A DNA stretch of 62,117 bases from an uncultured bacterium (GTDB taxonomy: Bacteria; Verrucomicrobiota; Lentisphaeria; Victivallales; UBA1829). The stretch is from the NCBI GenBank assembly GCA_949290385.1, contig CASERY010000077.1, positions 1 to 62,117 on the forward strand, in the 5' to 3' direction. How positions within the stretch are numbered: the stretch's first letter is position 1; each line of letters opens with the position of its first letter. Positions 1 through 62,117 of this stretch are shown piece after piece. Position numbers and translations under genes: made by a program. The notes under the pieces are model-generated. The model saw only the letters and a program-made list of their open reading frames with translations. It searched no databases and had not been told where the DNA came from.

Positions 1-130
1 AATTGGACATCCATGCCAGATTGCGGATTTCATCGATGCAATTCGCAGCGGAAGAAAGCCGTTTGTAACGGCAGAAGATGCTGCAGAAGCGGTGTTTCTT
101 GCCCAGAAAATCTTGGGGCGGATTCGTTGA
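1..130 (+). CDS. Gfo/Idh/MocA family oxidoreductase, C-terminal fragment
   Basis: Only the last 42 residues are in the window, read from base 2 to a TGA at 128-130. The fragment contains GHPCQIADFIDAI followed by an alanine-rich amphipathic helix that ends in QKILGRIR. This is the usual C-terminal signature of NAD(P)-dependent sugar dehydrogenases of the Gfo/Idh/MocA family (GHxxQIxDFxxAI then AxxAVxLxxAI). The substrate cannot be told from this piece. A strong terminator follows 90 bases downstream, so it ends a transcription unit. Confidence 0.75.
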   Translation, partial: IGHPCQIADFIDAIRSGRKPFVTAEDAAEAVFLAQKILGRIR

Positions 131-217
131 TTTCTCAGAAATCTGAGAATGGAACAGGAATGGTTTGATTGTATTGGATATTGTTTTTATTGTTTTAACG
201 ATCTCTGATTTGGATAG

Positions 218-260
218 GATGTTCTAACATGAAAATGGCATGTTAGAACATCTTTTTTTT
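218..260 (+). terminator. Intrinsic terminator after the oxidoreductase
   Basis: A perfect 14-bp stem (218-231 pairing with 239-252) with a 7-base loop is followed directly by eight T residues (253-260). It closes the unit that ends at 130. Confidence 0.9.
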
Positions 261-343
261 GTATGTTTTCTACAAAGTTTTTTCTTATGGTGTACAAGAA
301 TAGTATTTGTCTTTTATGGTTTCCTTACAAGCTATTATAAAAT

Positions 344-363
344 AGTTATTTAGTTAAATAACT
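344..363. promoter_or_regulatory. Palindromic operator, copy 1 (DtxR/Fur-like)
   Basis: A 20-bp inverted repeat with core TTATTTAGTTAAATAA, perfect except at the central position. The preceding 12 bases (TATTATAAAATA) resemble a -10 element. The whole block of about 30 bp recurs 143 bases downstream. The AT-rich TTTAGNTAAA core resembles metal-responsive regulator boxes, and a DtxR-family gene plus feoAB lie downstream. Assignment to that regulator is inference. Confidence 0.55.
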
Positions 364-486
364 GAATAAATGCAGTTCTTTTACTATCTGCATAAGGGAA
401 GTTGGATGTAATGGATACTTTTTTTAACATTGTTTTTTTTTATTGGATAGATGAGAGTGATGTTTTATTCCTGGTATTATAAAATA

Positions 487-504
487 ATTATTTAGCTAAA
501 TAAT
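487..504. promoter_or_regulatory. Palindromic operator, copy 2
   Basis: A perfect 18-bp palindrome with core TTATTTAGCTAAATAA, preceded by the same TATTATAAAATA block as the copy at 344-363. Two near-identical copies, each just downstream of a -10-like element, suggest two repressible promoters ahead of the iron-uptake genes. Confidence 0.6.
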
Positions 505-553
505 AAAATATAAAATCTCCTAAGTTTACTTAGTAATCAGTCGGGGAATGGGT

Positions 554-667
554 ATGCATTTCAGGGAAAAGAAGAAACAGCGATTATTGAAGTACCGGAC
601 TTCAATACAGGATCTGAATCAATGTCTGCAAAAAAATAGATTTCAGAATTTTGAAAGACCGCTTTAA
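554..667 (+). CDS. Possible small basic protein (37 aa) downstream of operator 2
   Basis: A short ORF beginning MHFREKKKQRLLK, rich in Lys, Arg and Gln with one Cys, ending at TAA. It starts 50 bases after the second palindromic operator, preceded by a weak purine-rich stretch (GGGGAATGGGT). I recognise no family. Its only support is its position between two putative iron-regulated control elements and an intact frame in an otherwise AT-rich spacer. It may be spurious, or the transcript may be non-coding. Confidence 0.25.
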   Translation: MHFREKKKQRLLKYRTSIQDLNQCLQKNRFQNFERPL

Positions 668-703
668 GCTGTATGGAAGGAGAGAAGATAATTTTTTTTC
701 TAA

Positions 704-748
704 AAAATAGGATAAACTAATTGACAAATAGAAAAAATATCCTATTTT
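704..748 (+). promoter_or_regulatory. Putative promoter bracketed by an inverted repeat
   Basis: TTGACA at 721-726 matches a -35 consensus, with a TATTTT -10 candidate 16 bases on (743-748) and a second candidate, TATAAT, at 754-759. An exact 11-bp inverted repeat (AAAATAGGATA at 704-714, its complement at 738-748) flanks the -35 and covers the -10. This looks like a third operator controlling the DUF3793-dtxR-feoAB unit. Confidence 0.5.
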
Positions 749-776
749 AATACTATAATGAGAAAGAAAGCGAATA

Positions 777-883
777 CGATCCTTTTAAATGCCGGACCAT
801 GTTTTCGTATCTGAAATAGAATTTTTGAATTTCTGATAAAGGCAAATTCCTTCAGATTCTGTTGCAGTAAGGATCGTTTTTTT
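777..883 (+). promoter_or_regulatory. Structured 5' leader with terminator-like 3' arm
   Basis: CGATCCTT at 777-784 is complementary to AAGGATCG at 869-876, which is followed at once by seven T residues (877-883), 29 bases before the DUF3793 start codon. A long-range stem ending in a T tract just ahead of a coding region resembles an attenuator or riboswitch expression platform. Smaller internal pairings are possible. No known riboswitch class is recognised. Confidence 0.3.
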
Positions 884-894
884 AGAAAAATAAA

Positions 895-910
895 ATTAGT
901 GGAGACTAAT
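895..910 (+). promoter_or_regulatory. Inverted repeat enclosing the Shine-Dalgarno of DUF3793
   Basis: ATTAGT and ACTAAT (6-bp arms) enclose GGAG at 901-904, placing the ribosome-binding site of the gene at 913 in a hairpin loop with 8 bases to the ATG. The hairpin may be incidental, but it decides the start. Confidence 0.4.
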
Positions 911-912
911 AA

Positions 913-1581
913 ATGAAACCTGGAATTAATGAAGCTCATCGGAAAGAACTTTTGAAATTCCTCCTGGTAAAAACTGCGGCTGTAAGAAGCGGAGTAAAAC
1001 CCGCTGAACTTTTACGAGTCCAGCACTGCTACAGCGCACGTAACGAGGAAGGATTTCAATTCTGTCTGTACCGGGATGACATCCTTCATACTATGAAACT
1101 TGATTTCATAGAACTTCAGACAGGTGAAAATAGTTCTCTGATCTTGTTTTATCACAGGCAGCGGCTTGCAGAAACACTCGCAGAAGAAGAAAATCTTAAA
1201 ATTTTGGAAGATTCCGGATATGATAAAACCTGTTCTTCTGTTGAAGACTTCCTGAAGATTCTTCAATGCCGTTTTCAAAAGGGTGGTATTCCTCATGAAG
1301 TTGGCGTTTTTATCGGTTATCCGGCAAAAGATGTCCAGGGATTTATCGCGAATCTTCCCAGAACTCCGGTCCACAAAAGCGACTGGTAGGTATTTGGCGA
1401 TGCTTCCGAGTCCATCCGGCGGATGAATCTGTATAGAAAAGTGGAAGTATTTGCAGACTGTATATTTAATTCATGCGAGAGTCTTCAATCCGTGATCGAA
1501 CAGATTGCACGGATTCGCATTCCTGTGCAGGATTCTGCTTTTTGCGGCAATGGTCAGGAAGGGGTGCTGTTTCATGAATAA
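913..1581 (+). CDS. DUF3793 family protein (one in-frame TAG)
   Basis: A 222-residue protein of the uncharacterised DUF3793 family, which commonly accompanies ferrous-iron transport genes. Visible family features are the central RCRFQ/GGIPHEVGVFIGYP segment, KDVQGFI, and a conserved tryptophan (residue 158) just before VFGDAxES. TAG at 1387-1389 (residue 159) falls inside the conserved W-x-V-[FY]-G motif. Reading through gives a normal-length C-terminal domain ending at TAA; stopping there would remove a quarter of the protein. GGAG lies 8 bases upstream. The last codons overlap the DtxR gene start at 1574, indicating translational coupling. Function is unknown; a role in iron or redox homeostasis is inferred from context. 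Confidence 0.85.
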
Positions 1582-2185
1582 AACAACCGGATTAATCAAA
1601 GCTCACGGAAACGACTGTTCATTTTATATAGAAAAATACAGATCCGCTTCTGGTAGAAAAATGGAAAAAGTCAGTGCCAATATGCAGGATTATCTTGTGG
1701 CGATTGTTGCATTGACGAGCTTGCATGGACATGCGCATACACGGGATATTGCACGTATGCTGCATGTAAAAATGCCTTCTGTTACTTATGCGTTAAAAAC
1801 GCTGAGCAGAAAGAAATTTTTACTCTACAGTCCCAGTGCTCCTGTCATTTTGACTGAGTCTGGAAAAAAACTTGGCATGCATCTTTATCAATGTCGTATG
1901 ATCATCAAGGATTTCTTCGAAAAAGTCCTATATCTGCCTCCCGTGCGTGCAATGGAATTCGCCTGCATGCTGGAACACAGAATGGACAAACGGTCGTTGG
2001 AGGCATTTCATTTCCTCACAGCAGCCATTGAAGAGCGTCCGGATTGCCGGACTTTGAAAAAAGATTTGAAAGATTGTCTTTTTTTGGAAAGGAAGTTAGT
2101 TGAAACTAATAAAACCAAAGACTGTAAAATTCAGGAGTCTGTGCAGGAAGAATCCTTCAATCGGTCAGTTTCCATAGATGGATAA
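1574..2185 (+). CDS. DtxR/MntR-type metal-dependent transcriptional regulator
   Basis: A 203-residue regulator. Residues about 30-90 form the winged helix (MQDYLVAI, HTRDIARMLHV, MPSVTYALKTLSRKKFLL), typical of DtxR/MntR proteins. The following dimerisation segment includes ECRMDKRSLEAFHF-like metal-ligand positions (EFACMLEHRMDK). The expected E-x-x-A-E-x-x-E-H-x-x-S pattern is only partly kept, so metal specificity is unclear. The ATG at 1574 overlaps the end of the DUF3793 gene and has GGAAGGGG upstream; an earlier in-frame start at 1505 would lie inside that gene. It probably represses this operon through the palindromes at 344-363 and 487-504. No TAG. Confidence 0.85.
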   Translation: MNKTTGLIKAHGNDCSFYIEKYRSASGRKMEKVSANMQDYLVAIVALTSLHGHAHTRDIARMLHVKMPSVTYALKTLSRKKFLLYSPSAPVILTESGKKLGMHLYQCRMIIKDFFEKVLYLPPVRAMEFACMLEHRMDKRSLEAFHFLTAAIEERPDCRTLKKDLKDCLFLERKLVETNKTKDCKIQESVQEESFNRSVSIDG

Positions 2186-2390
2186 AGTTACTTTAGTACT
2201 GGATCTGCATCTTTTCGGACAGGATAGCTTTGATTTGAATGGTTTTTATCTGACAAGCGGGATTTGCAGCATGAAACAACAATAAGAAAAATGAATGAAC
2301 TTGGAACCTAAAAGGAACGCATGGCTTTCAGAGAGAATTCTGAAAAATCCACGAAATATCGTAGATTCATACAACGAACCTGTACGGGAG

Positions 2391-2418
2391 ACGGCGGATT
2401 TGTTCCTCCTGCCGCCGT
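2391..2418 (+). promoter_or_regulatory. GC-rich hairpin upstream of feoA
   Basis: ACGGCGG (2391-2397) pairs with CCGCCGT (2412-2418), followed by TTTCCCGGATTTT. The T tract is weak, so this is more likely an attenuator or an mRNA-stability hairpin separating dtxR from feoA than a full terminator. Confidence 0.4.
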
Positions 2419-2452
2419 TTCCCGGATTTTAACATTGAGGATGAATAGAGAG

Positions 2453-2773
2453 ATGTCAGAAAAGAAAAAGTGTTCCTGTGGATGTGGAAGCATCCCAAAA
2501 AAAGAGCGTGAATATCGCATTCCCGCTGAAGGCGAATCGATAACACTGGCGGATTTGCCTGTAGGTGCCACTGCTACAATTATCAAAGTGATGCCTGGTA
2601 TGCGAGGCCGAAAGAAATTTGCAGATGTGGGGATTGTGGCGGGTACAGAACTATTGATGGAAGCTCATGCTCCTTTTGGCGGTTTGCTCCGCGTAAAGGT
2701 GATGGAGACCAGTATGGCACTTCATCGCGACGATGCAATGAATATTATGATGAAAAAAGAAGAAGGCAAATGA
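2453..2773 (+). CDS. feoA: Ferrous iron transport protein A
   Basis: A 106-residue small SH3-like cytoplasmic partner of FeoB. After a Cys-rich head (CSCGCG) comes the canonical FeoA core: LADLPVGATATI, MRGRKKFADVGIVAGTEL, GGLLRVKV and MALHRDDAMNIMM. The ATG at 2453 is chosen because GAGAG precedes it closely; an ATG at 2441 is possible but has GAGG directly abutting it. The Cys cluster near the N terminus is unusual for FeoA and could bind metal. It ends at TGA 4 bases before feoB. Confidence 0.9.
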   Translation: MSEKKKCSCGCGSIPKKEREYRIPAEGESITLADLPVGATATIIKVMPGMRGRKKFADVGIVAGTELLMEAHAPFGGLLRVKVMETSMALHRDDAMNIMMKKEEGK

Positions 2774-2777
2774 TGAA

Positions 2778-5081
2778 ATGAAGCAGAAGTTTAAAGTCGC
2801 TCTGGCGGGGAATCCGAATTGTGGGAAAACCTGTATTTTCAATGCCTTGACAGGCGCACGGCAGCATGTGGGAAATTACCCGGGTGTAACTGTGGAAAGC
2901 AAGACAGGGTCCTTTCTGCTCAACGGCATGGAAATTGAGTTGATCGACCTTCCGGGAGTTTATTCTCTTTCATCCTCTTCGCCTGAAGAGGACGTGGCGT
3001 TTCAGGAACTGACCCGCCCTGGAATTGATCTGATTTTGAACGTGGTTGATTCGACAATTCCCCAGAGGAGCCTTTACTTGACGACTCAGCTTGCAGAATT
3101 GCATATTCCCATGCTCCTTGCCTTCAATATGAGTGATGACGCCTAGAAGAAGGGGTTGAAGTTTAATATCCCCAAACTGGAGACATATTTCGGTTCGCCT
3201 ATTGTTCAAACTGTGGGATGCCGTGCTTCCGGTGTTCAGAATCTGCTTCGGAAACTGGCGGAAACTTTGACCAGACTGGATGAACATGGATCTCCCATGC
3301 TTTCCTATGGAAAGGATATTGATGATGCCATTGCCGAGGTGGTCCGGAGTATTGACTGTCTGAATGTGGAAAAATACAAGCATATTCCGGCCAGATTTTT
3401 TGCCATAAAGCTGCTGGAGCATGATACTGCAGTTATGCGCCTAAGTGAATTCAAGCCTGCTATGGATGAGGCGGAGAAACAGATCCGCCATTTATGGGAC
3501 AAACATGCGATTGAAGCAGATACATTTATGGCAGATAAACGTTATGCCATGCTTGCAGGCGCATGCCGGGATGCCATTACCACGACGGCGGAAAGGCGTC
3601 GTGAGATTTCCGATAAAATAGACACCGTTCTTACAGACCGTTTTCTGGGGTTGCCGCTGTTTCTTGTAATTATTTATATTACATTCTGGTTCACTTTTAC
3701 TTGTGCAGATCCTTTTATGGGATATATTGAGAACGCTTTCGCGTGGCTGTCTGAGCTTGTCAAGGGAATCTGGCCTGAGACGATTTTCCCGTTTTTGCGT
3801 TCGCTGGTGACTGATGGTATTATCAGTGGAGTCGGTGGGGTTCTGGTATTCCTACCGAATATTTTGTTCCTGTTTTTTGCCATTGCCATCCTGGAGGATT
3901 CCGGGTATATGGCAAGAGCCGCATTCGTGATGGATGGCATTATGCGTCGATTTGGACTTCAGGGTAGATCCTTTGTACCGCTTGTTCTGGGATTCGGCTG
4001 TACAGTCCCTGCAATTATGGCTACAAGAACGATTGAATCGGAAAAGGACAGGGCAACAACGATTATGATTCTTCCTTTGATGAGTTGCAGTGCCCGTCTA
4101 CCGATTTATGCATTGATTATTCCTGCCTTCTTCCCGGAAAAATATCAAGCCTTTACCATGTGGCTGATCTACATCATTGGCGTGGCGGTTGCTTTGATTG
4201 CCGCAAGAATTATGAAGAAGACCCTGTTCAAAGGAGATGGAGAAGTCTACCTGATGGAACTGCCTCCGTACCGCTTGCCGACTTTGAAAAGTCTGATGCT
4301 GCACATGTGGGATCGGGGAAGAATGTATGTACAGAAGGCTGGAACGATTATTCTGGTTGCCAGTATTATCCTGTATATCTGCAATACATTCCCGCAGAAA
4401 AAGGAGTTTTCCAGAAATTATGATGAGCTTGAAAGTCAGATTCTGGAAACGTAGATTCTTTCAGAGGCTGACATTCAGACGCTTGAAACCAGCGGACTTC
4501 TGGATGAGGGAACTCTTGAAAATCTTCGCGGACAGCGTGTCCTTTCCGGGGAGCAGCTTGAAGCCCTTGCTGAAGAAAATCTGACCGTGGAACAGCAGAA
4601 GATTGTCAGCCGCATGCAGCATCTGGATGAGCAGCTGGCATCCCTGAAAAATGAGCAAAGAGCTGAATCCCTGGAATATACCATTTCCGGCAGAGTCGGG
4701 AAGTTTTTAGCGCCTGTTTTTCAGCCTATAGGTTTTGACTGGAAAATGACCACTGCAGGAATCGGGGCGCTGGCGGCAAAGGAGGTTTTTGTTTCTCAGC
4801 TGGGTATCCTTTATGCGGAAGGTGAAGCGGATGAGGAATCAATACCGCTTCGTCAACAGCTGATCCGGCATTATACCCCACTTCAGGGATTCTGCATGAT
4901 GCTGTTCTGTCTGCTTTCCATCCCGTGTTTTGCAACGCTTGCGATTATAAGGCGTGAACTGAACTCTTGGAAGATGATGTTTGCGGAAGCCATAGGACTT
5001 TTCCTTCTGGCTTATCTTACCACTATGATTGTGTATCAGCTTGGAAGTTTGTTCCACATAGGAACAAAACTGCTTGGATGA
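2778..5081 (+). CDS. feoB: Ferrous iron transporter FeoB (two in-frame TAG)
   Basis: A 767-residue GTP-gated inner-membrane Fe(II) permease. The N-terminal G domain shows GNPNCGKT (G1), a threonine switch in YPGVTVE, DLPGVYSL (G3) and NMSDD (G4, NxxD). The membrane domain follows, with the gate repeats FLPNILFLF and GCTVPAIMATR, and the final helices come after a long coiled-coil-like insert (about residues 540-640). TAG at 3144-3146 is residue 123, in the linker after G4 where E. coli has Glu. TAG at 4452-4454 is residue 559, in the variable insert. Without readthrough the gene would be three fragments; with it, length and domain order are normal. ATG with weak spacing follows feoA by 4 bases. 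It ends at TGA. Confidence 0.93.
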
Positions 5082-5123
5082 GGATTTCAGCCTGAACCCT
5101 GAAAAAAGAACAAAAGTAAATGC

Positions 5124-5167
5124 AACGGACTCTTTTCCGAATTTTACGGATGGAGTCCGTTTTTTTT
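5124..5167 (+). terminator. Terminator of the feo operon
   Basis: AACGGACTC (5124-5132) pairs with GAGTCCGTT (5153-5161) around a 20-base loop and runs into a T tract to 5167. Confidence 0.88.
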
Positions 5168-5673
5168 GATGATGTCGGGCTCCTTGATGTTTTTTGAGAT
5201 TTTTAGAATGGGGGGATGACTTATGTCCCTGGAATCCGAGTAAGAAAGGAAGATCTCAAGAGCATGCGCCTCAAAAGAGTTGATGCGGAGAAATCAAAAT
5301 AGAGTAAGTCATGGGTTGCTTTTTTCAGATTCCTTGTAATGCTGCAGTTTGTGAATGGTGGTCGATTATACTGCAATGCCGGGAACACCGTGGCGTGGGT
5401 GTGATGGGGAATTCTGCAGTTCGTAAAGGCTGGTGGGGGGGACTGGAGGAATGGGAGAATGTCATCCATGATAGAATTTTTCTGATTGAAAAGGATGTGT
5501 GAATCGGGATAGGAAATTATAAAATCCGGGAATAAAATTTTTCTGAATATTTCAGAGAGTCTGCCGTTTTGGGGGATGGATTCTTTTATGGACAAAAACA
5601 CCGTCTGAAAAGTTGCGATTCCGTATGGAGAATGTAGATTATAAAGGGCAAACAGGATTGGAAGGAAGTGCTT
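5168..5673. other. Intergenic region, no supported gene
   Basis: About 500 bases between the feo terminator and lysO. A 63-codon plus ORF (5311-5502) and a longer minus ORF exist but neither has a ribosome-binding site or family resemblance. There is a loose internal duplication: CTGCAGTTTGTGAATGGTGG near 5342 against CTGCAGTTCGTAAAGGCTGG near 5415. It probably carries the lysO promoter. Confidence 0.5.
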
Positions 5674-5979
5674 ATGCTTTTGCTGATTGTTATGGGGGCG
5701 GGGGTGCTGGTCGGCAGCTGCTTTTTCCCAGAACAATGGAAAAAGGGCAATCATGTTCTGCAGACCGTTGCAACACTTGTCATCATTTTTGCCATGGGAG
5801 TGATGCTAGGCAGAAAAGAAAATTTTCTGAAAGATTTAAGCAGTCTTGGTCTTGCTAGTTTTATTTTTTTTGTTATTCCCACTGTTTTATCCATGCTCGT
5901 GGTTTATTCCCTTACAGAAAAATATATGAATAAAAGAAAAAAACAGACTTTGGAAAAGAAGCAGAAACAGAAGAAATAA
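5674..5979 (+). CDS. lysO: LysO-type lysine exporter, N-terminal half
   Basis: A 101-residue membrane protein with three hydrophobic segments (MLLLIVMGAGVLVGSCF; VATLVIIFAMGVMLG; LASFIFFVIPTVLSMLVVY) and a very basic Lys-rich tail. It matches the LO_N (DUF340) half of the lysine exporter LysO. AAGGA lies 7 bases before the ATG at 5674, which beats the GTG at 5668. It ends at TAA 15 bases before the second half. The split is genuine: the separating stop is TAA, not TAG. Confidence 0.82.
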   Translation: MLLLIVMGAGVLVGSCFFPEQWKKGNHVLQTVATLVIIFAMGVMLGRKENFLKDLSSLGLASFIFFVIPTVLSMLVVYSLTEKYMNKRKKQTLEKKQKQKK

Positions 5980-5994
5980 AAGGAAAACAAAACA

Positions 5995-6594
5995 ATGGTT
6001 CTTATGGCAATGATGGCACTCGTGCTTGGTATTTTTTACGGGTTGTCCGGAATGGAGTGGAGGTTGCCTGATTTCCTGGCGGCTCATTCCGGCTGGATAC
6101 TGTATGTCCTGATGTTTTCCGTAGGAATCAGTGTGGGCATGCATCATGGCCTGTTGCAGAAGCTCCGGGAGCATCATATAAAAATTCTCATAATTCCTGC
6201 AGGAATTATCATTGCTTCTGCCATAGGAGGAGTTTTCTGCAGCTGGATTACAGGATATCCGCTGGGGCAGAGTATTGCTGCCGCAAGCGGGCTGGGATAT
6301 TACAGTTTTACCGGGGTGGCAATGAATCAGATTGCGGGGCCGGAAATGGGAGGAATCGGGTTCCTGAGCAATCTCATGCGGGAGATTTTTTCCTTCATTG
6401 TAATTCCGTTCGCGGCATCCAGACTTAACGGATATGCCTGTATTGCTTCTGCCGGTGCAACCAGCGAGGATACAACCCTGCCGATGATGATCCGCTATAC
6501 AGATGAAGAAACGGTTGTTCTTTCAGTGATCAATGGAATTCTGTGTTCTGCGGCTGTTCCTGTTCTGGTTCCAGTGTTTTGCGGATTATCCTGA
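5995..6594 (+). CDS. lysO: LysO-type lysine exporter, C-terminal half
   Basis: A 199-residue membrane protein with about six helices. The LysO core motifs are present: MFSVGISVGMH, a glycine-rich SGLGYYSFTGVAM, the ELGGIGFLSNLMRE-like segment and SAGATSEDTTLPMM. It should form the transport core with the product of 5674-5979. AAGGAAAA precedes the ATG at 5995. Exporting lysine or its toxic analogues is the family role. It ends at TGA. Confidence 0.85.
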   Translation: MVLMAMMALVLGIFYGLSGMEWRLPDFLAAHSGWILYVLMFSVGISVGMHHGLLQKLREHHIKILIIPAGIIIASAIGGVFCSWITGYPLGQSIAAASGLGYYSFTGVAMNQIAGPEMGGIGFLSNLMREIFSFIVIPFAASRLNGYACIASAGATSEDTTLPMMIRYTDEETVVLSVINGILCSAAVPVLVPVFCGLS

Positions 6595-6722
6595 ACGTTG
6601 AACAGAAGAACTCAGTAAACTGGAGACATTACGCACCCGAAAGGAAGAAAATACGTTTGCAAAAGATAGAATTCGCAGAAAAGCAGATTCCAGAAGGGGT
6701 TGTAAAAATGGAAAAACTGAAA

Positions 6723-6764
6723 AGGACGTTCTGGAATTTCCATTCAGAAGAACATCCTTTTTGA
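6723..6764 (+). terminator. Terminator after lysO
   Basis: AGGACGTTCT (6723-6732) pairs with AGAACATCCT (6749-6758) with one A/C mismatch, followed by TTTTT. It sits between convergent lysO and the HD gene. Confidence 0.6.
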
Positions 6765-6816
6765 AGGAATGAAATCTCCCTGTGAATCTTTGTCTTGTTT
6801 CAGCCTGTTTTCCTTT

Positions 6817-7617
6817 TTAATGCAGATCTTTTTGAAAAATGAGATTAAAAATCTTTTTTCCGGCTTCTGTGTGAACCATTTGTTCCCGGTAAAATGCGGC
6901 CTTGGTACGGTCGTAGTAGCCTTCCAGCAGATTCACAATCAAATCTGCTTCAAAGAGTGGTTCAAAGTGAAGTTCTTCTGCTTTGCGTATCTGATGGTGG
7001 GATCCAACCACAGAAACAATATAGCTCTTTTCTTCCGGAGAAAATGCTTTGACCGGCTGTAGAAGCTCTTCTGCAATTCGGGCTCCTTCCTTTTCCTGCA
7101 TCGGAGGAAGGCTTTTTCCGGAAACTGCACGAGCTGCGGGACAGCCGATATCATGAAGAATTGCAGCAATTTTCAGCAGAAAAATTCGGTGAGGTTCAAG
7201 TCCTTCCAGTTCTGCAATTTTCTGGGTATAATCAACTACGCTTTGCGTGTGTGAAATCTGTGCAGGATCTTCTGCCGAATAGATTTCGATCATTTTCTGC
7301 CAGAGTATAAGTTCTGTTTGTTGGAAAGTCGCCAAGTCTGATAGATCGGAGTCCTGTTCGTGGATGGGAATGATTTCAAAGATATTCCTTGTCTCTGCAT
7401 CCGGACAGGAAACTAGAATTCTTCCGTCTTTTGAGGGCGGAACGGATCCCCCGTAGCGCAGGATGTCCACATAGGGGAAAAGCGCATGAAATGCCATAGG
7501 ACAAAGTTTTCCGCGGTCTGCATCAAAATCAAAAGTGTCTCCCACCTGATGTCCGCGATGACACGGAGTATTGCCGTTTCGCTCTACAAGGCGAATTAGA
7601 ATTTTTACTTTTTTCAT
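6817..7617 (-). CDS. TIGR04076-like domain plus HD-domain phosphohydrolase
   Basis: A 266-residue fusion. Residues 1-85 (CHRGHQVGDTFDF, GKLCPMAFHALFPYVDILRYGG) are a TIGR04076-type domain. Residues 115-260 form an HD domain: His in ISHTQSVVDY, the HD pair in AAILHDIGCPAA, then SHHQIRKAEE and a final Asp in FEADLIVNLLE. HD enzymes of this size hydrolyse nucleotides or phosphate esters, metal-dependently. The substrate is unknown. The fusion suggests the small domain recognises the substrate or a modified peptide. No TAG; it ends at TAA. GGAG lies upstream of the ATG. Confidence 0.8.
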   Translation of the reverse strand: MKKVKILIRLVERNGNTPCHRGHQVGDTFDFDADRGKLCPMAFHALFPYVDILRYGGSVPPSKDGRILVSCPDAETRNIFEIIPIHEQDSDLSDLATFQQTELILWQKMIEIYSAEDPAQISHTQSVVDYTQKIAELEGLEPHRIFLLKIAAILHDIGCPAARAVSGKSLPPMQEKEGARIAEELLQPVKAFSPEEKSYIVSVVGSHHQIRKAEELHFEPLFEADLIVNLLEGYYDRTKAAFYREQMVHTEAGKKIFNLIFQKDLH

Positions 7618-7738
7618 CGTTGCAAATCTCCTGGAGAAATTTGAAGTTTATTCAGAACCTATCTCGTGAGATATTGGATTTTTTACAGGTCCAGCCGCCA
7701 GCCCTGGAAAATGCTGCCTGCGGAATCATCCGGATTGA

Positions 7739-7954
7739 TCATCCTTTTGCAGCCTGCGGCTGCTCTTCCTTTGGCAGAGAAGGAAGATTCTGCTGTGCCT
7801 GTAGCTCAGCCTGTTTCAGGGGGAAAAAAGATATATCAATCGTTGCATCCTGATGGATCTTCTGCTGAGTTCTTGTCATAGGTACCGATGGAAATGCCTA
7901 TGAATCCATCTATTCTGCCAGTTCCCGCCAGAATAAAAAACGTATTTTTTTCAA
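7739..7954 (-). CDS. Possible small Gln-rich protein (two in-frame TAG)
   Basis: A 71-codon minus-strand frame that is only continuous if TAG is sense (TAG at 7910-7912 and 7898-7900). It starts at TTG 7954 with AGGAT a few bases upstream, or else at ATG 7879 (46 aa). The C-terminal half is hydrophilic, with QQKIHQDATIDISFF and a Gln-rich tail ending KEEQPQAAKG. It lies between a hairpin (7973-8024) and the HD gene in the same direction. No family recognised; codon use is reasonable but support is thin. Confidence 0.33.
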
Positions 7955-7972
7955 AAGATCCTATTGATGTAT

Positions 7973-8024
7973 ACTGTCATAATTGCATGGCAGTAGAAAA
8001 ATGCGTTTCCCATGACAGTTTTTT
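7973..8024 (+). terminator. Terminator-like hairpin
   Basis: ACTGTCAT (7973-7980) pairs with ATGACAGT (8012-8019), followed by six T residues. The T tract is oriented for plus-strand transcription, yet the neighbouring genes run on the minus strand, so it may stop antisense transcription or be part of the leader of the small ORF. Confidence 0.45.
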
Positions 8025-8091
8025 CAGCTGAATGAGGGATCCATTCTGTAGTCAGAATGAATCCCTTTATGAACTTTCTCTACGATAGAAA

Positions 8092-10776
8092 TCAGGATCT
8101 TGCAAAAATAGCATAGTATCCCATCAGACCATGAGCATAATCTGAGAGGATCTTTTGCGCTTCTTTATGCTGCGGATTGCAGCGGCACAGAGCTTTCGCA
8201 AGATAAAGCTCCTTCAGCTGACTGTTCCGAACGGAAGTATCATTGTAGAGTGCACGGTTTGCAAGAAGAGTATCTTTGAAATCCCGGATGGCATAGCCGC
8301 TCATTCCGGGGGTGAAAAGAAGTTCTTCAAGTTTGGCCGCTGCTTTAGCATCCGGATTGCGGATGAATACAAGACAGATTGCCCGGAAATGTGAAAATTC
8401 ATGATCCGGTTTCAGCTGCTGAAGCTTTCTGAGCAAAGCCGGGGAATCCGGTGCGATTCTACCCAGTGCGTGAATCTGGACATCCAGAGGACTTGAGCTC
8501 ATTCCAAATTGACCCATTCCCCGGTAGTTCCAGCCTTCATCCCAGGGGGTCTGATCAATCTGGGCTTCCAGCAGGCTCTATCCGTCTTTTTCTCCGAGGA
8601 ATGCCAGAAGGGCGGCAGTATCGGGATCCGGATTTTCTGCAAATTGTTTTTTCAGGGAAGGAATTGACTCCTGAGGATGAAGGAACACATTGGAAAGCAT
8701 GCAATGCGGATCTTTTTCATCGGGACCGGGAATGGCATCGGTTTCCTGGAGAATTTCTTCTGGAAGACATTTTTCTTCAATCAGTTTTTTCTGCAGATCC
8801 CGGATAGAGATTTCGTGGAAAGTTTTATTTTCTTTTGCCGCAGCTGCAGCCGCGAGGCCTGCCGCATAGCCATGATTCTGAATATCTGGCTGCATTCGGA
8901 TAAGCGGCATGCAGTCGCGATGTGCACTGATTCCAAGGCCGGTGGCAATGATTCCCTCCAAACCCCGGGGCAGCAGTGCGCGGAACGGAACTTTTGCAAA
9001 ATGAGCATCTTCAGTTGTCGGTTTCAAAAGGAACATGGAATGGATCGTAAAACCGTGTGTATCAAAGTTGCTGGTGGCAATATTGATGGTATCGGAATAG
9101 CAGCGGTGTGCATAAAAATCCTGGGGCTGAAGTGTGATCTGCCCCACAATACGTCTGCGTTCCCGGGTATCGGCAATAGGAGAAGTATCAAAAGTACCGG
9201 CAAATTTCCCGCGGCTCATAACCATGGCGCGTGTAAAGTCAAGAACGTCGTGATCACAGATAAACTGATAATCGGAGTTGGTATAATCATTATTCGGTAC
9301 AAGCGGAGCCACCGCTGCTCCTTGAATGGCAGGCTCTTCCGGGGAGGACATGTCTGTTTCGCCTCCAGCCATTGCGGTAAGATCTGCATTCCCGGATGCA
9401 TCTACCACGGCTTTTGCCTGAATCAGGAAAAGGCCCTGGTTTCCGACTGCTGCAACACCGGTAACGCGGTTCCCATCCATGGCCACAGCCGCGGCAAGAG
9501 TCCCGAATCGAAGATCCGCATGGCCTTTGCGGCATTCCTGAAGCAGGAACTGCTGTTTCCATTCGATATTGTTGAGCGGAGAATCCGCCGGATATTTTGG
9601 AGAGGCGCCCATCTGGAAAATTTTGTCATCCATTTCACGGGTGAATCCAATGCGGTTCCCGTAATAATAACAGCAGATTCTTCCGAGCGTACAGATGCCA
9701 CCAAGACCGTAAAGTGCTTCGATGCCAATGGTATGGACTCCTTCGCGTCCGGCGGCGATAACGGCCGGGGCACCGCCTGTGCCAAGTCCGCATACGAGGA
9801 CATCTGTTTCTTCTGTGCGGGCAATGCTGTTGAGCTCAAACTCCAGAGAAGGGCAGTCTTCAAAACGGTGGAAGACATCTTTTCGAACAATGTCAGAACC
9901 ACTCTTTCTGGAAACAACCTTTGACGACCCTTTCGCCTGGGGATCATCTGCAACACAGACAGGAGAAAGATGTTTTTTATCCCGAATCAGGTCCACAACT
10001 TTCTGTGTATCCGCTTTCTGGATGGGAAATACCGGCAGTCTTTCTGTGGGAACCCAGTCTTCTGCAAAGCCGTCGTCCAAGGCCATTTTGCATTGATCTC
10101 CGGCATAAGTCATGCCTGCTGTCCAGGAGATTTCGCGCATGGCGCATTCTGCTTCCGCCAGGGTTTTTGCACTGTTGTCGGGGAAATCCATTTCCATGGA
10201 CAAATGCCACACAGGGAATTTCTGGGAATCAATGGTATATTCGAGCGGCAGTTTTTCTGCAGAAAGCCCCTGATGTTCTGCAGGCGCCTCTGTGGAGAGA
10301 ACCCAGCGTTCGACTTTCTTTCTGCCCGGCTGGAATTTCTTCATGGGAATACCACAGACCATTCCTGCTGAAAAACGGATGGAAGCATCGATAATTACTT
10401 TCGCTTCAATGACTTGAAATCCGCTTCGGTTGGCTGTTACAAGACCGGCGATTTTCCCTTCTGAATCGAGGACAGCTCTGGCCGGAAATGTCTGGTAATA
10501 AAAGGGAATATGATGAGAAAGGGCTTTCTGTTCCAGGGCGGATTTCACTTCCAGAGGTGTTGGGAGTTCCTGGGGGATCAAATTCTTGCAATCTGGAGAT
10601 TTCGGACTTTGCAAATCAAAAAATGCACACAGATCCTCTCCCATATAGGAAAAACCGGAAATCAGACAGCACTTAAATCCCATTTCCTGGAGTTCAGCGG
10701 CTTTTTGCACGGCAGCCACAGATGTTCCGGCAAAGACCACATCCACATGTTCAATAACGGGTATTTTTATTTTCAT
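8092..10776 (-). CDS. Large FAD-dependent oxidoreductase (one in-frame TAG)
   Basis: An 894-residue protein. Residues 8-110 are a Rossmann-like N-terminal half that lacks the strict GxGxxG. A second, canonical dinucleotide fold begins near residue 330 (VLVCGLGTGGAPAVIAAGREG), with the active-site-like CTLGRICCYYYGNRIGF and the second strand GLFLIQAKAVVDASGNADL. This matches the FAD_oxidored (pfam12831) type. TAG at 8578-8580 is residue 733; downstream, the helical C-terminal region continues in frame to TGA, ending YAHGLMGYYAIFARS. Without readthrough 160 residues would be lost. The reaction is unknown; such proteins often sit in carbohydrate-use loci, as here next to a glycosidase. Confidence 0.85.
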
Positions 10777-11335
10777 GAGCGAAATCCTTTCTCAATGATT
10801 TCCTGAAAGTGGAAACAATGACTGTTCCCATTGGTTTTTACAGGTAAAAACGCTTTCTTTTTCTCTATTTTCTATTTTTGAAAAAAACTGGAAGAAATGT
10901 TTTCCTTGAAACAGGCAGGGAGAAATCCAGAGAGTAGGGAAAATGTCCCGCAATGCTTTTCCCATGGAGATTCACCATCGCTGCCTGATGGAGGGAAACG
11001 CTTTGTGCATTAATATACTGGAAGGGACAAGATTTTACAACTGAAATACCTGAAAAGAATCCAGATATTTAACTTGTAACGGCAGATTGTTTTTTACTTT
11101 TTTCTCCGTGATTCTCAAGGCATGATAAAAAAAGGAATCAGAAAACTGCCACGAAGAGGCCTGATCAGGATTTACAGCATGGAAAAACTGAGATCCTGTA
11201 TTATTGTAAGATTTTAAGCAAAAACGGTGAATGACTGCCTGCTTATATCCGGATTTGAGCAAGTACGATTCTGCCATTCAAGAATTCAGCCTGTATCGAC
11301 AGCCTGACAGATAAACAGAATAAAGGATTATAAGG
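10777..11335. other. Divergent intergenic region
   Basis: About 560 bases between the divergent FAD oxidoreductase and glycosidase genes. Both promoters must lie here. A minus-strand 80-codon ORF (11035-11277) has no ribosome-binding site and no recognisable family, so I do not call it. TTGTGCATTAATATACTGG near 11001-11020 could contain a -10 (TAATAT) for the glycosidase. Confidence 0.4.
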
Positions 11336-12640
11336 ATGAAAATAGATTCTACAGCATTTCCTGTTCTCGGGACCAATGCCTATGACTGCTGGAGTTCATT
11401 TATTACTGAGGAAATCGCTTTGCGGGACATTGAAATTTTTGCAGAAAAACTGAAACCGGCCGGTTATGAATATTATTGTTTTGATGCGGGCTGGTATTTT
11501 TACCGACTTCATTATACGGACAATCCAGATCCTGCGGGCAAGGGCTATCAGGAGGGCGAAATGGATGAATTCGGACGCTGGAATGCAGCCCCTTCCAAGT
11601 TTCCTCACGGACTGAAGGCTATTTCCGATGCCTGTCATGCAAAAGGTATGAAGTTTGGAGTTCACCTGAGCCGGGGCATTCCGTGGCAGGCAGTGGACCG
11701 GAACACACGAATCAAAGGAACAGATTTGCATGCCGCGGATATTTGCGATAGAAACAATATCTGTCCCTGGGGCATCCAGAATTACGGTGTTGATATGACA
11801 AAACCCGGTGCCCAGGAGTATTATGACAGTGTGCTGGAATATCTGGATGAAAACGGTGTGGACTTTGTCAAAGTGGATGACATTGCTGAACAGCCTGCTG
11901 AAATTCTTGGAATAGTAAAAGCCATTGAAAAAGTCCGGAGACCGATTTTCCTGAGTCTTTCTCCGGGGGATAATGTTTTCCGCCGCAATATAGATTTTTA
12001 TCGTGAAAATGCCAATATGGTGCGCATTTCAAAGGATATATGGGACCGTCTTTCTGATCTGGATGCCACCTTTGAACGCTGGGAACTTTGGGAAGATGCC
12101 GGCAGTTCAGAAAAGTGCTGGCTCGATCTGGATATGGTGCCTTTCGGGGAACTTCAAAGCTACATCCCGGAAGGTTTTCCGAAAGATCATGTCCCGCATG
12201 ATCTCAATGAGAAGCGTCAGTCCCGTCTCAGTCTGGAGGCCAAACGAACTGTCATGACGCAGCGGGCTATGGCTGCATCGCCCATTCTTTACGGAGGGAA
12301 CCTGGCGCATACTTCTGAAGAAGAATTTGCTCTTCTGACAAATGAACAGGCTCTTGCCTGCAATCGGAACGGCATCACGGGAAAACGCATTTATGGAGAA
12401 CGGTTCATAGATATCCGGAAAACCCCGTCCAGAATGGGGGATGAACATGGATGGCTTGGCATATTCAACCGGAAAGGCAAAGATTACAGTTTTTCCATTC
12501 CTCTTCAGGCATTGCAGCTTCCGAAAGGTGTCAGAGCCGCAGATCTGAAAGACATATGGACTGGCCGGAAGCTGGATATTCGTGGAGATAAAGTCTTTTG
12601 GGATATGAAGATTGCGGAGTGCTGTTTTCTTGCGTATTAA
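11336..12640 (+). CDS. Clan GH-D glycoside hydrolase (alpha-galactosidase-like, GH27 type)
   Basis: A 434-residue TIM-barrel glycosidase. Family hallmarks in order: GTNAYDCWSSF near the N terminus (equivalent of GWNSWN), GYEYYCFDAGWY, a short strand HAKGMKFGVHLSRGIP, the nucleophile strand VDFVKVDDI (Asp about residue 181) and the acid/base region NMVRISKDIWDR. A C-terminal beta-sandwich carries GWLGIFNRKG. No signal peptide, so it is probably cytoplasmic and acts on imported oligosaccharides. AAGG lies 3-6 bases upstream of the ATG. It ends at TAA. The exact linkage is uncertain; retaining alpha-galactosidase or alpha-N-acetylgalactosaminidase chemistry is the family expectation. Confidence 0.8.
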   Translation: MKIDSTAFPVLGTNAYDCWSSFITEEIALRDIEIFAEKLKPAGYEYYCFDAGWYFYRLHYTDNPDPAGKGYQEGEMDEFGRWNAAPSKFPHGLKAISDACHAKGMKFGVHLSRGIPWQAVDRNTRIKGTDLHAADICDRNNICPWGIQNYGVDMTKPGAQEYYDSVLEYLDENGVDFVKVDDIAEQPAEILGIVKAIEKVRRPIFLSLSPGDNVFRRNIDFYRENANMVRISKDIWDRLSDLDATFERWELWEDAGSSEKCWLDLDMVPFGELQSYIPEGFPKDHVPHDLNEKRQSRLSLEAKRTVMTQRAMAASPILYGGNLAHTSEEEFALLTNEQALACNRNGITGKRIYGERFIDIRKTPSRMGDEHGWLGIFNRKGKDYSFSIPLQALQLPKGVRAADLKDIWTGRKLDIRGDKVFWDMKIAECCFLAY

Positions 12641-12665
12641 AAAACGCTAATTCTTTGTATTTTCG

Positions 12666-12715
12666 AACAGACTGTGACGGAGAAAATGGATTCTTCCGGA
12701 GCAGTCTGTTTATTC
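12666..12715. terminator. Terminator between convergent genes
   Basis: AACAGACTG (12666-12674) pairs with CAGTCTGTT (12702-12710), with additional internal pairing and a short T-rich tail. It separates the glycosidase from the helicase gene. Confidence 0.65.
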
Positions 12716-12887
12716 TTCCAGTTGCATGGGATGAATAAGCTATTCCATATTATATTGTTTATACTGTTGCACGATTTATGTCGTGACTCTGCATAAATTT
12801 TTCTCCTGCGGATACACAAGTCTTTTTTTGTATGCCGGTCCCATACTGCTGTCGGGCAGGGGAGCGGAATATTATGTTTTGTATGGT

Positions 12888-14927
12888 TCAGAAATACTCC
12901 ACAGGACATTCCGGAATCGAGGAAAGGAACATCCTTCCGTAGCGCTTTGAAACGATTCTCGGATCAAGTACAACAATAATACCCTGGTCCGTTTTGCTGC
13001 GGATGAGCCGTCCGATTCCCTGCCGGAATTTCAAAACTGCTTCCGGAATGGAATAATCTGTGAATGGTTCTCCTCCGTTGCTGCGGATCCGTTCACAGCG
13101 TGCTTCAATCAGGGGATGGTTCGGCACGGAAAAAGGAAGTTTTGCAATAATCACGTTACTGAGCGCATCTCCGGGAACATCCACCCCGGTCCAGAAACTG
13201 GTTGCGCCGAAAATGACAGATGCCTCCTTCTTTTTGAACTGATCGAGCATAACGGATCTGGACATGGACTCTCCATGTACCAGCAGGTTATATCCTTGTC
13301 TGAAGAAATGCTGTTCCAGTCTTTGTGCGCAGCTGTTCAGCATTCCATAGCTGGTGAAAAGGACAAAGGCTCTGCCATGGGTCATATCCACAAAATGCCG
13401 GATTTGTTCAGCGGCCGCAGCGGTATAGGATTCTTCAGAGGGTTCCGGCATGGAACGGGCTAAATATAATTTGACCTGTTTCTGATAATCATATGGCGAA
13501 TCGAGAATCAGTCCTTCCCCCCGGCAGAATCCTGTACGGTGTGCAAAGTAGTCCAGGGATCCTCGGACAGCCAGCGTGGCACTGGTCAGAATAACTGGAA
13601 TATCCGATTGAAACAGAATCGTGCGCAAAAGTGCCCCGACATTCAGCGGCGCCGATGCCAGTTCCACATGCCATGCCGTGCCTGATGCCGAACGAGTATA
13701 GGGATGGCCCTCAAACCAGTAGACATGATGCTCAAATGCCATCTTTATAAAGTGTCCGATATCTTCAGCATAGGCTCGGCAGTATTCCATGGCGGAGTTC
13801 AATTCCGTTTTAAAGGATTCATCAGACTGATTTCCCGCATATTCCTGAAGAACACGTTCGAGATCCGAAATCTGTGAAGTGATGTTGTCTCCATAGTAAC
13901 CGCTTTTGCGGATGCGGACACAGTGATCCGGAGTTTTTATCAGATCATTTTCAAACTGTGAAAAAAAAGTAGATACACTGGTCCGGAGTCTGGAAATCTG
14001 TCCCCGGATGGCCATGGATTCCTCTCCCGGTTTCATGAGCAGCCCGCGGCCGCTGGATGGATTGAACAGCCGGTTCAGGAAAAACTGCACGGAAGAAGAT
14101 GTGATATGAAGCCCGAGATGGCCTGCGGCATTGTCTTCAAGCGTATGCGCTTCATCAAAGACAACTGCACAGTAATCGGGCAGAGGGCATGTTTGCTGGT
14201 GTTCCAGTTCCCGGATCTTCAGGTCTGTAAAGAATAATGCATGGTTTGTTACAATCAGATCTGCTTTGTCCCATTGATGTCTGAGTTTCCAGTAGAAGCA
14301 GTTTCCATAATAGGGGCATTTCGCAGATTGACAGGAGGCCGTTTCACAGCAAATGCAGTTCCAGAGCGCAGGATCCACGCGGAAAGGAATGGACGATCGG
14401 CTTCCATCCTGAACTGTTCTGGACCAGTCTGCAATTCTGGAAAGTTCCTGCTGTTGTCCGGCAAAAGGCAGAATTTCATTCCTGCGTTCTCCGGATGCCA
14501 GGGAAAGACGCCGTTTACACAGATAATTGGAACGGCCTTTGGCAAGCACAAAGCTGAATGGAATTCCCAGCAGTTTTCTGAGCAGTGGAAGATCCTTTTC
14601 GACAAGTTGTTCCTGCAGATTGATGGTTTCTGTTGTGATGAGCACCGGTTTATGCATGGCCAGCGCATGATAGATGGCTGGAACCAGGTAGGCAAAACTT
14701 TTGCCGACTCCGGTTGGAGCTTCCACACAGAGATTCCGGTTGTTCTGAAGGGCTTCGGAGACAGCAAAGGCCATTTGTTCCTGCTGAATGCGCCGTTCAT
14801 AAGGACGGCCTCCGTGGGCTTGAGCCTGTTTCAGCGGAGAATTTTCAGAAAAGAATTGATGCGTCCTTGCGACGGTGTCGGAATGAACTTCCTGAAATTT
14901 TTTTGAAGTTTCTGAACGCATTACCAT
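12888..14927 (-). CDS. dinG: DinG/Rad3-like ATP-dependent DNA helicase
   Basis: A 679-residue superfamily 2 helicase. Motif I is EAPTGVGKSFAYL. An iron-sulfur domain follows, with Cys in NYLCKRR and three more in CICCETASCQSAKCPYY. Motif II is VVFDEAHTLEDNA, motif III VILTSATLA, and motif VI FRQGIGRLIRS. These enzymes unwind DNA 5' to 3' in repair. The frame is open back to 15221, but that extension is AT-rich and not family-like, so the start is placed at ATG 14927 or 14921 (MVMRSE); neither has a clear Shine-Dalgarno. No TAG; it ends at TGA. The fourth family cysteine pattern looks complete (CKRR, CCE, CQSAKC). Confidence 0.88.
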   Translation of the reverse strand: MVMRSETSKKFQEVHSDTVARTHQFFSENSPLKQAQAHGGRPYERRIQQEQMAFAVSEALQNNRNLCVEAPTGVGKSFAYLVPAIYHALAMHKPVLITTETINLQEQLVEKDLPLLRKLLGIPFSFVLAKGRSNYLCKRRLSLASGERRNEILPFAGQQQELSRIADWSRTVQDGSRSSIPFRVDPALWNCICCETASCQSAKCPYYGNCFYWKLRHQWDKADLIVTNHALFFTDLKIRELEHQQTCPLPDYCAVVFDEAHTLEDNAAGHLGLHITSSSVQFFLNRLFNPSSGRGLLMKPGEESMAIRGQISRLRTSVSTFFSQFENDLIKTPDHCVRIRKSGYYGDNITSQISDLERVLQEYAGNQSDESFKTELNSAMEYCRAYAEDIGHFIKMAFEHHVYWFEGHPYTRSASGTAWHVELASAPLNVGALLRTILFQSDIPVILTSATLAVRGSLDYFAHRTGFCRGEGLILDSPYDYQKQVKLYLARSMPEPSEESYTAAAAEQIRHFVDMTHGRAFVLFTSYGMLNSCAQRLEQHFFRQGYNLLVHGESMSRSVMLDQFKKKEASVIFGATSFWTGVDVPGDALSNVIIAKLPFSVPNHPLIEARCERIRSNGGEPFTDYSIPEAVLKFRQGIGRLIRSKTDQGIIVVLDPRIVSKRYGRMFLSSIPECPVEYF

Positions 14928-15106
14928 AATTGTGAAAATTCGCAGTCTTTTAGAATGTGGAATAGAATGTGAAAAAGAATAAAAATTAGAATACAATACT
15001 GGAACTTTGGTATTTTTCAAATGTCCTTTGATTCTGCAAAGCAGACACAAAAAAGGAAAATGAACATATTCCGCCTCATTTTCAGTTTCGATTTTATCTT
15101 TAAACA

Positions 15107-15134
15107 TTGACATTTTTGGAATCGCGTTTATATT
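15107..15134 (+). promoter_or_regulatory. Sigma-70-like promoter for the acyltransferase operon
   Basis: TTGACA (15107-15112), a 16-base spacer and TATATT (15129-15134) lie in the 320-base divergent spacer, about 110 bases before the GTG start at 15247. Confidence 0.5.
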
Positions 15135-15246
15135 CAGAGTGTCAGCTATAGCCTTTGTTATGATATCCGGCAATGAAATATGAACCGGATTTACTGTTTT
15201 ATGTGAAACTGGTTCTGTCATCGAAAAGATAGTATAGGTGGTCCCC

Positions 15247-16083
15247 GTGAAAGAATCTTGGAATAAGTTGCGCGAAAAAATTACAACCCCCGCGTTGATC
15301 GCTGAAAAGGACGCTTATCTGATAAAATTTGCAGTTGCCCCGGAAGAGATACTTGCCACGCAGAAGCTGCGTTACCGGGTCTTTAACCAGGAACAGGGGA
15401 AAGGCCTTGAATCATCAGAAAATGACGGCATCGACCGGGATGAATTCGACGATATTTCTGTACATCTTGTGGTGATGCATAAGGATCTGGATAAGCCAAT
15501 CGGCACCTACCGCATTATGCTTGGCCAGTTCAAGAAGGGCAATTCCAATGCCCTTTATTCTCAAAGAGAATACCAGCTGGATGATTTAAACCCATACCTT
15601 GATCAGACATTGGAAGTAGGGCGTTCCTGTGTGGATCCGGAATACCGAAACGGCACAGTTGTAGCTCTCTTGTGGGCCGGTATTTCAGAAATTATGGCTC
15701 GGTCTGGAATGCGCTATCTTACTGGATGTGTGTCTCTGGAGGATACACGCCCGGAAGCCGGCTGGGCATTATATGAATATTTCAAGCAGAATGATTTTAT
15801 ATCGAAAAAAATCCACGCATATCCTCATGAGCGGTTTATTTTAAAGCGTCCAAAACAGGAATTGATTGATGCGGTTCTGAATGACTGTTCGGAAGTCCGG
15901 CGTCTGATGCCGCCTCTGCTGAAGGGGTATATCCGCATGGGCGGGAAAATCTGCGGAGAACCTGTTTTCGACTATGAATTCGGAACGATTGACTATCTGA
16001 TTATCCTTGATACAGCACGACTTCCGGAGCGTTACAACAGACATTTTAATGTGCGTGTTTCCTCTTCGGAGGGAGAGGCCTGA
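15247..16083 (+). CDS. GNAT-type N-acyltransferase, OlsB/COG3176 (hemolysin-like) family
   Basis: A 278-residue acyltransferase. It shows ILATQKLRYRVFNQEQG, then the acidic DxDEFDDISVHLVV turn, IGTYRIM, LEVGRSCVDPEYR and a C-terminal half ending YLIILDTARLPERY. This is the family that N-acylates ornithine (or another amine) with 3-hydroxyacyl-ACP as the first step of aminolipid synthesis. The next gene, a PlsC-type O-acyltransferase, would supply the second acyl chain as in OlsA, so an aminolipid pathway is likely. GTG start at 15247 with AGGTGG 5 bases upstream. No TAG; it ends at TGA 3 bases before plsC. Confidence 0.8.
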   Translation: MKESWNKLREKITTPALIAEKDAYLIKFAVAPEEILATQKLRYRVFNQEQGKGLESSENDGIDRDEFDDISVHLVVMHKDLDKPIGTYRIMLGQFKKGNSNALYSQREYQLDDLNPYLDQTLEVGRSCVDPEYRNGTVVALLWAGISEIMARSGMRYLTGCVSLEDTRPEAGWALYEYFKQNDFISKKIHAYPHERFILKRPKQELIDAVLNDCSEVRRLMPPLLKGYIRMGGKICGEPVFDYEFGTIDYLIILDTARLPERYNRHFNVRVSSSEGEA

Positions 16084-16086
16084 GCT

Positions 16087-16875
16087 ATGATCAGACTGTA
16101 GAAAAGTCTTTACCGGTTGTTTCTGGTGTTTGCGTGGACTCTGTTTGAAATGGTGCGGACTTTGCCTCTTCGGTATCAGAAAGACCGAGAGCGTTCCATG
16201 CGGGATATTTCCGTGAAAATGCTGAAATGGTCTCGTGTGATGCTGAAAATCCTGAAGATTCGCGTCTGTGTTCATGGAGATCTCAACGCCTACAGAAAAA
16301 ACGGAGGACTGATTGTATCCAATCACATGGGCTATATGGATATTATAGTTCATGCGTCGCTGGCAGGGATGCGTTTCTAGCCGAAGTCGGATATCCGGAA
16401 ATGGCCGGTTATCGGCGAAATCGTAGAAATATCCAATCCCATCTGGGTGGACCGGAGATCCCGACAGAAATCCAGAGAGGCGCTTGAAGAATTCCGCCGC
16501 ACGCTCAAGGCGCGTGTGCCGTTGATTGTGTATCCGGAAGGAACCAGCACAGACGGTTTTCATGGAATACTGCCTTTTAAAGGAACTGCATTTGAGACGG
16601 TTGTTGGAACATAGATTCCGGTGCAGCCAATTGTGACGATGTATACTGTACAGGAAGGCGACATGAATCCCGCATGGTTTGGAGATCAGGAGCTGATTCC
16701 TCATATGCTGAAGGTGTTTGGAAACAGACAAATTACTGCAAATGTATTTATTCTTCCGCTGGTCCGGGCGGAAAACATGGATCGCAAAGAGCTTGCGGAA
16801 AAAGTTCATAAAATGATGGAGGATGTTTATGCTGAAGAATTTCCAAAACTGGGAGAAAGATCATCCCATTTATGA
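16087..16875 (+). CDS. plsC: PlsC/OlsA-like 1-acyl-glycerol-3-phosphate O-acyltransferase (three in-frame TAG)
   Basis: A 262-residue membrane-associated acyltransferase. An N-terminal helix (LFLVFAWTLFEMV) precedes block I VSNHMGYMDIIV (HX4D in variant form: NHMGYMD), block II WPVIGEIVEI, and block III YPEGTSTDGFHG with the lipid-phosphate-binding arginine replaced by threonine after EGT. Block IV is IPVQPIV. TAG occurs at residue 5 (16099-16101), residue 98 (16378-16380, in the conserved F-x-x-K strand before WP) and residue 176 (16612-16614, two residues before the PVQP motif). With the normal code nothing but short fragments remains. Start ATG 16087 follows the upstream stop by 3 bases. 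It ends at TGA. Confidence 0.88.
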
Positions 16876-17668
16876 AAATCCTGCCGGGCAGTTTTCCGCG
16901 CTTTGGACTTTTTTTACCGGAAAGAAGCTGCCTGCTCTTCTTCGTGGAGATCGAGAGCTGGGAGAGGATGAAATGCCCTCTTAGGCACGTCCTCTGACTC
17001 CATTGGTCGGTTTTGCTTTGGGATTGTGTTTGGTTGTACCGCTTTTTGTAATTGGCGTTTTCGGCTTGATTCCAAAAGTGATTGCCGCAGGCGTCCTGGC
17101 ACCTGTTTTCCTGGAGTATCTTACGGACTGGAAAGGAATTCCATCTCTGGCAGCGTATATTGAGGCACGCAGGAATGGTGCCGGACAGGATGAGGCTCTT
17201 TCAGATCAGGTGCCGGAAGGGTTTATTCATCAGGATTCTGTTTCTCCGGTAATTCTGCTTTTCATTTATGTCTTTCGCGGGGCCATGTTTGCTGCACTCA
17301 TCTATTGTGGGGCTGACTTCTGGTTGATTGCAGCTATGACAGGTGCGTACCTGATCCGTGCGGAGCTGACTTCTGTACGGGAAGGGGATACCGGCCTTGA
17401 GTACTTCCCTGTTGATGTGAAAAGTAAAAAGGCTGACTGGTATATTGGCGGAACAATTGTACTTATTTTTTCTTTGGGATCTCTGAGTCATTTCCTTGGG
17501 GGAATTGCCGCCCTTGGAGTTTGTTACGGATTGAGCTGGTATTTTTGTCAGCTCTGCATTTCCACGCGTCAGGGAATGACGAGGAAGGCTCTGGATGTTT
17601 TTGGGTGTGCTTCTGAATTGTAGCTGCTGTTCTGTGGACTGCTTTTTTATGCAGGGCACATGTCCTGA
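16829..17668 (+). CDS. cobS: Adenosylcobinamide-GDP ribazoletransferase-like protein (two in-frame TAG)
   Basis: A 279-residue polytopic membrane protein with about five hydrophobic segments and a C-terminal QGMTRKALDVFGCASEL, which resembles the GxTGDxxGAxxEL end of CobS. CobS joins alpha-ribazole to cobinamide-GDP in the inner membrane. It is divergent: the usual acidic DGLADxxDG motif is not obvious, so CobS is assigned partly because cobT and cobU follow. TAG at 16982-16984 (residue 52) and 17621-17623 (residue 265, inside the last helix). GGAGG lies 6 bases before ATG 16829, which overlaps plsC by 47 bases. It ends at TGA inside a small hairpin (17660-17681). Confidence 0.68.
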
Positions 17669-17967
17669 GATTTCAGGACATCTGATGTTGTTTAAAAGAC
17701 AAGGCAAGATTTTTAGGAATCCCGGAAAAGAATTTTACAGCGGCATTGCAGAGAAATAATTCCTATGCGGGATGAAAATTCTATGATGTACAGCCGGACG
17801 AAAGATCTTATTGCGTTGTGCAGAAACATGGAGTGAACAGGAATCTTACTCCAGGATTTTTTGGACCGTTGTAGTACAGAAGCATGGCATGGAACAACGG
17901 GATTATTTAATACAGCCAATGAAAGTGAACTTCTGAATGGGGCTGTTTTTACGCCATCAATAGTAAA

Positions 17968-18001
17968 AAACGGAGACTGTTTATTTTGTCTCCGTTTTTT
18001 T
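17968..18001. terminator. Bidirectional terminator between cobS and cobT
   Basis: AAACGGAGAC (17968-17977) pairs with GTCTCCGTTT (17988-17997), flanked by A residues upstream and T residues downstream, so it can work for both converging genes. The rest of 17682-18098 shows no supported gene. Confidence 0.88.
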
Positions 18002-18098
18002 ATGGGCAGTTGGCAGTTTATCAGAAACAGGTTTTCGGATGCAGTTTGAAACCTTGAATTTTCCCTGTCCGTTTTGTCATTTCGAACTGTTTAAAAGT

Positions 18099-19157
18099 TT
18101 AAAGGATGATTCCTGCCTGTTCAAAAGTCATCATTTCCGCCAGAATTTTGACAGACGCTTCCACTAAATTGCAGGCAAGAGCCGCCCCTGTTCCTTCTCC
18201 CAGACGCATTCCCAGATCCAGCAGAGGTTTGATGCCGAGTGCAGCCATTGCCTGTCCGTGTCCGAGATCACCGGAAAGATGGCTGAAGAAACAGTAATCC
18301 AGAACAGCTGGGTTCATCCGGATGGCGGCAACCGCTGCAGCAGAAGATATATAGCCATCCACCAGGACGGGCACTTTTTGGGATGCCGCCTGAAGGATCA
18401 TGCCTGTAATGGCTGCGATTTCAAGGCCGCCGACAGATTGCAAGGTTTCAAAAGGACCTTTTGCAATCAAATCCTGATTGACTTCAATGCCCTTTTTGAC
18501 AACCTGAACTTTTTTTCGAATGACCTCTGATGAAACGCCTGTTCCGCAGCCGCAGACTTTTTCCGGGGTAAGCTGAAGATAGACACTGTACAGTGCTGCG
18601 GATGGTGTTGTATTGCCAATGCCCATTTCCCCTGTTCCGACGAGCGTGGATCCAGCATCAATTAATTTTTGAGTTTCCTCCATGCCTGCGACGATTGCAT
18701 CGGCGCACTGTGTTTCTGTCATGGCCGGCCCTTTGGTGAAATTCCGGGTGCCGTTTGCAACTCTGCGATGAATGATGTTTTTGAACGGACATGGCTGAGC
18801 CATTCCCACATCCACTACATGATGAATCATACCTTCGTGCCGGGTGAGTACATTGATACCAGCTCCGCCCATGGACATGCATTTGACCATGAGAGTTGTT
18901 ACATCCTGCGAGGTAATGCTGACGCCTTCTTCAGCAATGCCGTGATCTCCGGCAAAAGTCAACAGGGATGGTTTCTGAACCTTTGCATTGAGGTCTCCCC
19001 GGGCAGACACGTATTGAACAGCACATTCTTCAAGACGTCCGAGACTTCCAGGCGGTTTGATGAGAGAGTTCATTTTCTTCCAGGCGCTTTCCCGGACTTG
19101 CTGATCTGCGGGGACGATTTTCTGGAGGACCTGTGTAATTCTCGGGTCAGAAGTCAT
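18099..19157 (-). CDS. cobT: Nicotinate-nucleotide--dimethylbenzimidazole phosphoribosyltransferase
   Basis: A 352-residue cytoplasmic enzyme that activates the lower ligand of cobalamin to alpha-ribazole phosphate. Family motifs: KPPGSLGRLEE, FAGDHGIAEEGVS, GIGNTTPSAA, VLVDGYISSAAA, FSHLSGDLGHG and the catalytic glutamate in RLGEGTGAALA. Length is normal. ATG at 19157 with AAGGAAA upstream; the frame extends further but without homology. No TAG, ending at TAA. It lies downstream of cobU in the same direction (113-base gap), forming a lower-ligand assembly pair. Confidence 0.95.
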   Translation of the reverse strand: MTSDPRITQVLQKIVPADQQVRESAWKKMNSLIKPPGSLGRLEECAVQYVSARGDLNAKVQKPSLLTFAGDHGIAEEGVSITSQDVTTLMVKCMSMGGAGINVLTRHEGMIHHVVDVGMAQPCPFKNIIHRRVANGTRNFTKGPAMTETQCADAIVAGMEETQKLIDAGSTLVGTGEMGIGNTTPSAALYSVYLQLTPEKVCGCGTGVSSEVIRKKVQVVKKGIEVNQDLIAKGPFETLQSVGGLEIAAITGMILQAASQKVPVLVDGYISSAAAVAAIRMNPAVLDYCFFSHLSGDLGHGQAMAALGIKPLLDLGMRLGEGTGAALACNLVEASVKILAEMMTFEQAGIIL

Positions 19158-19270
19158 ATCATTTCCTTTCTTGAAAGGCAGACAATATCTGTCTGCAATG
19201 TGTTTTTCTGTTATTGCGGGCTGTTTGTGCCAGGGGAAGGGCGAATATTCAGACTCCGGAAAGAGACCAG

Positions 19271-19801
19271 TTATTTTACCTTCAGCGGCTGCCCGCAGAC
19301 AACCAGAATCAGAGCATCTGCGGCATCGGCAACTTTCCGGTTCACGAACCCAGCGGCATCCCGGTATCGGCGCGCAAGCTGATTGGCTGGAACAATGCCG
19401 CATCCAACTTCATTGGTTACGAAAACAACTGGAACTTTAGTTGTTTGAACAGTCTGAACAAGTTCTTCTGTTTTTGATTCCAGGTCGTTTTCGCATTCCA
19501 GAAAAATATTGGATGTCCAAAGCGTCAGACAGTCCACCAGAATAAAATCTGCACCATCTGTTTCTGCTTTTCGGATTGCCTCTGAGACACCTGTTCTGGT
19601 TTCAAGAACCTGCCAGCGGTCTCCACGTTCTTTCCTGTGCTTGCTGATTCGCTGAGCCATTTCTGGATCTGAGGCCCAGCCTGTAGCAATGAAGCAGGGT
19701 TTCTGTGCATTTTTCGCAAGAGACAGAGCATAAGAACTTTTTCCACTTCGAGTGCCTCCTGTTACAAGTGTAACGCGGGGAATAGACTCAGAACAATCCA
19801 T
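19271..19801 (-). CDS. cobU: Bifunctional adenosylcobinamide kinase/guanylyltransferase
   Basis: A 176-residue enzyme that phosphorylates adenosylcobinamide and transfers GMP to give cobinamide-GDP, the CobS substrate. It shows the P-loop GGTRSGKSSYA, the guanylylated-histidine region ISKHRKERG, VDCLTLWTSN, FVTNEVGCGIVPANQLARRYRD and the conserved end. No TAG; it ends at TAA. It diverges from xseB across 73 bases that must contain both promoters. No cobalamin riboswitch fits in that gap. Confidence 0.94.
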   Translation of the reverse strand: MDCSESIPRVTLVTGGTRSGKSSYALSLAKNAQKPCFIATGWASDPEMAQRISKHRKERGDRWQVLETRTGVSEAIRKAETDGADFILVDCLTLWTSNIFLECENDLESKTEELVQTVQTTKVPVVFVTNEVGCGIVPANQLARRYRDAAGFVNRKVADAADALILVVCGQPLKVK

Positions 19802-19874
19802 TTTTCACCTTTCTGATGGTTGACTCCGCATCCTTGAAGGTGTATTTTCCTCTGACAGAAGCGGAGATGTTAAT

Positions 19875-20210
19875 ATGACCTAGAAAAATGAAAAATTCAA
19901 GGCTTTTGAAAAACTTTCCTTTGAAGATGCCATGGCTCGGCTGGAACAGCTGGTCGCTTCCATGGAAAACGGAAGTATGAAGCTGGAATCCATGATTGAA
20001 AAGTTTGAAGAGGCAAAGGCTCTCTCAGCAATTTGCCAAAAGAGACTTTGTGAGTTAAAACAGAAGGTGGAAGTCCTGACGAAAGACTCTGCCGAAGGAC
20101 AGGAATGGCGACAGATGGATACTTCTGGGATTGTGGAATCTCAAAATGATTTCCTCGGGCAGAATCCTGAAGAGAATTCAACGGATGCGCTTGACAAAAA
20201 GTATTCCTGA
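19875..20210 (+). CDS. xseB: Exodeoxyribonuclease VII small subunit (TAG at codon 3)
   Basis: A 111-residue small helical subunit of ExoVII. The conserved stretch is FEKLSFEDAMARLEQLVASM, ENGSMKLESMIEKFEEA and CQKRLCELKQKVEVL. A natural start is ATG 19875 with GGAG 8 bases upstream; its third codon is TAG (19881-19883). The next in-frame ATG lies within the conserved helix, so readthrough of the TAG is needed for a normal N terminus. The C-terminal 35 residues are hydrophilic and non-conserved. It ends at TGA. The large subunit xseA is not in the window. Confidence 0.88.
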
Positions 20211-20782
20211 GAATTTTTATTTCAGTATCTGGATTTTTTCCTGTGGAAAGAATGAACCCGTTTTCCAAAATCCATTGACTCCTCCTTTGGGGTTTGAGAG
20301 GTCGAAAAGGAAGAATGGCTTTGGGAATTTTTTCGGTTGGTGGGGAGAATCCCGTGAGGGAAAAAATCTATGCGGAAGTGTTCTGGAGACGACTATAATG
20401 TTTTTCGGAACATCAAGACCAGTCAAGTTTTTGCCAAGCCTTTGAAAAGTCTCTGAGAAGTCTGCTGAAAAAACAGAAAAGAAAATTGTTTCAAACGCAT
20501 TTTATGCTACATTAGCATGGGTGAAAAAACAGGAAAGATTTGAAAAAACGTATGATTGATGCTGCAGACTTGTATCCGGTAGCTTTGACTCCATGGCGTA
20601 ATCGGGCGGCAAAGCAGCATAGAAGCATAGAAGATGGGCAGAGGCGGATGATGATACGGAGAGAATGTACTGTTTGTTTGGGATTTCATCCTGGAGGTCT
20701 GTTTGGGTCGAAACAGATTGGAAATGAAAATATTAAAATGGGTATATTTTAAATTTCTTATTGAGATCCGAGGTGTGTTCTA
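20211..20782. other. Intergenic region, no confident gene
   Basis: About 570 bases after xseB. A plus ORF from 20540 (70 codons, beginning MKKRMIDAADLYPVALTPW) ends just before the TSCPD gene but has no ribosome-binding site or family. A T-rich, G-rich stretch around 20310-20420 gives no clear hairpin terminator. GAGGTG at 20769-20774 belongs to the next gene. Confidence 0.4.
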
Positions 20783-21100
20783 ATGAAATTTTCTTTTCAA
20801 CCAGATGATGCCGTTTGTTCTGTTCGTATTGATGTTGATGTGAATGAAGAAAATGGCAAGATTGAGAAAGTACATTTTATCGGAGGCTGTCCTGGAAGCT
20901 TGAAAGCGGTTTCCAAACTTGTCGAAGGAATGTCTGTTGAAAAGGCTGCCGGAATTCTGCGAGGGATTACATGCGGGAATAAAGGTACATCGTGTCCTGA
21001 CCAGCTGGCGTGTGCACTGGAAAAATATCTTTCTGAAGGTCGAGCTGAAAAGCAGACAGGAGAAGAGGACGATGTTTCCTGGAGACGGACAGAGGACTGA
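20783..21100 (+). CDS. TIGR03905 family TSCPD-domain protein
   Basis: A 105-residue protein. A single TSCPD domain is visible: VHFIGGCPGSLKAVSKLVEGM, ILRGITCGNKGTSCPDQLACAL. The two Cys-containing motifs (GGCPG and C-x-x-K-G-T-S-C-P-D) define the family, which also occurs at the C terminus of some vitamin B12-dependent ribonucleotide reductases. Stand-alone members have unknown function, possibly metal or iron-sulfur related. GAGGTG lies about 9 bases before the ATG. The acidic tail is unremarkable. It ends at TGA. No TAG. Confidence 0.9.
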   Translation: MKFSFQPDDAVCSVRIDVDVNEENGKIEKVHFIGGCPGSLKAVSKLVEGMSVEKAAGILRGITCGNKGTSCPDQLACALEKYLSEGRAEKQTGEEDDVSWRRTED

Positions 21101-21388
21101 CGGATAATAAATTACTCGTTCCCCCATATTTTGCCGGAAGAAATTTTTCCCCTTGCTGGAGGCTGATAGCCCAGACAGAAGAGGATTTTACAAGATTTGA
21201 AAATTGAAAAAGAGAATATCCTGAATCAGAAGAAAAAAGTTCCTGATTCAAGAATGAAAAAGAGTTTGCTGTAAGCGTGAAAATGGAATAGATTGCCGGA
21301 TCTCAAAGAAATCCTGAACCATTTCGTCTATGCAGATGGATGGAAATTTCTTTCATGAAACGGCTCAGACTGGAAAAAGAGGTAAATC

Positions 21389-21970
21389 ATGTGCGATTTC
21401 AGTGAACTGAGCCGCCTGATTCAGAACAGTCAGGGAAGGCTGCTGCGATATGCTGAACATCTGCTGCATAATGCGGCATCTGCACAGGATGCTGTTCAGA
21501 ATGCGTATGTGCGGTATATCCTTTTTGTCCGGAAATCCGGAGGTGTTTTTCGTGCAGGCAATCTGGAGGCATGGCTTTTCAGGACGGTTCGCAATCTGTG
21601 CCTGGACCAAATAAAAAGTGCGTCATTTCGCCTGGAAACAAGCTGGGATGAAAGTGATTTTGACGGGATTTCTTCCTGGAAAAACTCTGTCGGAGAAGAT
21701 TTTTCAGAAAGTCCGGAACAGAAGCTGCGGAGAAAAGAGGATCTTCTGGAAATGCGCCGTCTGATCAAAACTCTATCGGGGCAGGAGCAGGAAGTGCTTG
21801 CCTTAAAATTTGAAGAGGAAAAATCTTACGCGGAAATTGCTGAAATTATGCATATTTCTTCAGGGTATGTCGGATATTTGCTCCATCAGGCTGTTATGAA
21901 GCTGAAGAGCGCAGGAAAGGCCAGGTACTCTGAAAATAATAAAAGCAGGAGTGGCACCAATGAACTGTGA
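21389..21970 (+). CDS. ECF-type RNA polymerase sigma factor
   Basis: A 193-residue sigma-70 family factor. Region 2 spans about residues 15-75 (RYAEHLLHNAASAQDAVQNAYVRY, LEAWLFRTVRNLCLDQ). Region 4 spans about 120-175 (EMRRLIKTLSGQEQEVLALKFEEE, SYAEIAEIMHISSGYVGYLLHQAVMKLK). The frame overlaps the next gene by 11 bases, the usual coupling with its anti-sigma factor. AAGAGG precedes the ATG. A hairpin (21222-21229 with 21243-21250) lies in the 290-base upstream spacer. The stimulus is unknown. No TAG; TGA end. Confidence 0.92.
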   Translation: MCDFSELSRLIQNSQGRLLRYAEHLLHNAASAQDAVQNAYVRYILFVRKSGGVFRAGNLEAWLFRTVRNLCLDQIKSASFRLETSWDESDFDGISSWKNSVGEDFSESPEQKLRRKEDLLEMRRLIKTLSGQEQEVLALKFEEEKSYAEIAEIMHISSGYVGYLLHQAVMKLKSAGKARYSENNKSRSGTNEL

Positions 21971-23771
21971 ACAGGTGAAAGAATTGCAGATTCGTTATCT
22001 GGCGGGTGAGCTGACTCCTGAGGAACGTCGGGAGTTTGTGGAACATGTAACATGTTGTTCTGCGTGCGAAAGAATGTTCAGCGAGACGGAAAATGTTTGG
22101 AATCTTGTAAAAGATGCCTGCACTGCTTCCCGGGCAGATAAGGTATTGTCTGAAACAGGACGAGAAGCGATTGATCGTGTTCTTCATGCACCGGATGCTC
22201 TTCATTCTGATGAGTCAGAACGTCTTTTTGAACAGAAACTTGAAGCTTTCCGGAAAAGAAAAATTATTTTTCAGATTGCAGCCGCCGTCATTATCTGTGC
22301 TGCTGCCGGACTCTGCTGGATTCCGCAACTTGTGGAAAAAGACGGGGTACCGGAGATTCAGATAGCAGAATCCTTTTCCGATACCACCAGGGCGGAAACG
22401 GAGTCCGACTCTGCTGATTTGAAAGATTTTACAGTCCAGGTTGCAAGGCTTTCCTAGGATAATGCAGAGACTGGGGACTGGAGGAATCGTCGAATTCCGG
22501 AATCAGAAGAGCGCCTGAATGCTGTCAGCCTGACAGCCATGAAAGAGGTTTCCGCGGAAAAGTCTCTGAACAGATTTAACATACCGTTATAGACGGCATC
22601 TTCAGATGCTGTTGTGAATGAAAATTCCGGGAAGGAGCATAAGAACGTCGTTGTGAATGTTAATTCTGGCATCTCCCGGCAAAAAATGTTGAGAAATCCT
22701 GTAGAAGAAGCCTCTATATCGAAAGCTGCAGCATCTGAAAGAACAGGCAGAACAGCCACCGAAAGTGCGATGATGCTGGCAGAAAGTCCTGACAGACAGG
22801 TACGTCGCAAACAGTTGACCTTCATTCCGCCTTTTATCTGGATGCGGGATGCCTGGCTGAAAGCCTGCGGTGCAGAGGCTTTTTCAGACTAGGAGGAAAA
22901 TCCCGGAACATTTGAGCGTGATTCTGTTCCCGCCGAAATAAATTCGCTTGAGACCTCTTCGCAGAAATCCGTAAAAAATTCTATCCATCATGATTTGGAG
23001 GAGAAAACGGGCCGCTCTTCAGAGGAAATATCTGAAAATCCACAGGGAAACTCCGTGGGGCTCCGCAGGACAGATAAGACGGGTGCGGCAGATTCAGAAG
23101 ATTTCTCAAAGTCGGATGTAAAAAAATTCCCTCCGGGAAAAGTTCCTGATGCGCCGTTGCAGCAGACCGCAAATCAGCACCGTCCGGAATTCCGCTATTT
23201 TCAGCAGATTGTCCGCCTGGATGAAGAGCTTGGAGGCGGATATGCCGTTTATGTGGAAGTAATACCGTTTTCTTCTATGCCGGAGAAACAGCCTCCTGTG
23301 ATTTCAGTGAAGTTGAATTGGGGCGAAGCTTCATCAAAGAGTGGAGAGAAATCGGGAAAAGGAATGATCGTGTCCCATATTTATAAAGACATAAGTCTGG
23401 ATGGCAAAGAGTCGAAGATTTGTACCGTTGAACTCGAAATTGATGGCCGGAAAACCTCATTTCCTGTCTCAGGTTTTCTTGCGGTGTCTTATGAAGAAGC
23501 TGAACCCGGAGTCCAGCTTTCTTTGATTCGTGAAATATGCAAAGATGAAAACCAGTTAAAAAACAACCCGGAATTTTAGCGCAGCCTGATGCAGAAGTTT
23601 CAAAAACTGCTTCTTAAAAGCCGAGAGAATCGTCTGAATGTCTATGGTTCCGATTTGAAGCTGCTTGAGAAACTCCAGCAGTATGCCGGATACCGTACGG
23701 CGGAGAACAACAATATCGTTTCCCCTGAATCAGACAAGATGCGCGTTCCGAATAATGAGGTGAATCCATGA
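21960..23771 (+). CDS. Anti-sigma factor with zinc-finger head and large periplasmic region (four in-frame TAG)
   Basis: A 603-residue protein. Residues 1-40 form a ZAS-like zinc finger (C at 3; HVTCCSAC, the HxxxCxxC pattern) that binds the sigma factor. Residues 97-120 are one transmembrane helix (IIFQIAAAVIICAAAGLCWIP). A long, charged, low-complexity region follows, then a C-terminal beta-rich domain (about 415-520) reminiscent of the tail of YfbK-like von Willebrand proteins: QIVRLDEELGGGYAVYVEVIP, SVKLNWGE, VSGFLAVSYEEA. TAG at residues 166, 211, 311 and 540 (22455, 22590, 22890, 23577). A single frame spans all of them to TGA. The assignment of the distal domain is tentative. Its end overlaps ispD by ATGA. 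Confidence 0.8.
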
Positions 23772-24478
23772 GCCTTTGCAGTACCAATGGAATTCTTTCG
23801 GATACGGTTCTGATTCTTGCAGCGGGAGGTTCTTCATCCCGTTTTAAACGGGGAAACAAACTCCTGCAGGATTTGAACGGGCTGCCTATTTTTCTTCATG
23901 CAGTGCGGACGGCAGCTCCGCTTTTGGGAAAACGGAATATCTTTATGGCTGTTCCCCGTTCAGAAGAGGATGTATTCCGCATGATTCAGAAACAATATCT
24001 GCCGGATGTGGAAGTTGTCTTTGTGCAGGGGGGGGCTTCCCGGACAGAATCAGTTTTACACGCGCTGGAAGCCGCTGTTGAACAGTCTGATGCTGAATAT
24101 GCGGCAGTTCAGGATGCCGCAAGACCTTTTTTGACAGGCGGACTCCTGCGCCGTTGTGTCGAAGCATGCAGAGAATTCGGCGGAGCTGTAGCCTGTCATA
24201 AGATTTGTGATACAGTAAAAAGGGCTTCTCCCGAAGATGGCTGTGTGGAGGTGACTGTGGCCAGAGATCAACTGTGGGCGGCGGAGACTCCACAGGTTTT
24301 CCGTTTAAAAGAGCTGCGGGACGCATGTCGTGCAGCTCTGGCTTCCGGAGAAACTTTTACCGATGATGCACAGGTGATGGAATGTTTTTCATCTGCTCGG
24401 ATTCGGATTGTGGAAAATCGCGACTCGAATGAAAAAATTACTTTTTATGAGGATCTCCTTCGTGCAAGGGAGATGTAA
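23768..24478 (+). CDS. ispD: 2-C-methyl-D-erythritol 4-phosphate cytidylyltransferase
   Basis: A 236-residue nucleotidyltransferase of the non-mevalonate isoprenoid pathway; it makes CDP-methylerythritol. Signature residues: LAAGGSSSRFKRGNKLL (nucleotide-binding loop with its lysine), VQGGASRTESV, VQDAARPFL, the TVKR lysine and ETPQVFRL, FTDDAQVME. The glycine loop is slightly divergent (AAGGSSSRF instead of AAGxGxRM). It begins within the stop of the upstream gene (ATGA), so it is co-translated with the sigma/anti-sigma pair. No TAG; TAA end. Confidence 0.93.
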   Translation: MSLCSTNGILSDTVLILAAGGSSSRFKRGNKLLQDLNGLPIFLHAVRTAAPLLGKRNIFMAVPRSEEDVFRMIQKQYLPDVEVVFVQGGASRTESVLHALEAAVEQSDAEYAAVQDAARPFLTGGLLRRCVEACREFGGAVACHKICDTVKRASPEDGCVEVTVARDQLWAAETPQVFRLKELRDACRAALASGETFTDDAQVMECFSSARIRIVENRDSNEKITFYEDLLRAREM

Positions 24479-24705
24479 GTTTTTCCTGAGAGGTCTTTCC
24501 GGGGAGAATTGGACGGAGAAGAAGGGGGATGATGCTTCATACACTTCTGCATGAAGGGTAGTAGCGGCTGCATTTCAATACTCAGCATAGTTTTTGGACT
24601 GGTATGGATTGCATCATGTATAGATTGAAAGGAAAGATAAAAAGATACGGCTTAAGTTAAGTTTTCTTATTCAAATCTTTTAAGGAGAGCTGTCTTTGAA
24701 AAACC

Positions 24706-24733
24706 TTGCATTTTGCAGGAACCGTGCTATTTT
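24706..24733 (+). promoter_or_regulatory. Possible promoter for the queuosine-precursor transporter
   Basis: TTGCAT (24706-24711), a 16-base spacer and TATTTT (24728-24733), 43 bases ahead of the ATG. No preQ1 riboswitch fold was recognised in the 297-base spacer between ispD and this gene. Confidence 0.3.
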
Positions 24734-24775
24734 AAAGACTCATTCCTGTGAGAAAAAATAAACAAGGAAACAATC

Positions 24776-25483
24776 ATGCATAAGGTGACGGAAAACCCTT
24801 TAAAAAACCGTGCAGAAGGCGACATGTCTTTGGTCGTGATGTCCTGTCTGCTTGTAACCATGTACCTGACAGCCAATATTATGGCTGTAAAACTTATTTC
24901 CATTGGGGATATCAGCCTGTTTGATGCAGGGACTATCACATTCCCGGTTACTTATGTGCTTGGAGATGCCTTGACAGAAATATGGGGGTTCAAGACCGCA
25001 CGTAAAGTGATCCTGCTTTCCTTTGTGTGCAATATCTTGCTGGTGGTTTTTACTGCGATTGGTGTAGTTCTGCCGTATCCGCAGGAAGTCGAAGTGAACG
25101 CGTCTGCGTATAAGACGGTTTTTACCTATGTACCTCGAATTGTAGCTGCATCTCTGATTGCGTTCCTGTAGGGAGAGCTGTCCAACTCCTATATGATGCA
25201 CAAAATCAAGCAGTGGACTCATGGACGTTATTTGTGGCTGCGGGCAATAGGCAGTTCTGTGGTAGGTTATCTTCTGGATTCCATTATTTTTGTGTTGATT
25301 GCATTTTCAGGTCTGGTCTCAGGAAAGGATCTGCTTGTAATGATTTTTGCCCAGTATGGAGCCAAGATGTTTTTGGATTTTCTCCCCGGAACTTTCTTTA
25401 TTTACCTGGTAGTGGCATTGCTTCGGAAGCTGCATAGTAAAAAGGATGCTCTGGAGAAAAGCTCTGTACTGTAGAAATCATAA
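24776..25483 (+). CDS. YhhQ/VUT-family queuosine precursor transporter (two in-frame TAG)
   Basis: A 235-residue inner-membrane protein with six helices. Family motifs: ANIMAVKLISIG, FPVTYVLGDALTEIWGFKTAR, GELSNSYMMHKIKQWTHGRYLWLRAIGSSVVGYLLDS and the final IYLVVALLRKLH. TAG at 25169-25171 (residue 132) stands directly before the conserved G-E-x-x-N-S motif. A second TAG at 25472-25474 (residue 233) is followed by AAA TCA TAA, so the protein ends two residues later. AAGGAAA lies 7 bases before the ATG. The family imports preQ0, preQ1 or queuine for tRNA modification. Confidence 0.92.
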
Positions 25484-25583
25484 AAAGTACCCTTATGTTT
25501 TCTGCTGGCAGATAGGTGATTTCCTGAAATGGACAGGGGATATTAACGGGATTTAAAATCAGGAATGGCATGGAGGTTTTGCT

Positions 25584-26279
25584 ATGAGCGGCGGTCTGGT
25601 CCGTTATGCCCAGGTTCGGCAGAAAATGAAACGCGAGTTTGTGCTTCTGCAGGGGACAGGGTGTTTCTGGAAGCATTGTATATTCTGTGATTACTATCTG
25701 GATCAGAGCGCCGAACCCTTTTCGGTGAATTGTGAAGTTCTGAAAAAAGTTACAGGCCGATACGGTGTACTGGATGTGATTAATTCCGGATCTGCAATGG
25801 AACTGGATATGCGTACTTTAGAAGAAATCCGAAAAGTCTGCCTTGCCAAGAAGATCCACACCTTGTGGTTTGAGGCGCATTATGCTTACCGGAATCAACT
25901 GAAGATTTTTGCCGATTTTTTTGCTCCTGTTCACGTGAAATTCCGTTGCGGTATTGAGAGTTTCAATCCTGTTCTGAGAAATGCCTGGAAGAAAGGTGTT
26001 CCGGCCGATGTAACGGCGGAAGAGACTGCCAAATATTTTCAGGGCGTTTGTCTGCTGGTTGGATTGAAGGGGCAGGACCGTGAAAGCATTCTTCAAGATA
26101 TCAGTCTTGCAAATCAATGGTTTGAATATTTCAGTGTCAATGTCTTCTGTCGGAATTCCACAGCGGCTGAACCCGATCCTGCGCTGATTGAGTGGTTTTC
26201 AAAAGAAGTTTTTCCAGACCTTGTCTTGAATCCGAAGGCCGATGTCCTTCTGGAAAATACCGATTTAGGGGTTGGATAA
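25584..26279 (+). CDS. Radical SAM protein associated with queuosine-precursor transport
   Basis: A 231-residue protein. The cluster motif is GTGCFWKHCIFCDYY, that is C-X4-C-X2-C rather than the standard C-X3-C-X2-C. A short radical-SAM half barrel follows: VINSGSAMELD, LWFEAHYAYR, VKFRCGIESFN, VCLLVGLKGQDRESI, FSVNVFCRN. Members of this short family are often adjacent to YhhQ-type transporters; a role in queuine salvage (as described for QueL of Clostridioides difficile) is a plausible inference, not shown here. GGAGG lies before the ATG at 25584. No TAG; TAA end. Confidence 0.78.
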   Translation: MSGGLVRYAQVRQKMKREFVLLQGTGCFWKHCIFCDYYLDQSAEPFSVNCEVLKKVTGRYGVLDVINSGSAMELDMRTLEEIRKVCLAKKIHTLWFEAHYAYRNQLKIFADFFAPVHVKFRCGIESFNPVLRNAWKKGVPADVTAEETAKYFQGVCLLVGLKGQDRESILQDISLANQWFEYFSVNVFCRNSTAAEPDPALIEWFSKEVFPDLVLNPKADVLLENTDLGVG

Positions 26280-26299
26280 ACGACTCCGAACAGCAATAG

Positions 26300-26337
26300 A
26301 CCGCAGTCGGCCTTCTCCCGGGAAGACGGTCTGCGGT
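26300..26337. terminator. Hairpin between convergent genes
   Basis: ACCGCAG (26300-26306) and CTGCGGT (26331-26337) form the base of a GC-rich stem extended by CTTC/GAAG inside. It lies between the converging radical SAM and DUF2156 genes; T tracts are poor. Confidence 0.45.
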
Positions 26338-26466
26338 TCGATTGTTTCCTGATTTTTCTCGAAATATGAAACTCTGACGTCTGACAAAGTCTTGAAACAG
26401 CTTCTCCGGAAAACATTCGGCCTGATCTGTTTGCAGGGACAAAAGACAAGGAATAAAACAGGTTTT

Positions 26467-27399
26467 TCAGATCGTTTTATTCCTGGGAGTAAGCTCATAA
26501 TTGCAAAGAAGTTCCGTAGGCGCATAGGACATTTTTGCGTGGCGAAGCCCGGCATCTCCCAGATCCTGTTCACGGTTCAGAAACTGTACCCGTGGATACA
26601 GATACTTTGCCAGTTCATGATTGATAAATTGAGCGGCACCCTTGCAGCCGGGAAGTGCTTTTTCAAAGGGTTCTGTCCAGATGGTCTCCTGAATCCGGTT
26701 TACCAGAGCATAGGCGATGAGCCTTCCTTGAAAATAAGCCCCAACACCTTCCATATGAAGATCATCGTAGTGGTCTGCAAGATGGGCGGTGGCTTTCGCC
26801 TCAAATACAATGGTTTCTGAATCCGGATCATCCTGCATGGACCTCCATAGGCGGGAAAGTTCAATGCAGTCCTGAATATTTGCGGACGTAATGGGGCGTA
26901 CTTCGCAATCAGGCTGGGCATGACAAAACTGCGCAATCAGATTGCGTTTCTTGGACAGTTTTTTCCCTTTCAGTTCAGCCAGTTCCTGCACAGAATAGAT
27001 GTATTCTGCAAACGATGGATCCAGCTGTTTGATTTCAAAGAATTTTTCCAGTTCCGGGTGTTCATCAATATATTCTTTTCTCACCTGGGTGAAGATTCCG
27101 GAAGAGCCTGTGGAGCGCATGGCTTCGGAAACGGCATGGAGTTCTTCTGCAGAAGGATCGTCTTTGCGTTCCGCATCGGAAGTAAACATGAGACGGTCTT
27201 CTCTGCCTCCGTAAAGATAAACCCGGTTGTTCCAGATCTGCCATTGATTCTGATAAACAGGACTCCAGACATACAGATTGGAAAAGCTGAATTCACAGCT
27301 GCGCTCACGGGAATGGATCAGCATTGGCTCAAATAGATCGCGCTCTTGGAGATTGACCTGCCGGAAATCAGCAGGAGAGAACGGTTTTTCAGGTATCAT
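26467..27399 (-). CDS. DUF2156 protein (phosphatidylglycerol lysyltransferase C-terminal-like)
   Basis: A 310-residue soluble protein with the double-GNAT fold of the LPG_synthase_C/DUF2156 family. Visible: CEFSFSNLYVWSPVYQ, the basic LKGKKLSKKRNLIAQF, VGAYFQGRLIAYALVNRI, CKGAAQFINHELAKYL and NREQDLGDAGLRHAKMSY. Stand-alone versions are widespread in anaerobes; the substrate is unknown, though aminoacyl-tRNA-dependent transfer to a lipid or peptide is the family theme. No membrane segments. ATG at 27399; TGA end. The GNAT gene lies immediately upstream in the same direction (33 bases). Confidence 0.85.
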   Translation of the reverse strand: MIPEKPFSPADFRQVNLQERDLFEPMLIHSRERSCEFSFSNLYVWSPVYQNQWQIWNNRVYLYGGREDRLMFTSDAERKDDPSAEELHAVSEAMRSTGSSGIFTQVRKEYIDEHPELEKFFEIKQLDPSFAEYIYSVQELAELKGKKLSKKRNLIAQFCHAQPDCEVRPITSANIQDCIELSRLWRSMQDDPDSETIVFEAKATAHLADHYDDLHMEGVGAYFQGRLIAYALVNRIQETIWTEPFEKALPGCKGAAQFINHELAKYLYPRVQFLNREQDLGDAGLRHAKMSYAPTELLCNYELTPRNKTI

Positions 27400-27432
27400 A
27401 GGGACAGCCCTGAAGGTCTTTCTGGTTTAATT

Positions 27433-27879
27433 TTACTGTTTGAAACGCATCGGGGTATACTGTGCCATGACTTCCCCGGAACTTTTTGCATAAAACGCTT
27501 CTGTTCCGGGAGCTCCTATGCACACAATCCAGTCAATGCCTTTTTCAAGCAGATGTTTTTTCAGTCTCTTAAGGATTTCCATGGCAATTCCACGCCGGCG
27601 GAAGGATTCATCCACCACCAGGTCCAGCAGGTAGGCATCACTGACGCCGTCTGAAAGAGCCCGCATAAGCCCTATCAGACGCCCATGACAGAAGGCTGCA
27701 CTCACTGCAAAAGAGTTTTCCAGCATGGGTTGAATAAAACCCGTGTCAGAATCAGGCTGAATCCAGCCGGCCTCCACGTAGAGCTGTCTGACCTCTGGAA
27801 CAGGCAGATCCTTTGTGATGCGGTATTCAATGGCGGAAGAATCTGCGCACAACGATTGTGCATCAGCGTTCTGATTCAT
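27433..27879 (-). CDS. GNAT family N-acetyltransferase
   Basis: A 148-residue acetyltransferase. The core beta4-alpha3 acetyl-CoA signature is AYLLDLVVDESFRRRGIAMEILKRL, followed by WIVCIGAPGTEAFYAKS typical of the beta5 and C-terminal segments. Probably acts on a small amine or protein N terminus; not assignable. It precedes DUF2156 in one unit. No TAG; TAA end. Confidence 0.88.
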   Translation of the reverse strand: MNQNADAQSLCADSSAIEYRITKDLPVPEVRQLYVEAGWIQPDSDTGFIQPMLENSFAVSAAFCHGRLIGLMRALSDGVSDAYLLDLVVDESFRRRGIAMEILKRLKKHLLEKGIDWIVCIGAPGTEAFYAKSSGEVMAQYTPMRFKQ

Positions 27880-27944
27880 AGCTTTTTGATCCTTTCGGAT
27901 GGTTTAACGCACTGCTGTGGCGGGGAAGCGGAATTCACAGAATT

Positions 27945-29201
27945 TTAAGATCTCATGCCATCCACCACGGCATTGGCGAATCCGGAACATGAAAGTTCTG
28001 TAGCGCCGTCCATGAGCCGTGCAAAATCGTAGGTTACTTTCTTGGCGGAGATGGCGTTCTCAATGCCTCGGATGACTAAATCAGCCGCTTCGGTCCAGCC
28101 CAGATGACGGAGCATCATTTCTCCGGAAAGGGCGAGTGAAGACGGATTGACTTTGTCCATGCCCGCATATTTAGGAGCTGTTCCGTGGGTAGCTTCAAAG
28201 ATTGCCATGCCGGTTGCATAATTGATATTGGCTCCGGGAGCAATGCCGATACCGCCCACACATGCGGCCAGAGCATCTGAAACGTAATCTCCGTTCAGAT
28301 TCATGGTGGCGATGACATCATATTCACCGGGCCGTGTCAGAATCTGCTGGAGGAAAGCATCACAAATACAGTCTTTGATGAGGATTTTGTCTTCGGGGAC
28401 AACTCCGGAACACTCTTCCCAGGAAACGGTTTTATCAGGGAATTCTCTTTTGGCCAGCTGATATCCCCAGTCCTTGAATCCGCCTTCGGTGAATTTCATG
28501 ATATTGCCTTTGTGTACCAGCGTTACGCTTTTGCGGTGGTTGGCTATGGCATATTGAATTGCCGCCCGGATTAAACGCTCAGAACCTTCGCGGGAGACCG
28601 GCTTAATGCCGATGGAACTGGTTTCCGGGAAACGAATTTTATTGACGCCCATTTCGTTCTGGAGAAAATCAATGACCTTTTTGGCTTCAGGAGTGCCCTG
28701 CATCCATTCGATACCCGCGTAAATGTCCTCTGTATTTTCGCGGAAGACCACCATATCGGTTTTCTCAGGGTGCTTGACCGGAGACGGAACACCGGCAAAA
28801 TGACGAACTGGACGCAGACAGACATAAAGATCCAGTTTCTGACGCAGAGTTACATTCAGAGACCTGAATCCTTTTCCAACCGGTGTTGTCAGCGGACCTT
28901 TAATCGATACACGATACTCGGAAATGGCATCCAGCGTTTCTTCAGGAAGCCAGGTCCCGGGACCATAAACAGCGTTTGCTTTTTCCCCTGCATAAACTTC
29001 CATCCAGCTGATTTTCCGTTTGCCGCCATAGGCTTTTTCAATGGCGGAGTTCCAGATGTGCATGCTGGCTTTGGTAATGTCCGGACCGATTCCGTCGCCT
29101 TCGATAAAGGTGATGACCGGCTGATCTGGAACTTGCAGAGTGCCGTCGGCGGAAACGAGGATTTTATCTCCTGCGGGAACTTTGATTTTATTGTAAGGCA
29201 T
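27945..29201 (-). CDS. icd: Isocitrate dehydrogenase, NADP-type
   Basis: A 418-residue TCA-cycle enzyme that decarboxylates isocitrate to 2-oxoglutarate. Typical prokaryotic features: [32 protein letters not shown], the substrate-binding [51 protein letters not shown] and [11 protein letters not shown] for the cofactor loop. Length matches E. coli Icd. No TAG and no ambiguity. GGAG lies upstream on the minus strand. It diverges from the riboflavin operon. Confidence 0.96.
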
Positions 29202-29365
29202 GATGAATTTAACTCCTGAAATCTGGACTGTTCAGCTTGATAAAAAAACTTTGGAGTTACTATACACGTGTTTCAGCGTTTTTCCAGCCGGTCCTGGAAA
29301 GGAAGGAAATCTTTCAGGAATGGTTCTTTTTGCAGAAAAATATGCAGCAGAAGACTCAGAAAATC

Positions 29366-29394
29366 TTGTATTTTCACAGAGATAAGGATATATT
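29366..29394 (+). promoter_or_regulatory. Promoter of the riboflavin operon
   Basis: TTGTAT (29366-29371), a 17-base spacer and TATATT (29389-29394), placing the start of transcription about 10-15 bases before the FMN aptamer. Confidence 0.5.
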
Positions 29395-29411
29395 ATACGC
29401 ACTTTGAAAAG

Positions 29412-29555
29412 TTCTTCAGGGCGAGGTCAGGCGGAAACTGCTGATTCCCGACCGGCGGTGAAAGTCCGCGAGCCGATTCAGATGTTTTTTTGCAGTCTGG
29501 ACGGCCGACATGGTGAAATTCCATGACCGACAGTGCAGTCTGGATGAGAGAGGAA
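29412..29555 (+). ncRNA. FMN riboswitch (RFN element)
   Basis: The conserved aptamer blocks are all visible in order: CTTCAGGGCGAGGT, GATTCCCGACCGGCGGT, AAAGTCCGCGAGCC, the GGTGAAATTCC-like arm, GACCGACAGTGCAGTCTGGATG and GAGAG. It binds FMN and should shut off ribBA and downstream genes when FMN is plentiful. The 220 bases between aptamer and ribBA contain a TCCTGTC/GACAGGA hairpin (about 29704-29727) without a T tract, so control may be translational or by a longer rearrangement. Confidence 0.95.
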
Positions 29556-29773
29556 CTTGAACATCGGTGCGTTTGTTTTGATGCCGTTCTTCTGGTTTCA
29601 ATGCGTTCTGCCGTGCATTATGGACATGCCCTGACGAGTTTTTTACGGAAAGGAAACAGAGACCGTTTTAGAGAAAAACCGACAGAGCAGTGTTTCCCAT
29701 TCAGTCCTGTCCAGTTTGCGCGACAGGATCGGGACAGATGCTTCTGCGTTGAAAGTTTGGAGGCAATACCACA

Positions 29774-30979
29774 ATGTAGGAAGTCAAATTTGATTCAGTT
29801 GAGAGCGTCATTGAGGACGTGCGTGAAGGAAAGCTTGTTATCGTAACAGATGATGAAAACCGGGAGAATGAAGGGGATCTTCTCTGTGCAGCGGACCGGG
29901 TCACTCCTGAGATTATCAATTTTATGATTACCCATGCCAGAGGCCTTGTATGTGCACCCATTACAGAAGAACGTGCCAGAGAGCTTCATATTCTGCGTCC
30001 TCCTTCCACCGACCATTTTAAAACAGCTTTTACAGAAAGCGTGGATGCTCTTTCCGGAACGACCGGAATCAGTGTTTATGACCGTTGCAATACCATTCGG
30101 GCTCTGAATGATCCGAAGAGTCAGTTTACAGACTTCGGATCGCCGGGACATGTTTTCCCGATTGCAGCCCGTCCCGGAGGTGTTCTGCAGCGTACAGGCC
30201 ATACCGAAGCGGCAGTGGATCTTGCCCGTATGGCCGGTTTTACCCCGGCAGGCGTTATTTGCGAGATTACCAAGGACGATGGAAACATGGCGCGTCTTCC
30301 GGATCTGATGGAATTCAAGGAACGCTACGGAATCAAACTGTGTTCCATTGCGGATATTATCACATACCGCAGAACCAAGGAAAAACTTATCGAAAAGGTG
30401 CAGGAAGTGGATTTGCCCACATGTCATGGACATTTTCGCCTGCATTTGTATCGTTCCAAGCTGGATGGTTCCGAGCACCTGGCATTGACCATGGGCAATG
30501 TGCGGGATGGCAATTCCGTTCTGGTGCGTGTGCACAGCGAATGTCTTACCGGCGATGTTTTCGGTTCCTGCCGCTGTGACTGCGGCGATCAGCTGCATCG
30601 GGCCATGGATATGATTGCTTCTGAGGGGCGGGGCGTGCTCGTCTATATGCGGCAGGAAGGCCGCGGAATCGGGCTGGGCAATAAAATCCGCGCCTATGCA
30701 CTGCAGGAGCAGGGATACGATACCGTGGAAGCCAATGTGAAACTCGGATTCCCGGCAGATTTGCGCGAATACGGCCTGGGTGCTCAGATTCTTGTGGATC
30801 TGGGGGTTGGCAGAATCCGTCTTATGACGAACAACCCGCAGAAAGTCGTGGGACTGGGGGGATACGGGATCACTATTGAGGAACGGGTCCCCATTGTGAT
30901 TCCTCCACAGAAATACGATGAAAAATATTTGAAGACAAAAGAAACTAAAATGGGCCATATTTTTGCGCCGTCTAAATGA
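29774..30979 (+). CDS. ribBA: RibBA: DHBP synthase / GTP cyclohydrolase II (TAG at codon 2)
   Basis: A 401-residue bifunctional enzyme. The RibB half has [25 protein letters not shown], TFDxGxSxYDR-like GISVYDR and [22 protein letters not shown]. The RibA half has [21 protein letters not shown] (three zinc-binding Cys) and [19 protein letters not shown]. Start ATG 29774 with GGAGG 10 bases upstream; its second codon is TAG (29777-29779). No alternative start precedes the conserved VIEDVREGK region except non-canonical codons, so the TAG must be read. It ends at TGA. Confidence 0.95.
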
Positions 30980-30993
30980 GAAGGATACAGGAA

Positions 30994-31479
30994 ATGGATA
31001 AAACGGTTGTCAATGTGTATGAAGGAAAATTGTCTGCGGAGGGACTGAAATTTGCAATTGTCTGCTCCCGGTTCAATGAATTTTTTGTCAGCAAACTTCT
31101 GAGCGGAGCAATTGATACCATTGTCCGGCACGGCGGACGACCTGAGGATATTTCCGTGGCATGGGTTCCGGGATCCTTTGAACTGCCTTTTGCATGCCGG
31201 AAGATGATTCAGAAAGGCTCCTTTGATGCAGTGATTGCAATTGGGGTGGTGATTCAGGGTGCTACAACTCATGCAGCCCAGATCAACGGTCAGGTTTCTA
31301 AATCCATTGCACAGGTCGGCCTCGAGACGGGTGTCCCGACTATTTACGGCCTGGTGACCACTGAAAATATTGAACAGGCCATAGAGCGCAGCGGTACAAA
31401 AGCCGGAAACCGCGGAGCCGATGCAGCCCTTTAGGCGATTGAAATGGCAAATTTGAACAAACTGATTTCAGCGGAATAA
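30994..31479 (+). CDS. ribH: 6,7-dimethyl-8-ribityllumazine synthase (one in-frame TAG)
   Basis: A 161-residue enzyme condensing DHBP with the pyrimidine diamine. Motifs: VCSRFNEFFVSKLL, VAWVPGSFELPFACRKM, GVVIQGATTHAAQIN, YGLVTTENIEQAIERSG and the C-terminal GNRGADAAL-X-AIEMANLNK. TAG at 31432-31434 (residue 147) sits in the last conserved helix, where B. subtilis has Ser and E. coli has Thr. The catalytic histidine in TTHAAQ is present. AAGGA lies 8 bases before the ATG. It ends at TAA, 4 bases before nusB. Confidence 0.95.
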
Positions 31480-31483
31480 AAAA

Positions 31484-32011
31484 ATGAATGAACCTTTAAA
31501 ACCTGTGCGCAGTTCGTCCGCTCCGGGAACTCATAAGAAGACGCTGCATTTCAAGAGAATGGGACGCGAACTGGCGATGCAGTATCTCTTTCAGTGCGAT
31601 CTGATGGGAGAGGACCAGACTCCTGAAACAATGGAAAATTTCTGGGAACAGGCGGAGGAGTCAGGAGAATTTCCGGACAACCGTATTTTCAGAAAGGCCC
31701 GTGCCTACGCAGAAAAGCTCATTGCCGGCGTAGAGGAAAATGATGCTGAAATTACAGAAACATTGGAACACTTTTCCCGGAAATGGGATGTGGACAGAAT
31801 GTCTGCTGTAGACCGCAATATCATGCGGGTTGCGATTTTTGAATTGAAACATTGTCCCGATATTCCAGCCCTTGTAAGTATTGATGAGGCAATTGAAATC
31901 GGCAAGGATTTCAGTTCAGAAAAATCGGGCGTTTTCATCAACGGTATTTTGAATGGAGTTAAAGACAGTCTTCCCCCGGGGAGCAAAAATACGCCGCCCC
32001 AGAAAAAGTAA
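31484..32011 (+). CDS. nusB: Transcription antitermination factor NusB
   Basis: A 175-residue helical protein. After a 20-residue basic head comes GRELAMQYLFQCDL, then RKARAYAEKLIAGVEEN, WDVDRMSAVDRNIMRVAIFEL, PALVSIDEAIEIGKDFSSEKSGVFINGILNGV. This is a full NusB fold, which binds boxA RNA in rRNA antitermination. RibH-nusB adjacency is a common operon in bacteria. No TAG; TAA end. Confidence 0.95.
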   Translation: MNEPLKPVRSSSAPGTHKKTLHFKRMGRELAMQYLFQCDLMGEDQTPETMENFWEQAEESGEFPDNRIFRKARAYAEKLIAGVEENDAEITETLEHFSRKWDVDRMSAVDRNIMRVAIFELKHCPDIPALVSIDEAIEIGKDFSSEKSGVFINGILNGVKDSLPPGSKNTPPQKK

Positions 32012-32076
32012 ATCATTCGTGTCCGGGAAAAGGGCCGGGCCTGCATGAGAAACATTAACAGAACGGATTATTCTTC

Positions 32077-32997
32077 ATGGCATCTCTTTTTGCGAAATTC
32101 AAGTCGGGTCTTCAGAAGACGGCGACCGCACTGACGCGCGGAATTACAGGACTTTTTACAGAAGTCAAAGTCTGGGATGAAGAGGCTTTCAGAAATCTGG
32201 AAAAAACGTTGATTGAAGCGGATCTGGGACCGGCTGCAAGCAAAAAGATTGTAGATGATCTGCGCAACCGATACGAACTTGGAGAGCTGAAGGGCTCCGA
32301 GGATATGATTCAGGCTGCGGTTGATTCCATTACAGCAATTCTGAGAAAAGATTTCAGAACGCTCCATTTTAATGAGTCCGGACTGACCGTGATTCTGTTT
32401 GTGGGTGTCAATGGAAGCGGGAAAACTACGAGTATTGGCAAGCTGGCCAGCCTGTGGCAGAAGGAAGGCAAAAAAGTTGTTCTTGCTGCATGCGACACGT
32501 TCCGTGCGGCAGCGGTGGAGCAGTTGGCACTTTGGGCTGAACGGACCGGAGCATCCATTGTATCGGCCAAACAGGGAGCAGACCCTGCAGCGGTAGCCTT
32601 TGATGCGGTGAAGTCTGCACTGGCAAAGAATGCGGACATCCTGCTGATTGATACTGCCGGACGCCAGCAGAACAAGAAAAGTTTGATGGATGAACTATCT
32701 AAAATGCGCCGGACAATTGAAAAACTTCTTCCGGGTGCGCCTCATGAAACCATTCTGACAATTGATGCCAGTCTTGGAACGAATGCCCTTTCACAGGCCC
32801 GTGAATTTTCTTCACAAACTGGAGCCAGTGCCTTGATTTTAACAAAACTGGATGGTACTGGTAAGGGGGGGGCGGCTTGTGCTGTTCAGGAACAGTTCGG
32901 TTTGCCTGTGCTGTTTGTGGGACTGGGAGAAGCGCCGGATGATCTTCAGGAATTTTCTCCGGAAAATTATGCCCGCGCCATCTTCTCTCGCGACTGA
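32077..32997 (+). CDS. ftsY: Signal recognition particle receptor FtsY
   Basis: A 306-residue SRP GTPase (NG domain only, lacking a long acidic A domain). G1 is FVGVNGSGKTTS, then DTFRAAAVEQL, DTAGRQQNKK (G3), TKLDGTGKGG (G4) and the closing GLGEAPDDLQEF. It docks ribosome-SRP complexes at the membrane. ATG at 32077 is 65 bases after nusB. No TAG; TGA end. Confidence 0.96.
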   Translation: MASLFAKFKSGLQKTATALTRGITGLFTEVKVWDEEAFRNLEKTLIEADLGPAASKKIVDDLRNRYELGELKGSEDMIQAAVDSITAILRKDFRTLHFNESGLTVILFVGVNGSGKTTSIGKLASLWQKEGKKVVLAACDTFRAAAVEQLALWAERTGASIVSAKQGADPAAVAFDAVKSALAKNADILLIDTAGRQQNKKSLMDELSKMRRTIEKLLPGAPHETILTIDASLGTNALSQAREFSSQTGASALILTKLDGTGKGGAACAVQEQFGLPVLFVGLGEAPDDLQEFSPENYARAIFSRD

Positions 32998-33284
32998 ATA
33001 CATCCAGAACTGGTTATAATCCTGTAAAAATACCAGGGAATCCGACTTGCTTTTTTTCAGAAAACAGCAGATATTTATGCTGCAGTTCTGGCGCAGTCAT
33101 GTGGAAAAGGATTTTCTGACTGTTTCCAGCCGTTGAGAAAGCTCCTGTTTTAGAGAAAAAGACAAGAGGGGGCGCTGAGAAAATTGAAATCCGGAAGAAA
33201 AAGTGTCTCTGACGGATTGTCCATCAAAGCACTCATATTGCGGAACTGACGGTTGACCCGTCGGATCAGAATGGAGAAGATATT

Positions 33285-34688
33285 ATGATGTCAAAGCTTG
33301 CGGCTGTATTCTTCTGTTTGGCTGGTTCTCTGATTGGATTCTCGGGGATTGGAACATTGTCTGTGCAGGCACAGGAAAAGCTACCATCTGTATATTGGGA
33401 GTCCATGGCCGGAGATTTCCCGACTTTTTTTCAGCAGACCGATAATTAGACCTTTCTGCAGGAGATGCCGGATAATCCCTATCCCTATCTTTTTAAATGG
33501 ACCTCAAAAGATCAGCTGGAGGCCCGCTATTCCAGGAATTTTGGAGTAACCGAAGAAAATGAGATTGCTTTTCTGGGACTTCTCCCGCAGGAAATTGTCT
33601 GCCGTTTCAAAAAAGAAACGGGTATGCTGGACAATATTTATGTATCCATCTACAATACGGGGGATGCTCGGAAAGTCAGTAAAAAGACATTTTATTCCAT
33701 GATTGCGCTTGCTGATTCCAAGGTCAAGGAGATTGCAGGGACCCGCGGGGAACTGGAAAGTACAGATTTCCAGGGATATACCATATCAAGAAAAGTCTGG
33801 ATTGATTCTCGGAAATATCTGGCCTATGTGCTTATGTGGAGCTATCAGGAGGACAAAAAACAGTTCGATCCAGATTATATTCAGCTGGATATTCTGCGTT
33901 ATGATCCCAATAATGATCCCCGCAAGCGGCCTCTGGATGGATTGATGTCCAAGCAGAAACCCCGCAAAAATGATTTAAAGGACAATGTCGTAACATTATC
34001 CAATGGTACTATTTACATTGACAATATTCCCATGGTGGATCAGGGGGCCAAGGGATATTGTGTGGCCGCCGTTTCTGAACGCATTCTGCGTTACTTTGGC
34101 ATTAATGACATGAACCAGCACAGGATTGCTTCATTTTACGGAACCGATGCCGTGAAAGGAACCGATGTGACCAAAATGCAGGAAACCTTTAAAAAAATCG
34201 GAAAAGATTATGGAATCCGCATTGTTGGAGAATATACACGCTTTGCAACGTTAAAAGATCTGGAGGATGTCCTGTCCAGCTACAATAAAATTGCCCGAAA
34301 GCTGGACAAGAAGGAAGGATCCATGCGGGGATACAACAGAACGGTGGACTTGAACGCCACGCTGCTGGGCCTTAATCCCGATATCCTGAAAGAAGTTATA
34401 TGCAAAAAGAAACTTGAGCAGAGAGCTTTTTTTAAGGATGTGGCTGATTCGATTTCAGAAGGAATTCCTGTCGCATGGTGTGTGTGTCTGGGGTTGGTTC
34501 CTGAAAAAGAACTGCCGGCCTCCATGCAGGGCGGACATATGCGCCTGATTATTGGAATAAATGAGAATAAACGCCTGATTGTTTATTCGGATACATGGGG
34601 TGCGGAGCATGAAATCAAAACCATGTCTTATGATGATGCGTTCCTGATTACGACCAGTGCCTCTCGTTTTGAACCTAGAAAGAAATGA
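33285..34688 (+). CDS. Secreted C39-like (papain-fold) cysteine peptidase (one in-frame TAG)
   Basis: A 467-residue protein. Residues 1-28 are a signal peptide (LAAVFFCLAGSLIGF, cleavage near VQA-QE). A mixed N-terminal domain (30-240) is unfamiliar. Residues about 255-460 form a C39-type domain: MVDQGAKGYCVAAVSERIL with the catalytic Cys, then GGHMRLIIGIN with the His and IVYSDTWG with the Asp. TAG at 33447-33449 is residue 55. It likely acts in the periplasm or outside. GGAGAAG lies upstream of ATG 33285. Lying between ftsY and ribD, it seems an insertion into the riboflavin cluster. TGA end. Confidence 0.78.
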
Positions 34689-34717
34689 TTTGATTCATGG
34701 AGTCATCGCAGGATAAA

Positions 34718-35725
34718 ATGGATGTGCACTGGATGCGCAAGGCCTTGCGTCTTGCATAGAAAGGTGCAGGCACAACAAGTCCGAACCCTATGGTCGGAGC
34801 TGTCATAGTGAAAGACGGACATGTGATTGGAGAGGGGTGGCATGTTCGTCCTGGAGAGCCCCACGCAGAAATAAATGCTATTCGTTCATTGCAGCGGGAG
34901 TCTGATGCAAAAGGTTCAACAATTTATGTGACTCTGGAGCCATGTTCAAGCTGGGGGCGGACGCCTCCGTGCTGCGATGCGTTGATCCGTTGCGGTTTTT
35001 CCCGTGTCGTCATTGGCAGTATTGATCCGAACCCGAATCATCAGGGCAGGGGAATTGATCTTTTGAGATCACATGGCATGGAGGTCGTTTCAGGCGTGGA
35101 GAAGGATGCCTGTGACAAGCTGAACAGGGCTTTTTTCAAATGGATTCAGACCCGTCGGCCTTATGTACTTTTAAAGCTGGCCGAGACTCTGGATGGAAAG
35201 ATCGCCTGTGAAAATGGTGCGTCTCAATGGATTACGTCGGAAAAAGCCAGACAGCGGGTGCAGCATCTTCGGAGGCTGTAGGATGTTGTGATGGCGGGGG
35301 CTTCGACTTTCCGAAAAGATCATCCGCGATTTACTGTACGCGGAAAAGATGGACGTGTTTTGAAGACACCACGCAGAATAATTGCAAGCCGTCACCCTGA
35401 AACCCTTGAGTTCCCGGATGATTCCTGGGAAGGAGTCTGCCTTCGGACAAAACAGGACTGGGATGATTTTTTAATCCGTCTGGGTTCAGAGCAGGTCATG
35501 CGTATCCTGTTGGAAGGCGGCGGCGAGCTTGCGGCATCCGCATTGCGTGCAGATGCCGTTGATGAAGTGGAATTTCATATCGCTCCTGAAATCCTGGGGG
35601 GAAGGAACAGCCGCCCTTCAGTGGGAGGTGAAAATCCGGAATCGCTTGCCGAAGCAATTCCTCTGCGGGACATGGAAATCCGAAAACTCGGATGCGATCT
35701 GATGGTTCGCGGACGCATTCACTGA
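34718..35725 (+). CDS. ribD: RibD: diaminohydroxyphosphoribosylaminopyrimidine deaminase / reductase (two in-frame TAG)
   Basis: A 335-residue bifunctional enzyme. Deaminase half: TSPNPMVGAVIV, the zinc ligands in GEPHAEINAI and EPCSSWGRTPPCCDAL. Reductase half: RPYVLLKLAETLDGKIA, SQWITSEKAR, LLEGGGELAASAL. TAG at 34757-34759 (residue 14) lies in the LA-X-KG motif, where E. coli has Gln; TAG at 35279-35281 (residue 188) lies in LRRL-X-DVVMAG, where E. coli has Ser. ATG 34718 has AGGA close upstream; an ATG at 34697 is possible. It ends at TGA. Confidence 0.93.
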
Positions 35726-35807
35726 CGGATGGTGTTCTAATTGTACTGAACTGGAAATAAAACTCTTCTGCAGTACATGCTTGAAGAATGGAAGGAATTT
35801 GAAACAT

Positions 35808-36491
35808 ATGTTTACTGGATTAGTTCAGACAACCGGTATTATTGTAAAACGGATTCAAAATGGCGCTGCAGGCAAGCTAATGGTGCGTCCGGCAAAGAGT
35901 ATGAAGAATCTTGAACCCGGTGAGAGCGTTGCCGTGAACGGAACCTGTCTGACATTGGAAAACGATTCAGGGGGGATCCTGCAGTTTCATGTGATGGAGG
36001 AATCATTCCGGAAAACCAATCTTGGTATACTTCCCCCCGGAGCAGGGGTGAATATGGAGCGGGCTCTGACACTTTCTTCCAGACTGGGCGGACATCTGGT
36101 GAGCGGACATATAGATACAACTGGGACCGTGCTTTCTTTTGGACCTGCCGGATCGGATATAGAGCTGCTTGTTGAATTGCCGGATGCCATTGCAGATTTT
36201 GTTGTGCCGGAGGGAAGTATCTGCATTGACGGGGTTTCGCTGACAGTTGCAGCGGTTGATTTTTCACAGAAGAGATTTTCGGTGAGGATCATTCCCACGA
36301 CTTGGAAGGAAACCTGTCTTAAGGAACGGAAAGTTGGTTCCAAGGTGAACCTGGAGGCCGACATGCTGGGTAAATACGTTCATTTCCAGCTGGAGAGAAT
36401 GGCGCACAAACGTTCAGAAAAATCTTCTGATGGCATAGCTGAAGAATCCGGCGGAATAACAATGGGTGACTTGCTCAGGGCGGGATTCTGA
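35808..36491 (+). CDS. ribE: Riboflavin synthase, alpha subunit
   Basis: A 227-residue enzyme made of two lumazine-binding repeats, starting MFTGLVQ with the first GESVAVNGTCLTL, MEESFRKTNLG and LSSRLGGHLVSGHIDTTG, then GSICIDGVSLTVA, FSVRIIPTTWKETCL and LEADMLGKYV. It dismutates two ribityllumazines into riboflavin. GGAA lies upstream of the ATG. The last residues (ITMGDLLRAGF) are the normal family end, closing at TGA, which lies within a 24-bp sequence repeated 66 bases later. No TAG. Confidence 0.95.
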   Translation: MFTGLVQTTGIIVKRIQNGAAGKLMVRPAKSMKNLEPGESVAVNGTCLTLENDSGGILQFHVMEESFRKTNLGILPPGAGVNMERALTLSSRLGGHLVSGHIDTTGTVLSFGPAGSDIELLVELPDAIADFVVPEGSICIDGVSLTVAAVDFSQKRFSVRIIPTTWKETCLKERKVGSKVNLEADMLGKYVHFQLERMAHKRSEKSSDGIAEESGGITMGDLLRAGF

Positions 36492-36575
36492 GGGCTGAGG
36501 ATATTTTGACTTTTTTAAAGAAAAAGGCATTGCAGCTCTCCGAAGAGGAAGTTCTGAGGGCTGAGGATATTTTGA
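36486..36575 (+). repeat. Two exact 24-bp direct repeats at the ribE end
   Basis: The 24-bp sequence beginning TTCTGAGGGCTGAGG occurs at 36486-36509 and again at 36552-36575, 66 bp (22 codons) apart. In the frame offset from ribE both copies read LRAEDIL, and the intervening bases stay open (KKKALQLSEEE), ending at TGA 36576-36578. It has no start codon of its own. Confidence 0.75.
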
Positions 36576-36594
36576 TTTGACAGGAACTGGCAGA

Positions 36595-37392
36595 ATGATG
36601 CAGTCTTTTCTTGATAAGGATTTCGGATTGGCTCTGGGAACACTGGGGATGGGATTGAATGGAGTTCGTGACTACGCAGATTTCCCGGTTTTTTCCGCAA
36701 TTGAATTTCCTTTGGAGATGTTCACGACAGACCATGCTGAACTTTTTCGCCGGATTCCGCACGATAAATACCATGAAGTCCACTGCAGCGGCATTATGGA
36801 CCGGGACCTTTCCAGAACGATTGCATTTGCGCCCAGAAATCTTCAAAATGACTTTGCAGATCAGGCGGTTCAGATTCTGGACCAGATCTGTGCAGGCAAC
36901 TGTTTTACTGCCACGCTTGAATGTGATATGGATCAGATTTTCAATGATTCTGAAGCCAGAGATTCCCTGATCTATCTGTTGCACCGCATGACGCCTGCAC
37001 TTTTAAAAAATAAGATGACTTTGCTGCTGCCTTTCCGATTGCCGACTTATTCTCCGGAACGGCCGGGCATGATGAATAAATTTTTAAGGGACAGTATGAT
37101 TCCAGGTCTTAAGCTTCGTCTGGATATACATCCATTTGATATTGAACCTGGAACAACACCGGATGAATTAATTGGCCCGTTATTCCGGGAAGTGCGTTCG
37201 ATCATGTTTCATTACGATGCGGACTGCGGAAGCCGGATTTCAGCAAAAATTATCCGAAGTTGGGCGGAGATTTTTGATGTCTATGATTTTTCCGGACCGT
37301 TTTTCCTGGCCCCCTATTCACAGCGGCACAGAATGGTTTATCCTCAGGCTGAATCTTTTGCAAAAATTGTTTCGGACTTGCGAAACGGGTAA
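36595..37392 (+). CDS. Unknown protein, possibly TIM-barrel-like
   Basis: A 265-residue soluble protein with AGGA 9 bases before ATG 36595. I do not recognise a family. The pattern of short hydrophobic strands alternating with helices (FALGTLGMGLNG-like start, VFSAIEFPLEM, ALLKNKMTLLLPFRLP, GLKLRLDIHPFDIEPG, SIMFHYDADCG) suggests a barrel similar to sugar-phosphate isomerase/epimerases. It sits between ribE and pilT. No TAG; TAA end. Confidence 0.75.
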   Translation: MMQSFLDKDFGLALGTLGMGLNGVRDYADFPVFSAIEFPLEMFTTDHAELFRRIPHDKYHEVHCSGIMDRDLSRTIAFAPRNLQNDFADQAVQILDQICAGNCFTATLECDMDQIFNDSEARDSLIYLLHRMTPALLKNKMTLLLPFRLPTYSPERPGMMNKFLRDSMIPGLKLRLDIHPFDIEPGTTPDELIGPLFREVRSIMFHYDADCGSRISAKIIRSWAEIFDVYDFSGPFFLAPYSQRHRMVYPQAESFAKIVSDLRNG

Positions 37393-37457
37393 TGACATGC
37401 TATTATAGGCTTGTTGCACTCTCAAAACATTACTTGAAAGAAGGGAATTTGACAGGA

Positions 37458-38555
37458 ATGAGCGAAACACAGGATATCTTTTATGAGGTTCTTCAAAAGG
37501 GAATTGAAGAAAATGCTTCGGACTGGCACATCAAGGAGAATACCCCGATAGCATTACGTATTGCCGGTGAAATGGTACAGCTGGATGTTACGGCAGATAA
37601 GAATTTCATCAAGGAAATCATAGGGGAGATGATAAGTCCTTCTCAGATGGAAAAATATCTGGAAATCGGAGATATGGATGTTTCGTATTAGCCTAAAGGG
37701 ATCGGGCGTTTTCGTGTGAATATTCATCGTCAGCGCGGAATGGATTCCATTTCCATGCGTTATGTGAAAAGCAAGATCCGGACAACGCAGGAACTTTCTC
37801 TTCCACCGGTGCTTGATAAAATTGCATCATTCCCACGGGGAATTGTGATCGTGACAGGGACAACAGGTTCCGGAAAATCCACTACACTGGCGGCCATGCT
37901 GAATTATATGAATCAGCATTATTCGTATCACGTAGTGACAATTGAGGATCCTATTGAGTATGAATTTGAAGACAATATGTGCCTGTTTGAACAGCGGGAA
38001 GTTGGACTTGACACCTGCAGTTTCCAAAGCGCACTGGTTCATGTGCTGCGTCAGGACCCGGATATTATTATGATTGGAGAAATGCGCGACAGAGCATCTT
38101 TTGAAGCTGCGCTTACTGCGTCCGATACAGGCCACCTGGTGTTGACAACACTGCATGCGACAAATGCTTCTCAGGTTATTACCCGAATTCTGGATTTTTA
38201 TCCGAAAGCGGAACAGGAATCTGTCCGTGAGTCTCTGGCGTTGAATCTGCGGGCGACGATTGCCCAGCGTCTTCTTCCAAAGGCTTTTGGTTCTGAAATG
38301 GTTCCTGTGAATGAAATCATGATCAATACCCCGGTGGTGACGAACCTCCTCCAGAAAGACCGTTTGGAACTTCTGTAGAAGGCTATTGACAATGGTTAGG
38401 ATGATGGAATGCTGACTTTCAATGCATCCATTCTTCAGCGTATCAATAAAGGAGAGATTACAGAGGAAGTCGGACTGGAGGCTTCGGATGAGCCTGAAGC
38501 TTTGAAGATGAACTTGAAAGGCATCTTTATTTCCCAGGATACTTTGATCAACTGA
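37458..38555 (+). CDS. pilT: PilT-type retraction ATPase (three in-frame TAG)
   Basis: A 365-residue secretion ATPase. N-terminal domain SDWHIKENTPIALRIAGE, then IGRFRVNIHRQRG, Walker A VTGTTGSGKSTTLAAM, the Asp box VTIEDPIEYEFED, Walker B DPDIIMIGEMRD, the His box TGHLVLTTLHATNA and the arginine-rich DFYPKAEQESVRESLALNLRATIAQRLLP. TAG at residue 78 (37689) stands between DVSY and the FRVN motif, residue 307 (38376) and residue 314 (38397) lie in the C-terminal helices just before DGMLTFN. PilT retracts type IV pili; no pilB/pilC neighbours are visible, so it may serve pili encoded elsewhere. TGA end. Confidence 0.93.
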
Positions 38556-38603
38556 TTCTTCCGGGAAGTCGTATTTTTTTATAGTATATAGTATTTGCTC
38601 ATG

Positions 38604-38643
38604 CCCGGAATTTCATCATTATTACAGAATGATGGATTCCGGG
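38604..38643 (+). other. Strong hairpin after pilT
   Basis: CCCGGAAT plus TTCATCATT pairs with AATGATGG plus ATTCCGGG, an almost continuous 16-bp stem with one bulge and a 7-base loop. No T tract follows; it may be a terminator with an atypical tail or an mRNA 3' end. Confidence 0.55.
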
Positions 38644-38863
38644 TGTGAATCGCATAAGTTTACCTATTGAATTATAGACTCTGTTTTTGTTGTAAATTTC
38701 GGATCTTTGGATTCAAGTAATTTCTGTAGAATTCATAATGGTTTCCGTCTTCGTAATATTTTTCAGGGGATTCCAGAAGAGTTTTTCCTGGATTGCTACA
38801 GATCCGGCAGATTTTCCATGTGGGAAAATACCTGTCAGCTGGTTGCAAATGCAGTTTTGAAAG

Positions 38864-39166
38864 ATGATATGGATGCCTCCTGCGTTTAAAGATATGAAGC
38901 GCGTCGAGTTGCAAATGCAGTTGTTTGGGAAAGATTTTTTTGTCCAAGATCCTGGAGTCTCTTTTGCTGTAGATTCTGTTTATGAATGGTGGGACCACAG
39001 TGGAGAAAAAAGAGAATTTATCCTGTATCCCAGTTGTTTGTAGAAGGCCGACAGGACATTTGGATTTTCTGAGATGCAGAGAGGGGAATGGTATTCTCTA
39101 CATCATTGGGAATAGTGGGAGGCTCGGAAATCCGGAAGTGCAAGCAAAGAGCTGTTCCGGGCTTAA
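38864..39166 (+). CDS. Doubtful ORF, open only if TAG is sense
   Basis: A 100-codon frame beginning MIWMPPAFKDMKRVELQ, containing YEWWDHSGEKREFILYPSC and ending at TAA. It includes TAG at 39041-39043 and 39113-39115. No family and no convincing ribosome-binding site. The second TAG is followed by T, unlike every TAG in the recognisable genes here, which argues against it being translated. A 14-bp duplication (TTGCAAATGCAGTT near 38842 and 38909) overlaps it. Confidence 0.2.
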
Positions 39167-39313
39167 TGTCTTTGCTGGAAGGGTTTTTTGAGGAAAATAT
39201 GCCGGGGAAAAGCGTTTAGCAGTGGAGTTTTGCCTGAGAAGCAGTATATTATGAGGCAACTCTATGGTTTATAAAAAACGTCGGGCTTGGCATCCTGACA
39301 GAAGGAAAGAAAT

Positions 39314-41209
39314 ATGCATCAATTCAGAACGCATACCTGCGGAGCATTGCGGAAATGCAATGTGGGCGAAACGGTACGAATCTCCGGCTGGATCAACAGC
39401 GTGCGTGACCATGGCGGAGTGATTTTTATTGATCTGCGCGACCATTACGGGAAAACACAGGTTGTGATCAACCCGAAAATGCATTTTTATCAGGAACTGG
39501 AACGCTGGAGAGTGGAGACGGTTGTCTGCTTTACCGGCAAAGTGGTTGCCAGAACTCCGGAGACCGTGAATCCTAAACTCGCAACGGGAGAAATTGAGGT
39601 AGTTGCAGAGGATATGACAGTTCTCGGAGAGACAGAGCAGATCCCATTTCAGATTGTTAAGGATGAGGATGCTCCGGAAGCTCTCCGCTTGAAGTACCGT
39701 TTTCTGGATCTCAGAAGAGAAGAGCTTCATAATAAGATTATTCTCCGCTCGAAAATCATCGAGGAAATCCGGCGGGAAATGTGGGCAATGGGATTTAATG
39801 AGTTCCAGACTCCCATCCTGACAAGCAGCTCTCCGGAAGGTGCCCGGGATTATCTGGTGCCATCCCGTCTTCATACTGGAAAATTTTATGCGCTTCCTCA
39901 GAGTCCGCAGCAGTTTAAGCAGCTGCTGATGGTTGCGGGTTTCGACAAATATTTTCAGATCGCGCCCTGTTTCCGGGATGAGGATGCACGTGCAGACCGT
40001 TCACCAGGAGAGTTCTATCAGCTGGATATTGAAATGAGTTTTGCTACGCAGGAAGATGTTTTCAAAGTCTGTGAAGATCTTCTGAGCAAAGTTTTCAGCA
40101 AGTTTACCACAAAAAAGGTTACACCGGCACCTTTCCCGAGAATTCCATTCCGTGAAGCAATGGAAAAGTACGGAAGCGATAAACCGGATCTGCGCAATCC
40201 ACTGTTTATGGTGGATTTATCGGAACTTTTCCGGAAATCCGGATTCAAGGCATTTGCATCCACGGTGGAAAAGGGCGGGGTTGTTAAAGGCATGCGTGTG
40301 CCGGGAATTGTAGGTGTTCAGCCCCGTACCTTCTATGATAAGATGGAGGCGTTTGCCAAGGAGAACGGAGCCAAGGGACTTGGCTACATAATGTGGACCC
40401 GGGAAGGTGAAATCAAGGGGCCGATTGCTAAATTCATGAAGCCTGAGGAGCTGACAGAGCTTGAGAAACAGGCAAATATTGAAAAGGGTGATGCCCTCTT
40501 CTTTATGTGCGATACCCGGGAAAAAGCCAATGAACTGGGCGGAAAGGTCCGTGCAGCGTTTGGTGAGAAATTGAACCTGATTAACCCGGATGAATTTAAT
40601 TTCTGCTGGATTGTGGATTTCCCGTTCTTTGAGAAGGATGAGGAAACTGGCAAGATTATCTTCTCACACAATCCGTTCTCAATGCCTCAGGGCGGAATGG
40701 ATGCTCTGCTGAACAAGGATCCATTGGATATTGTGGCTTATCAGTATGACATTGTGTGCAACGGGATTGAACTGAGCTCTGGAGCCGTGCGTAATCATCA
40801 GCCCGAACTTATGTACAAGGCTTTTGAAATGACCGGATACAGTCGTGAAACAGTGGATGAAAAATTTGGCGGCATGATTAATGCCTTTAAACTTGGTGCG
40901 CCTCCGCATGCCGGTGTGGCTCCCGGAATTGACCGCATGGTAATGCTGCTGACAGACTCGCCAAATATTCGTGAAGTTATTGCGTTCCCGTTCAACCAGC
41001 AGGCTCAGGACTTGATGCAAAATGCCCCCAGCACGATTGACATGAAACAGTTGCGTGATCTGAGAATTGTACCGATTCCTCATGAATTGAAATTTGAAGA
41101 GACTTTCAAAAAGATTCTTGCGGAAGCGGAAAAAGTCAAAGCTGCAGAAGCAGCTGCTGCACAGGCTGCGGGAGCGGCGGCCGGTGGAAGTGTTTCCGAG
41201 AAGAAGTAA
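39314..41209 (+). CDS. aspS: Aspartyl-tRNA synthetase (bacterial type, Ala-rich tail)
   Basis: A 631-residue class II synthetase. The OB anticodon domain (residues 1-110) holds [23 protein letters not shown]. The catalytic core has [28 protein letters not shown], motif 2 [11 protein letters not shown], and motif 3 [11 protein letters not shown]; the bacterial GAD insertion spans about 300-420. The tail (610-631) is [20 protein letters not shown] followed by GSVSEKK, an unusual low-complexity extension beyond the family end. No TAG in 631 codons. ATG with GAAGGAAAG upstream; TAA end. Confidence 0.97.
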
Positions 41210-41243
41210 GATGTTTTGAATCGCGGAGAATTTGAGATTTGTC

Positions 41244-41867
41244 ATGGGATTGATCAGCCGTTATCGAACAACGAATTCCAAAGTCAGCGGACGCTAGGCC
41301 GCGACAGGATTGTTTTTGTTTGCCTAGACGGCTGTGATCCTGACTGTGCTTATTTGGAGAGCAGTTGTATGGATTTCAGATTACTCGGAGCGTTTTACAA
41401 AATATGATAAAATGATTGAGCAGGCCGGGTTGCGCAACGGCGTAGATCCCTGTCTGCTCAAAGCTGTTATTTGGCGGGAGAGCCGTTTCGATCGAACTGC
41501 AATTGGTTCCAAAGGTGAAGTCGGTCTGATGCAGGTTATGCCGAAATATGCCGGCTTGGAATGGGCTCGCTAGCATGGAATGGAAATTCCTTCCAGAGGG
41601 GCTCTGATGGACCCGCGATTTAATATAGAAGTGGGGTCCTGGTACCTGGGAAGAGCTTTGAAAAGATGGCGTAATTACAATGACTGTGTGGCGCTTGCGC
41701 TCTGCGAGTACAATGCAGGACAGGTCCGGGCAGAGGCCTGGAAGCCGTTGACGCCGGAGGGGTCTGTCAGGGAACGGATTGATATTGCGTCTACGCTGGG
41801 CTATGTAAACGACATACTGGAGAAATATCGGGATTATCAGCAGCAGGAGCTGCAGAATAAGAAATAA
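41244..41867 (+). CDS. Membrane-anchored lytic transglycosylase, SLT family (three in-frame TAG)
   Basis: A 207-residue protein. A short basic head leads into one transmembrane helix (residues about 20-42, LFLFA-X-TAVILTVLIWRAVVW) and then an SLT goose-lysozyme domain: VDPCLLKAVIWRESRFD with the catalytic Glu, GSKGEVGLMQVMP, and ALALCEYNAGQVRAEAW. It cleaves peptidoglycan glycan strands. TAG at residue 18 (41295), residue 28 (41325, within the membrane helix) and residue 110 (41571, WAR-X-HG). ATG 41244 is the first upstream start, reached only through the first two TAG codons. TAA end. Confidence 0.85.
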
Positions 41868-41915
41868 GAGAACTTTATAAAAAATGCCTTTTTGTGAAAA
41901 CTGAGGAGTTCATTG

Positions 41916-42707
41916 ATGAAAAGAAGCTTTCCTACTCTATGGACATTTTCGGCTATCCTGAGCTTATAGGTTTTATTTTTACTCCCTTATGATGCGGAGG
42001 CGCGTTCTGCCCGGAAGCAGTATTCGTCGCCTGACGTTATCCGATGGGACTTTGAGAACAGTCGACTGGAGGATGGTATTCCTTCCGGCTGGGAATACAA
42101 AGGAAAAATGGGAACTCCGGATGTGACTTACGCTCTTGTTAAGGATGCTGATACCGGAGAACAGGTTTTAAAGATTACTTCCAAAAAAGCAACGGGAGTT
42201 CTTCTGAGAGAACTGGCTGTAAATTTTGAGGAGTATCCATGGATTCGATGGCGCTGGAAAGCCGGGCTTTTGCCCTCTGGAGCAGATGCGCGGGTAAAAT
42301 CCAAGGATGACCAGGGAATTGCTCTGTATATTGGATACGGGACATTCCGACAGAAGAGTATTTCCTATACATGGGAAACGATGACGCCGAAAAATGCAAC
42401 GGGAAAATCTGTCTACAATGGACTTGTAACCGTGTTCTGGACATGCCTGAGAAATCAGGATGATCCGAAGGATACCTGGGTCGTTGAACAGCGCAATGTG
42501 CTGGAGGATCTGAAAAAATATCTGGGGAAATATCCCTCTGATCTTGCATTAAGTATTTCCTGCAACAGTCAGTATACCGGAACCAACGCTGTGGTTTATC
42601 TGGATTACATTGAGTTCAGAAAGGCTCCCCTGCAGGAAGATGAGAAAGACGTAGCGGAAAAGACCGCAGAGGAATCATCTGCTTCTGAGTCGGAGGCTGG
42701 GAAATAA
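41916..42707 (+). CDS. Secreted DUF3047-like protein (TAG in signal peptide)
   Basis: A 263-residue exported protein. The signal peptide is MKRSFPTLWTFSAILSL-X-VLFLLP and ends near AEA; TAG 41967-41969 (residue 18) lies in the middle of its hydrophobic core. The mature part has VIRWDFE, PSGWEYKG, YPWIRWRWKAGLLPSGA, DDQGIALYIGYG and VYLDYIEFRKAP, matching the beta-sandwich DUF3047 family of unknown function, which may bind carbohydrate. An acidic tail closes it. GAGG lies upstream of the ATG. TAA end. Confidence 0.8.
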
Positions 42708-43135
42708 GGTAAAAATTTCTTTCTGCAGAAGAAAGTTCCTGATTCTTTAGCAGAAAATGAACCATCCCGTTTATTCTTTTCAGTTTGTCTTTATTCTGCA
42801 TCGGAGAATAAAGACGCCGGCTGAAAATGGATAGATGGGATTGTTCTTTTATGCAACATGAGATTAACGGAAAAAGTAGCTTTTTGTTTCTTCGCCTCTT
42901 GGCGGAATAAATAAAATAAGCTATATTTGAGCTTGAAAAAGACTGTGAGAGGTATAGAATAAATCAGGATGGAATGATTGAAATAAGTCAGCATTATTTT
43001 GATATGAAAAATGGAAATACAGCGCTGAAAAAATTTTGTCCTGAAACTGCTGGTGGATAAAAAATAGGCCGACAGAATGGTTTTCCGCCTGTTTTTGAAA
43101 GGGACAGCCTGCACAGTTTTCCCCGGAGGAATTCA
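42708..43135. other. Intergenic region with a strong hairpin
   Basis: GTCTTTATTCT (42787-42797) pairs perfectly with AGAATAAAGAC (42805-42815), an 11-bp stem with a 7-base loop and no T tract. Minus-strand ORFs here have no family or ribosome site. CCCCGGAGGAATTC at 43120-43133 is the ribosome-binding site of the next gene. Confidence 0.5.
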
Positions 43136-44173
43136 ATGAGAAGACAAATGAATATCTGGAAAGCCGTTTTTTGCGGATAGGCATTTTTGTGCCTGTTTAC
43201 TGCGGGCTGCCGCCGGGAGGAGACAAAGCCGCCTATGGATTAGAATGAACAGGGGAAAGCCGCTTCCGCAGAATATCAGAAGACCCGGATTCCAGATTAT
43301 AACTCTCCGGCAAATGCTTTTCTGCTGTTGAAAGATCTGAATTTGCCGGAAGAGGAGTCCCGATATTTGATAGCAGCTTGTCTTCAGGGATTGTGGGACC
43401 AGAAAAGAGTGGATGCTTATTTGATGCAGGTGCGTCCGGTGATATCTTCTGTGAAGGATGTTGTCGCTAAAGAATATTATTTGAGTCCAAGAGTTGCATC
43501 CCCGGATGAGGATATGGATTATCTGACGTCTGTCAGAGCATATGTGGCTGCACTGCTGATATCCAGTGAGAACTATCTGAGAAACGGGAAAAACCGGGAA
43601 GAAGGGCTGTTGCGCTTAAAACATGTGCTTACGCTTGTAAAAATGATGAATGAATATCCGTCCTGCTTCCTGGAACTGCTTGTTGTTCAGGCAAACATCG
43701 GACGGGTTTCTGATATGTTGGTACATCTGAGAGATATGAAAATCATCTCAGAAGAAGAGTTTTTATCCTTGGTTCAGGAAGCCGGCGATATGCAGCTGAG
43801 TCCAAAAGGCCTTTATTCTGCTTTGATTGGAGAAGGTCGTATGTTGACTTTCCTTGCGGATGGATTGCGTAACGGGACCATCCGGGAGCGGGATTTGCAG
43901 GAAATGCTTGGAGTTAATGACCCGCAACTATATTACAGCCTAAAATTTGTGAATACCCAGAAAATTTCAAGCGTGCTGGATTAGGAATTTGCCAGCATTT
44001 TGAAAGCTTACATGACAGGACGCAGCTATATACAGGATCTTTCCCTTTATCAGAACTTGACTCCATCTGATGTTCTTTTCCTTCAGTATTTCCTGACTCC
44101 TGCCCAGAAGCTTTTGCCTAAAATAAAAAGTTCTTATCAGAAGACGGTATTTATGCAGACTGGAAAAAAATAA
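43136..44173 (+). CDS. Lipoprotein of unknown function (three in-frame TAG)
   Basis: A 345-residue predicted lipoprotein. The signal is KAVFCG-X-AFLCLFTAGC with the lipobox TAGC (Cys about residue 25). TAG 43178-43180 (residue 15) is within the hydrophobic core, TAG 43241-43243 (36) just after the lipobox and TAG 43982-43984 (283) near the end. The body is alpha-helical (LLRLKHVLTLVKMMNEY, LLVVQANIGRVSDMLVHL), suggesting a TPR-like or helical-repeat fold. GGAGG lies 8-12 bases before ATG 43136. TAA end. No function assigned. Confidence 0.78.
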
Positions 44174-44213
44174 AAGCAGACTATTTCTCTTTCCTGCATC
44201 AGGGCGATTACAG

Positions 44214-44318
44214 ATGAAAGCGAGAGAACACATTTATTGCTGGATATTTGAAAATGGTCATTACAAAGTTCTGACTTGCTCTAGTGAAATCAAGAATGCC
44301 TGGATGCATTTTCTTTGA
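44214..44318 (+). CDS. Possible 34-residue small protein
   Basis: MKAREHIYCWIFENGHYKVL begins a 34-codon frame that ends at TGA, with AGGG 9 bases upstream of the ATG. Two Cys and several aromatics. No family. It follows the lipoprotein by 40 bases on the same strand. The rest of 44174-44559 shows no gene. Confidence 0.3.
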   Translation: MKAREHIYCWIFENGHYKVLTCSSEIKNAWMHFL

Positions 44319-44559
44319 GATGATTGTTTCAAGATATCGTTTCATCCGTGAAATGATATGATAAGAGAAATGTTTGAAGAAAGCGTTTCCTTGCAGGGTG
44401 TTGCATTGCAAAAGGATTTTTTCCTTTCTGACTTGTATTTACCCTGTTTACATAGATTGGATTTTCCTGAGTGAAAGTAATTCTTCCTGGGAGAATTTTC
44501 CTGAAAAACGAAAAATAACCCTTTTGAAAGAGTCCCCAAGCAAATAAAGGAATTAAAGC

Positions 44560-45453
44560 ATGGAAGTTTCTATTGCAACAGATTTTAATGGAAGTACCGG
44601 GAAACCCGGAAATTCAATGCGTCAGATAGCAGAAGCCGGATTCACGCATCTTCACTGGTGCCATCAGTGGTGTACAGATTATCTTTACAGCGATTCAGAA
44701 ATTGAGCAGATTGGAAACTGGATGAAGGAATTCGGTTTGAAGCTTCTGGACATCCATGGAAGCTAGGGAACGGAAAAATACTGGTGTGATCCGGATGAAT
44801 ATACACGCCGGGCAGGAGTGGAGCTGGTCGCCAACCGTATCAGAATGTTTCAGAAGCTGAATGGTTCAGGAACGATTATGATGCATATCCCGCATTTTAA
44901 GAACAGTACGCCGGAAGAAGAAAAGGGAAGTATCCTGATGAAAGTGGATGCGTTTCGACGTTCTATGGATGATTTGATTCCGATTCTGCGGAATGCCGGA
45001 ACCTCCATCGCCATTGAAAATATGTGGGGGGATAACTGGGAGATCATCTTTACTCTGCTTGCAGAATATCCAGCAGATGTTCTGGGGATCTGCTATGATT
45101 CCGGCCACGCAAACAGCAATGAGCTCAAGCAGATGGATTTTCTGGAAAAAGGTAAATCACGTCTGGCTGCGCTCCATCTGCATGATAATGACGGATCTGG
45201 AGATCAGCACAGGCCTCCGTTCTACGGCACGGTAGACTGGCCGCGTCTGGCCGGCATTATTGCAACATCCGGCTATCCAAGACAGATTAGTTATGAGATG
45301 AGCATAGGCTCTTCACAGTTCCGTATTCCTGATGTGATGCCTCAGCCGGAGGATGTCTGCCGGGCATTCCTGAAGGATGCCTATGAACGCTGTGTCAAGT
45401 TCGCTCAAATGGTGGAAACTGCCCGACGGAAAGTTCAGACAGAAAAAGCATAA
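44560..45453 (+). CDS. Sugar phosphate isomerase/epimerase-like TIM barrel (one in-frame TAG)
   Basis: A 297-residue AP-endonuclease-2-type barrel. Strands visible: VSIATDFNG, FTHLHWCHQW, GLKLLDIHGS, GTIMMHIPHF, TSIAIENMWGD, GICYDSGHAN, AALHLHDNDGSGDQH, QISYEMS. Metal ligands are the Glu of AIENM, Asp/His of DSGHA, His/Asp of LHDND and the final Glu. TAG 44764-44766 (residue 69) directly follows the conserved LDIHGS strand end. Probably epimerises or isomerises a sugar. AAGGAATTAAAGC precedes the ATG. TAA end. Confidence 0.88.
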
Positions 45454-45716
45454 AAGAACAATAGCGTTTTCAGACTGATTTTCTCCCCATGACTCAAGAC
45501 TGCACAAGACCTTGACTCAAGATCCCGGTTACCAGATGAAAATTCGTACACGTTTTGTAGGGCTGTTTGCTGTTCTGACTACAGAGGAATGAATGTCCCT
45601 CTCTTGCTTAACGGATGAATTTTTATACGGGCATTTTGAAAAAAAACTTTTTATAAAAGGGGGGTATAACAGACTTCTGCCAGAAACGACGCTATTTTTC
45701 ATCGTTTCAATTTTTA

Positions 45717-45770
45717 TCTTTCCGGCCCGGTTTGAAAAATCCAGGCTGGAAAGATTGATTTTTTTATTTT
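45717..45770. terminator. Bidirectional terminator between the TIM-barrel gene and yceD
   Basis: TCTTTCCGGCC (from 45717) pairs with GGCTGGAAAGA (45744-45754) followed by a T-rich run to 45770 on the plus strand. It separates convergent genes. The rest of 45454-45716 holds only an 18-codon start-like frame (MKIRTRFVGLFAVLTTEE, 45537-45593), too short to support. Confidence 0.65.
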
Positions 45771-46249
45771 AAGGCATCCAGTGCACTCCACGGATTGTTT
45801 TCCGGCGGAATTTCCGGTTCCGTTTTTTGAGGGCACTTGCATTTTTCATGGTTCAAATTAGCTCCGCAATGAGGACACAACCCCTTGCAGTTTTCAGAGC
45901 AGTGAAAATATTCAGGCATACTCAGAAGAAGTTCCTCCCGGATATCTTCTGAAATATCGATTTCTTTTCCCTGCGCATTTTCATGGAGAATACAGAGATG
46001 CTCGGCTTTAATGACAGGCCGTATTGTATCAAGACAACGTGCACACTGGGTTTCAATTTGAATTTGAGCACTCCCGGTTACAAGCAGATCCTGGCCTGCC
46101 ATGGATGCTGAAAGCGTATAGCTTATGTCGGTGAGCGGAACCACAGGCAGGTGCGGATCGGACTTAAGGTCCAGGAGATCCTATGGTTCAGTTCCCTTTA
46201 CAATCAGAGGTTCATCCGGGAGAATGTGGCAAGTGTTGATTTTAATCAT
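45764..46249 (-). CDS. yceD: YceD/DUF177 family protein (one in-frame TAG)
   Basis: A 161-residue protein. After MIKINTCHILPDEPLIVKG it has the DUF177 pattern P-x-D-L-L-D-L, ISYTLSASMAGQDLLVTGS, the paired Cys in ETQCARCLDT and the C-terminal zinc-like GLCPHCGANLNHEKCKC. TAG (minus strand; plus 46181-46183) is residue 23, within the conserved leading segment. DUF177 proteins are linked to 23S rRNA maturation and normally precede rpmF; no rpmF is visible downstream here. The start ATG at 46249 is only reachable through the TAG. TAA end. Confidence 0.88.
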
Positions 46250-46298
46250 GGTTAATCCCTCCAGAATTTTTAGAATACAACTGGAATAATACTGTTCC

Positions 46299-46787
46299 TT
46301 ACAGATTTCCTTCTTCTGCTTTTTTCCGGATTGCCCGGGCAATATCAGGCGGCACAAATGCGGAGACATCTCCTCCATTGAGAGCAATTTCCTTGATAAG
46401 TCTGGAGCTGACAAAGGAATAATCCGGGCTGGGCATTACAAAAAGCGTTTCACATTCCTCATTCAGTTGGCGGTTCATGAGGGCCATCTGGAATTCATAT
46501 TCAAAATCTGATACTGCGCGCAATCCGCGGAGGACGGCACAGGCATCAAATTCCTTCAGAGCATTGGCCAGGAGTCCGTGAAAGGAGGCTACTTCTATAT
46601 TGGGATAATTCTTCAAGACTTTGCGGAGCAGCTCCATGCGTTCCGGAATGGAAAACATCGGTTTTTTTTCAGAATTGACAGCAACTGCGACTACGACTCT
46701 GTCAAAAATATGACTGGCCCGGATTGTTACATCCAGATGTCCGTTTGTTACGGGATCGAAACTTCCCGGATACAGAATAGTTCTCAT
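46299..46787 (-). CDS. coaD: Phosphopantetheine adenylyltransferase
   Basis: A 162-residue enzyme of coenzyme A synthesis; it transfers AMP to 4'-phosphopantetheine. Motifs: YPGSFDPVTNGHLDV (nucleotidyltransferase HxGH variant TNGH), VLRGLRAVSDFEYEFQMALMNR and SFVSSRLIKEIA (the ISST-like signature). The ATG at 46787 gives the canonical MRTILYPGSFDP start. It overlaps no neighbour and follows the monooxygenase-like gene. No TAG; TAA end. Confidence 0.96.
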   Translation of the reverse strand: MRTILYPGSFDPVTNGHLDVTIRASHIFDRVVVAVAVNSEKKPMFSIPERMELLRKVLKNYPNIEVASFHGLLANALKEFDACAVLRGLRAVSDFEYEFQMALMNRQLNEECETLFVMPSPDYSFVSSRLIKEIALNGGDVSAFVPPDIARAIRKKAEEGNL

Positions 46788-46815
46788 ACTGGTGTTTTCG
46801 CCTTTTTCATGCTGC

Positions 46816-47130
46816 TTATTTACAGGCAGGTTCAACAACGTTCATTGTTTTTGCGGAGACCATGCCCCGGGTTTTTTCACGGTAGTCATTCATATGCGGA
46901 GATGCAAGATGAGCTTTCAGAGCATCCATGGATTCCCAGCATTCCAGGATCGTCACAAGGGTATCTGAACAAGGTTTCTGTGCAGAGAGTCCGGAGGGAT
47001 AATCCACATTGGGCTGATACATAAGACAGCCTTTTTCTGCGCGCACCGTGGGGACCATGGCATTAAAAATTTCAAGAAATTTTTCCCGCATGCCGGGTTT
47101 GACATCAGAGGTTGCAATTACATAGATCAT
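46816..47130 (-). CDS. Antibiotic biosynthesis monooxygenase (ABM) domain protein
   Basis: A 104-residue ferredoxin-like ABM protein (YgiN-type). It shows VIATSDVKPGMREKFLEIFNAM, EKGCLMYQPN, LVTILECWESMDALKAHLASPHM. Small ABM proteins are dimeric cofactor-free oxygenases or quinol-related enzymes; the substrate cannot be inferred. GGAGA lies before the ATG. No TAG; TAA end. Confidence 0.9.
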   Translation of the reverse strand: MIYVIATSDVKPGMREKFLEIFNAMVPTVRAEKGCLMYQPNVDYPSGLSAQKPCSDTLVTILECWESMDALKAHLASPHMNDYREKTRGMVSAKTMNVVEPACK

Positions 47131-47276
47131 GGATATGTCTCCTTTTAGAATTCGCAGTGCGGAAAATCTGGGGGATTATTCCGCAGAAAATATATCCGGA
47201 CAAGTGGCATAAATACGTCCGGAGAACTCAACATAATATACCGCATCCGCTGAAAATTGCGAATCTGCAAGCCTGT

Positions 47277-48026
47277 TTATTCCATCCGTGAATCCAGCAA
47301 CTGTTCCCAGGGGCCGATTTCCAGCTGGTCAGTGCTACGCTTGTAACACCCGATTTCGTGGCGAAGAAAGAATGCGGGAATGATCGCCATGGAAGCACCA
47401 TGCTCATTCGAACGACAGGCATATTCGTGAAAGTGTCCTGCAAAAATACGGTTGTATCCGCTCTGAGCCTGTTTCTTCAGGTAACAGCTTACTTTTTCTT
47501 CCGGAAAATGACGTTTATGCTTGTAATTGCGGTTGTTTTTCTTCAAAAAAAGATTGATCGCCCGAATCAGCCGGTCTCCCCGCAGTGGCCGTGCCAGCCG
47601 GATCAGTGCCATCATGAAAGGATTTCTAATGAATCCGCGCAGCAGAAAATACAGATAATCTGAAGTGTTGATGAGATCACCATGAATAAATTTCAGCCCG
47701 TTGCAGACAATATGAGAGGCGTGGACCCGTGAAAATTCAGCCGGGTGATGTCTGAGAATATAAAATTCATGGTTGCCTTCGATAAAATAGATACTGCGCT
47801 TGGAACGGGCACGTCTGCACCAGTCAAGGAAACGTTGATGCAATTCTGTTTCATATCCTTGAACAGCAAACCATAAATCAAAAATATCTCCCAGAAAGAC
47901 AATAGCGCAATTGCAGGGAAGCGTATCGAGACGCTCAAGCATCCGGAAAAAATCATCGGTGTTTCCGGATTCATCAAGATGGGCGTCTGCAATTAAATAG
48001 TAATATTCGTTGTCGCATGGTTTCAT
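47277..48026 (-). CDS. UDP-2,3-diacylglucosamine diphosphatase-like metallophosphoesterase
   Basis: A 249-residue calcineurin-like phosphoesterase of the LpxH type. Metal motifs in order: LIADAHLDES (D-x-H), FLGDIFDLWFA (GDxxD), FIEGNHEFYIL (GNHE), FIHGDLIN (HGD), and FAGHFHEYAC (GHxH). The GDIFDLW motif is characteristic of LpxH in lipid A synthesis, which implies an outer membrane. Start ATG 48026. No TAG; TAA end. Confidence 0.85.
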   Translation of the reverse strand: MKPCDNEYYYLIADAHLDESGNTDDFFRMLERLDTLPCNCAIVFLGDIFDLWFAVQGYETELHQRFLDWCRRARSKRSIYFIEGNHEFYILRHHPAEFSRVHASHIVCNGLKFIHGDLINTSDYLYFLLRGFIRNPFMMALIRLARPLRGDRLIRAINLFLKKNNRNYKHKRHFPEEKVSCYLKKQAQSGYNRIFAGHFHEYACRSNEHGASMAIIPAFFLRHEIGCYKRSTDQLEIGPWEQLLDSRME

Positions 48027-48565
48027 AACATTCTTAATATAACATCAGTCAGAATGAAATACGAACTTCTTTGTCAAGAAATCAGTTGTTTTCATTTTTC
48101 CTTTGAATATGCTGCTGAACCACACTGGCGGTAAAAGGGATGCACAACGTGTACAGAAGTGTTCATTTCCTTGAAATCGTTAAAAATATCCTTGATTTTA
48201 TAGGAAAGGGTTGCATGTAAAAATACTTGTTTTTCAGAGCGATCAGAAGAAAAAAGCCTCCGGTTTTCCATTGAATGATGCAAAAACGGGGTAGAAGGCT
48301 TATTTTTCCCTTTGAAGTATATCTCTTTGTAACCAGCGGAACAGCGAACTATATCCATCCATTTTTTCGGAGAATCTGTTCAATCGTGGGTTTATTCCTT
48401 GACAGACAGGATTGTAAACGAGTCTGACCGAAATAGGATTCATCCGCATTGTATGCGCATATTCCTAGGCAGACGGGATTGTAAACCCATTTTCAGAATT
48501 TTTTATTGCACATCCAAAAACATGGGAAAGAAAGCGTAATGCGGAAGACTCCACCCTGCATTTCA
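48027..48565. other. Intergenic region with a degenerate direct repeat
   Basis: About 540 bases between lpxH-like and phoR. A 27-bp element (TATTCCTTGACAGACAGG start) occurs at 48393-48419 and again with few changes at 48460-48486, a 67-bp period. No third copy and no cas genes. A minus ORF (48092-48358) lacks a ribosome site and family. Confidence 0.45.
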
Positions 48566-50320
48566 TTATTCAATAGGAAGAATAATTCTGAAAATGCAGC
48601 CGCAGCCTGGTTCACTGGATACTTCCGCGGTTCCTCTGTGCAATGCGGCAATATGTTTGACAATGGAGAGCCCCAGTCCTGTTCCACCCAAGGCCCGACT
48701 GCGCTCTTTGTGGACTCGGTAGAATCGTTCAAAAATCCGGGCCTGATGCTCTCTGGCAATTCCGATACCGTAATCCTGAACGGCGATGACAGCATTTTGT
48801 CCCTGGCGGACAAGCAGAACATCAATTCTGGGGCTTCCGCTGTAACGGATTGCATTGACCAGAAGATTGCTTACTGCCTGTTCCAAAAGCTGACAGTCTC
48901 CCATGATTTCTATGGGATCACATTGAGGAATACGCAGTTCAATATGCTGCTGCTTTGCATTTTCCTCCTGAAGTTTGACGGCATTCGTGACAATGGCATC
49001 CAGTGCAAGTCGTGTAAATTCCTTCTGCTGATCAGCAATATTGCGTTCGAGTGAGGATAGACTGAGAATATCCTGGACCAGCGCATTGAGTCTGTTGGAT
49101 TGTTGATAAATCATGTCAATGAGTTTTTTGAACTGTTCAGGAGGCAGGTTTTTCTCTTCCTGAATCGTTTCCGCAGCACCAATAATGCAGGTGAGGGGGG
49201 TTTTGATTTCATGGGAGACATTGGCTACAAAATCGCTGCGGAAGGATTCAAGACGTTTTAAATTTGTCAGGTCTGTCAGTGTGAGCATGATCGTGGAATC
49301 TTTGTGCTTGGGAAGCAGAACCCCTCGAATCAGGAGTGTTCTTGGAGTTCCTTCTATCTGTGGAATCGTAAACTCATTTTCAAAAGGCTTGCCGGATTCA
49401 AAGGTTTTTTGAATGGCAGGCAGCAATTCATCAATTCCGGATCTGGAAATATTGAATTCCCCTTGCCGGACAATGTGAAAAAGCTGAGCTGCCGACTGAT
49501 TGTAGCGCGTTGCATTCCCATCTGGGCGTAGAAGAATGACTGCTTCTGTCATGGCATTAAGAATCGTCTGGCGTTCATTGCGTTCAAGTGTCATGGACTG
49601 CAGATGGGATCTCAGCTGATCTGCCATATCGGAAACTCCTCCGGCAAGATCTCTTACAATCCCTCCGGAAGGAACAGGAATGACAGCATTTAAATTGCCT
49701 TCAGCAATCTGGGCAATGCTTTGCTGAAGATCCAGCAGAGGTTTCCGGATTCGCAAAATAATGTAGACCGTTAGAAGGAAAACAAGCGCACCTCCCAGCA
49801 AAAGGGCCCCGCAGATGCTGCGTTTTGCCATATTAATAAGGACGGATGCCTGATCCGTGCTCAAGGCAGAGCGCAGGATATATTCCCCGTGTCCGCCCTG
49901 CAGGCGCAGTGCATGATAAACCATCCATTGGTTCAGACTTTCGCTGTAGCGTGTGATGCAGACAGGAGTTCCTGCTTTGGCTGCCAGAACCTCTTCACGG
50001 TTTTCATGGTTTCCCAGGAAGGTGGGATCGCTGAAGGAATCTGCTTCAACTGTGCCATTGGCGCGAATGAGAGTCAGACGCAGGGACTTCTACTTGAAAT
50101 CGCGGCAGAAGGCAATGGCTTCCTGGATCTTTCCAGAATCCAGCATGGGCTCAAGAATTCGGGCAACAAGTTCTGTTTCCTGGCGAAGATTTTTTTCCGC
50201 ATCTTCCCGATAGGCTTTCTCAAAAGCAAGCAGCTGGAAGAAAAAAAAGATGGCAAAGACAAGAACTAGAAAACCCGCAGCAGCTGGAAGGAAGAAGAGA
50301 AAAACATCATGTTTTTTCAT
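48566..50320 (-). CDS. phoR: Phosphate regulon sensor histidine kinase (one in-frame TAG)
   Basis: A 584-residue membrane kinase. N-terminal helix (FLFFLPAAAGFLVLVFAIFF), a periplasmic loop, a second helix near 170-195, HAMP (RIRKPLLDLQQSI), PAS (LNAMTEAVILLRPDG), H-box NVSHEIKTPLTCI, N-box NAIRYS, DYGIGI and GGTGLGLSIVKH. TAG (plus 50090-50092, residue 77) is in the periplasmic loop before LRLTLI. Reading through joins the first membrane segment to the kinase. It overlaps phoB by ATGA. It senses phosphate through Pst and PhoU. TAA end. Confidence 0.93.
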
Positions 50321-51012
50321 GCAGTAACCTCCGACTTCATCCGGTATCCAACCCCGCGGACAGTCTCAATGTTGGCGCCCCACAGACCCAGTTTTCTACG
50401 GAGATTGACAATCTGTACATCAATGGCGCGTTCTGTCACAGGATAGCCTTCGCCTTTGATTTTTGCAATAATCTGATTGCGTGTATAGACTCTTCCGGGA
50501 TGAGCCGCAAAGAGTTTCAGAATTTCAAATTCACTGAAAGTCAGTTCCAGATCATTTCCGTTAAGTTTTACAGAATGGAGGTCGGAATTGATAACGAGTC
50601 CGGCTCTGCGGAGCTCCTTGCTGATTTCCTGTTCCGACATGATGCGGAACTGTGTGCGAATGCGGGCTACAAGCACCTTCCGGCTGAAAGGTTTTGTAAT
50701 GTAGTCGTTTGCTCCGATTTCAAGACCAAGCACAAGATCGGATTCCTCGGATTTGGCTGTAAGCATAATGATGGGAATATGCTAGGTGGTTTCTTCCTGC
50801 TTGAGTTTGCGACAAACTGTAAGGCCGTCAATACCGGGGAGCCTCAGATCCAGCAGAATCAGGTTGGGCTGTTCCTGCCTGGCGAGTGCAAGACCCTCCT
50901 CCCCGTTTTCTGCGGTGACAATGCGGTTGTAGCCTGCAGATTCCAGCGTCATTTTAATGAGTTCACGGATGGATTCTTCGTCTTCGATCATGAGAATTTT
51001 TTCATTGGGCAT
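50317..51012 (-). CDS. phoB: Phosphate regulon response regulator (one in-frame TAG)
   Basis: A 231-residue OmpR-type regulator. Receiver domain: EDEESIRELI, LLDLRLPGIDG with the phosphoacceptor Asp, MLTAK and YITKPF. C-terminal winged helix: LTFSEFEILKLFAAHPGRVYTRNQII, ERAIDVQIVNLRRKLG, ETVRGVGYRM. TAG (plus 50782-50784, residue 77) sits in ETT-X-HIPIIMLTA, in the loop before beta4, where Arg, Ser or Ala are common. AAGGAG lies 8 bases before ATG 51012, which overlaps the end of phoU. TGA end. Confidence 0.95.
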
Positions 51013-51679
51013 AATGGACTCCTTCGTGCTGATGGCGCACAATTTTTCCGCTTTCCAGGTAAATAACATCTTCAGCAATATTGGTAGCAATATCTGCAAT
51101 TCTTTCAAGACATCTGGAAACTGTAAGATAGTTCATGTAATAGGACGCCGCGTCCGGGTAACGGATAATCCTGTCTCGCACCTGAGCGTAGTTATCGCGA
51201 TGAATCTAATCGATTTCATCGTCTTTGCCAATGACCTCCGCTGCGGCATTCAAGTCATGATATGTCATTGCGTCCAGCGATTTCTACAGCATGTAGCAGG
51301 CGATACTTACCATATCGCTGAAATCGATTTTTTCAATTTCGAGCTTCTGATATTTAACCATATCCGGGACGCGTTCAGCAATATTGACAGTCAGGTCTCC
51401 TACCCGTTCAATTTCATTGTCGATTTTGAGAATTGTGATGACTTGTCTGAGATCTCCTGCAACAGGCTGATACAGAGCAAGAATTTTCAGGCATTCTTCT
51501 TCAATGCGGATCTCCTCTTCGTCAACAGCAGGATCTCCGGCAATTACAGCGGCTGCGCTTTCTGCATTCAGATTAGTAACAGCCTGGACTGCAAGGTGTA
51601 CAGAAATTTCCACTTTGGCAGTCAGTTCTGAAATCATGTTCTTCAGATATTCCATGGCGTGAGAAAAATGAGCTGTCAT
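51002..51679 (-). CDS. phoU: Phosphate transport regulator PhoU (two in-frame TAG)
   Basis: A 225-residue two-repeat helical protein that links PstSCAB activity to PhoR. Repeats: VDEEEIRIEEECLKILALYQPVAGDLRQV with IERVGDLTVNIAE, and VIGKDDEIDXIHRDN with LERIADIATNIAEDVIYLESG. TAG (plus 51284-51286, residue 132) in YML-X-KSLDAM and TAG (plus 51206-51208, residue 158) in DEID-X-IHRD. The second repeat exists only with readthrough. It starts within the pstB stop region (51679) and ends overlapping phoB by 11 bases. TGA end. Confidence 0.95.
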
Positions 51680-52452
51680 TATCCGAATCTCCCTGTAATA
51701 TATTCTTCTGTTTTCGGGTTGCGCGGATTCGTAAAAATCTGGTCCGTATCGCCCGATTCGATAATGGATCCTTTGTAGAAAAATGCCGTTGAATCACTGA
51801 TCCTGGCCGCCTGCTGCATATTGTGAGTTACGATTACGATTGTGAATTTGCGCTTGAGCTCCACCATGAGTTCTTCAATTTTGAGTGTTGCCACCGGATC
51901 AATGGCACTGGTCGGTTCATCCATCAGAAGCACTTCAGGTTCAGCTGCGATGGCGCGGGCAATGCACAAGCGCTGCTGCTGACCGCCAGAAAGGGCCAGA
52001 CCGCTGGATTTGAGTTTATCTTTGACTTCATCCCAGAGAGAGGCTCCTTTCAGGGCCTGTTCCACGCGTTCGGCAGTTTCCTTTTTGGAGATTTTGAAAT
52101 GCAGGCGAAGTGGATAGGCTACATTGTCAAAAACACTCATGGGGAAGGGGGTTGGTTTCTGAAAAATCATACCGACCTTTCGTCGGAGTTCCAGTACATC
52201 AACATCCTTGTCCAGAATATTTTTTCCGTCCAGAAGAACTTCTCCTTCGGCTCTCTGGTCTCTGTAGAGCTCAAAAATTCTATTGTAAATGCGCAGATGG
52301 GTGGATTTTCCGCACCCGGAAGGTCCGATTACTGCCATAATGGAATTTTCCTCGACTGCCAGGCGGTTGTCGAAGAGTGCCTGATGGGTTCCATAAAAGA
52401 AATTCAGGTTTCTTGTTTCAATTTTTATGCGTCGTTTCGGGTTAGCGAACAT
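51679..52452 (-). CDS. pstB: Phosphate ABC transporter ATP-binding protein
   Basis: A 257-residue ATPase. Walker [14 protein letters not shown]-loop [19 protein letters not shown], signature [16 protein letters not shown], Walker [15 protein letters not shown], switch His in [22 protein letters not shown] is diagnostic of PstB. Start ATG 52452 overlaps pstA end by 11 bases. No TAG; TAA end. Confidence 0.97.
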
Positions 52453-53299
52453 GTTTTTTCTCCCTGAACAGAATGCGGGTGACAAGATTGATTGCAAGAA
52501 CAAGAATAGTAACAGCCATAGCCGCTCCCCATCCGGCTGTATGCATGGATTCAAAAGGGGAATTCGTAGCGTACTCTGTAATCAGGACCGGCATATTGGC
52601 TGTAGGTTCTGTAAAGTAGGCTGTGGGCCAGGTGTCTGCAAACATGGCGGTGAAGAGCAAAGGAGCGGTTTCTCCGGATACTCTGGAAAGAGAGAGCAGA
52701 ATTCCAGTCAGGAGACCCTGCTTTGCACTGACGCAGACAATCCTCAAGGTCGTACGTGTCCGGGTCATTCCCAGTGCGAGGGCGGACTCTCTCAAGGCGT
52801 AAGGTACCATGGAAAGCATGTCTTCTGTAGTCCGCATGATTACGGGGAACATGATGATGGCCAGGGCCACAGAGCCTGCAAAACCTGAAAAATTGCCGGA
52901 AGGCACGACCAGAAGCATGTATACAAAGAGTCCCACCAGAATGGACGGCATTCCCATCATTACATTGGCGCAGAATCGCAGAAAAGAGGCGAACTTCTGG
53001 TGATCCTTGTACTCGGAAAGGTAAATGCCTGCCAGAAGTGCAGGCGGGACTGCAATAACGGCAGCTCCCAGAGTAATCAGAACGGTTCCAATAAGAGCAT
53101 TTGCAATGCCTCCATCCGCCATGCCGAAAGGTTTGCTCGGGTGGAGGAAAAAGGAGAGATTGAGGCAGTCTCTACCCTTTTGAAAAACCGTAAACAGAAT
53201 CCAGATCATGGCACCTGTTGCCAGCAGAACTGCACCTGCAGAAAACAGTCTTATAAGACGGTCTTTGAATTTGCGGAAAAACAGTTTTTTCTGTTTCAT
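52442..53299 (-). CDS. pstA: Phosphate ABC transporter permease PstA
   Basis: A 285-residue inner-membrane permease with six helices. The EAA-like cytoplasmic loop ([21 protein letters not shown]) and [13 protein letters not shown] are typical of PstA. It pairs with PstC. The ATG at 53299 overlaps pstC by 4 bases. No TAG; TAA end. Confidence 0.95.
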
Positions 53300-54222
53300 T
53301 TCTTTTCCCCCCTTCCTGAAGAAGTCATTTTCAAATAGGATTGAGAGATGACCTGAATACAGAAACTCATGAACAACAGAATAAGTCCCAGGGCAAATAA
53401 TGCACTTTTCTGCATGCCGTCGGCTTCAGCAAAATTGTTGGCAATGGTGCCGGCAATGGTTGTTGCTCCGGAAAAGAGATTTTCCGGGAATTTCATGACA
53501 TTCCCAATGACAAACAGCACAGCCATAGTTTCTCCGAGAGCTCGTCCTATTCCGAGAAAAATCCCTCCAAGAATACTCCGGATTCCAAAGGGGACAATAA
53601 TATCCTTGGCAGTTTCCCACCGTGTGCATCCGATTCCGAATGCGGATTCCTTCAGTACAGGAGGTGTCATGATAAAGACATCGCGCATGATGGCGCAGAT
53701 GTAGGGCAGGATCATAATGGAAAGGATCAGTCCTGCGGTCAGAAGACCGAACCCGCTGGTTTCGGAACCGAGGAGACGCCCTAGAAGAGGCACATGGTTC
53801 AGTTTCAGAGTTCCGATAAGAAAAGGCTGTACATGGTCCTGCATGACTGGAGCCAGGACAAACAGTCCGAACATTCCGTAAATCACGCTTGGAATTGCAG
53901 CCAGAAGATCAATGGCGTGTCCGAGAACAGTCCCTATTGCGGGTCTGGCATCTGTGATGAAAAGGGCCGCAGCAAAGGCTAGAGGGACGGCTAGAATCAC
54001 AGCTATGAATGTAGTGATGAGAGTGCCGGCAATGGAGGGGAGGGCTCCAAATTTTTGTTCCGCCGGGTCCCATTCACAGGAAATCAGAAAGTGCAGTCCG
54101 CTTTCCCGCCAGACGGGCATTGATGAAAGAATCAGCTGAACAAAAAATCCAAGAGTGAGAAGAGCCGTCAAAGCTGCGGCTGCCAGACAGAGTGTTTTAA
54201 ATAAGGAATCTGTTTTCAGCAT
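53296..54222 (-). CDS. pstC: Phosphate ABC transporter permease PstC
   Basis: A 308-residue permease with six helices. Diagnostic elements: PLAFAAALFITD, AAIPSVIYGMFGLFVLAP, the EAA loop VLKESAFGIGCTRWETAKDIIVPFG and GRALGETMAVLFVIGN. No TAG; TGA end. Confidence 0.96.
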   Translation of the reverse strand: MLKTDSLFKTLCLAAAALTALLTLGFFVQLILSSMPVWRESGLHFLISCEWDPAEQKFGALPSIAGTLITTFIAVILAVPLAFAAALFITDARPAIGTVLGHAIDLLAAIPSVIYGMFGLFVLAPVMQDHVQPFLIGTLKLNHVPLLGRLLGSETSGFGLLTAGLILSIMILPYICAIMRDVFIMTPPVLKESAFGIGCTRWETAKDIIVPFGIRSILGGIFLGIGRALGETMAVLFVIGNVMKFPENLFSGATTIAGTIANNFAEADGMQKSALFALGLILLFMSFCIQVISQSYLKMTSSGRGEKK

Positions 54223-54637
54223 ATTGGATTTGCTCCTGTCCGATTATGATGGTAGTGGAGACTGTGTCTGGACTGAGATTTTGTTTCAAAAGTTTTCTTT
54301 CGTGGAAACAGGGAGATGCTTGAAAAGGATCTTTCCTGCAGTTGAGAAGAACAGATATTTCTGTCAGGTAATCTTTCATAAGCTGTTGAAGTATTTCCTT
54401 TTTTTAGATTCCAGCAAGAAGAATGTCTGGAATGCTTGTTGTTTTAGTTTTTTTAGTTTGTGAGTCCTTCGCCTGTGGATCTTTTTCCCTTTTGCAGTTC
54501 CTCAGGGGGGGTGGCTTTTCAGTTGTATTTCTTTCCCTGAGAAGGCCCCCTTCCTGCACTCCCACGGAATCCATGGGCCGCATTCCGGAAGATATGCGGA
54601 AGGGGTTTTGCAAGAGAATAGATGAAAAGAGAAATTT
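54223..54637. other. Spacer between pstS and pstC
   Basis: About 415 bases. On the minus strand, CCCATGG/CCGTGGG near 54557-54574 and CCGCAT/ATGCGG near 54583-54601 can form hairpins after pstS that may limit readthrough so that PstS exceeds the permease. A 78-codon plus ORF (54423-54659) overlapping the pstS end has no family and is probably spurious. Confidence 0.4.
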
Positions 54638-55669
54638 TTATTTCAAATACTTTTCCTGAATCAGTTTTACAACGTTTTCAGGAATGGGAACATAATGAAG
54701 TTTTGAGGCAATGGCTCCTGCATCAGAAGAGAAACACCAGTTGAAATACTGAACAAGAGCTTTTTTCTGGGATTCAGGACAGTCGCTGCGCATAAGAATA
54801 TAGGTGATTCCTGTAATCGGCCAGGTATCCTCTCCAGGCTGATCCGTGAGGATCATGTAAAAGCCTTCTGCATTGGCCCAGTCGGCATTGGCAGAACTGG
54901 CTTGAAAGGTTTTCTGACTGGGGGCGACGAAGTTGCCCGTCTGATTTTCCAGAATGACCGTGGATAGTTTCGCTTCAACAGCGTATGTATATTCGGTGTA
55001 TCCGATGCTTCCTTTGATTTTTGCCACATTGTTGCATACGCCCGGATTTTTCTGTCCACCGATTCCTGCAGGCCATTCCACGGAAGATCCGAATCCAGCA
55101 CGTTCATTCCACTCCTTGGAAATTTTGGAGAGATAATTTGTGAAGATAAAGGTCGTTCCGCTGGCATCCGCGCGATGGACCACTGTCACCGGCAGATCTG
55201 GTAGTTTGATGGAAGGATTGTCTTTCTGAATTTTTTCATGATTCCAGTTCGTAATTTTTCCTAGAAAAATATCTGCAAGGGCTTCTCTGGAGAGTCGAAG
55301 GGAATTTGCCGGAACGCCCGGAATATTGACAATCAGCACGACTCCTCCGGTCAGCATGGGGAACTGAATCAGATGGTTTTCTGTTTGTTCTTTCAGTGTC
55401 AGCGGATTGTCACTGCCTGCAAAATCGATCGTTCCCGCCTTAATCTGGTTAATTCCGGCTCCTGAACCAAGACTCTGATAATTGATTTTTCCTTTGCCTG
55501 CCTGGGTGTAGGTGTATGCCCAGCTTTGATAAACCGGTGCGGGAAAACTGGCGCCCGCTCCATTCAGAGGTGTTTGGGAGGATGCTGCTGAAGTGCCTGC
55601 GTTGTCTGAACAGCTGACAGAAAATACTGCTGTGAGAGCTGCCATGAGAACTGCAATTTTCTTTATCAT
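54638..55669 (-). CDS. pstS: Periplasmic phosphate-binding protein
   Basis: A 343-residue binding protein with a lipoprotein-type signal (MKKIAVLM-like start, ALTAVFSVSC, Cys near residue 20). Phosphate ligands: GAGASFPAPVYQSW, LGSGAGINQI, IDFAGSDNPL, HRADASGTTFIFTNYLS. It feeds phosphate to PstCA-PstB. AAAGGAG precedes the ATG. Upstream, minus-strand TTAACTTATTCC then TAACAT (plus about 55717-55752) could be a PhoB-type direct repeat, but I am unsure. No TAG; TAA end. Confidence 0.96.
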   Translation of the reverse strand: MIKKIAVLMAALTAVFSVSCSDNAGTSAASSQTPLNGAGASFPAPVYQSWAYTYTQAGKGKINYQSLGSGAGINQIKAGTIDFAGSDNPLTLKEQTENHLIQFPMLTGGVVLIVNIPGVPANSLRLSREALADIFLGKITNWNHEKIQKDNPSIKLPDLPVTVVHRADASGTTFIFTNYLSKISKEWNERAGFGSSVEWPAGIGGQKNPGVCNNVAKIKGSIGYTEYTYAVEAKLSTVILENQTGNFVAPSQKTFQASSANADWANAEGFYMILTDQPGEDTWPITGITYILMRSDCPESQKKALVQYFNWCFSSDAGAIASKLHYVPIPENVVKLIQEKYLK

Positions 55670-55827
55670 GAAATATCTCCTTTCGGTTATATGGATAATT
55701 TAGAGCTTGTTTATGCAGGCATGGTTGCGGCAATGTTAGGAATAAGTTAAATTCGGAAAAGATTGGGATTCCTGCTGTAAGGTGTTGAAGCCTTTCCATT
55801 TTTCAAGATCTTAAGGGTTGAAAGACC

Positions 55828-56073
55828 GTGTGCAGGCAGCAAGGCGAATCTGAAAGAAAAAAAGACTTTCTTCAGGTGGATGGATTGTCAATTGAAGAAG
55901 CAGCCGGTTCTGGATGGCCTGGAGCGTATATGGATTTCCCTTTTGACGGCAGAACAGGGAATTATTTGTACCGGAATAAGAAAATGGACAAAAGGCAGAA
56001 GAATGAAGAATCGGAATTAATCAGAATTACATCACATGATATCAGGAATAAAATGGACTTATCCGGGAAATGA
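55828..56073 (+). CDS. Small hydrophilic protein of unknown function (81 aa)
   Basis: A GTG-initiated (or TTG 55813) frame with AAGGG about 12 bases upstream. Contains EEAAGSGWPGAYMDFPFDG and a charged C-terminal half (NKKMDKRQKNEESELIRI). I know no family. Its TGA overlaps the ATG of a second tiny frame, and a strong terminator follows, so the pair looks like a small operon or a remnant of a larger gene. Confidence 0.35.
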   Translation: MCRQQGESERKKDFLQVDGLSIEEAAGSGWPGAYMDFPFDGRTGNYLYRNKKMDKRQKNEESELIRITSHDIRNKMDLSGK

Positions 56074-56165
56074 AAGGTGAATCAGAGTCTAAAGGATTAT
56101 CTTCCAAAGAATCCATTTTTGCAGAGGACGCGGAAGAGCAGGAATTCATCTGGCTGCAGAAATAA
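56070..56165 (+). CDS. Small acidic peptide (31 aa) overlapping the previous ORF
   Basis: MKGESESKGLSSKESIFAED begins a 31-codon frame ending ...FIWLQK TAA. The ATGA overlap with the preceding ORF and the terminator 5 bases after the stop are the only support. Strongly acidic; no family. Confidence 0.3.
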   Translation: MKGESESKGLSSKESIFAEDAEEQEFIWLQK

Positions 56166-56169
56166 AAAA

Positions 56170-56209
56170 ACTCCCGGGATGAAAAAACGTCCCGGGAGCT
56201 GAAATTTTT
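56170..56209. terminator. Bidirectional GC-rich terminator
   Basis: CTCCCGGGA (56171-56179) pairs with TCCCGGGAG (56190-56198), with A residues before and T residues after, so it can serve both the small plus-strand ORFs and the minus-strand oxidoreductase ending at 56277. Confidence 0.85.
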
Positions 56210-56276
56210 ATGGATACAGCCGGAACTGGGACAGCATGAAATGCGTCGTATGTTCCGGAAATTGCGTTCTGAAACT

Positions 56277-57548
56277 TTATTCCTATTCAGAAACAGCCAG
56301 AACCTTGTTTTCATGTCTGGATTTTTCTGCCGCGAAAACCATCAGGTGACTTTCCAGGGTTTCATCAAGTCCGGTGAGAATGTAGGAGTCATCTCCGGTT
56401 GCAAGGGCTTTTACGAAGGCTCCGATAACACCGCCGTCTCCACCTCCATGGCCGGAAAGGATGCTGCCGTCATTGACCAGTTCTGTATCGACGGTCTTAG
56501 TTTCATTCGTCAGAAAATCGGTGATATGGATCATGCGGCTATCCGTGAGAATAGAACCGCGGGTGCCGAAAATACGAGTCTGGCGTCCAGCTTCATTGCA
56601 GAAAGCTGTCATGGTCATCTGTGCGGTGGAGCCATCTGCAAAAAGCATGTTGACCACCTGATGGTCTACTACATCATTGTCACATTTATAGGCACAGCGT
56701 CCGTAAGGGCCTTCACGGAGTGCTTTTGCAACGCTTTCAGGCGTCAAGTCAGATGTGAGAACATCGGTAGGCCATCCGTACTGACCTTTTGCCATACGGT
56801 CGCGCAGGTAGATTTTCAAGGCTGAAGCCGGACAGAATGACTCAATTTCAGTTGGGCAGTCAACACAGCGGTCTGCTGCACCTTTGGGCTGGCATTCTTT
56901 TTTGAAATGGCTGAGTTCACCAAAGGACTGGATCTCAGTGCAGGGCTTATTCATAACGTAACGAATCCAGTCGATATCATGACAGCATTTTGCCAGCAGC
57001 ATGAAGGAACTTTCTTCTTCGTTTCTCCAGTTGCCGCGGACAAAGGAATGACACTGGTGCCAGTGGGCAACAGGTTCCAGGTGTTGAATGGAAATGACAT
57101 CACCAATGGTTCCATCGGCAATGATTTTTTTGATCATCTGGGTGAACTTTGTATAGCGGAGAACATGGCAGACTCCGAATTTGATTTTTGCTTCCCGGAC
57201 GGCAGCTACAATTCTACGGCATGCATCTGCGGTTGGTGCCATAGGCTTTTCCAGAAGAATGTGATAACCCATTTTAGCAAACTGGATAGCGGGTTCTTCA
57301 TGCATATTGTCCTGCGTACAGATCAGGACACCGTCCGCAAATTTCGGCACTTTGGTGACTTCATCCCAGGAGTGGAAAACATGTTCGGGGGCAACGTTGT
57401 GTTCCCGGACAATTCTCTCGCGGTAAAAATCCCTGGGTTCGGCAACGCCTACAATTTGCGCTTCGCCGTTCATGTTTTTGACAAGATTGCTGTATCCGGT
57501 GCCGCGTCCGCCGGCGCCGATGACAATGAGTTTTACGGGTTCTGCCAT
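56277..57548 (-). CDS. Gfo/Idh/MocA family oxidoreductase (TAG two codons before the stop)
   Basis: A 423-residue NAD(P)-dependent dehydrogenase. Rossmann motif VIGAGGRGTGYSNLV, then the EKP signature LLEKPMAPTADACRRIV, the substrate-binding CHVLRYTKF, and a Cys-rich insert (CVDCPTEIESFC). The final codons are GAA TAG GAA TAA: TAG (plus 56283-56285) is residue 422, with a TAA two codons on. Acts on a sugar or inositol derivative. GGCAGAACC precedes the gene without a clean ribosome site. Its neighbours suggest carbohydrate metabolism. Confidence 0.9.
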
Positions 57549-57810
57549 TTGAGTAGCCTCTGTATCTTTGTTTATTTCACAGGGTAGGGGTGGATTTAAA
57601 ACAGCTTTATGTTCCTTGACAGTACAAAAGCAATTTGAATTAATATGCTGCCGGATCTATTTTTGTCAAGCATTTAATTCTTTTTCAGAAAAAATTTGAA
57701 AGAAAACGGTGAATATTTCCAGGTTTCTTTTCTGCACTGCTGGAAAATTAAGATTCCCGCCGTTATTTTATGAAAAACGTTCTCAAGGCGTAACTGGAAT
57801 TGAAAGAATC

Positions 57811-60189
57811 ATGGCAACAGGTGAAAGTGCTGTAACATTTGAAATGAAGGGCAGTATTTCTGCTCCTGGCTTTATGCCTCTCATCTGCCGTCTTGCTTCT
57901 GAAGCCGGACTGGGTGGATGGATCCGGAGCGGGCACAAATCTGTGCTGCTGCATTTGGAAGGGGATGAAGAGGAGATCCGTCATTTTATTTTGCATCTTC
58001 CAAGCAGTCTGTATCCGGCGTTTATGCTTCGGGAATTGAATATTGTGCGGCATACAGGGCTGGAATGTCTGGACAATCTGTATGGGCGAAAGACATTCAG
58101 AATCCTGGCAGAGCACAAGGAATTTCCTACGATCCGTCCGGATTATACCCTGTGTCCGGATTGTATTCGGGAAATGTATGATCCCTCTTCTCGCAGATAC
58201 TGTTTCCCGTTCTGGGGGTGTCGCCGCTGCGGGCCCTCCTATGGAGCCTTGAGCAGAATGCCGTTCATCCGGAGAAATACGTATCTGGCGGCTTTTCCTC
58301 CCTGTCATAAATGTGAAGAGGAAAGGTTGGACAGGAAAGACTTTCATCATTATAAATCTGAACTTCTCAGCTGCCGGGACTGTGGCCCATCGTTGTATCT
58401 GACAGATCGGAATGGAAATTTGCTGGATGACCAAAATGCCATTTGTTCTGCCAGGACGGCCCTTGCAAAAGGTGAAATTGTTGTAGTTCAGTCTCTTTTC
58501 GGCGGATTTTACGTGCTGGCGGATGCCACAAACAGAAAAGCTCTTGAGACATTGCGCCAGAGGAGAAAGTTGCCGTTGCGCCCTGTTTCCGTAATTGCCA
58601 ACAATATGGATGCTGTACGACAGTATTGTTCCGTAAGTGCGGAAGAAGAGGCTCTTCTGACTTCTCCGGCTTCTCCGGTTGTTCTTCTTCATCTGCGCGA
58701 GGATGCTGAGCCTGGTCCGCTTAAAGTGGATTCCCTGATTCCGGACGGCCCCAGAATTATCGGCATGGAGCTGCCTCCTACGGCACTGATTCACTTGCTG
58801 TTTCATCATCATAGTGCGGAAAGTGTGGAGGATTGTGCCATGTGCGATCCTGAATTTCTGGCAGTCATTACAGACAACTGGGATGGGAGAAGCAGAAATC
58901 CGGATATTGATGTGCTGATGAAAAACCTGAGTCCTGTAGCAGATAAATTCCTTTGTCATGATTTGCGGATCGGACTGGACTGCAGTTCATCGGTGGCTGC
59001 TGTCCGTGATGGACGAGCACGGATTCTGCGGAGATCCCGCGGATACACTCCATTGCCTATTCATGTGAAACGGCCGCTAAGCCGTATTGTGGCTTCTTTC
59101 GGAGGGGATGTTAATTCTGTCATTGCTTTAGGGTATGGCCGGCAGATTGTACCTTCTCAGCATATCGGGGATTTGCGCTGTACGGAAGCGACGGAGCGGC
59201 AGATTGAAATTTTGAACAGACTGTCCATGCTGTTCGACTGTGTTCCGGAAGTGGTTGCCTGTGATATGAATCCGATGCTGTATTCCAGCAGAGCGGCACA
59301 GGCTTTTGCCGAGCAGAGGGGGCTTCCATTAATTACGGTGGAAACACATCATGCTCATGCTCTTGCGTGCATGGCAGAGTCTGGATTGAAACATTGCCTT
59401 GCACTGATTCTTACAAACGGTTCGCCGGGGCCGGATGGAACATACTGGGGAGCTGAGCTTTTAGATGTCCAGTTGGAATCTTTCAGCCGTCTGGCGACTT
59501 TTTCGCCGGTGGGCATGCCGTCCGGCAACCTTTTCCCGAAGACGGCTCTGCATTTAGCTGAACGCATGAAGGAAGCCGGCTTCAATCCTACCAGGAGCTG
59601 GTATACAGAATTTCATCTTTCGGAGAAGGACATAGCGTATCTGGAATCCTCGGAAAAAAGCGAATCTGTAAGAAGCCATGCTGCGGGCAGCGTGGCGGAT
59701 TCTTTTGCTGCGGCGTTAAGAATTGCTCCGGAAAAGGTGACGTATGCCGGACAGTGTCTTTCAAGGCTTTCAGGATAGGCGTGGGACTTTTGCAAACAGG
59801 GAAAACCACTGGATCCAGGTATTGAAAAAGCTGTGGGATATGCTGTACGTAAAGAGGATGGTATTTTACTGATCGACTGGAAGCCCATGTTTTGTGCTCT
59901 GGCTGATTCATGTATCAACCGTCGGGATTCTATGCAGGCTTTATGTTGGGCCTTTTTCCGGTCTATGGCAAGAGCTGGCGTGGAAATGGCTGTTTATGGA
60001 GCCAGACGCAGCAGATGCAGGGACATTGTCTTGAGCGGAGGACTATTCAAAAATGAGATGCTGTATCAGAGCATTGCAGATGCTTTAAGAGATGCTGGAT
60101 TCAGAGTTTTTTCTCCTTGTGAAGTACCTGTGGATGATGCCGGCCTTTGTGTCGGGCAGGCATACTATGCTGGCGGGATTCCTGCCTGA
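57811..60189 (+). CDS. hypF: HypF-like carbamoyltransferase with a degenerate acylphosphatase domain (one in-frame TAG)
   Basis: A 792-residue protein of the [NiFe]-hydrogenase maturation factor HypF family. N-terminal acylphosphatase-like domain (10-90), two zinc-finger pairs (CPDCIREM, CRRCGPSY, CHKCEEE, CRDCGPS), a YrdC-like domain with LRQRRKLPLRP, then a Kae1-like domain (VACDMNPMLYSS, THHAHALACMAE, LSGGLFKNEML). In the acylphosphatase part GFMP replaces GFRP and WIRSG replaces WVRN, losing both catalytic residues. TAG 59776-59778 is residue 656 in the Kae1-like half, where E. coli has Leu. No other hyp genes are nearby. TGA end. Confidence 0.88.
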
Positions 60190-60271
60190 CCTGTTTTGCG
60201 TGAGTTCCGGGGTTGCTGCCTTTTAGGGGTGGTGCGGTCTTTTATAATTTGGTGGAGGCATAAGGCAGAAT

Positions 60272-61780
60272 ATGAATCGGATTTTTATTGAAAAAGTGCG
60301 CGGAATCGGGAAGTTGGAATTCATTTTCCCATCCGGATGGGGAACCGTATACCTGCTGACAGGAGCAAATGGTTCTGGAAAATCCACACTGCTTTCCTGT
60401 ATTGGACGTCTTGGTTATGAGCATTTGCTGGGCAGAACTTTTAAACTGAATATATTGTTTCGGGATGCGGATGCATAGAATATTTTTGAAAAATCCCGTA
60501 TTACATACGAGTCAGATGTCGGTTCCGTAAGTTTCCGTTATGCACAGCCGGACTGGAAGGCATCTGTGCCGGACGAAGAAGTAAAGAGAATTCTGGATGG
60601 TTTCGGATTCAGCCGTATTGTTTTTGCGGGAGAGCATCATAAACGGAATCTGTTGGCGGAAAACCTTTCTATTTAGGATGTACGGGAAGCTCCGGACCCT
60701 TTGAGAAATGCACTATCTGTCATTTTTGACGATAACAAGTTTCGGAATCTGTGTATGATTCGAAACCCGGAAACTGATGAAGATATTTTTCTGCTTCGAG
60801 AAAAAATGGACGGAAAAGTATATTATTTCAGTGAAAATAATTTCAGCCGTGGAGAGCGTGCTCTGAGCCATCTTGCCACCATGCTGAAATCTCTTCCAAG
60901 ACATTCCCTGCTGCTGATTGATGAAGCTGAGATGACCTTGCATCCAAAAGCTCAGAAACGTTTGTTGACGTACCTGAATACTTTTGCTGCAGAACGTCAG
61001 TGTCTGGTTATTTTATCGACACAGTCTGCCAGTCTGATTAAAATCGCAAACCCGAAAAACATCTTGTTCCTGGAGACGGAAGAGAATGGAAACATGGTTT
61101 GCCGTCGGAATGTATATCCTGCTGCAATCCTCGGGGAAATGGCTTTTGCTGAGGAGATTCTGCCGGAGACAATTCTCTTGGTGGAGGATGCTGAAGCCGC
61201 CATGCTGTTGGAAGAGATTGTAAGCCGTCTCAAAAGCATTATGACCGTGGATTTCCCATATTGCAAAATACTGCCGGTAGGAGGTTATATGCAGGTGGTG
61301 ATCCTGCTTGACAACCTGTCAAGAGTGTTTCCTGATTATGTGAAAAGACGGGCTGTACTGGATAAGGATGCTGAATTCAATTTAAAAAGAACTGCGAAGG
61401 ATCCGTAGCGTTCTCATCATGTAGTCGTGAGCAGAAATATGCATAGAATCTACTTTCTACCATGTACTCCGGAGCAGGGGGTTGTGACATTGCTGGAATC
61501 AGATCCGCTGAGACAGTCTCAGAAACTGGGACGCTTTTTCCAGACAAGAGCTGTACGCCTGGCAGATGTTATGCGTGATCGGGAATATCTGTCGATCCGC
61601 AGCAATTCCAGGTCCGACTGCAAGGATAAAATGGCTCTGCTTACAGCATATCTGGTTAATGTCCTGAATGAGCCTGAATATATGGTGCGCCGGAAACTTT
61701 ACCGTTACTATATTCAGGAGCATTATACGAACCCAGAAGAACTTAAAAAAGAATATTGTCCTTTGATATTCAAACGGTAA
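60272..61780 (+). CDS. OLD-like ATPase/TOPRIM protein (three in-frame TAG)
   Basis: A 502-residue protein. SMC-like ATPase: Walker A LTGANGSGKSTLLSCI, the ABC-type signature NNFSRGERALSHL, Walker B HSLLLIDEAEMTLHP and the H-loop LVILSTQSASLI. A TOPRIM-like half follows: ILLVEDAEAAMLLEE (Glu) and RRAVLDKDAE (acidic pair). This is the layout of OLD-family nucleases, often used in defence. TAG at residue 69 (60476), 135 (60674) and 379 (61406). No partner helicase is in the window. GGAGG lies before the ATG. TAA end. Confidence 0.8.
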
Positions 61781-61822
61781 ACAGGAAACAGCTTTTCTGT
61801 TTTTTTAAATTATTTTAGATGT

Positions 61823-61908
61823 GAGAAAGACAACCCTTTTAAGGAAGAATGTTTATTTATAATGCGAGAAAGACAACCCTTTTAAGGAAGAATGTTTATT
61901 TATAATGC
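61823..61908 (+). repeat. Two tandem 43-bp repeats
   Basis: Two identical 43-bp copies beginning GAGAAAGACAACCC at 61823 and 61866. Each contains an ATG CGA GAA AGA CAA CCC TTT start-like frame that stops almost at once. The copies lead into the hairpin repeats below. Confidence 0.85.
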
Positions 61909-62114
61909 GAGAAAGAAAAACCTTTTGAGGAAAGGTTATTTTCTTCTCGCGCTCTTCTTTTTCCAAACCTTTTTGAATCATCTTTTCCCTTTGCGGGAAA
62001 AGATAGGGATATTTTTTTACCCGGTTAGTCAAGAGGGAGGGTATATATAAGGAGAAGTATTTATAATGCGAGAAAGAAAACCTTTTGAAGAAAGGTTGTT
62101 TTCTTCTTGCGCAC
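61905..62114 (+). repeat. Two copies of a palindromic element starting with an ATG
   Basis: A roughly 49-bp imperfect palindrome (ATGCGAGAAAGAAAA on one arm, TTTTCTTCTCGC on the other) occurs at 61905-61954 and 62066-62114 with few changes. In the first copy the frame ends at TGA after eight codons; in the second it stays open to the window edge. Confidence 0.7.
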
Positions 62115-62117
62115 TTC
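62066..62117 (+). CDS. Start of an unknown gene, truncated by the window edge
   Basis: ATG 62066 with AAGGAG at 62049-62054 opens a frame MRERKPFEERLFSSCAL that runs off the window. The upstream palindromic copies look like duplicated gene heads. Basic-then-hydrophobic heads of this kind occur before prepilin-like signals in Lentisphaerota; that link is a guess. Confidence 0.4.
   Translation, partial: MRERKPFEERLFSSCAL

Follow-up and report, generated by a model that had tools for sequence, protein, structure and literature searches.

A Lentisphaeria-like bacterium that seems to read TAG as a sense codon, most likely for alanine

A TAG triplet within the predicted export signal of a DUF3047 protein from an uncultured Lentisphaeria-like bacterium is very probably read through because, in this genome, TAG seems to be used as an ordinary amino acid codon, most likely for alanine. 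That TAG is a sense codon here is close to certain, whereas its assignment to alanine is probable and rests on statistical support, so that, on present evidence, we consider this to be a likely new variant of the bacterial genetic code.

In-frame TAG codons in the DUF3047 gene and across the genome

The window, that is, the entire stretch of DNA analyzed here (62,117 nucleotides), is one contig (CASERY010000077.1, hereafter C77) of a 2.68 Mb metagenome-assembled genome (MAG; GCA_949290385.1) that consists of 168 contigs and is 78.5% complete. The aspartyl-tRNA synthetase encoded in the window is 74-75% identical to those of the nearest Victivallales and Lentisphaeria MAGs, on which basis the organism is taken to be Lentisphaeria-like, and the gene order AspRS-SLT-DUF3047 is conserved in 10 of the 35 loci inspected (L076-L110 of the 80 loci fetched; L numbers denote the DNA loci and stretches compared). 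The first-pass annotation of this sequence noted that, in the DUF3047-like protein, a TAG is residue 18 of a clean signal peptide, and this observation is confirmed: the frame contains exactly one TAG and terminates at TAA, and the N-terminus reads MKRSFPTLWTFSAILSL-X-VLFLLPYDAEA, as given in that annotation (Table 1). Residues 67-232 match the DUF3047 family (PF11249) with a score of 81.5 bits (gathering cut-off 27; E-value 7.4e-23). The first 29 residues have the form of a Sec signal peptide, with a positively charged n-region, a hydrophobic core and AEA before the proposed cleavage site, in agreement with the AXA rule, as judged from sequence and hydropathy only.

Table 1. Features of the window and additional TAG-containing genes of the same genome
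Position	Strand	Feature	In-frame TAG	Basis
41903..41908	+	GAGGAG, Shine-Dalgarno-like sequence 7 nt before the ATG		sequence
41916..42707	+	DUF3047 protein gene, 263 codons with TAG as sense, stop TAA (42705-42707)	codon 18	sequence, Pfam match
41916..42002	+	Probable Sec signal peptide (residues 1-29): K/R n-region, core FSAILSLXVLFLL, AEA before the proposed cleavage	codon 18	sequence and hydropathy
41967..41969	+	In-frame TAG, proposed to be read as alanine	codon 18	sequence, alignment columns
42108..42707	+	Table-11 frame opened by the ATG at codon 65 of the DUF3047 gene		sequence
41232..41867	+	Upstream neighbor, SLT transglycosylase-domain gene, codons counted from a mechanically chosen TTG start	codons 22, 32 (in a membrane-like segment) and 114	
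39314..41209	+	Aspartyl-tRNA synthetase	none	
43136..44173	+	Downstream lipoprotein-like gene, no Pfam match	codons 15 (signal core, before LFTAGC), 36 and 283	
2778..5081	+	FeoB gene	codons 123 and 559	
34697..35725	+	RibD gene	codons 21 and 195	
37392..38555	+	PilT-like gene	codons 100, 329 and 336	
57709..60189	+	HypF gene	codon 690	
L045, 1054-2151		RF2 gene	one	
Contig C158 of the same genome, 30066-31367		alaS gene	one	

A translation start downstream of the TAG, one of the two conditions that had been set beforehand as refuting the first-pass interpretation, is unlikely. Between the TAG and Met65, there is no ATG, GTG or TTG, only ATC, CTG and ATT, and in 42 of the 45 non-own match rows, the similarity to relatives starts at or before query residue 55, so that a start at Met65 would drop conserved sequence. 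Furthermore, a Shine-Dalgarno-like sequence precedes the upstream ATG, and several DUF3047 relatives carry hydrophobic N-termini, as judged by eye.

The TAG in the DUF3047 gene is one of many. In the window alone, a greedy gene set includes 52 genes, some of them low-scoring, of which 25 contain 44 in-frame TAGs in total. When 0.40 Mb of the genome was scored with each of the stop codons in turn read as sense, the summed coding score increased from 23,086 to 24,330 bits for TAG but dropped to 22,019 and 19,621 bits for TAA and TGA, respectively. In 0.55 Mb (a fifth of the MAG), 127 of the 367 predicted genes (genes under 90 aa or 15 bits were left out) hold 210 TAGs in 137,396 codons, or about 1.5 per 1000 codons, on 25 of 27 contigs; the two contigs without TAG contain 7 genes and 1 gene. 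The TAG density in C77 (2.52 per 1000 codons) is higher than in most of the other contigs examined. TAG codons are in excess near gene ends (23 in the last 20 codons against 11.2 expected), so that a few might still be stops or lie in relaxed tails. Among 209 TAG codons from the window and the own stretches L186-L205 and L326-L340, the next base is A in 98 cases (47%) and T in 12 (6%), compared to 29% and 11% after other codons ending in G (chi-square p 1.5e-7); because TTG and AGG also show 43-44% A, this bias may be partly general, although better reading or poorer release at UAG-A is possible.

The relatives of this bacterium do not share this pattern. In loci of relatives, 145,940 aligned codons include 0 TAG, 1 TAA and 10 TGA, and in loci from named contigs, many of them from distant phyla, 72,011 codons include 3 TAG, 3 TAA and 6 TGA. 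An alaS match was found in 123 of the 137 genomes of the order (14 had no match), and the genome analyzed here is the only one with a stop inside the matched stretch, which covers about the first 430 profile positions; likewise, it is the only one of 61 genomes with a stop inside the PCRF match. Single stops do occur in isolated matches from other genomes (designated by G numbers). In the DUF3047 search, 5 of the 45 non-own rows report one stop (2 TAA, 2 TGA and 1 TAG, the latter in G038). In the RND search, single rows of other genomes show 1 TAG (G049), 1 TGA (G047) and 2 TAA (G016), compared to 6, 1 and 3 TAGs in three own copies. In the FeoB search, the best match has no stop inside in the 35 other genomes with a hit, except for one TAG in G036, whereas two own copies show 2 and 1. 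The four relatives sampled use TAG as the stop of 2-12% of the ORFs of 200 aa or more.

Release factors and tRNAs

A single PCRF-domain gene was found in this genome, and the SPF motif, which is diagnostic of RF2, identifies its product as RF2; RF1 is missing from the bin. Of the 60 relatives, 53 have two PCRF genes, six have one, and one (G001) has one gene in two pieces, so that incompleteness could also account for the missing RF1. Among the 46 tRNA matches detected at E 0.001 in this 78%-complete bin, none has the anticodon CUA (the cut one, at positions 1-64 of contig C154, reads TTC by eye); one more match, at E 9.65, did not pass the cut-off. A search of viral contigs for an Ala-like tRNA with CUA yielded one contig, L361 (IMGVR_UViG_3300045996_002400), with a tRNA-like gene at 4146-4218 that has an odd anticodon loop and for which ARAGORN reports only a two-base anticodon; given that this contig shows no clear TAG use, it was dropped. 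No PylS was found over the cut-off in this genome (20.2 bits against 178) or in any of the 100 genomes searched, including this one. The RF2 and alaS genes each contain one in-frame TAG, so that production of the proposed decoding system would itself require UAG to be read.

The amino acid encoded by UAG

To identify the amino acid, we aligned the proteins of this bacterium, with X at TAG, with the DNA of relatives and asked which residue best explains the aligned columns; rows under 35% identity and columns with gaps nearby or under 35% local identity were excluded, as was one duplicate own stretch (L337). With 31 sites in 22 genes, Ala ranks first, with an empirical score of 8.1 against -5.1 for Gln, and a BLOSUM62 score of 13.0 against 3.4 for Ser and -0.4 for Gln; Ala wins 1779 and 1923 of 2000 gene bootstraps (89-96%), respectively. 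The strictest filter (26 sites) gives 1764 and 1898, and the loosest (47 sites) gives 1324 and 1735 (66-87%), with Gln taking 648 and 179. However, 19 of the 31 sites rest on one or two relatives. In a control with BLOSUM62, each of the 61 sense codons subsampled to 27 sites was assigned correctly in 95-100% of 100 draws, but the control codons sit at better conserved sites than TAG (own Ala codons align to Ala at 63%, TAG at 43%), so that the control is easier than the test. The Ala share at TAG sites is 0.431, compared to 0.043 at codons that do not mean Ala (0 of 5000 draws as high). Ala is the commonest residue at 13 of the 31 sites (with ties broken arbitrarily) and appears at 21, whereas 10 sites show no Ala in any relative, and Gln is enriched as well (0.140 against 0.014). 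Because GCN to TAG requires two base changes and CAG to TAG only one, near-neighbor mutation can be inferred to explain the Gln share better than the Ala excess. Ala stays first when the six-TAG RND gene is removed (25 sites) or when nine columns from PDB alignments are added. The PDB columns inspected, read by eye, are mostly variable: those for RibD, PilT and HypF do not show Ala as the main residue, the RND columns did not enter the sensitivity test, and for the Uup-like protein, the TAG lay outside the aligned part.

Of 185 TAG sites (those within 25 codons of the gene end were left out), 11, including the signal peptide site, lie in strongly hydrophobic surroundings, compared to rates of 0.4-1.3% for E, R, K and Q and 5.1% for Ala; the binomial P is 0.34 under the Ala rate, 0.044 for Ser, 3.6e-5 for Gln and 8e-6 for Lys. 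Four further N-terminal hydrophobic segments carry TAG, in the genes at 41232 and 43136 of the window, L192:10368 and L193:7613. A first test based on neighbor composition preferred Gln (12.2) over Ala (-13.7), but it was trained and tested on the same sites and is affected by the base after TAG; a repeat with held-out genes and positions +-1 removed put Ala first by only 0.1, with a control accuracy of 0.42, too weak to count.

The first-pass annotation further proposed that a charged or strongly polar residue at this position would impair export and thus constrains the amino acid, an interpretation that is partly supported. When X was replaced by each of the 20 residues and scored with ad hoc hydropathy measures on two approximate scales, the segment remained among the better N-termini throughout: 3-6% of 244 own N-termini score as well with Ala, and 11-17% with Gln or Lys. 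Thus, hydrophobic or small residues give a better core than polar ones, but Gln and Lys, although worse, are not excluded, and one signal peptide cannot fix the residue. The site agrees with Ala but would not by itself choose it, and the genome-wide evidence from alignment columns and hydrophobic surroundings does better. The few relatives that can be aligned at this very site show Ala in 2 of 2 under the strict filter, and A 3, S 3, V 2, C 1 of 9 under the loose one.

Interpretation, alternatives and known code variants

The most plausible explanation, which we consider probable, is that UAG is a rare sense codon in this bacterium and means alanine, that RF1 appears to be lost, with RF2 ending translation at UAA and UGA, and that UAG would be read by a tRNA with anticodon CUA and alanine identity. 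Alanyl-tRNA synthetase recognizes the acceptor stem (G3:U70) rather than the anticodon, so that such a tRNA could come from a tRNA-Ala copy by at least two anticodon changes, or from another tRNA one change away from CUA that gained G3:U70. In this view, the codon supplies Ala18 of an ordinary Sec signal peptide (...SAILSL-A-VLFLLPYDAEA), and the rest of the protein is exported. Of these propositions, the sense reading of TAG and its spread are shown by the present analysis and alanine is supported statistically, whereas the tRNA, the loss of RF1 and the export of the protein are inferred.

Several alternatives appear unlikely. Glutamine, the meaning of UAG in amber-recoded phages and several protists, is the least improbable of these, being second by the empirical table, enriched at TAG sites, preferred by the first neighbor test and the winner of 219 (empirical) and 74 (BLOSUM62) of 2000 gene bootstraps; however, own Gln codons align to Gln at 47% and to Ala at 6%, compared to 14% and 43% at TAG sites, hydrophobic surroundings are 4-5 times too frequent for Gln, and a Gln share is also expected from CAG to TAG mutation. 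Serine or another small residue, read by a tRNA whose synthetase also ignores the anticodon, as SerRS does, is second by BLOSUM62 and is not clearly excluded by the hydrophobic surroundings, but the Ser share at TAG sites (0.037) is no higher than in the pool (0.027, p 0.28), whereas own Ser codons align to Ser at 48%. Pyrrolysine is very unlikely: although UAG is the pyrrolysine codon and the MAG is incomplete, no PylS was detected, TAGs are spread over a third of the genes analyzed, and Ala is the main aligned residue. Also very unlikely are pseudogenes, assembly error or contamination by a recoded phage, to which a MAG with some TAGs clustered near gene ends could point, given that TAG alone is affected, on 25 of 27 contigs, and inside otherwise intact frames such as RF2, alaS and FeoB. 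A start of the DUF3047 gene at codon 65 is very unlikely for the reasons given above.

If this reading is correct, a bacterial chromosome has made UAG an ordinary alanine codon after loss of RF1, in the only member of its genus among the genomes sampled, within an order whose other sampled genomes keep the standard code; this is probable on the present evidence. Pyrrolysine aside, the bacterial code changes named in the papers examined concern UGA and some arginine codons, and searches of open-access literature, which are not proof of absence, found no paper whose title or opening of the abstract reports a bacterial chromosome with UAG as a standard amino acid. A bacterium of this kind would show that the RF1 side of termination can be given up naturally, as in engineered RF1-free E. 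coli, and would let the order of events (rarer UAG stops, RF1 loss, new tRNA) be tested against close relatives with the standard code. It also means that annotation under table 11 truncates about a third of the genes in the part analyzed.

Among known systems, bacterial changes of one stop codon to sense include UGA to Gly in Absconditabacteria/Gracilibacteria and UGA to Trp in Mycoplasmatales and others (PMC8629427, PMC13092985); here, the codon is UAG, and the factor not found is RF1. According to PMC8629427 (2021), in bacteria, all changes known before it reassign UGA, to which that study adds arginine-codon changes. Amber-recoded phages (PMC10879173) likewise have in-frame UAG as sense, for Gln, but these are phage genomes infecting hosts with the standard code, whereas in the present case, chromosomal housekeeping genes are involved, and Ala is favored over Gln. 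In the pyrrolysine-using Deltaproteobacteria (PMC8318568, where the mentions of Victivallales concern a reconstructed bin), UAG is also sense, but this use requires PylS and tRNA-Pyl and serves methylamine methyltransferases, whereas here no PylS was found and TAG is widespread. UAG as alanine is established for the mitochondria of the green algae Hydrodictyaceae and Neochloris (PMC6821328), in which a CUA tRNA closest to tRNA-Ala is encoded and the release factor is presumed unable to recognize UAG; that is a mitochondrial genome in which the CUA tRNA has been seen, whereas here it is a 2.7 Mb bacterial MAG in which the corresponding tRNA is inferred.
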